From a virus, in IMG/VR virus record IMGVR_UViG_3300040801_003853, positions 1 to 31,418 of that record: a stretch of 31,418 nucleotides of DNA. One strand, written 5' to 3'. The notes under the pieces are model-generated. The model was not told where the DNA came from and did no database searches. It saw only the letters and a list, made by a program, of their open reading frames with translations. A program made the position numbers and the translations under genes. Of the stretch, positions 1 to 31,418 are shown one piece after another. The stretch's first letter is position 1, and each line of letters opens with the position of its first letter.

Positions 1-2
1 AC

Positions 3-185
3 TTAGAGCTCTCCGATAGAGAATGGCAATGCGAATATTGCCATGCAAAACATGATAGGGATTTTAATGCGTCAATAAACATTCTAAATATAGGACTTAA
101 AAAATTAGGGCAGGAACTGCCCGAATTTCAAAATGCCTTGAATGAAAATGTTTACTCATTTTCGATAGGAAGCCCCTCCCTTTAG
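3..185 (+). CDS. tnpB: TnpB (IS200/IS605 family RNA-guided nuclease), C-terminal fragment cut by window edge
   Basis: Reading from position 3 there is an open frame of 60 codons ending at TAG 183-185. It contains W-x-C-x2-C-x3-HDRDFNASINI, the signature of the TnpB/OrfB C-terminus. CEYC is the second half of the zinc finger, and the Asp of HDRD aligns with the last catalytic acid of the RuvC-like domain in TnpB. The first half of the zinc finger and the rest of the protein lie to the left, outside the window. In the family, TnpB is a nuclease guided by an RNA made from the transposon right end; it re-cuts sites from which the element has been excised. The stop codon sits inside the terminal hairpin of the element, the usual arrangement. 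Whether the full copy is intact, or has a TnpA partner, cannot be seen. Family call is secure from the motif. Confidence 0.92.
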   Translation, partial: LELSDREWQCEYCHAKHDRDFNASINILNIGLKKLGQELPEFQNALNENVYSFSIGSPSL

Positions 186-216
186 GGAGGGGTAGTTCAC
201 CCTTAGAAATATTTAA
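60..216 (+). ncRNA. Probable omega/reRNA of the tnpB element (limits approximate)
   Basis: In characterised TnpB systems the guide RNA is processed from the end of the tnpB transcript and the element right end, and the variable guide is the first stretch of flanking DNA beyond the right end. By that rule the scaffold here covers the tnpB 3' part and the 173-192 hairpin. The guide would start at about 201 (CCTTAGAAATATTTAA...), inside the interrupted leftward gene. This follows from family knowledge only; the 5' limit is arbitrary and nothing in the sequence proves expression. Confidence 0.35.
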
Positions 217-468
217 AAAAGTTATTTCTTTTTTGTTTTGCATCAATAGATAATTATTATATGTAATTTTAATGCAATTAGGACATTTTGTTTTATGTTT
301 TCTTTTTAATTCACTATAACTATTATAATAGTTATAATCACAATTTAAACATTTAATTAAAGTTTTGTTTGCTGTTTTTTTAGGAATGTTATCTTTTGAT
401 ATTTCTAAAAACTTTATATTTTTTTCTTTTTCTAAATTAATGTAGTCTTTGTAGGTTTGTACAGCCAT
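97..468 (-). pseudogene. Zinc-ribbon repeat protein (homing-endonuclease-accessory type) truncated by IS insertion
   Basis: A leftward frame starts at ATG 468-466 behind a good Shine-Dalgarno (AAAGGAAAG on the minus strand), so it is a genuine gene start. The native part, 468 down to about 201, encodes a first unit of about 60 residues with the pattern Y-x2-Y-I...IKFLEIS...KCLNC...L-x-CPNC, a four-cysteine zinc ribbon. A second unit then begins (YNNYLLM...ITFLNISK). At the IS boundary the second unit stops and the frame continues into antisense IS sequence to position 97, giving about 33 non-native residues. Such Y-x2-Y plus zinc-ribbon repeats are known to me from DNA-binding parts of phage HNH homing endonucleases. 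The catalytic part, if there was one, would lie beyond the element. A chimeric product of 123 residues is possible, but loss of function is more likely. Confidence 0.75.
173..192. repeat. IS right-end hairpin
   Basis: CCCCTCCC (173-180) pairs perfectly with GGGAGGGG (185-192) around a TTTA loop; the tnpB stop codon begins in the loop. It stands out as a block of G and C in AT-rich DNA. No T-run follows on either strand, so it is better read as the transposase-recognition hairpin than as a rho-independent terminator. Confidence 0.85.
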
Positions 469-620
469 CTTTCCTTTATTATCATTAATTTTATAATTTC
501 ATTAAATAATTATAATCAATGAATGTTATCAAAAATATACTATTTTTTAGCTAAAAAAATATTTTAACATGTCAATAAACATATATTAACTTTAAGTAAA
601 ACATAACATTTAGGAGAGTA
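469..620. promoter_or_regulatory. Divergent intergenic region upstream of the tail module
   Basis: This 152 bp AT-rich gap separates the leftward zinc-ribbon gene from the rightward structural genes, so promoters for both should lie here. TATAAT hexamers occur at 492-497 and 511-516 on the plus strand, and TTGACA can be read on the minus strand near 577-572. I found no -35/-10 pair with proper spacing in either direction. A phage-specific late promoter or sigma factor may be used. AGGAG at 612-616 is a strong ribosome site that fixes the start of the 621 gene. Confidence 0.4.
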
Positions 621-1280
621 ATGGCGACACCAGCCCCAGCAAATCAATCACCTTATCCCCAGACTAAAAGTATTTTACAGAATACAGGCAGTTCAACTGT
701 AAACAGGACCGGTATTGGTTTAAGCACCATGATTCTAATTAAGGTGGGTAATGAACCGGTCGGTGCTATAAAAAGCATAAATATACAGGAAAATAGGAAT
801 ATAGATTTTATTGATGAGACCGGTACGGACGGACATATTGACTCTGCTCCGACTCGATCAACTGATATATCTGGAAGTTGTGAGAGGGTTAGATTTGATA
901 GGCTTAGAATAACGGAAGCGTTTAGTCGAGGGTTTTTGCATGTTAAATCTCAAAGAATTCCATTTGACATAGAGATTATAGATCAATTTAATGGAGAAAT
1001 TGGCAGTGGTTCTGAGGTTGTAACAGTTATTGAGAATGTATGGATTGAGTCTATAAATTATACATATCAAGCGGATAACTGGATTATATCGGACACAATG
1101 AATTGGAAGGCGGAAACGATATCAAGTAGAATTGGAGATGGAGAGCAGCCAGCGGCTCAGGGTGGAGAAAGGGGGATACCTCTACAATATGATCCTTATG
1201 AGCTTGCGGCGGATGTTGGTAAGAGACGTGGTTCAATGGACGCTCCTGGTCTTATATCGGCAGCATTCCTTGCATCATAA
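621..1280 (+). CDS. Putative tail tube protein
   Basis: This 219-residue protein is the first gene of the tail run. Its core (residues about 38-170) reads I-x-V-G-x2-P-V-GAIKSINIQE, then a DETGTDG-x-ID segment and an R-x2-FDRLR-x2-EAF segment, then the strands VWIESINYTYQ and WKAETIS. This is the beta-rich pattern expected of contractile-tail tube subunits (gp19/XkdM-like), which stack as hexameric rings inside the sheath. Size and place agree: it lies directly before the chaperone pair and the tape measure. A clear AGGAG stands 4 bases before ATG 621. The N-terminus is Pro/Ala/Ser-rich and the C-terminus ends in an Ala-rich tail. Third-position G and C are more frequent than in the later genes, which may reflect high expression. 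A tube-terminator or other small tail protein is an alternative, but less likely here. The call rests on pattern and synteny, not on a database match. Confidence 0.65.
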   Translation: MATPAPANQSPYPQTKSILQNTGSSTVNRTGIGLSTMILIKVGNEPVGAIKSINIQENRNIDFIDETGTDGHIDSAPTRSTDISGSCERVRFDRLRITEAFSRGFLHVKSQRIPFDIEIIDQFNGEIGSGSEVVTVIENVWIESINYTYQADNWIISDTMNWKAETISSRIGDGEQPAAQGGERGIPLQYDPYELAADVGKRRGSMDAPGLISAAFLAS

Positions 1281-1298
1281 TAAGATATATATATCTTA
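1281..1298. repeat. 18-nt perfect palindrome after the tail tube gene
   Basis: TAAGATATATATATCTTA directly follows the tube stop codon and is self-complementary over its whole length. It could fold as an AU-rich hairpin in the mRNA or bind a dimeric protein. No T-run follows, so it is not a standard terminator. AGGAAGGTG (about 1314-1321) downstream is the ribosome site of the next gene. Confidence 0.6.
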
Positions 1299-1326
1299 GG
1301 TGTATATAATAAAAGGAAGGTGATTT

Positions 1327-1995
1327 ATGGCTAATATTAATAGCTCTATAGGAAAGCTTGCGCAAAATTCTGATTCAATAAATCAGGTAAAGAGATATTC
1401 TGTTGATGATCCAACTGGGATAAAGGAAGAGGATATTCCTATTTATGATAAGCGGCATAGAAGGCAGGGTAATGAAATTTTGAATGAAAATTTAGATGCT
1501 CATGAACGAATTGATATTGCTGAAGGGGAGGATGTTTTTAAAAAGATTGAAGAGATTGAGAATTTAAAAAAGAGAAAAGCGTCTATAGATCCTGATAGAA
1601 AAAGCAAGATAGAAGTGTTATTAGGTTTAAAGAGAAGGTATGCAAATACAGAGATTGATGGGCATGTAATAACTTTACAAAATTTATCGGCTAAGGAATC
1701 AAAATTACTTGTTAAGACGGCATTTACAATGCAGGAAGAAAATAGAAAAGTTGATCAGATTTATGATATTAGGAATTACACTTTAGCTTGTGCTTTATAT
1801 GCGATAGATGATGAAAAGATTTCTGAAATTTTAGGAGAGGATGATAATATAGAAACGAGATTATCATTAATTGAAGAGATGAGCGAGACAGCTATATCGG
1901 AATTACATACATTTTATGAAGAAAAAGTAGCAATTAAGCCTCCACAAGATAAAAAAGAGGCTAAGGAGGTAATAGAAGATATAAAAAAATCGTAA
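1327..1995 (+). CDS. Tail assembly chaperone, short form (G-like)
   Basis: This 222-residue protein is highly charged and mostly helical in appearance. The N-terminal 100 residues look disordered (HRRQGNE, ENLDAHERID). The conserved-looking core (about 95-205) reads EVLLGLKRRY, a YANTEIDGHVITLQNLS segment and TLACALYAIDD, and ends in acidic helices. It lies between the tube gene and the tape measure, where contractile and siphovirus tails encode chaperones that bind the tape measure and recruit tube subunits. Its last codons hold an A-AAA-AAA slippery site, and a -1 shift fuses it to the next frame; this is the hallmark of the lambda G/GT and P2 E/E' pairs. The ribosome site AGGAAGG lies 6-12 bases upstream. 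Function is supported mainly by place and the frameshift signal. Confidence 0.8.
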   Translation: MANINSSIGKLAQNSDSINQVKRYSVDDPTGIKEEDIPIYDKRHRRQGNEILNENLDAHERIDIAEGEDVFKKIEEIENLKKRKASIDPDRKSKIEVLLGLKRRYANTEIDGHVITLQNLSAKESKLLVKTAFTMQEENRKVDQIYDIRNYTLACALYAIDDEKISEILGEDDNIETRLSLIEEMSETAISELHTFYEEKVAIKPPQDKKEAKEVIEDIKKS

Positions 1996-2039
1996 AAGAG
2001 CCGGATCATCGTTTTCTTGATTATTTATGTGAGCGGCTC
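1963..2039 (+). promoter_or_regulatory. Programmed -1 ribosomal frameshift signal
   Basis: Four elements are in order. AAGGAGGT (1963-1970) is an internal Shine-Dalgarno-like sequence, about 13 bases before the slip site. A-AAA-AAA (1983-1989) is in the right phase of the upstream frame. An 8-base spacer follows, containing the zero-frame stop TAA 1993-1995. Last, GAGCCG (1998-2003) can pair with CGGCTC (2034-2039) across a 30-nt loop. The layout copies the E. coli dnaX signal: upstream SD, slippery A-run and downstream structure. After slipping, reading continues at ATC 1989-1991 and stays open to 2327. Confidence 0.85.
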
Positions 2040-2327
2040 CATTGTTTACCGACAGATTCGAGAATTTTAGAAATGGATGAATATACTAAAAAGTGGTTCT
2101 TTTATTCTTGGATTGAGAGAAGAGAAGAGAAAGCTAAATTTATGAAAGATTTGGGATGTTTTATTGGAAGTTTTTCAAATCCGGAGATGGCTAAGAAGAT
2201 TAGAAATATGGAAAATAACACTTATTCATCGGATGATGAGGGATTTGATCAAGCTACAAAATTTGTTGAAAATAGTGGTAAAGTAAAATCTAAAAATAGC
2301 AATAGAAGACGGAGAAGAAATAGGTAA
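1989..2327 (+). CDS. Tail assembly chaperone T-domain, made as a -1 frameshift extension of the 1327 gene
   Basis: After the -1 shift the frame opens with IVKEPDHRFLDYLCERLHCL and runs without stop to TAA 2325-2327, adding 112 residues. The full fusion would be 333 residues from ATG 1327. The extension has a D-YLC-x-RLHCLP-x-DS segment, an aromatic WFFYSWIERREEK segment, and a basic tail ending in RRRRRNR. An ATG at 2073 is in frame but lacks a clear ribosome site, and conserved-looking sequence lies before it, so independent initiation there is less likely than frameshifting. In lambda the T part binds tube subunits while G coats the tape measure; the same division of labour is inferred here. 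The gene ends 2 bases before the tape measure ATG. Confidence 0.8.
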   Translation: MVKEPDHRFLDYLCERLHCLPTDSRILEMDEYTKKWFFYSWIERREEKAKFMKDLGCFIGSFSNPEMAKKIRNMENNTYSSDDEGFDQATKFVENSGKVKSKNSNRRRRRNR

Positions 2328-2329
2328 AA

Positions 2330-4501
2330 ATGGTAGATATTACCGACGCATTAGGGCAGATAACGGGTGGAGCGGATATAATTAATAGACTTGAAACCTC
2401 TATTGGTAATTTAAGTTCTGTAATAGATAAATTTACAAGAAGTATTACTGGGGGATCATCTTCTATTGAAAAATTTAATTTACTTTCTTCTGAAGCTAAA
2501 GATAAAACCGATAGAACTACAGAATCTGTAAAAAAGTCTTCTGAGGGTTTTAAAGTATTTGATGCAAGTTTAGCAAAAGCCACTAAAACAATTTTTGGAG
2601 CTATAGATGCTAATAAAGGTTTAGCGAGAATTGGGGTAGATACATTACTTACTTTTCAAATGTTATCGGAAGGTACTTTAGATGCTGGAATTGCATTAAC
2701 GGAATATTCTAAACATTCTCAAGAGGCTAATACGGCAAATCTTAAATTTGCAAACAGTATTGGTAAAATAATGGCTTTGCAAGGAGAGTTTGGAGCGAAG
2801 CAAGCAAAGATGTATGAAAATTTTATTAAATCTGTTAATGAGGTAAAAAGTTTTGAAAATGCGATAATGTCGGCAGCTCAAACCGGAGGTAACTTTTTTA
2901 ATGTATATGATCAAGGAACCGAAGGGATGGTTGGTCAAAATGAAAATGCTATGAATAAAATAGCAAGAGAGTCTGCTGAAACGGGAAACATGTTAGGGAT
3001 ACATTTTTCTGATGCTCATAAATTAATAATGGATGTTATGGGTAAATTACCTGGAGAATTTGGAAAAATTTATAAAGACATAGCTATTGATGGTAATACA
3101 TATGCTATGTCTACCGCTGAGATAATAGGTAGGGTAACTCGGGGTATAGGTATAAGTACGGAAGAAGGGTTAGGTATTGCATCGGATATGATTTATAAAT
3201 TTGGAGAAGATGCTATAGAATCGGCGGAACGTATGTCGGTTATGAGTCAAGCCAGTAAAGAGCTTGGAATGAGATTTTCGGATTTATCCGGATTAGCGGG
3301 ATCATTAGATGATACTTTTGATATGTGGGGAAATCAACTTGAAAGCGTAATTCCGGTATTAAATGATGTATCTAAAGCTCTTGAAGGAACAAATGTTGGT
3401 ATAAAGGGGCAATTAACTCTTGTTAAGAATTTAATGAGTTCTGTTGAAAGCATACAACTTCCAATGAAATCATTTATTGGGGTTATGAGTGGAATGAGAG
3501 GACCTGGAGGAGCTATTGGTGTTGGTTTAAATATTGAAAGAATGCTTCAAGAGGGAAGATCTGGTGAAGTTGTAAATATGATTCAAGAATCTATGCAGCG
3601 TTTAACTGGAAGAGAAGCTATTTCTTTAAATGAAGCTACGGAAGACCCTAGAGCTCAAAGAGCATTTCTTGTACAAAGAAAAATGCTTCAAAGTATGACA
3701 GGAATAAGTAATACTGGGCAATTAAATAGATTATTAGAAGTTATGTCAAAAACTGAAGTTGGCACTTCAGGTATGATGAATGCTTCTACCGCTTTAGAAG
3801 AAGCTTTAGGTAATAGTGAAGATATAGTTAGTAAACAAACGGATGTAATGGCTACGGTTTCAGAAAACCTTAAATCTCTTGAGAGTACATTACATGCTAC
3901 AAATAATTTATATCAAACTTATATAGATAAAGTCAGTGCTCAAGGCACAAAAGGAGTTGGTTTATTAGAAATGGCTCCGGTAGAACAAGCAATGGCAAGA
4001 AGAGAAGATCAAAGAGAAAAAATTGGATTTGCTCAAGAAAGTTTAGTAGGTGAAGCGGTTCAAAATTTATCTAATCAAATTGCTGTTGGTTTAGTTGAAA
4101 GTTTTACAAAAAGTTCAGCTCAACAATTTGAGTTATTTGGGGCGACAATAAAAGGTGCAGGTATGGATTTAGCTGAAGAGTTACAAAATACAGCAACTCC
4201 AGCTTTACAAACTTTTGGGGCAACTTTAGAAACTCAAATAGATAAATTATCTGATATGAGTGGTAATATAATTGGAGCGATAACAGAAGGAATAGATAAA
4301 TCTTTAAATTCTGGAGCTTTTTCTGGAGTAGAAAGCGTTGTAATTAATGATAAAGCAAGAACATCTAAAGAAAAAATAGAATTTGAACCGATTGCAATGA
4401 AATTAGATTTAACAATTAAAGATGAAAACGGTAATTCAATGGCTGAAGAATCTTATGATCTTATATCTCATGTTTTAAATATAGTCAGTAGAAGAGGATA
4501 A
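2330..4501 (+). CDS. Tail tape measure protein
   Basis: This 723-residue protein is Ala/Gly/Ser-rich and largely helical in appearance. It begins with repeated helical stretches (GNLSSVIDKFTRSI, TTESVKKSSEGF) and continues with long amphipathic segments in which M, L, E and Q recur. A Gly-rich break occurs near residue 390 (GMRGPGGAIGVGL). It stands directly after the chaperone pair, the fixed place of the tape measure. At roughly 0.15 nm per residue this length predicts a tail near 108 nm, close to T4. No long transmembrane helix and no lytic motif (lytic transglycosylase, NlpC/P60, LysM) is visible. The ribosome site is weak, and the start lies 2 bases after the preceding stop, suggesting translational coupling. 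The C-terminal 70 residues change to a compact, mixed-charge domain (KLDLTIKDENGN). Start and frame are secure. Confidence 0.85.
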   Translation: MVDITDALGQITGGADIINRLETSIGNLSSVIDKFTRSITGGSSSIEKFNLLSSEAKDKTDRTTESVKKSSEGFKVFDASLAKATKTIFGAIDANKGLARIGVDTLLTFQMLSEGTLDAGIALTEYSKHSQEANTANLKFANSIGKIMALQGEFGAKQAKMYENFIKSVNEVKSFENAIMSAAQTGGNFFNVYDQGTEGMVGQNENAMNKIARESAETGNMLGIHFSDAHKLIMDVMGKLPGEFGKIYKDIAIDGNTYAMSTAEIIGRVTRGIGISTEEGLGIASDMIYKFGEDAIESAERMSVMSQASKELGMRFSDLSGLAGSLDDTFDMWGNQLESVIPVLNDVSKALEGTNVGIKGQLTLVKNLMSSVESIQLPMKSFIGVMSGMRGPGGAIGVGLNIERMLQEGRSGEVVNMIQESMQRLTGREAISLNEATEDPRAQRAFLVQRKMLQSMTGISNTGQLNRLLEVMSKTEVGTSGMMNASTALEEALGNSEDIVSKQTDVMATVSENLKSLESTLHATNNLYQTYIDKVSAQGTKGVGLLEMAPVEQAMARREDQREKIGFAQESLVGEAVQNLSNQIAVGLVESFTKSSAQQFELFGATIKGAGMDLAEELQNTATPALQTFGATLETQIDKLSDMSGNIIGAITEGIDKSLNSGAFSGVESVVINDKARTSKEKIEFEPIAMKLDLTIKDENGNSMAEESYDLISHVLNIVSRRG

Positions 4502-5368
4502 ATGAATAGAGTATCTCCATATTTTGGGCAAAAAGACGCGACGGTTCCGGCATCAAATCCATATGTTTCTGCTGCTCCGGTAGCTGGATATCCAAACAAT
4601 CCAATATTACTTAATCAATATTATCAAGCATATAATGATTCAATACCGGCAAGTCAAGCTCAATATGGAGTAAGAAGAATGTTAAAATGGCTTGTTCCGG
4701 AAAGAGGGATTGTTGAAATGTATATAAATCCTCAAAGTATTTCTATATCAGATTCAAAACAAATAACAACACAAAGAACAAAAGGCGGTTTTATTATACA
4801 ATATTGGGGAGAAGAATTAACAAAAATAAGTATACAAGGTCATACCGGATCATCGGGGGTAGAAGGTATGAATGTTTTGCGAGATGTATATCGAGGAGAA
4901 CAAATAGCGTTTGACATAATAGCTTTAGAAGAGGCTACAAAATTAAAACAAGAAGAAGATGAATTTATAAATGTAGCTATTCCCGGTTTAAATGAAATAA
5001 CAAATTTTGTTGACAGATTAGAAAATACTCCAGAAAGAGTTATTGAGATATCCGCCCCAACATTAGCATATTATGCTTCTTCGATAGAAATGTATTGGAT
5101 GGGAGAAGTTTACAGAGGATTTTTTAATGACATATCTGTTAATGAAACGGCATCAAGATTAGGTATATTTGAATATACGATAAACTTTACAGCAACTCAA
5201 AAAAGAGGATATAGAAGAAACTATCTTCCTTGGCATAAAACACCCCTTGCTGGACCTTCAAATCATGATATTATTCCATATACATATGATGCGAAAAGTG
5301 TTCCTTCAAGAAGCCAAACAAACGCTGAATTAATAAGCACCATTATAAATGGACCATTTGGGGCATAA
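4502..5368 (+). CDS. Baseplate tube-initiator / hub-adaptor-like protein (XkdP-position)
   Basis: This 288-residue protein begins immediately at the tape measure stop (TAAATG) with AGAGGA just upstream. Residues about 60-125 read EMYINPQSISISDSKQITTQ, KGGFIIQYWGEELTKISIQG and HTGSSG. This INPQ...T-x-GG-x3-Q-WGEEL...I-x-GHTGS pattern is what I associate with the short baseplate protein that joins the tube to the hub in PBSX-type and jumbo-phage tails (XkdP, or gp48/gp54-like roles). XkdP also has a C-terminal LysM domain; none is seen here, and the C-terminus is a Pro/Tyr-rich tail. The middle (130-170) is an acidic helix (EEATKLKQEEDEF). A second beta part (MYWMGEVYRGFFNDISVNE) resembles the first and may complete a tube-like fold. 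The exact role is inferred from synteny. Confidence 0.6.
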   Translation: MNRVSPYFGQKDATVPASNPYVSAAPVAGYPNNPILLNQYYQAYNDSIPASQAQYGVRRMLKWLVPERGIVEMYINPQSISISDSKQITTQRTKGGFIIQYWGEELTKISIQGHTGSSGVEGMNVLRDVYRGEQIAFDIIALEEATKLKQEEDEFINVAIPGLNEITNFVDRLENTPERVIEISAPTLAYYASSIEMYWMGEVYRGFFNDISVNETASRLGIFEYTINFTATQKRGYRRNYLPWHKTPLAGPSNHDIIPYTYDAKSVPSRSQTNAELISTIINGPFGA

Positions 5369-5370
5369 GT

Positions 5371-8300
5371 ATGATTTCAAATTCATTAGATATTCTTAAA
5401 GAGGGAGTTTCAAATTTATCTTCCGCTATTGGTTCCGGTTTAAATCAAGCATTTCTTGGAACAGAAAATACAAACAGAGCTTTATCGGAAGCGGCTAAAA
5501 ATTTAGCAGATTCATTAGAGCAAACAGCTCAAAGGACTTATATTTTAAATGGTTTTGCTAATAAAGAAAAAACAAAACCAAATAATAGAAATATAATAAC
5601 GGAAACTCCCGAATTAGTTATTTTAATAAAAAAGAAAATGTTTTCAAGCTTAGCTAATAACTATTCTCCAGACAGAATGGATGAAGATGAATTGCATTTT
5701 ATTAAAGCTTCAAAAAAATTATTTGAAAATAAATGTGCTGAAATTGGAGCGTATGAACAATTAACAAAAATAACAAATACAATAAAAAAACAAGGCATTA
5801 TAAATAGTCCTATGGCAAAGATGATTTATAATGTAATTAATAAAATAGATTCGGAATTTAATGATGGAGCTATTTTACCTGGAACATTAGACTCTTCATT
5901 AGGTGTTGATGGAGATATTGGATTAAATAAATATTCAAAATATTTAGATGAAAATAGAAATCAAATAAAAAGAATAAGGCAGCTCTTAACTTTAAATGGA
6001 TTTAGTCCAATAACAAATTGGGTAAAAGATGTTAGTTTTCAAAGACAAGGCGAAATTGGAATAGGTACCGGGGTTATAGAATTAACTTTAGTTAAAAGTT
6101 TTAATTGTACAAATTCATTAACATTTGGACAAGGAAATGCTTCTATATCTATAGAAGATCCTTATCATTTATTATATATTTCTGAAAGCGATATAGAAAA
6201 AGCAATCTATCAAACATCAAATACCGGGTTTTCATTAGCTGACACCTTATCAAATGAATTAGAAATAGATATAGAAGACGATAGAACGCGTTTAAATAAA
6301 TTAAGATTAGAGAGAGGGGCTTCGGTTGTAACTTTTCAAACAAATATAAGAACGCGGGTTTACAACGTAGTAACGGTTATTTTAGATAGAATTGGGTTAG
6401 AGATTACGGCGTCCGATGGTTCTGGAATAGATTATTCTAAGCTTAATGATTCAAACGTGCCGGAAATAGAAAAATTTACTTCGAATGAAAGAAATTTAGC
6501 GAATAGAATATATGATAATACATTTTTACTTTTAAAGAATAGAATTAAAAATTTTGAAGATTTTAAGGGATATAATAGAGATTCGAATGAAGTACGAAGA
6601 ATGATGCGTTTGAATTATTTTGGAAAGCAATTAATTCAAGTTATGGATATTGTTACAGCATTTATAGATTCTCAAAAAGTTGATGATCAGTTATTAGAGT
6701 TTGAAATAAAGGGGGGATTTCAGAAGGCAAGCGGGATGTTTGAAGGAGTTGAAATAGCTGATAATATAACTTCTTTATTTGGTGGTTCTAACATATTAGC
6801 ATTAGCGGATAAAAATTTAAGTTCTTATAATTCTAAGGAAGCGGATAAGAATGCAATTGCGGGAAATGATTTTCCCATGTGGTTATGGGATGCGTTAAAA
6901 CCAAATTTTACATCAAACCCTGCCGGAACATGTGTTTTTTGTGGTGTTGTTGAAAATGTTAGAGAGAATTACAATGATGGAAGATATGAAATGACAATAT
7001 CTTGTAAGGATAATACGTATTATTTTAATCAAAGTATAATTAATGCTCAACCGGGGTTAGATCAATTTAATGGTTATTTATATGATCCATTAACTCCTTT
7101 TGATTTTGATTTTGATTCTTCTAATGGGTTGTTACCTGATATTTCTGAATTTAAATTGTTATCTGGAAATAATGAGCTTATACAAGATAATTTATTAAAA
7201 TTTCAAGATGGTAAATATGGCGGTCAATTAATGACCGTCGAAAAATTCAAAAAACCGGATTATGAGCCTGTAGAGGGATTAACTCAACTTACTGGAACTT
7301 ATAGTAATGTTGCGAGAAGAGTTTTTGATGCTCCGGATGGTTTTACATATAAATGGAAAAAAGGTATTGGTACGGCAATAATAAATCAATCGGGTACAAG
7401 CGATGGAATTATAGCTTCAAGATTAATAACCGATAGAATAGCTAATGTAATAGCTCAAAACCCATTTGGAGGTCAAGATGTTGTAAATGTTTTATCTATA
7501 TTAATATGTGGAGAACCTTACAACTTTGAAACATTTGTTCGTTCTTCTACAGAATTAGGAACAATAAATGCTGAATCTGCATATATACCGGATGCGGACT
7601 TTTTTTCTGGTATATTTAGAAAAATAAAAAAACAAAATAAAATATGGGGTAATTTTGTTCCATTTAAAAAAATAAATGTAGATCCGGAGACATTTGGTAG
7701 AACTATGGCTTTACAATTAATGTCTTTTGCTCATAGTAATACTATTGTAAAAAAACAAAATGAAAGAACTAAATTATTAGATAAATTAATGAAATATGAA
7801 GGGGATTCTTCTCAATTTGATGTTGGAACTTATACATTTAAAAATTTAGATAATATAAATATAAAAACAAAAAATAAAGCGATAACCACTCCAATAATAA
7901 AAAAGATATTAGAGTTGGATGCTGAAATAAAATTACATGAACAATCTATATTAGAGTCTATTAGTCATAGTCAAATATCAAAAAGTTTAATGGTTATAGG
8001 AAACAATGTATTTTTTGATGATTTCCCTTCATTATCTAAAAAAGATAGAGATGAACAGTATAGATTAAAGATTTCTAAACAAAATGAATATACAAAGAGA
8101 AAACTTTGGGAGGTTAAAGCTAACAGAGATAAAAATTTATTTATAGTTGGGTCTGAATATGATTTAGATTATGATCTTCAATCCATAGCCAAAAATATAA
8201 CGGGAAATTTTGAATATATGAATACAAGTTGGTTTACGGTTTCTGAAAGAGTTAAAGAAGCTGTTTCTCAAATAGGCATGGAAATTTTTGCAAATTCTCA

Positions 8301-10494
8301 AGGTCATATAGAATTTAGGGCTCCAAAATATAATAGAATTCCAAGTTCGGTATTATATAAAATGATGAGAGCTAAAGAAGAATATGGTATTCAAGTATAT
8401 CCTAACTTTTTAGAAAATACATTTAAAAATAGACTTGAATCCACTTTTGCGGAAATAGAAATAATAGAAGATCAAATAAGATTATATGCTATAGCTCTTG
8501 GAGCAAAAGGAGATGATAATAGCATTTCTTCTTTATTACAAGGTTCTTTAGATTATACCGAAAAAAATGATTTTATATTTGCTACGGAAGAAGATGGTAG
8601 TATGAAAGGAATTCGAAAAGCGGTAGGCTTGATACAATCCGATCAAGTTCCAGAAAAAGAAGAAAATGAATCTATATCTCCTATAGTTTTAGCTCCGGAA
8701 ACTCCGGATATACAAGAAGATAAATATGTAAGACAATTAACTCTTGCCGCAAATACTTTTAATAATTTTGATATAGTTAAGCAAAATAAAACTTTAGTAA
8801 ATGTATATAATAAATATTCAAATAATGAAAATTTCTTTAATGATTTATCTATTACCGCTCAACAAATAAGATTAAGACTTTCTAAAAAAATGAATGTTCC
8901 GGTTGATAGTTCAATGATTAAAACGGTTCCTCAATTATTACCTAATTCTAAAAATGGCAAATTATCTCCAATTGATGTTACAAATTTACAAAGAAAACTT
9001 TCCGGTCTTATAAATCAAAGATTTGAAGCATTAACTACGGCGGTTAATCTTGTAAAAAGTTATGATTCGGCTAAAAAATTTAATACTCCAGAATCGGGTA
9101 TATATTCAAAACTATTAATGCCAAGTTTATATGGCAAAGAAGACATTCCAACATTTTTAAGAGACATGGTTGAAAATGAATATGAAGATGATTTTGGTCC
9201 AGGATCGGGTAAAAGATTTATAATAAAAGAATCAGATATAATATCTATGGATTATCAGGAAACTTCTCCAGAATACACATCAATAGAAGTTACCGGTGCT
9301 GAACAAGGAGGTTTGGTTGGAGGAGAGGGTTTTCAAATTGATGGAAATTTAAAACTATCAAATGCTTGGAGTGTAGATTATGATTTATGGAGAATGTATG
9401 GATGGAAAACTACTTCAGGAACATACTTACCATTTTTAAATAATGCTGAATTACAACTTGCTCCATATTGTATATTTTTATTAAATCAACAAAGAGCAAA
9501 AATATTAAGAAACGTTGTTAGTGTATGTGGAAATGAAGCAATACAACCTGGAGAGGTATATTATATAGAAGATAGAGGTTTATTATTTTATAGTGAATCT
9601 GTTAGTCATAATTTTTCGTATGGATCTGGTTATACAACAAATCTTGATTTAAATTATGGTCGTTCGCCTGGAGAATATATACCAACGCCTTTAGATATTA
9701 TAGGTAAAAATTTATATAAAGGACATTATTCTAATATTGGTAATTTTAGAGTTTCAAGACCTGGAACAACAGGAATGGAAAAAGGAAATAATTTAGGAGT
9801 TGTAGTATTTCCAAATTATTCAGCGTTTGGAGTTCCATCAAGTAAAACAAATTTAACACCATTACAACAATTAGTTGATGGAGATTCTGGAGAAAATAAT
9901 ATATCGGTTATTACAGATATATTAGCAAAATCATCAATATTGCTTGATGCAACATTTCCTCAAGAAAATAGAGGGTATAGAGCTATAACGGTAAGAGTAT
10001 ATTATGATGAAGTGCCAAATTATGAACTTTCAGAAGCTGCAAGTTTAGTTGTTGAAAGGTTAATTAACCAAGGTATACCAAAAAGTAAAATTGTTGGAAG
10101 ATATCCAAATTCTGATGTATATTTACCAGGAATTCCTATGTTTGTTAAAATTTTAGAAGATAATGTTGGTGGAGTAAGAAATCCATCATCTAAAAGTATT
10201 AATCTTGCTAATCAAGATAACATAATTAGCACTCTTGATATAGAAAAACCAAATAAAAGAAATTTGTTTTTGTTATATAAAACTATAGATATATGGTTAG
10301 AGACTGATATAGTTCCAAGTCAAGAAATTATTAATTCTGCTATAAATTCAGCAAATAAAACTGAAGGAATGGTGGCAAGTCCTGGAATTAGTCCAAATGA
10401 AACATCAAAACCATTAAATTTTGAAAAAATGAAAGATTTTTATAATCAATTAAACAATAATTTTAAATCAATTGTCACTATAACACAAACATAG
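5371..10494 (+). CDS. Giant baseplate hub protein
   Basis: At 1707 residues this is several times larger than usual hub proteins such as T4 gp27 or XkdQ (about 300-400). The N-terminus is helical (1-200). From about 205 a beta region begins (GVIELTLVKSFN, ASISIEDPYHLLYISE), and around 510-560 there is CVFCGVVENV followed by YEMTISCKDNTYYFNQS; this looks like a first hub barrel. Residues about 930-1000 (YDLDYDLQSIAKNI, VSQIGMEIFANSQGHIEFRA) and 1320-1440 (YCIFLLNQQRAKILRNVVSV, PGEVYYIEDRGLLFYSESVS) look like further hub barrels. A charged linker separates them. Near the end (about 1539-1597) a strand ITVRVYYD, a helix LSEAASLVVERLINQG and IPKSKIVGR resemble an OmpA-like fold, without the usual D and R peptidoglycan-binding residues. 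No hydrolase motif is visible. It starts 2 bases after the previous stop. Hub identity is inferred from order and pattern. Confidence 0.6.
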   Translation: MISNSLDILKEGVSNLSSAIGSGLNQAFLGTENTNRALSEAAKNLADSLEQTAQRTYILNGFANKEKTKPNNRNIITETPELVILIKKKMFSSLANNYSPDRMDEDELHFIKASKKLFENKCAEIGAYEQLTKITNTIKKQGIINSPMAKMIYNVINKIDSEFNDGAILPGTLDSSLGVDGDIGLNKYSKYLDENRNQIKRIRQLLTLNGFSPITNWVKDVSFQRQGEIGIGTGVIELTLVKSFNCTNSLTFGQGNASISIEDPYHLLYISESDIEKAIYQTSNTGFSLADTLSNELEIDIEDDRTRLNKLRLERGASVVTFQTNIRTRVYNVVTVILDRIGLEITASDGSGIDYSKLNDSNVPEIEKFTSNERNLANRIYDNTFLLLKNRIKNFEDFKGYNRDSNEVRRMMRLNYFGKQLIQVMDIVTAFIDSQKVDDQLLEFEIKGGFQKASGMFEGVEIADNITSLFGGSNILALADKNLSSYNSKEADKNAIAGNDFPMWLWDALKPNFTSNPAGTCVFCGVVENVRENYNDGRYEMTISCKDNTYYFNQSIINAQPGLDQFNGYLYDPLTPFDFDFDSSNGLLPDISEFKLLSGNNELIQDNLLKFQDGKYGGQLMTVEKFKKPDYEPVEGLTQLTGTYSNVARRVFDAPDGFTYKWKKGIGTAIINQSGTSDGIIASRLITDRIANVIAQNPFGGQDVVNVLSILICGEPYNFETFVRSSTELGTINAESAYIPDADFFSGIFRKIKKQNKIWGNFVPFKKINVDPETFGRTMALQLMSFAHSNTIVKKQNERTKLLDKLMKYEGDSSQFDVGTYTFKNLDNINIKTKNKAITTPIIKKILELDAEIKLHEQSILESISHSQISKSLMVIGNNVFFDDFPSLSKKDRDEQYRLKISKQNEYTKRKLWEVKANRDKNLFIVGSEYDLDYDLQSIAKNITGNFEYMNTSWFTVSERVKEAVSQIGMEIFANSQGHIEFRAPKYNRIPSSVLYKMMRAKEEYGIQVYPNFLENTFKNRLESTFAEIEIIEDQIRLYAIALGAKGDDNSISSLLQGSLDYTEKNDFIFATEEDGSMKGIRKAVGLIQSDQVPEKEENESISPIVLAPETPDIQEDKYVRQLTLAANTFNNFDIVKQNKTLVNVYNKYSNNENFFNDLSITAQQIRLRLSKKMNVPVDSSMIKTVPQLLPNSKNGKLSPIDVTNLQRKLSGLINQRFEALTTAVNLVKSYDSAKKFNTPESGIYSKLLMPSLYGKEDIPTFLRDMVENEYEDDFGPGSGKRFIIKESDIISMDYQETSPEYTSIEVTGAEQGGLVGGEGFQIDGNLKLSNAWSVDYDLWRMYGWKTTSGTYLPFLNNAELQLAPYCIFLLNQQRAKILRNVVSVCGNEAIQPGEVYYIEDRGLLFYSESVSHNFSYGSGYTTNLDLNYGRSPGEYIPTPLDIIGKNLYKGHYSNIGNFRVSRPGTTGMEKGNNLGVVVFPNYSAFGVPSSKTNLTPLQQLVDGDSGENNISVITDILAKSSILLDATFPQENRGYRAITVRVYYDEVPNYELSEAASLVVERLINQGIPKSKIVGRYPNSDVYLPGIPMFVKILEDNVGGVRNPSSKSINLANQDNIISTLDIEKPNKRNLFLLYKTIDIWLETDIVPSQEIINSAINSANKTEGMVASPGISPNETSKPLNFEKMKDFYNQLNNNFKSIVTITQT

Positions 10495-10500
10495 GGAAAA

Positions 10501-12801
10501 ATGGTAGAAAAAAGAGATTCTATAGATGTTATAAGAAAAACAAATAAAGCATTATCATCAATTTATTCTACCAGAGTAAAAAAAGATCTTGAAGATAACT
10601 ATACCGATCCTGCTATTGGTAGATTAAGATTAGCTCAAATTTTAAGCGTTGATTTTTCAAGAAAAACCGCAGAAATATATGTTTTAGCCGATCAGTCTAT
10701 AAAAAATGTAAGTATTTCTGGTTTTATGACAGATCCAGATAAAAATACTGGATTTTGGTATGGTTTTCAAAAAGGAGATATAGTTGAATGTCAAATTGGG
10801 TTTTCAAATATATATTACATAACAAATAAAATAGGATATTCTGTAGATAGAATTCAAGAAATAGGTATATCTGAAGATGGAATATCTTCATTATTTTTTG
10901 ATAACTCATTTGATTCTCAAGATACAGAAATTACAAAAATAGAAGCTGGTTCTTTTATATTAAGAACAGAGAATGATGCAAAATTAAAACTATCTCCAAC
11001 AAATGGAGCCTTTTTAGGAACTCAAAGATCATCTTCTTTAAATTTAGATTCAAGTTCAGCGAATGGTACTCAAGGTGGGACGTCTACATTAGAATCAAAT
11101 CAATCTTATTATTTTAATAATGCTGGGTTTGCTTTAAATGGTGTTGTTTTAAGAGATAGAAGAATTGTAGATTTAGATTCGGAAAATAATTTAAATTTAG
11201 ATGAAAGAATTATATCAAGATGGTACAAAAACTTAACTCCGGTGAATTTTGATCCAGATTTAAAAGAATCTGAAGAAAGTATAAATGGTAGAAAAAGAAA
11301 TCCATCATTTGTTGAAAATAGAAGTATTATATTAGAATTTTCTGATTATAGTTATGATAACTTTATACAATCAGATGATAAAGAAGCAAAAAAACAGAAT
11401 AAAGATAATCCTAAAATAGAAGTAAATAAAGCAACTTCAAGAAGAATTAGAAAAGAAGATGTTTTAAGTTTAAGCCTTGTTTCTCCAAATCAATTAATAG
11501 AAAAAATAGAAGGAAGCATTTCGGATATATATGGAAATTTATTAGATATAAATAGAAATATACTTCCTATTGGAGAAGAAGAGGGTTTTATTACATTAAA
11601 TGGAACCGAAGAAAATTATTATAAAATAAGAGAACTTCATAGAAAAAATATAGCATATCATTGGGAATTAAATGCACGAAAAGATCCGGATGAATTAAAA
11701 ATAGAATCGGGGCTTGGAGATAATTATGCTCTTATAGATAAAATTTATAAAAAAAATAGAAGCCGAATGTTTATAGATATTGACAAAGAAGGTCAATTTA
11801 AATTTAATGTACCGGCTTCCAGTGAAAAAGGAAATGTTTCTGTATTATCAAGATATGAAAATTATACAACAGTAAATCCTAAAGAAAAAGATGGGGATTA
11901 TGATTATGATTATTACCAAAGAAGCAAAGAAGTTTCTAAAGATATTTTATTAGATAGTTATGGTAATGGAAATATAAAAATATCTGGGGATGAAAAATTA
12001 TTACCAAAAGATAGAATAACTTCAGAAGTAATAAAAGTAGGAACCGTATTTCATGATATATCAACAACTTGCGTTACTCCATTATATTTTGATCAATATC
12101 ATGCTACAGGAATACTTTCAGGTCCAGATACAAAAGTAGAAGATCAAAATAGCACAAGAAATATATTAGCTCATACTGGAGAAGGATCAATTGTTACAAA
12201 AGAAATACAAATAAGTGGAGATGACGCTAACGCTGGAGGTAGATCCGGTACAGCTGTTTTTGATGGTATGCTTAATGTTAGCGTTGGAGCAAATACCGTA
12301 GATAGACAATCATTATGGTTAGATACTCAAGGAGGTATCGTTCAAAGAATTGGAGCCGATCTAAATGGAATAAGTATGGCAACTCAAACGGATGGAGACT
12401 ATTATCTTCAAATTGGAGGAGAAATACTTGACGATCCAAATAATGGCGTTCCAGATAAAAGATTTAATAATACTGGCACTTTGGATGGTCCTCTTAAAAC
12501 AAATAGATTTGAGGTACGTGTAATGCAAGGAAATGGTCCTTCTTATACAAGGATACTTATTGATAATGAAGGCGTATTAGTTTGTTCTCCAAAGAGAATT
12601 GAATTTAGAGCTGAGGAAGACATATTATTTAATTCAAATGGAGATATATTTCTTAATGGAGAAAAGGTTATAGCATACGGGCATACTTCTTCAAGTGATG
12701 ATGTAAGATTTACGAGACAATCTCGAAAATTTGATGATGTATTTGAGCCAGATGGTGGTGCGAGAGTTATAGAAAGAGGTTTAGATCGGAGGACAATTTA
12801 A
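10501..12801 (+). CDS. Baseplate central spike-like protein (OB-fold N-terminus, beta-helix-like C-terminus)
   Basis: This 766-residue protein follows the hub. Residues about 38-120 read RLRLAQILSVDFSRKTAEIY, WYGFQKGDIVECQIGF and IYYITNKIGYS. This resembles the OB-fold of gp5/gpV-type spikes, with the typical motif of strands around a KGD turn. Residues about 150-180 (GSFILRTENDAKLKLSP) start short repeating strands. The C-terminal part (about 680-745) again has short alternating strands (YTRILIDNEGVLVCS, RIEFRAEEDILFNSNGDIFL, NGEKVIAYG), which suits a trimeric beta-helix spike. The middle is charged and includes a DGDYDYDYY patch. No lysozyme or PAAR motif and no terminal metal-binding H-x-H is seen, so the piercing tip may be another protein. 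AGGG lies 5 bases before ATG 10501. The function is well supported by place, less by motif. Confidence 0.62.
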   Translation: MVEKRDSIDVIRKTNKALSSIYSTRVKKDLEDNYTDPAIGRLRLAQILSVDFSRKTAEIYVLADQSIKNVSISGFMTDPDKNTGFWYGFQKGDIVECQIGFSNIYYITNKIGYSVDRIQEIGISEDGISSLFFDNSFDSQDTEITKIEAGSFILRTENDAKLKLSPTNGAFLGTQRSSSLNLDSSSANGTQGGTSTLESNQSYYFNNAGFALNGVVLRDRRIVDLDSENNLNLDERIISRWYKNLTPVNFDPDLKESEESINGRKRNPSFVENRSIILEFSDYSYDNFIQSDDKEAKKQNKDNPKIEVNKATSRRIRKEDVLSLSLVSPNQLIEKIEGSISDIYGNLLDINRNILPIGEEEGFITLNGTEENYYKIRELHRKNIAYHWELNARKDPDELKIESGLGDNYALIDKIYKKNRSRMFIDIDKEGQFKFNVPASSEKGNVSVLSRYENYTTVNPKEKDGDYDYDYYQRSKEVSKDILLDSYGNGNIKISGDEKLLPKDRITSEVIKVGTVFHDISTTCVTPLYFDQYHATGILSGPDTKVEDQNSTRNILAHTGEGSIVTKEIQISGDDANAGGRSGTAVFDGMLNVSVGANTVDRQSLWLDTQGGIVQRIGADLNGISMATQTDGDYYLQIGGEILDDPNNGVPDKRFNNTGTLDGPLKTNRFEVRVMQGNGPSYTRILIDNEGVLVCSPKRIEFRAEEDILFNSNGDIFLNGEKVIAYGHTSSSDDVRFTRQSRKFDDVFEPDGGARVIERGLDRRTI

Positions 12802-14922
12802 ATGGCTTATAATAAAAACTGTGATCCACTAAAGTATCAATATGACGTACCTATTTTACCTCCAATTCCAGGTTTAGATGGTTTTACTGCTGATTTAAAC
12901 TTTCCAACATTTGGTATTGAATTACCTGATGGAATACCTGAAGATTTATTAGATTGGATAAGAAGGCTTAGATTTAATTTACCAGGTGGAGGTATATTAG
13001 AAGGAATTCTTAGAAGTCTTCAAGATACGATTGCTGAGATTATAGCAAGGCTATTACAAAGTTTAAATCTTTTCCTTAGCATGTATAATTTTATTATGTC
13101 GATTATAGAAATTATAATTTGTATAATAAATGTTTTAACAGCTTTTAAAAGTATAAGAAAAATGATAAAAAGAATAAAATGTTTAATAAGAAAATGTTTT
13201 CCTCTTTTTGTTAGAGTTGTTATGCCATTTTTTGCTTTGTTAGCTTTGTTATTAAATTTATTAGCTTTGTTATTAGCATTAATAGAATACATAATAGATT
13301 TAATAAGAAGATTAATAGAACAGTTATTAAGAAATATAAAAAGATTAAAAAATGTATTAAGAGATGGTAATTCAAATTCGGCTCTTGCGATAATAGCAAA
13401 ACTTTCCGATTTAATGTGTTTATTTGAACATGTTTTTGTTTTATTATCTATAATAGAATTAATATTTGCTTTAATAGAGGGTAAATTAAATAAAAATTTT
13501 AAAGTATGTAATGGTGGAAGTTCAAGCGGAAGTATTTTAACGGATGATGATTTATGTGCGTCCTTTTTACAAGAACCAAATTTACAAATAAGCGAAAGCC
13601 CTGAAATTTGGAATTTAAGAATGAAAGGTGGAAGCAATGCTTTTGTTTGGTATTGCAATGAAGTCTACGGTCAACCATTTTCATTATTCCCGGCTACTTC
13701 TGTAGCTAAAATAAGAAATGAGTCTGTATATTTACAAGATGATTCATTAGCCGATGCTTTAAAATTTAAAAATGTTATTAAATACAAACCTATTAATGAA
13801 AATAGATATTTTCCGATGTTTCCTTTTGATAAAACAATAACTGAAGATATGGATGAAAGTTTAATTCCATATTTTGTAGATATAACTATAAATGCAGACC
13901 CAAATGATGGATATGGGGCAAGAGATATAACTGTTGAAAATACTGTAGTTACGCTTCCAACTTTTAGAGCTTTATTAGATGTAATTGCAAATATTCCAAA
14001 ATATACAACAAATAACAATGGTTATTTATCAATATCTGGTGGGCAAACAATAGATGATTTTAATGGATATAATGGTAAAACTATAAAAGAATTATTAAAG
14101 GATGTGACTGGATATGATCCAAATATAAGTGGAAATGGTAGTCAATCTCAACTTGCTTTAAAATCATATCAAGTAAAAGCAAATTATGAAGCTTTGGTAG
14201 AGTATGGATTAGTAACCATTGGATGCTTACCTACTATGAAGCAAGAATATGCTCATTTTGATGAGGTTTATGAAAAACCATTAAGACCAAATATTTCGGT
14301 AGATTTACCAGATATGACAAGCGCTATAGCTAATATGAGGCAATGTGTTAATACATTAAATTCAAGTTTTAATGAAACAGCAATAAATACTTTTGATAAT
14401 TGTATGAATGAAATATTAGTTGATTTATCAAATCAAGCAAACACTGCTTATTGTCAATTACTTGATCAATCTATAGATATATACAATACGCAAATAAATT
14501 TAACTCCAGAGATGCAATTTGTTACATTACCTATAGAAGTAAAAGTAAAACCAATAAGTGATGATAATAGGACTTTTGATGAATTAGTTGGAGGTTTTGG
14601 GTCTTCAATAGATATTAATTCTTGTATTTCTACAAAATTTACAGCTAAAGTTACTCTTGGAGATATATCTACTTTTACATATGATGGATATGGTAATTTT
14701 ATAGCTGAAATTACAAGCGATACTCCTGGAGATGGTTATGTTGATGTTTATTATAATGGAGAGCAAATACCAACAGTAATTGCTCCAAATAATATTGATC
14801 AACAACCATCTGTAACATATGAATCGAAAGAATATACATTTGTTGGATTCTTTGATGATGGTTATGCTGAAGGAGTGTTACCATTACCAAGACGTGATTT
14901 TGGTGATATTTCAAGAGATTAG
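12802..14922 (+). CDS. Baseplate-associated protein with three long hydrophobic helices, function unknown
   Basis: I do not recognise a family for this 706-residue protein. The first 60 residues are Pro/Gly-rich (PILPPIPGLDGF). Then come three very hydrophobic stretches: about 91-116 (MSIIEIIICIINVLTAF), 132-165 (FFALLALLLNLLALLLALIE) and 204-228 (LFEHVFVLLSIIELIFALIE). They are separated by strongly basic helices (KSIRKMIKRIKCLIRKC; RRLIEQLLRNIKRLKNVLR). These would be called transmembrane by any predictor, which is unusual for a baseplate component made in the cytoplasm. Residues 235-600 are soluble, with scattered cysteines. About 605-680 looks like an Ig-like beta domain (FTAKVTLGDISTFTYDGYGN). 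The start abuts the spike stop (TAAATG) with GGAGG upstream. Possible roles include a membrane-inserting part released on infection or a buried hydrophobic structural bundle; neither is shown. Confidence 0.55.
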   Translation: MAYNKNCDPLKYQYDVPILPPIPGLDGFTADLNFPTFGIELPDGIPEDLLDWIRRLRFNLPGGGILEGILRSLQDTIAEIIARLLQSLNLFLSMYNFIMSIIEIIICIINVLTAFKSIRKMIKRIKCLIRKCFPLFVRVVMPFFALLALLLNLLALLLALIEYIIDLIRRLIEQLLRNIKRLKNVLRDGNSNSALAIIAKLSDLMCLFEHVFVLLSIIELIFALIEGKLNKNFKVCNGGSSSGSILTDDDLCASFLQEPNLQISESPEIWNLRMKGGSNAFVWYCNEVYGQPFSLFPATSVAKIRNESVYLQDDSLADALKFKNVIKYKPINENRYFPMFPFDKTITEDMDESLIPYFVDITINADPNDGYGARDITVENTVVTLPTFRALLDVIANIPKYTTNNNGYLSISGGQTIDDFNGYNGKTIKELLKDVTGYDPNISGNGSQSQLALKSYQVKANYEALVEYGLVTIGCLPTMKQEYAHFDEVYEKPLRPNISVDLPDMTSAIANMRQCVNTLNSSFNETAINTFDNCMNEILVDLSNQANTAYCQLLDQSIDIYNTQINLTPEMQFVTLPIEVKVKPISDDNRTFDELVGGFGSSIDINSCISTKFTAKVTLGDISTFTYDGYGNFIAEITSDTPGDGYVDVYYNGEQIPTVIAPNNIDQQPSVTYESKEYTFVGFFDDGYAEGVLPLPRRDFGDISRD

Positions 14923-14929
14923 AGGATAA

Positions 14930-16429
14930 ATGGTTAAAGATGTTAGTACAATATTTTCTTCAGAAAGTTCTGATAAACAACAATTAGATTATCTTAAAAT
15001 CTCAAAAAATTTAATATTGAGAGATGTTGGCAGTTTAAGATCAAATTTTCAATTTAATGAAAATCAAGATCCTTCTCAACCAAATCCAATACCTAATTTA
15101 AAAGAGTCTTTTTGTCATACTTTTTATAGAATTTTAGGATTGCCCGTAATATCATCTGATAATACAAGATTTTATAACCCTGGTTTTTATGGAAATGAAA
15201 TTAGTCAAATTGAGATAGAAAGAAGAAATGCTATAGATAATTCGCAAGACCAAAATTTATTTAATCTTGAAACAAAAAGAGAATTTTTATGTTATGTAAA
15301 TTCATTAAATTTTGAAAATGTAAGTTATAAATATCAATATAGGTTTGATATGATGAAACAACCGATATCTATTGATCTTTTAGATGATAATAAAACGGCT
15401 TTTGAATATGATCAACAAATAGATCCTGTTGATAAAAGAGATAAATATAAACCAGCTTTAAAAATATTAAGACCTTTTAAATGTATGCCTTCATTAACTA
15501 ATAATGTAATACCGGCAGTAAATATGGTTTGTGCTCCATTTGTAAATGAATCAAATTCACAAATTAGAGATGTTTCATTACCTAAACCATATTTAGAATT
15601 TGTTGCAAGAATAAGATTAAGTAAAGATATATCAGCTAACACAGAAGATAATAAATTATCTCAATCATTATCTCAAAAATTAAAAACATTTGATTCTACC
15701 ACATTATCGGAATTTACTTCATCTGTAAAAGATTTATCTATACTTGAATTATATATTGTAGAACAATTATTAATAAGCTTAATAGATGTTTGTAATAAAG
15801 CAAATAAAGAAAAAAAGAATGCTCAACAATTAATATCCAAAATGGAATCTCGTCTTGATAACGAAAAAATAACATTTACGAATGATGGGGTTGTGTTTGA
15901 TACTCTTGAAAGATGGATACAAGAAAGAGAAGAAAAGATAGCATCTAAAGAATTGTTGTTATCTCAAATTCCTGGTTTTGAAATACCCGGTGTTGGACAA
16001 ATTAAAAATAAAATAAGATGCACTTTGACAAATTCATTTATAGAATTTATACAAGCGGATTTAATAAATTTAAAAAAAGAACTTGATGAATTAAATAATG
16101 AGAAAAAGAAAAGAATTAAAGTTTTTAATTCAACGAATTCTGAATTGTTTTATATATTAGGAGAGGTTAATGGTTTTGGTATTATAGATGCTTTAGCTTT
16201 AATGCTCTCATTTTGGTTAATATCTGCGGAAGAATTGGTTTCTATGTTTGACAATGAATCTTTTGACAGATTATTTAGAGATTCTTCATTGCATAGTGAT
16301 ACGGTTGAAGAAAGAGCAAAACAAGATTCTCCTTTAATTTCTATATCGGAAGTAATGCAAAGTTTTGATAAAAACGTATCATTAATATTAAAATTAGCAA
16401 ATGCTATAATAGAATCGGATAAGAATTAG
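14930..16429 (+). CDS. Baseplate protein of unknown family between spike and gp25-like gene
   Basis: This 499-residue protein is not assigned to a family. The N-terminal half is mixed, with PFKCMPSLTNNVIP at about 180-200. The C-terminal half is helical, with two likely coiled coils: about 290-315 (NKANKEKKNAQQLISKMESR) and 380-405 (NLKKELDELNNEKKKRI). A hydrophobic segment follows at about 415-440 (IIDALALMLSFWLISAEEL). Its place before the gp25-like gene is that of T4 gp53 or PBSX XkdR-type proteins, so a wedge or hub-linking role is plausible. AGAGGA lies 8-12 bases before ATG 14930. The gene is surely real, being long and tightly packed with its neighbours; the function is not known. Confidence 0.5.
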   Translation: MVKDVSTIFSSESSDKQQLDYLKISKNLILRDVGSLRSNFQFNENQDPSQPNPIPNLKESFCHTFYRILGLPVISSDNTRFYNPGFYGNEISQIEIERRNAIDNSQDQNLFNLETKREFLCYVNSLNFENVSYKYQYRFDMMKQPISIDLLDDNKTAFEYDQQIDPVDKRDKYKPALKILRPFKCMPSLTNNVIPAVNMVCAPFVNESNSQIRDVSLPKPYLEFVARIRLSKDISANTEDNKLSQSLSQKLKTFDSTTLSEFTSSVKDLSILELYIVEQLLISLIDVCNKANKEKKNAQQLISKMESRLDNEKITFTNDGVVFDTLERWIQEREEKIASKELLLSQIPGFEIPGVGQIKNKIRCTLTNSFIEFIQADLINLKKELDELNNEKKKRIKVFNSTNSELFYILGEVNGFGIIDALALMLSFWLISAEELVSMFDNESFDRLFRDSSLHSDTVEERAKQDSPLISISEVMQSFDKNVSLILKLANAIIESDKN

Positions 16430-16436
16430 GAGTAAA

Positions 16437-16862
16437 ATGTCCTTTGATTTAAAATTAGATGGTGGAGATCTTAGAATAAAAGATGGTGATTTAGAAACTA
16501 TACATGATACAAATAAATTAACGCAAGATTTATTAAAAATAATAGTAACCCCATTAAATGCAAATCCAGTTAATCCTTGGTATGGATCAAATGTAGGTTT
16601 AGCATTGATAGGAAATACTTTTGATTTAGATTTTGGAATAGAAGCGGCAAGGGCTCAAATATCAACCGCAATTGATAATTTATTAAGAATGCAACTTTCT
16701 CAATCTAATACGCAAGTTTTATCTCCAGCGGAATCAATATTATCTATAAAAGATATATATGTAAATACAAATAAAAATGATAGAAGGGTTGTAGAAGTAT
16801 TAGCTTCTGTAGTTTCAGCGGCTTTAACAACAGCAAATGCAAGATTTAGTATTAATTTGTAA
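16437..16862 (+). CDS. Baseplate wedge protein, gp25/W/XkdS-like
   Basis: This 141-residue protein matches the length and layout of the gp25 family: a short beta start (DLKLDGGDLRIKDGDLETIH), a helix (NKLTQDLLKIIVTP), the Gly turn NPWYGSNVG, a long helix (AARAQISTAIDNLLRMQLSQ), then closing strands (ILSIKDIYVNTN). In T4, P2 and T6SS baseplates this protein clamps the J/gp6 homologue in the wedge core. The EPR motif usual before the closing strands is not present; the segment reads SPAESILSIKDI. AGGAG lies 6-10 bases before ATG 16437. The next gene is the gp6/J-like partner, as in other contractile systems, which strengthens the call. Confidence 0.8.
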   Translation: MSFDLKLDGGDLRIKDGDLETIHDTNKLTQDLLKIIVTPLNANPVNPWYGSNVGLALIGNTFDLDFGIEAARAQISTAIDNLLRMQLSQSNTQVLSPAESILSIKDIYVNTNKNDRRVVEVLASVVSAALTTANARFSINL

Positions 16863-16898
16863 AAATAATCGTAGTAATAAAACAGTATACATAAGAAG

Positions 16899-19800
16899 AT
16901 GGCAATTATATTATCAACATCCCAAATAACTAATAGATTTCTTGATTTTTACAAGATAGCTCAACCTAATCTTGATACAAAACCGGGAACCGTAGCAAGA
17001 GATTTGTTAATAGATTCTATATCTATTAGAATAGCTGAAACTTATAATGAATTATTACGAGTTTCTAATTCACAATCAATAACTAACAGTGTTGGTGAAG
17101 ATCTTGATAATTTAGGCGGTAATTTTAATGTTCCAAGAGCTTCGGCTGGAGCTGCTTCTGGTACAGCATTATTAACATTTAATTCAATAGGTGCTGATAT
17201 AACAGTAGCAAGTGGTGCTTTAGTTTATGCAAGAAATGGAGTTTCTTTTAGAATAATATCTGGTGTTGTTATATCAGCAGCAAATGAAGCACAATATAAA
17301 GCATTAGCTACAACATACAGAGATGATTTAGATTTTGTTGGAATTACAGACAATTACGCTATTGAAGTTGTTGTAGAAGCTGTTAGTGCAGGTATTCAAG
17401 GAAATATATCAAAATATGGTTTAGTTTCTGTTTCCATACCTGGTATATCAAATGTAACAAATGTTTCTCCATTTATTGGAGGTTCTCCTGTACAAAATGA
17501 TGCTTCTTATTCAAGGCAAATATTGTCGGTGTTTTCTGGATCTAATACAGGTACAGAATTAGGATATGAAAATTTAGTTTTAGAAAATTCTTCAGTGTTA
17601 GATGCTATAGTTGTTGTACCTGGAGATCCATTGATGACAAGAGATGGATCTATTCAAGAAACAAATGAAAATGGAGAATTGGTATTAACAAATGGAGAGC
17701 CAACAATAATATCTGAAGGAACTGGTGGTAAAGTAGATATTTTTGTTTATGGAAGAAGATTAGGAGAAAATCTTGATAGTTATATTTATAATGATAAATC
17801 TGGAAAGTCTGACGCAACACAATCTATAAATGATTATACTATTGGGCAGATATCAGGTGACAGCAATAAAACTGTTACAAGAAGAAGGTTAGAGAATATA
17901 AAAAACGGTGCTCTTCCAAATCAACCTATAATTAACATATTAGAAGTTATAGGTTCTCGTAGTGGAACTTTTTCTCCACAAATAATAGATGAATATGGTA
18001 ATTCTACTGGAAATTATACTTTATTAAAAGACACTGGAGTTTTTGCTGAAAGTGCTTGGGGACAAGATAAACTTTCTTGGGTAAGCAATTCTGTAAATAG
18101 AAGCGAAAATTTATCTAAAAATGTATTCAACGGTCAAGATACATTATTATATTCAGATGTTACAAATATCACTCAAATAAATAGAGTAATAAATGTAATT
18201 AATGAAAATAGCACAGTAAAATCATTAAATTCTCAACTGCAATTGTCGCATACTCCAGTTAGGTCTGTAAATAGAGTATTAAATGTAACTACAGGCGAAA
18301 GATATGTTGTTTCAGATAGAAATCCTAATGGAAGTTCGGGAGATTTAAATACAGATGGTATAATAACAATTTCTGGTAAAAATCTTCCTTCATCAAGCGA
18401 TACTTTACAAGTTGATTATGAATGGATATTTTATCATGATTCTTTTGTTGACTTTGATTCAATTAAATATTCAGATAACCCAAGAATAGCAATAGATACT
18501 GTGGATTGGGGCTATTCTAACGCAATAAGGAGAGAAGAAAAAACAGTACAAGATGGTTATACAGTAACCGTAACTCATAACATTAGTTCTGTTATATCTG
18601 TTAATAAAGTAGTAACGGAAACATCTACAGTTTCCTTATCTACATCTGGAGATAATTTAGTTGTACAAAATTTAAATGAATTAGTGCAAAATGTAGTTTC
18701 TATAAAGAAATTAAATGGAGCTGAGGTTTATAATACAAACGAAGATAATGGTAGTTTTGATAGTAACAGAATAATATTGCCAACAGATACATCTGCTCAA
18801 GTAGGTGATTCTGTTGTAATAACATACAATGCTTTTGATTTGTTTAATATAAACGGGAATAAAGGTACATTTTCAAATAATATTATTACGTTGGTACAAG
18901 ATGCTAAAAATTATATAAGTATTTATTCTACTGTTGAAGTGAATTACATAGCAAATGTAACAACATTATTACCAACAACAAATATATCAGAATTACCCGC
19001 AACTAAAAATGTAAATGGTTTTTCTCTTAATGGATCAACATCAATTATAGGAACTCAACCAATAACTAATATTTATTCAGGTTCTTTAGTTACAAAAAAT
19101 CTAAGGAAATCACCTACAAGATTAAATATAAATGTTGCGGGAACTTCAGAACCTGGACTAATAACTATTTCTGGTGAAACAGTAAAATTATTACAAAATG
19201 TAGTAATATCAAGTATAAGTTCTGGATTAACCCAAGATTTGTCTTTAGCTATAAAACAAGGATTAGGGTTAAGTTTAACTTCAGCTTTATCTTCAAAAAT
19301 TAAATTAGCAAGACTTGTTTCTTTTGAAAAAGTTGAAACTTCTAATGATGTTGTAACAAATGTTTTACAAGAATATGATATAATTGGATATTCTTTAAAT
19401 GATAATTCTTATGATATAGATACTACAGTAAAGGATTCTTCACTATCATCAACGAAAGTTGTATTACCTACTACAGTAACAAATGTAGCAAATCAACCTT
19501 TAGTTGGAGATAAAATAAGAGTAACAATGTATGTTGTTACAAATGATGATGAAGAAAATATTAGTTTCTCTACAAATGGATCAATATATTCAGATAAAAA
19601 ATTTGGTTATATTGATTCTATTTTAGTATCAAGCGGTTTTAAAACAGGAAGTACAATTCAAGGTTCGTTAACTATATCTCCAATGAACCAACCTAATTCT
19701 GGAAATAGATATTCCGCTATATATACATACACAGCTCCTAAAAATGGAGAAAGAATAAGTATTAGATATAATACAAATGAATTAATTGAAGATTTAACAT

Positions 19801-20147
19801 TAGGTATAGAAAGTAGTAGATCCGTAACGGCTGACGTTTTAATTAAATCAGCTTCTTCAATATTAATTGATATTACTGCTACAATATCTGTACTTTCTGA
19901 ATTTTCAAATACTAAAATTATTGTTGGTCAAAATGTTGGAGATAAAATATCTAATTATATTAATAATTTGGATTTAGGATCAACTCTTCATCCATCAGAT
20001 ATAACAAATGTTGCATATCAGGTTAACGGATTAGATTCTATTGTTATTGAAAGATTTAATGTTTCTACAAAAACAGGAAATACATCAGCTATAACCGCTC
20101 TAAAAAATCAATATATGCAAGCTAACAACATAAATATTAAAGTGTAA
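16899..20147 (+). CDS. Baseplate wedge protein, gp6/J/XkdT-like
   Basis: This 1082-residue protein is clearly of the Baseplate_J type. The N-terminus has the typical helical entry (ITNRFLDFYKIAQPNLDTKP, GTVARDLLIDSISIRIAETY), then GEDLDNLGGNFNVPR, then the beta part with ITVASGALVYARNGVSFRI and GIQGNISKYGLVSVSIPGIS, followed by SPFIGGSPVQNDASYSRQI. J proteins are usually 300-650 residues. Here an insertion of about 500 residues (roughly 380-900) holds several beta-sandwich modules, e.g. 597-648 with EVYNTNEDNGSFDSNRIILP and TSAQVGDSVVITYN. The C-terminus returns to the family pattern (VGDKISNYINNLDLGSTLHP, SDITNVAYQVNGLDSIVIER). Paired gp6-like subunits form the ring that joins wedges. The ribosome site is poor (AAGAAG); a 36-bp gap precedes the start, with no terminator or promoter recognised. 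Confidence 0.85.
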   Translation: MAIILSTSQITNRFLDFYKIAQPNLDTKPGTVARDLLIDSISIRIAETYNELLRVSNSQSITNSVGEDLDNLGGNFNVPRASAGAASGTALLTFNSIGADITVASGALVYARNGVSFRIISGVVISAANEAQYKALATTYRDDLDFVGITDNYAIEVVVEAVSAGIQGNISKYGLVSVSIPGISNVTNVSPFIGGSPVQNDASYSRQILSVFSGSNTGTELGYENLVLENSSVLDAIVVVPGDPLMTRDGSIQETNENGELVLTNGEPTIISEGTGGKVDIFVYGRRLGENLDSYIYNDKSGKSDATQSINDYTIGQISGDSNKTVTRRRLENIKNGALPNQPIINILEVIGSRSGTFSPQIIDEYGNSTGNYTLLKDTGVFAESAWGQDKLSWVSNSVNRSENLSKNVFNGQDTLLYSDVTNITQINRVINVINENSTVKSLNSQLQLSHTPVRSVNRVLNVTTGERYVVSDRNPNGSSGDLNTDGIITISGKNLPSSSDTLQVDYEWIFYHDSFVDFDSIKYSDNPRIAIDTVDWGYSNAIRREEKTVQDGYTVTVTHNISSVISVNKVVTETSTVSLSTSGDNLVVQNLNELVQNVVSIKKLNGAEVYNTNEDNGSFDSNRIILPTDTSAQVGDSVVITYNAFDLFNINGNKGTFSNNIITLVQDAKNYISIYSTVEVNYIANVTTLLPTTNISELPATKNVNGFSLNGSTSIIGTQPITNIYSGSLVTKNLRKSPTRLNINVAGTSEPGLITISGETVKLLQNVVISSISSGLTQDLSLAIKQGLGLSLTSALSSKIKLARLVSFEKVETSNDVVTNVLQEYDIIGYSLNDNSYDIDTTVKDSSLSSTKVVLPTTVTNVANQPLVGDKIRVTMYVVTNDDEENISFSTNGSIYSDKKFGYIDSILVSSGFKTGSTIQGSLTISPMNQPNSGNRYSAIYTYTAPKNGERISIRYNTNELIEDLTLGIESSRSVTADVLIKSASSILIDITATISVLSEFSNTKIIVGQNVGDKISNYINNLDLGSTLHPSDITNVAYQVNGLDSIVIERFNVSTKTGNTSAITALKNQYMQANNINIKV

Positions 20148-23100
20148 TGGCAAATTTAAGATTAATTAGATATTCGGTAATTGATTCTAAAACTATAAAA
20201 CTATATTTTAATGATAATTTAGATAGTAGAATTGGTATATCTAATTTTAGTTTAATATCAAAATCATTAAATGTTCCTAATGGAACGATTTCATCAATTT
20301 CAATAAAAAATGATGAAATAGAATTAAAAGTTTTACCATTAACTCCATTTGCAATTTATAAATTAAAATTATTTAGCACATCCACAATTATATTTAAAAG
20401 TATAAATGGTAATGTTTTACTTGAAGATGGTAATACTAATGAACCATTAATAAGTGGACCAAGAAACCCATCAAATGATATACTTGAAAAAACTTTAAAA
20501 TTTTTTAAAAAAAATGTATATGATGTAGATAATTCAACTGTAGTTAGAAGCGTATTAGAAGCAAATACTCAAGCTTTATATAAATTAAGAAATACAACAT
20601 TACAATTAAAAACGGATAATTATATTTCTGTTATAAAAAATGATGAATTTAGAACAAGAGGTAAAGGACCTTATGATAGATTAGGAAATGAAGGTGTATA
20701 TGAAATAATAAGGGTTAGTAAATATCCTTCAAACTTTATTGGACAACGTAGCATAGAATTAAATGAATTTCCTAAAGAGCCGGTTACGCTTCAAAGAGAA
20801 GTAGTAAATAGAGAGGTTTTAACTGGAAACAATTCTAATATAAAAGGAACTTTTACTGGAACTATATTAAATTTAAATAATAATAACGTAACAAAAGTAA
20901 AAAGTATAATTATTATTTATCAAACTGGCTCATCTATTTCTTATAATTTAGAAAGTTATGGTTTTCAAATAAAAGATTCAAGATATGATGATAATGCGTC
21001 TACTTTTGTTCAACTTGAATCTAATCAAGTAAAATTTAGTCAAAAAGCTATAGATAATGGTTTTATTACTCCAGTAATTGGAGACAGGGTTATAATAGCT
21101 TATGAATATAAAAATACAGGAATAGATGTAAATGCTACAACTGTAGAAGTTAATGAAATAAAAACTCAAACAAGAGAAGTTTGTCCTCCAATAGCAACTA
21201 TATTTTCTTTAGAAAATGATAAAATAGTAAAAAATAATGGTACTGCTGGTTCTGTTGGTGATGTTGTCTTTTTAGATCCAAAATCTACCCCACCATTTTC
21301 AAAAACACATCCGGCATTTAAAAATGAGATGGTTTATAATTCTCAAAAATTACCATCTGCTCCTGGATATTATGCTGTTGATTATGAAAATGGTAAGGTT
21401 TATGTTTTCGGTGAAGATACAACTCAAGAAAATGTTGGAACTGGACCATTTCCTCCAGTTTGTAATTATAAATATAAAAAATCATATATAGAAGATTTAG
21501 ATTATACATACGATGAAACTTTAAGAGAAATTGTTGCAAATCCTCAAAGAGAATTAATATATAAAAATGTTGTAATAGATTTTAATTATCAAGAAGTATA
21601 TGTTGATGGTGTTGATTACAAATCTCAAATACATAAAGAGATTTTAGATGAAAGAATAAATAATAATTTATATGGAACAAGCACAATTAAACCTCAAAAT
21701 GGTCCAATAACAAATGTTTTTAGAATATTTAATGAAACTACAGGCGAAATTTATAGAATAAATAGATTTGATGATTATAAGGTAGAATTTAATTATAATG
21801 TTCCTCCAGCAAAAGTAAAAGTAAGAGAAGAAAAAGCTTCTTTTGAATCAATTTATGACGAAATTTTAATAAAAAATGATTCTTATTCAAATGTTCATGG
21901 TTTAAATATTTGGAAAATAAATTTATTAAATAATGATATTATTTGTAGTACGGAAGATGCCGTTGCATCAAGTATAAATACAAGTCTTACTTTCTCGGAT
22001 GATAATATTTTTATAAATGAAAGATATTATGATGTAGAACAAACTGTAACAACAAATATTAATAAATTATTATCAAATGGAGAATATGTTGTTGATTATG
22101 TAAATGGAATAATATATTTAGCTATATCTTCAACAGCAAGTCCAGACATAGGATCAGCCTCTTATAAATCTAAATATATAAAAACAGATTATGATCATAT
22201 ATTATCTGTAGATAAAGTTTATAGTACTTTAGATAGATCTGGGGAACAATCTTATGTAGAAACTTATAATTATAATACATTTTCAGATACAAAAATAGAT
22301 TTGTTAGAGTATTCATATTCAAATAGAAGATATGTATCTACAGATCCAGATATTCCTATTTTAGTAAATTCAAATACTATAACTTTACCTGTTAATGCTA
22401 AATCTGTTAGAGGTGCTTATGAATCAACAGATTTGAACACATCTTTAAATCCAATAAATTTTGCTATTGGGTCTACTACAAGCTTTACTACTTCAACACT
22501 AACCCCTGTTGAATTTATAACATCAAATACTGTAAATGCTGGTTTTACAGTTATAGTGCCAGAAGTTCAATTAAATTCTAATTTTATAATTGACTCGGTT
22601 TTATATGTAAAAGATTCAAATGATAATGAATTATATAATACAGCATTATCAGATGGAAGTTTTGCTGGATCAACGATAACATTACCATCCGATACTACAG
22701 CAGTAATTGGTGAAACTGTTAATATATCTATAAATATAAAATTAGCAGATAATTCAGCAGTTATAGTAGATTTAGATTATGGTGGTTTATATATAGATTA
22801 TACAGCATTATATGATGAAATAATATTAAGTTATGAATATGGAGATAATTGTTTAGACTTTAGAGAAAGTCAAACGGTATTTGAAGGAAATGAATATTAT
22901 GTATCATACAAATATGGTGCATTAAGAGACGCTTTATTAAATAATTTTGGCTCGGCTATAGAAATCCCAGAATTTAAAAACTTTAATGTTGATTTAGATA
23001 GAGAGAGATATAGAGATGCTATAAGAGCATGTTTTTATACATTTCCAAGTGGACCAACAATTGGAGCGATTAAAGATATTGCAGCTATTATATCTCATAT

Positions 23101-26100
23101 AGAACCTGAATTAATAGAATCTTTATTTCAAGAATGGGTTCTTGGAAATAGTAGACTTTATGAAAATGATATTGTTTCATCTGGATGTAGTTTACTTTCA
23201 GCAATTTGGGATTATGGTGTTTATTTTTCTGGAGAAGATGATTATATAAAAACATCAATGTCATCTCATTTTAAATTTAATGGCGGTACTACAGAATTTT
23301 GGGTAATACCTAATTGGAATGGTTTAGATAATGATGCAGCTTTAACTTTTCAAATAAAAAAAGATGGGTATATCTTAAGTTCAAATAAAATATATATTGG
23401 GTCTACAGCATATAACCCAACTTACGATTTGTCTGATAAATTTACTTTATCAAGATTTACAACGCCTACTTCTATAGGCTTACCTAAAAATATTAAAACT
23501 CAAAAAAATGGAGTTTTTATATATTATGATTCTGGAAAAGAAAAATGGTTAATTATAACAAAAAATGAAAATAAAGGAACTGCATATTCGGGAACGATTG
23601 AAACATCCGGTGAATTTTATGATGTTAGAAATGTTCTTTTTGAACAATCCGATATAAAAAGAACTCAAAATAATAAGATAACATTTAATATGTATTTAGA
23701 TGGATATGATGGCTATAATGATGGATATGATGGATATGTTGATGGTATTTCTTGGATGTCAGATGAAATTAGATATTTATTTGATTATGGAGAAGCTTTA
23801 GACTCTAATAGAATTTCTATATATAAAGATGCTTCCGGTTATTTAAATATGAGAGTTTTTGCTGATAAAGATAAATATAATCGAGTAAGATTTTATGAAA
23901 TAAGTAGTGATATATCAGATTGGAAAGCTGGAGATCAACATCATATAGCATTTTGCAATAAATTAGGAAGTAAAGATAAAAGAGATGAGCTTCACTTATT
24001 TGTAGATGGTTTTGAAGTTCCAAATATTATTAGATATGGCGGAAAGTTAGAAGCAACTTCATCAAATAAGTTTAGAGAAGTAGTTCCAGAAATAGTTTTA
24101 GGAACTGTTCCAAAAAATACTTTAGCTGCTAATGATCTTATCACAACAGTTGGTAGTTCTATAGTAACAAGTGAAAGTGTAGATTTTGGATTGGCAGGTA
24201 TAGTTGCTGGAGATACAATCTATATAGAAGAGCAAGGTTTTGCAACATCTTATACAATTATTTCAGTTATAGATTTTCATACTTTACAACTAAGTTCTTC
24301 TATGCCAATATCAATTACTAATGGAACTTATTCTGTAAATAAATGGACAGCTCCAGTAAGTATAGAACTTATGTATGAATCAAATCTTTTAGTTTCAAGA
24401 TATGATGGAACTACCGAAACAGAACTTCCAGGGCTTAGAGCTACAGTTCCAGCATATGCTGTAAGTGTAGACTCTTATGGTCAACCATCTATAGTTATAA
24501 GATCGGAAGCTAAAGCTGGAGATAAAATTTATATAAGAACTTTAGGGTTAAACCATAGAAGAATTAGAGAAAGAATGTATTTATGGGGAGGATCTGATAG
24601 TATAATAAGAACTAATTTACCTCCGCCAATAAATCTTGATTATACAAAAATATATCCCGTTAATAAAGTTAGATATTTGATGAATTCTTCTCGACCTTCT
24701 TATGGGGCTACCGGAGGAACTACAACAATTGTAGGTAATGATATATCTATTGTTGGAATAAATGTAGATACTCAACCTTCCAATGAAATTGGAGGAAGAA
24801 CATTATCCGTTAATTTATCTGGAGATAATATAGATTTTACAACATCTCCCATAATTAAAATTAATGGAACTACATGGAGCGGATCTACTTCAGAAAATAT
24901 AACTTTTACAAATGTAGGTACATTAGATACAAGCGAACAATTTAAAACAATTACTTCTATAGATGCTTATGCTACAGCTATAAATATCTCAAGACCAATA
25001 GCAAGTTTTGAAATTAAAGAATCTGAACAAATAACTGTACTTGAAAATGATGGATATGTTCCTGTTATAAGATATAGTAATAGATTAATATCCAACTCAT
25101 CTTTTTCTGGTTCAGGAACTACAATAACAAATAATGTTATTACTTTTTATTCAAGTATGGAAGGTAAAACATTTGTTATAGATTCTCCAGCTTCAGTTGC
25201 TGGTACATATATTATATCAAAAGTTGATGATGCTCATAATTTAACACTAACAAGTTCTTTACCAGCGTCATTCTCTAATGGAACTGCAAGTATATACAAT
25301 GTATCTATATCAAGAAGCGGTTTTCAAAATGGTAAATTTATTTTTGAAAAAGCTGGAAATACTCCAGATCCTTACATATTAAAAAAAGGATATTATGATT
25401 TTGATTATGCTACTTATCTTGAAATACCATTTGATTTTGTATCAGATGATGTTTATATAGGTAATAGTATAAATAAAACAAATCCAGCTAAAACTATTAT
25501 TGATGAATTTAGATCAATTATTCTTCCTATGACCGATATAAGAATAGGAGAACCTACACCTTCAAATAATTATAGTATAACTTTAGATTATTTAAGAAAT
25601 AAACCATTTGAACCTGATGAATATACATCTTTGTTGTTACATATGGATACTTTACCTCCAACAAATTCTGCTATTGCGTATAGCAGATATTCAGATCAGT
25701 TTCAACAAGCTAATAATAGTGTAAATAGTAATTTTGATACTTCATTGTATATAGAAAATACCCCATATACAATTTTTAATGATTTTATATTATTTGGTAA
25801 TGCAGGAACAATAGAATTTTGGTTTAGTCCAAATTATGATAGCAAAAATGATAATGAGGATAGATATCTGTTTGATGCTAATTCATCTATCATTGAAGAA
25901 ATAACAAGTTTAACTAAAACTACAGTTAAATTACCTGTAAGAGCAAAAAATGTTTATACAATACAATTAGCAAATGAAACTTCTGTAACATCTACAAATT
26001 ATGCTATTGGGGGATCTTTATCAAATGATAAATTAACTTATACTCTTGGTCAAGCATTACCCGGACAACATACTAATGTAAAAGTAGTATATACTCCATA

Positions 26101-26797
26101 TGGATTAGAAGGAGATAGACTTTCCATATATAAAGATTCATTTTCTAATTGCGTTTTTTCTATAACCGCAAATGATGTCGTATATAGTTTAAAAACCCCA
26201 GTTTTTTGGAGTAGAAATACTTGGCATAGAATAATGGCAACTTGGGATTTTAATAAAACAAACGCTGGAGAAATGCATTTATTTATAGATGGAGAAGAAA
26301 AAATTATACTTCAAGCCGGAACTTTCATTGCCGGTTCTGGATATATAGCCGGAAATGTAGTCCCTAATACTAATCAAAATTTAAATGTTAGAATAAAAGA
26401 TCAGTTCCAAGAACTAAATTTTGGAGGAAGCTTCCTAAAAGGAAATGTTATGAATGGAAGAATAGATAATATAAAAATTAGTAATATTAAAAAAGCTCCC
26501 GTGTATATTTCAGGACAACCGTTTGATAATGATTATAGTTCTAATACTTCTTCTGCATTGCCTACAGTAAAAGATTTATACACAACTTATATTACAAATT
26601 TTGATAACGAAAATGAAAAAATAGAAGATTTTGCAATTTTAAAAAATAAAGTTTCGGGAATTTTTGACTTTACTCTAAAAGTCTTTGATTCTTTTGATAT
26701 AATAAATGATAGCAGTAGAGTTAAACAAATTTTTGAAAAACTTATAAATGTTTTAAAACCCGCTAACTCAAGAGCTTTCATAAAGTATATTAGATAG
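20147..26797 (+). CDS. Giant baseplate/adsorption protein with two LamG-like domains
   Basis: This 2216-residue product follows gp6 as T4 gp7 or P2 I do. The N-terminal 300 residues look like a wedge attachment part (ILEKTLKFFKKNVYDVDNST; GKGPYDRLGNEGVYEIIRVS). Around 400 and 640 a strand motif recurs (YYAVDYENGKVYVFG; YVVDYVNGIIYLA). Two LamG/concanavalin-like jelly-roll domains are visible. The first spans about 1023-1300 (GGTTEFWVIPNW; DRISIYKDASGYLNMRVF; ELHLFVDGFEV). The second spans about 1848-2115 (AGTIEFWFSPNYDS; DRLSIYKDSFSNCVFSI; TWHRIMATWDF; EMHLFIDGEEK). Such domains usually bind glycans or surface proteins, so a receptor-contact role is inferred. A DGY-rich insert lies at 1184-1200. 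The C-terminus (FEKLINVLKPANSRAFIKYI) resembles the end of tail proteins that precede fibres. The ATG overlaps the gp6 stop (TAATG) with no Shine-Dalgarno sequence, so translation is probably coupled. Confidence 0.65.
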   Translation: MANLRLIRYSVIDSKTIKLYFNDNLDSRIGISNFSLISKSLNVPNGTISSISIKNDEIELKVLPLTPFAIYKLKLFSTSTIIFKSINGNVLLEDGNTNEPLISGPRNPSNDILEKTLKFFKKNVYDVDNSTVVRSVLEANTQALYKLRNTTLQLKTDNYISVIKNDEFRTRGKGPYDRLGNEGVYEIIRVSKYPSNFIGQRSIELNEFPKEPVTLQREVVNREVLTGNNSNIKGTFTGTILNLNNNNVTKVKSIIIIYQTGSSISYNLESYGFQIKDSRYDDNASTFVQLESNQVKFSQKAIDNGFITPVIGDRVIIAYEYKNTGIDVNATTVEVNEIKTQTREVCPPIATIFSLENDKIVKNNGTAGSVGDVVFLDPKSTPPFSKTHPAFKNEMVYNSQKLPSAPGYYAVDYENGKVYVFGEDTTQENVGTGPFPPVCNYKYKKSYIEDLDYTYDETLREIVANPQRELIYKNVVIDFNYQEVYVDGVDYKSQIHKEILDERINNNLYGTSTIKPQNGPITNVFRIFNETTGEIYRINRFDDYKVEFNYNVPPAKVKVREEKASFESIYDEILIKNDSYSNVHGLNIWKINLLNNDIICSTEDAVASSINTSLTFSDDNIFINERYYDVEQTVTTNINKLLSNGEYVVDYVNGIIYLAISSTASPDIGSASYKSKYIKTDYDHILSVDKVYSTLDRSGEQSYVETYNYNTFSDTKIDLLEYSYSNRRYVSTDPDIPILVNSNTITLPVNAKSVRGAYESTDLNTSLNPINFAIGSTTSFTTSTLTPVEFITSNTVNAGFTVIVPEVQLNSNFIIDSVLYVKDSNDNELYNTALSDGSFAGSTITLPSDTTAVIGETVNISINIKLADNSAVIVDLDYGGLYIDYTALYDEIILSYEYGDNCLDFRESQTVFEGNEYYVSYKYGALRDALLNNFGSAIEIPEFKNFNVDLDRERYRDAIRACFYTFPSGPTIGAIKDIAAIISHIEPELIESLFQEWVLGNSRLYENDIVSSGCSLLSAIWDYGVYFSGEDDYIKTSMSSHFKFNGGTTEFWVIPNWNGLDNDAALTFQIKKDGYILSSNKIYIGSTAYNPTYDLSDKFTLSRFTTPTSIGLPKNIKTQKNGVFIYYDSGKEKWLIITKNENKGTAYSGTIETSGEFYDVRNVLFEQSDIKRTQNNKITFNMYLDGYDGYNDGYDGYVDGISWMSDEIRYLFDYGEALDSNRISIYKDASGYLNMRVFADKDKYNRVRFYEISSDISDWKAGDQHHIAFCNKLGSKDKRDELHLFVDGFEVPNIIRYGGKLEATSSNKFREVVPEIVLGTVPKNTLAANDLITTVGSSIVTSESVDFGLAGIVAGDTIYIEEQGFATSYTIISVIDFHTLQLSSSMPISITNGTYSVNKWTAPVSIELMYESNLLVSRYDGTTETELPGLRATVPAYAVSVDSYGQPSIVIRSEAKAGDKIYIRTLGLNHRRIRERMYLWGGSDSIIRTNLPPPINLDYTKIYPVNKVRYLMNSSRPSYGATGGTTTIVGNDISIVGINVDTQPSNEIGGRTLSVNLSGDNIDFTTSPIIKINGTTWSGSTSENITFTNVGTLDTSEQFKTITSIDAYATAINISRPIASFEIKESEQITVLENDGYVPVIRYSNRLISNSSFSGSGTTITNNVITFYSSMEGKTFVIDSPASVAGTYIISKVDDAHNLTLTSSLPASFSNGTASIYNVSISRSGFQNGKFIFEKAGNTPDPYILKKGYYDFDYATYLEIPFDFVSDDVYIGNSINKTNPAKTIIDEFRSIILPMTDIRIGEPTPSNNYSITLDYLRNKPFEPDEYTSLLLHMDTLPPTNSAIAYSRYSDQFQQANNSVNSNFDTSLYIENTPYTIFNDFILFGNAGTIEFWFSPNYDSKNDNEDRYLFDANSSIIEEITSLTKTTVKLPVRAKNVYTIQLANETSVTSTNYAIGGSLSNDKLTYTLGQALPGQHTNVKVVYTPYGLEGDRLSIYKDSFSNCVFSITANDVVYSLKTPVFWSRNTWHRIMATWDFNKTNAGEMHLFIDGEEKIILQAGTFIAGSGYIAGNVVPNTNQNLNVRIKDQFQELNFGGSFLKGNVMNGRIDNIKISNIKKAPVYISGQPFDNDYSSNTSSALPTVKDLYTTYITNFDNENEKIEDFAILKNKVSGIFDFTLKVFDSFDIINDSSRVKQIFEKLINVLKPANSRAFIKYIR
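23698..23748 (+). repeat. Short in-frame GATGGATAT tandem repeats (DGY repeats)
   Basis: Imperfect repeats of GATGGATAT/GATGGCTAT encode DGYDGYNDGYDGYVDG inside the first LamG-like domain of the 20147 gene. Related DGY-type turns recur in the next gene (LDGYEDGYGYG). Asp-Gly-Tyr turns could bind calcium or be a surface loop that varies in length by slippage; this is inference. Confidence 0.6.
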
Positions 26798-26805
26798 GAA
26801 AAATT

Positions 26806-29763
26806 ATGACAAAAAGATTATCAGTTACAACACCTTATATGAATTGGAGAAATGGGCAAATGGTAGCCCAAGAAGACCTGAATTTTGAACAAACTCATAA
26901 TTTAAATTCTAATTCAGCTATCGTTAATAATTTTTTCGGTTCTGGCTTAATTGCATATAGCCCAACAAGACAAGTTATATTTGATTCGTCAAATTTAAGC
27001 TCCGCTCAACAAGCCCTGGTTACAAGTAACAATTTCGATGGAAGAGGAATCTCTCCTCATGGTCAACCAACAGATACGTCTCTAGGACATCAATTAGAAA
27101 TTAATTTAACGGGAGCGGAGGTTTCCTTAAGAAACTCTATTAAAATTTGTATAATAGGCTTAGACTTCGAAGGAAGCCTACAATATGAATTCTTCTACTT
27201 TCATAAAAACGAGATTCAAGTTAGTAAAAAACATTTTACAAATGTAATAACATTATTGTTTAATGATTTTAAGGGTAATCAAAATTGCAGTAAAGACCTT
27301 GGAGGTAAGATTATTATAAAGGAAGCTTTACCTATGCAATTATCAAGAGATGCAATTACAGCTTCTCAAAATCTTGAGCCTAATTTATTTTTTAGAGATT
27401 TTAAAGTTGTAGATCAAAGTTTAGGACCAAATCCAAGCACTACATTATCTTTAACATTACAAGCGGCTATAGGTAGTTCTTATAGTGTTGATTCTTTAAA
27501 TATTAATACAACATGGTTAAATAAAAAATCTCTTGCAAATGATATTTCAACAAGATTTGGTCAAAAATTTAAAGCTAAAGTAACAAATATTCAAAAAGTT
27601 AGAGTATTATTAGGAGTAGAAAGAAATCTTTCCGTGCCATCAAGTCAATATTTTAATTGGTCCGGAAACATAATATTAAGTATACATGCTTTACAAACAT
27701 CCGTATCATGCCCTACCGATGTTACTCCAGATGATGCTATAGATTTTGATCCAGAACCTACAGCCTTAGCTCAAATAGTTATAACTCAAAACACTTTAGC
27801 TCAAAAAGGTATAACATTAACCGATGTAGCCCAACCTATAGATTTTGTATTTACAAATACAAAAGTTGGAGGATATACAAACACAGGTATCTTAAAGAAT
27901 AATTATTACATAGTTACTATTCAAAGAGCTGGAGATGCATCTACCGGAACTATATTCACATTAACAGGTAGAGATTTTGCTGAAAATTCTGTATATTCTC
28001 AATTTAATGGAACGTCATGGACCGATGATACAACTCAAGACATGTGGTTTGAAGTATACTCTGACGCTTTAAAAGCTGCCGATGGTATGGGGTATGATGC
28101 TGGAAATAGTTTATCTATAGATAAAACAGCAGTAAATTCAAATACCGGAGTAACTTATGATTATGTTGAAGATGGAATTGGTTTTGCTAATAATGGTCAA
28201 GATGTATTAAATTATACCGTAGCTCAATCTATAAATGATCTTATAACTATCACTCAAGACGAAAGAACCGGCGGAAATGTTTATTCCCAAGTAACAAATA
28301 AAGCCGAATTAAGCTCATTAACAAGTTCCGAAAAAAGTTCTCTTGAATCTACAGAAGATCCAATAATTTTAGGTTGTTCTTACGATATAAATAATAAAAG
28401 CTCCGCAACATTAACCGGAACTCAAAAATATATTGGATTAACATCATCAAATGAATTCTGTATTGTTGATCCAGACGCAGCTTTGAAATTATATAATTTG
28501 GTTGGGTCTGTCTTTACTCCAAACACAGCAAACGCTAATTCAAACCAATATTATGTGTATAAAACTAATTTATGTATTGATGGTTACGGTGACCTAAATG
28601 GCGATAGTTATGTTTCATATGATGACGTTCAAAGAGCAAATGCTTTATTAGGAGAAGATATAAATAATGCCACAACTCAAGCAAAAATAGCCGCTGGAAC
28701 TATATCGGCTCTTGAAATAATAAGAGCGGACGTAGATGGAGATGGAGTTGTAGATGCTTCCGATATAGCCGCAATTAATGGATTATATACAAAAGATCAA
28801 AGCGTAATATTACCTTATGGTGCTACTTTTGAAAGATTATGTTTATATGTAGAAAATCTAAATGGAAGAAATGATGGTTATCATTCTTGTGGAGAAGGTT
28901 ATGCGAGAATATATAATCCTCAGCCCACCTCAACTTACTACACTACACTTGATGCGTATCAAAAATTGTGGTATGGGTATCCCGTTCCAGTTAACATTCC
29001 TGGAAATGAATCAGCATTAACTACCGTTCCATTTGTAGATGTTAATTTTAGATTAGATATCTCTCCATCATGGCGAGAAGAATATGTTAAAGTACATAGT
29101 ACAGGAAGATTACTTCCTTGTACATTTACTAACTTAACTGGACCTACAATAAATGATTGTTCAGATCCTGAAAAGTTTTATTGTGGATTATTAGAAAAGA
29201 GTAATACATGTAAAGGTGGAGAAAATATATTATTTACTCCTAATTTAATGATTGGAGATGGTGGGCAGATATTAGCTCCAGACGGAAGTAATCATAAGAT
29301 AGATTTTGAATCTAAAAAAATTATATTAACTTTACCTGATGAGGTAATGATAAATAAAAGTATAGATGTTTTTAGTGTATTTGCAGCTGAAGAACCTGGT
29401 TCTAATGGGTTTACGAGTTATGGATATCCAGCCGCTAAATTTGCGGATTGTTCTTATGTACAATCTACCGCTTTAAGTAATGATCAAGTTAGATTTAATG
29501 TTTATATAGCCAGCTTAAATCAACAATTGGATGGGTATGAGGATGGGTATGGCTATGGCATAATCGCTGATGCGCTTTTAGGTGCATATATGAACCAAAC
29601 AACTGGAGTATTAACAATAACTTCCACAAATGTTAATGAAGATTTAACCATCCCATCTCAAAATTGTAAAATTATTATTGATGTTTTACTTAAAAAAGGA
29701 GGTTGGGTTAACAAACAAACCGATGTATCTCCAAATGAAGTTATAGAATTATTTGGATTGTAA
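26806..29763 (+). CDS. Peripheral tail/baseplate protein with a dockerin-like calcium-binding pair
   Basis: This 985-residue protein is the last gene of the rightward run. The N-terminus (PYMNWRNGQMVAQEDLNFEQ) resembles the start of many phage tail proteins. A long beta-rich middle follows, with an acidic link near 300. Residues about 596-607 (DLNGDSYVSYDD) and 642-653 (DVDGDGVVDASD) are two canonical dockerin loops with Asp/Asn/Ser at positions 1, 3, 5, 9 and 12. Each is followed by a short helix (VQRANALLG; IAAINGLYT), the duplicated F-hand layout of dockerins. About ten cysteines lie in the C-terminal 400 residues, including NDCSDPEKFYCGLLEKSNTC. The C-terminal 150 residues look like a cohesin- or carbohydrate-binding-module-like beta sandwich (KIILTLPDEVMI; LTITSTNVNEDLTI), but this is weak. 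AGGA lies 10-13 bases before ATG 26806. Position suggests a receptor-side tail part. Confidence 0.6.
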   Translation: MTKRLSVTTPYMNWRNGQMVAQEDLNFEQTHNLNSNSAIVNNFFGSGLIAYSPTRQVIFDSSNLSSAQQALVTSNNFDGRGISPHGQPTDTSLGHQLEINLTGAEVSLRNSIKICIIGLDFEGSLQYEFFYFHKNEIQVSKKHFTNVITLLFNDFKGNQNCSKDLGGKIIIKEALPMQLSRDAITASQNLEPNLFFRDFKVVDQSLGPNPSTTLSLTLQAAIGSSYSVDSLNINTTWLNKKSLANDISTRFGQKFKAKVTNIQKVRVLLGVERNLSVPSSQYFNWSGNIILSIHALQTSVSCPTDVTPDDAIDFDPEPTALAQIVITQNTLAQKGITLTDVAQPIDFVFTNTKVGGYTNTGILKNNYYIVTIQRAGDASTGTIFTLTGRDFAENSVYSQFNGTSWTDDTTQDMWFEVYSDALKAADGMGYDAGNSLSIDKTAVNSNTGVTYDYVEDGIGFANNGQDVLNYTVAQSINDLITITQDERTGGNVYSQVTNKAELSSLTSSEKSSLESTEDPIILGCSYDINNKSSATLTGTQKYIGLTSSNEFCIVDPDAALKLYNLVGSVFTPNTANANSNQYYVYKTNLCIDGYGDLNGDSYVSYDDVQRANALLGEDINNATTQAKIAAGTISALEIIRADVDGDGVVDASDIAAINGLYTKDQSVILPYGATFERLCLYVENLNGRNDGYHSCGEGYARIYNPQPTSTYYTTLDAYQKLWYGYPVPVNIPGNESALTTVPFVDVNFRLDISPSWREEYVKVHSTGRLLPCTFTNLTGPTINDCSDPEKFYCGLLEKSNTCKGGENILFTPNLMIGDGGQILAPDGSNHKIDFESKKIILTLPDEVMINKSIDVFSVFAAEEPGSNGFTSYGYPAAKFADCSYVQSTALSNDQVRFNVYIASLNQQLDGYEDGYGYGIIADALLGAYMNQTTGVLTITSTNVNEDLTIPSQNCKIIIDVLLKKGGWVNKQTDVSPNEVIELFGL
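28591..28764 (+). other. Dockerin type I-like duplicated calcium-binding domain (sub-feature)
   Basis: The two 12-residue loops begin at 28591 and 28729 and are 46 residues apart. Usual dockerin spacing is nearer 30-35, and the extra length is a helical linker (NNATTQAKIAAGTISALEII). The first loop has Y and D, the second A and S, at positions 10-11, the residues that set cohesin choice in cellulosomal dockerins. Confidence 0.75.
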
Positions 29764-31143
29764 TATTTCTCCCCAATTTTTTAATAATAATTCCATTTCT
29801 TTTATAGTTAAATTATTTTTTATAACATTAGCTCTATATGATATAAACCACACGTTATTTTTTACGTAACCTAATTTTGGAATAAATCTATCCAAGGTTG
29901 GAGATGTGGATGTTAATTTATTAATACCTTTTTTTAGTTTTACATTTAGAACTGGGCACATTCCGTTTGCTGGATAAATTATTTTTAAATATTCTTTATC
30001 TATATTGAATGGTAAATTATATTTTTCGGCTCTCATTTTAGCACTATAAAGAACAGATCCTAAACTTACCTCTAATTTTTTATTTGGAGTTTTATCTATA
30101 TTAATTGAGAATTTTTTTAAATTTTCAACTATATTTTTATATTCATAAAATGTTGCGTTATTTTTAGATACATTTGCTTTACATGATACGATCCATACAT
30201 TTCCCATTATATATCCTTTATTTGGATCTATTCTATCTAATGTAAAAGAATTATAAAAAACTGTTTCTTTACCAACCTGCATTGGTATTTCTAATAAAGG
30301 ACAAATGTTATTTTCTGGAAATAGGCTTTTTACATAATCAATAGTTAGGTTGAAATCTAAATTTTTTTTATTTGCCCTTCTACGGGCATTTCTAAATAAA
30401 TAATATTCAGGATGGTTTTCTTGAAAATTTCTATATTTTTTTTTACGTATTTGTGTATAGCATTTATTACATATATTTGCAGAATATAAAAATTGATTTC
30501 CTGGTTTTGTACTTTTACAAATTTTACATATATTTTCTATCATTTTTATTCTATTTTGTTTTCGTACTTTTATATTTTTTTTCATACAAGATATACAAAT
30601 TGAACAGTCTTTATAAAATTTTTTAATATCTTTTAATCTATTACAATTTGTACATTTAAAATTTTTTAATTTAGAACGTCTAATTCTTCTTTCTTCTTTT
30701 TCTTTATTTTTACAGGATTTACAATGAGAAGTGTTTTTGAAAAAACTTTTTTTAGATTTTATTTTTTTACACTTTGGACAAATACGCTCTGAACTATTTA
30801 AATCAGAACATTTGGAGAATTTACCTTTATAAAAATTATTTACTGGTGTTTTTGTCTTACATTGTATTATAAGTTCATCGTTTTTAATTTTGGTTTTGTT
30901 TAATTTAGATTTTCTATATTTTTTATTACATTCTATACAATTTCTTTGTCCTTTACTAAAATCATATATTGGTTTTATTTTTTTACAATGTTTACATTTC
31001 ATAGTATTTAAATTTTTCATTTTTTCAATTTGTTTTTGATATCTTTTTTTCTCAGCTAATCTACTACATTCTTTACATTCAGATCTACCTTTGCGATATT
31101 CTTCTATAGATTTTTTCATTTTACATCTTGAACATATTTTCAT
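29749..31143 (-). CDS. HNH-type homing-endonuclease-like protein with six zinc-ribbon repeats and two tandem nuclease modules
   Basis: This is a leftward gene of 464 residues from ATG 31143-31141; a TTG two codons earlier is the only alternative close by, and neither has a clear ribosome site. The first half holds C-x2-C...C-x2-C ribbons at about 4-26, 50-72, 122-144, 164-186 and 206-228, plus a decayed one at 95-112 with single cysteines. The second half has two copies of one nuclease module. Copy 1 (252-345) has NARRRANKKNLDF, CPLLEIP, TLDRIDPNKGYIMGNVWIVS and ANVSKNN; copy 2 (361-457) has SAKMRAEKYNLPF, CPVLNVK, TLDRFIPKLGYVKNNVWFIS and ANVIKNN. This LDRID...GYxxxNV...N-x2-KN form is known from phage HNH endonucleases in which the usual DH is DR. 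Copy 2 has F-I-P where copy 1 has I-D-P, so it may be inactive. Its 3' end overlaps the tail gene by 15 bp. Confidence 0.8.
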   Translation of the reverse strand: MKICSRCKMKKSIEEYRKGRSECKECSRLAEKKRYQKQIEKMKNLNTMKCKHCKKIKPIYDFSKGQRNCIECNKKYRKSKLNKTKIKNDELIIQCKTKTPVNNFYKGKFSKCSDLNSSERICPKCKKIKSKKSFFKNTSHCKSCKNKEKEERRIRRSKLKNFKCTNCNRLKDIKKFYKDCSICISCMKKNIKVRKQNRIKMIENICKICKSTKPGNQFLYSANICNKCYTQIRKKKYRNFQENHPEYYLFRNARRRANKKNLDFNLTIDYVKSLFPENNICPLLEIPMQVGKETVFYNSFTLDRIDPNKGYIMGNVWIVSCKANVSKNNATFYEYKNIVENLKKFSINIDKTPNKKLEVSLGSVLYSAKMRAEKYNLPFNIDKEYLKIIYPANGMCPVLNVKLKKGINKLTSTSPTLDRFIPKLGYVKNNVWFISYRANVIKNNLTIKEMELLLKNWGEILQSK

Positions 31144-31216
31144 AATCAATTTATATTTTAAAAAACATTTTTTCTTGATTTAAACAAATCTATTTACCTT
31201 AAGTAAAGTTTTTTGA

Positions 31217-31263
31217 CAAGAGAATACGATTTATTTTCGAAAAAAATAGTTTATTTTCTCTTG
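31217..31263. repeat. Inverted repeat CAAGAGAA / TTCTCTTG
   Basis: CAAGAGAA (31217-31224) and TTCTCTTG (31256-31263) are exact 8-bp inverted copies around a 31-nt AT-rich middle. On the plus strand the left arm lies within TTGACAAGAGAA and the right arm runs into TTCTCTTGAC. The arms lie within the candidate promoter region of the HNH gene, so an operator is possible; nothing else supports that. Confidence 0.5.
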
Positions 31264-31290
31264 ACTGATATATTAACTATTAACAGCCTT

Positions 31291-31311
31291 GACAACGAGG
31301 TACGAGTTGTC
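31291..31311. repeat. Hairpin GACAAC-N9-GTTGTC
   Basis: GACAAC (31291-31296) pairs with GTTGTC (31306-31311) around the loop GAGGTACGA. No T-run follows on either strand, so terminator function is unlikely. Confidence 0.5.
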
Positions 31312-31314
31312 CAC

Positions 31315-31372
31315 GAGCGAAGCGAGTTAGAGTGAACGAAGTGAACGACATAATCGAACGAAGTGAGATTAT
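31315..31372. repeat. Three GAA-loop mini-repeats
   Basis: GAGCGAAGCGAG (31315-31326), GTGAACGAAGTGAAC (31332-31346) and CGAACGAAGTGAG (31355-31367) share a core in which two bases pair across GAA: GC-GAA-GC, AC-GAA-GT and AC-GAA-GT. The pairing is kept while the bases differ. The third unit is enclosed by ATAATC (31350-31355) and GATTAT (31367-31372), a further 6-bp inverted repeat. GCGAAGC is known as an exceptionally stable DNA mini-hairpin. Confidence 0.6.
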
Positions 31373-31418
31373 AAGTGAGTAAACTCCTAATTGCTTTGAT
31401 TAATTTAAATTATTTACT

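Follow-up and report, generated by a model that had tools for sequence, protein, structure and literature searches.

The window analysed here is the whole of a 31.4-kb viral fragment from IMG/VR (IMGVR_UViG_3300040801_003853; 31,418 nucleotides). It carries the following genes, the last of which encodes the protein that is the subject of this analysis:

16437–16862, + strand: gp25-like sheath initiator/baseplate protein (phrog_2669, E = 1.4e-7; phrog_43)
16899–20147, + strand: gpJ-like baseplate wedge protein (PF04865, E = 1.7e-16; phrog_6, E = 1.3e-34)
20147–26797, + strand: 2216-aa baseplate protein, with LamG/ConA-like domains in its relatives (PF13385)
26806–29763, + strand: 985-aa peripheral baseplate/tail protein with a dockerin module (open reading frame, orthologues, neighbours and fold match)

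The LamG assignment comes from 8 of the 11 relatives of the 2216-aa protein, which matched PF13385 with a best E value of 1.5e-13. The 985-aa gene lies tail to tail with a gene on the minus strand (29749–31149), the two overlapping by 15 bases at the end of the dockerin gene. Its 466-aa product is an HNH endonuclease (phrog_3322, E = 1e-54; phrog_1035, endonuclease VII) with ten CxxC knuckles, and is probably a free-standing homing endonuclease.

The features within the 985-aa product are, in order:

27340–28074, + strand: lectin-like jelly-roll domain, residues 179–423 (fold match)
28549–28584, + strand: beta strand that runs straight into the dockerin, residues 582–593 (model secondary structure)
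28585–28821, + strand: dockerin module, residues 594–672 (Pfam Dockerin_1, profile and fold match)
28591–28626, + strand: calcium loop 1, DLNGDSYVSYDD, residues 596–607 (conserved ligands)
28618–28644, + strand: helix after loop 1, residues 605–613 (AlphaFold2 model)
28660–28728, + strand: phage-specific inter-loop segment with an extra helix (conservation and model helices); the equivalent segment of clade B holds an insertion of ∼110 residues (monophyletic insertion clade)
28729–28764, + strand: calcium loop 2, DVDGDGVVDASD, residues 642–653 (conserved ligands)
28756–28788, + strand: helix after loop 2, residues 651–661 (AlphaFold2 model)
28825–28857, + strand: beta strand leading out of the dockerin, residues 674–684 (model secondary structure)
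29296–29703, + strand: C-terminal beta domain, residues 831–966, weakly H-type-lectin-like (model m3f0754507b2a and fold matches)

A sequence-only reading of this DNA had placed a dockerin-like domain in a tail protein. The setting agrees with this: the gene is downstream of the gp25-like, gpJ-like and LamG-bearing genes, and residues 179–423 match the baseplate chain 9euj_G of Staphylococcus phage phi812 (Z 16.8, rmsd 3.2 over 156 residues). Besides the phi812 baseplate chain (Z 15–17), the fold matches of these residues include further phage tail-tip chains as well as carbohydrate-binding modules. The jelly-roll is common to the phi812 chains 9euj_G and 9euf_0, with the match confined to that domain. 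The protein thus combines a gene position in the baseplate module with a structural match to a baseplate chain, as expected of a peripheral baseplate protein of a contractile tail.

We noted that both loops, which together span 28591–28764 exactly as first read, are in frame in the 26806–29763 open reading frame. The residues at positions 1, 3, 5, 9 and 12 (D, N, D, S and D in loop 1; D at all five positions in loop 2) fit the dockerin pattern that had been proposed. Strict loops occur at a rate of 0.001 per shuffled copy of the 985-aa protein, compared with the two observed, and even a loose pair of loops 25–60 residues apart appears in only 0.06% of shuffles. The Pfam model Dockerin_1 (PF00404), whose curated cut-off is 22.9 bits, matches residues 594–657 of the ATG-started protein with an E value of 3e-4 and 21.4 bits, slightly below the cut-off; a six-frame search of the window gives 23.8 bits, above it. 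The cut-off is exceeded in 13 of 21 related records, with a maximum of 46.6 bits, and all 18 aligned orthologues are matched (best E = 1.8e-10).

The sub-threshold score of the window's own copy, together with weak matches from EF-hand models, could be taken to mean that the module resembles a dockerin by chance or through a generic EF-hand likeness, with no dockerin ancestry. We give this explanation hardly any credence, given orthologue scores of up to 46.6 bits. A profile built from 13 orthologues retrieves solved dockerins with an E value of 1.5e-12, whereas calmodulins follow only at 0.0037 and worse, and in the same search the C-terminal FPVG of the module aligns with the dockerins of 8x39 and 8x3a, a continuation that they have in common. 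Together with the fold match described below (2.1 Å over 66 residues), these results refute a chance or EF-hand resemblance at the level of sequence and predicted fold.

The full-length AlphaFold2 model, built from 18 sequences, has a mean pLDDT of 68, with the dockerin region at 81–90. Helices are predicted at residues 605–613, 622–630, 635–641 and 651–661, so that each loop is followed by a helix (605–613 and 651–661, pLDDT about 81–90), as the sequence-only reading had anticipated. The paired loop–helix fold is present in the model and matches solved dockerins with Z scores of 6.8–7.9 and rmsd values of 2.1–2.5. In VIA-align the closest is the double-dockerin of Clostridium thermocellum, 8x39_A (Z 7.9, 2.1 Å over 66 residues, 27% identity), followed by the ScaB dockerin 4uyq_B (Z 7.3) and 4fl4_G (Z 6.8). 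In the model the module is embedded directly between two beta strands and not on a terminal linker. The dockerin-like domain is therefore borne out by sequence profile, predicted fold and, as set out below, conservation. By sequence and model, residues 594–672 have a true dockerin fold with two calcium loop–helix motifs, whose ligands are those expected to bind calcium.

To find the lineage, an alignment of the gpJ-like protein was used as query, giving 20 IMG/VR loci that were chosen independently of the dockerin. The module was found in 19 of them (weakly in L014, E = 0.05); in the remaining locus, L007, the contig stops short of the gene. Later scans with the family gave 76 loci. One of the two patterns used in these scans was the dockerin loop, which biases the wider set towards dockerin carriers, so the universality of the module can be estimated from the 20 gpJ-found loci only. 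From all scans, 71 distinct orthologues on metagenomic contigs were aligned, and the module is kept in all 71, in a set partly found by dockerin-derived patterns. Many of the orthologue contigs are longer than 200 kb, reaching 473 kb, and thus belong to huge phages. A scan of the collection with the window protein alone gave no relatives, alignments being required to find the family, and no match for the 985-aa protein was found among 50,697 phage records. A scan of bacterial genomes returned one hit only (L139), a 3.1-kb contig (JAAUSR010000192.1) in a Thioploca MAG that encodes the C-terminal half of an orthologue, including the second loop. This may be a phage fragment in that bin, and at only 3 kb the contig is too little for naming a host.

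The dockerin is the best-conserved part of the protein. Among 25 members of clade A, the group that includes the window, its mean pairwise identity is 62%, compared with 43–58% elsewhere. The calcium ligands at positions 1, 3, 5 and 12 have entropies of 0 to 0.7 in these 25 members, with position 9 the exception to near-zero entropy. In the full set of 71 orthologues, practically every member has an intact loop 1, with D1 and D12 invariant (71/71) and D or N throughout at positions 3 and 5; loop 2 has D12 in 71/71 and D at position 1 in 68/71.

Cellulosomal dockerins read their cohesins through positions 10, 11, 17, 18 and 22 (PMC6780208). In the phage family, positions 10, 11 and 18 of both repeats fall in the 75th–97th percentile of variability within the protein and position 17 in the 72nd–74th; only position 22 is moderately conserved. 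The conserved recognition residues of a cellulosomal type I dockerin are therefore not found here.

Highly variable positions 10, 11 and 18 have an arms-race-like appearance, and could mean adaptation to different host cohesins. The module would then help the phage to adsorb by binding a host-surface cohesin, or a domain resembling one, with the recognition positions varying with the hosts, as one form of the docking first proposed. Binding to cohesins is what dockerins are mainly known for, and the lectin-like domains of the 985-aa protein suit a surface-facing role. Cohesins are also found outside cellulosomes, in a variety of bacteria and archaea (PMC9012536). We nevertheless consider host docking unlikely. 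Within a core baseplate protein, no other part evolves as slowly as the dockerin, which sits between strands rather than at a linker end and in one clade is split by an inserted domain. Its lineage-wide presence over many metagenomes fits poorly with reliance on cohesin-bearing hosts, and no such host was identified. Identities to the orthologue in the related locus L002 are 46% for the 985-aa protein, 50% for the gpJ-like protein and 44% for the 2216-aa protein; the 985-aa protein evolves at the pace of core baseplate genes, unlike a fast-changing receptor-binding tip.

The spacing between the loops had been described as unusually wide, and this is real: the window has 46 residues from loop to loop, with an extra helix (622–630) in between. 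In the solved dockerin DocCel48 the spacing is 33, from Asp8 to Asp41 (PMC8063739), and the window therefore departs from the ∼33-residue spacing of cohesin-binding type I dockerins of cellulosomes. Grouping the 71 orthologues by spacing gives three forms. In 26 of them, which make up clade A, the spacing is 46; 12 have 48–53 (clade C); and 33 have 136–181 (clade B). In a tree computed with the dockerin columns left out, all 33 long-spacing tips are monophyletic with a support of 0.99, which indicates that a domain of ∼110 residues was inserted between the loops once. The clade B insert (L026–L030, L068–L106) is located between helix 1 and loop 2, leaves both loops in place and is beta-rich by look.

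The 46-residue form has the inter-loop consensus STQQKIVDG...LE.LRAD, which is modelled as the extra helix, and T624, Q625, G631 and R640 show no variation across clade A. Some members of clade C (L013, L056–L060, L063 and L067) combine a weakened loop 2 (e.g. DVTDNG or DVTNNG) with an intact loop 1, which suggests one-site variants.

The near-invariance of the calcium ligands would also be compatible with a calcium sensor, in which the baseplate would rest until the loops take up calcium and would then pass into an adsorbing state. There is a precedent in lactococcal phage p2, whose baseplate undergoes a calcium-dependent switch from a heads-up to a heads-down conformation (PMC6115969). The p2 site, which is known experimentally, is however a different site in another protein (Dit), and the weaker second loops of the DVTDNG type in some clade C members mean that two-site switching is not universal. 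No result obtained here favours a conformational change, and we judge a sensor role to be improbable.

A further property is a strong excess of the tripeptide DGY in virion proteins. In the window it occurs 15 times against 1.8 expected, in the products of 12802–14922, 20147–26797 and 26806–29763, and in the 71 orthologues of the 985-aa protein it occurs 396 times against 15.4 expected; DGF is not enriched and NGY only mildly. Regions of over-representation are also present in other loci (L006, L008–L012, L016–L023 and L144–L147). The excess is found in frame only and is nearly absent from the phage G region. Codon use for DGY is that of the background, except for a mild excess of GGG, and the signal therefore seems to reside in the protein sequence. 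In a 458-kb genome, sampled as nine 20-kb stretches and the baseplate locus, DGY is concentrated at 240–320 kb and 360–380 kb, and one 1457-aa open reading frame has 10 copies.

Docking as first proposed needs a cohesin on the host or in the virion, and the search for one in the phages detected none: there is no match to PF00963 (Cohesin) in the window and 21 related records, a set of 22 phage records of which many are fragments, so that a partner encoded elsewhere could escape. For the 2216-aa neighbour, the product of the gene starting at 20147, neither a profile search against the PDB nor Pfam on 11 relatives gave a cohesin; LamG domains and noise were all that appeared.

The C-terminal beta domain of the 985-aa protein, folded alone with 70 sequences, gave a model with a pLDDT of 78. 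Its best fold matches are the Helix agglutinins, which are H-type lectins (Z 5.2–5.5, with an rmsd of 2.6 over 82 residues at Z 5.5), and the R1-pyocin fibre scores Z 5.0. The cohesin 1ohz_A scores Z 3.5 with an rmsd of 3.9, level with many unrelated beta sandwiches. Pfam on the 70 C-terminal domains returned no match, either to cohesin or to H-type lectins. With Z scores this low, other fold families are possible too, and the H-type lectin reading of the modelled domain is a lead rather than a finding. A likeness of the domain to cohesin, suggested by eye, found no backing: the PDB profile search and Pfam gave nothing, and H-type lectins come out ahead in the fold search.

In the other form of docking, the baseplate would be snapped together by the dockerin plugging into a virion domain that resembles a cohesin, located either in the 985-aa protein itself or in a neighbour. 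Candidate partners would be the C-terminal beta domain and the several beta domains of the neighbour, and 1ohz_A does appear low in the C-terminal fold list at Z 3.5. Against this, H-type lectins reach Z 5.5 for the same domain and Cohesin profile matches are absent from all 22 records. A fixed partner should moreover conserve positions 10, 11 and 18, yet these vary. Such a clamp within the virion is in our estimation quite improbable. Neither form of docking is thus supported: the C-terminal domain is closer to H-type lectins than to a cohesin, and the cohesin-reading positions are mostly among the most variable.

The reading towards which we lean, with a modest degree of confidence, is that the dockerin has a structural part in a peripheral baseplate protein, as a module that is locked by calcium and packs by way of surfaces specific to the phage. 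A structural module is favoured over a cohesin plug by the fixed calcium core, the conserved inter-loop segment, the variable classical face, the embedded position and the tolerated insert. We infer the calcium binding, the structural role and the choice of surface alike. Binding of two calcium ions would make the module rigid; the rigid module would stabilize the 985-aa protein and help to keep it in the baseplate. The surfaces used for packing would be the ends of the module and the conserved stretch between its loops, perhaps facing a neighbouring subunit, and not the classical face that plugs into a cohesin. To our knowledge, all well-studied dockerins bind a partner, and a purely structural dockerin would be unusual.

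More tentatively, the huge-phage lineage may have taken over a calcium-dependent dockerin and made it a working joint in its baseplate. The joint would engage an unrecognised partner that varies rapidly, either a divergent cohesin or another fold, which could belong to the virion or to the host; in one clade the dockerin would be split by an insert with both calcium sites kept. This would represent a new mode of recognition outside cellulosomes, a possibility that we hold as doubtful but worth stating.

The closest solved relatives of the module are the cellulosomal type I dockerins (PF00404), namely the C. thermocellum Clo1313_0689 double-dockerin (8x39/8x3a), ScaB (4uyp/4uyq) and 4fl4. The phage module shares with them the two loop–helix motifs, ligands at 1, 3, 5, 9 and 12, the profile and fold match and, as in 8x39/8x3a, a terminal PVG. 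In contrast to them, it has a loop spacing of 46 (136–181 with the insert) rather than about 33, is internal between beta strands, lacks the conserved recognition code and has no cohesin partner found.

Among viral proteins, A0A6J5RS54 from an uncultured Caudovirales phage (BFVD/UniProt) is a member of the family on the grounds of both fold and sequence, with 30% identity across the protein and an E value of 1.8e-79. Its length of 1332 aa is in line with the sizes of the insertion-bearing clade B. It is already named ‘Dockerin domain-containing protein’ in the database, and the domain call itself is therefore not new. Among cultured phages, Bacillus phage G (Donellivirus gee) gives the best match to the gpJ-like protein, at 29% over half of the query; the 497-kb genome of this phage has no dockerin anywhere, nor does it contain a counterpart matching the 985-aa protein. 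The baseplate of lactococcal phage p2 is alike in having a calcium site. Our literature search found no paper on dockerins in huge-phage baseplates or on A0A6J5RS54; papers pairing dockerins with phages dealt with bacterial MAGs, with a structural likeness that is unrelated, or with a phage gene whose identity is unclear. The novel aspects are conservation throughout the lineage, the location in a baseplate, forms in which the module is extended or split, and the absence of a conserved recognition code.

Dockerins have been studied as plugs of the cellulosome. The role of dockerins outside cellulosomes is largely open (PMC9012536). Here, an apparently vertically kept dockerin is found in a virion protein of viruses that are among the largest known, with its calcium sites fixed and its cohesin-reading residues free to vary. 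Whether a dockerin can act as a calcium-locked structural module thereby becomes open to testing, and calcium together with a single 79-residue domain offers a handle on assembly or adsorption in an uncultured group of huge phages.
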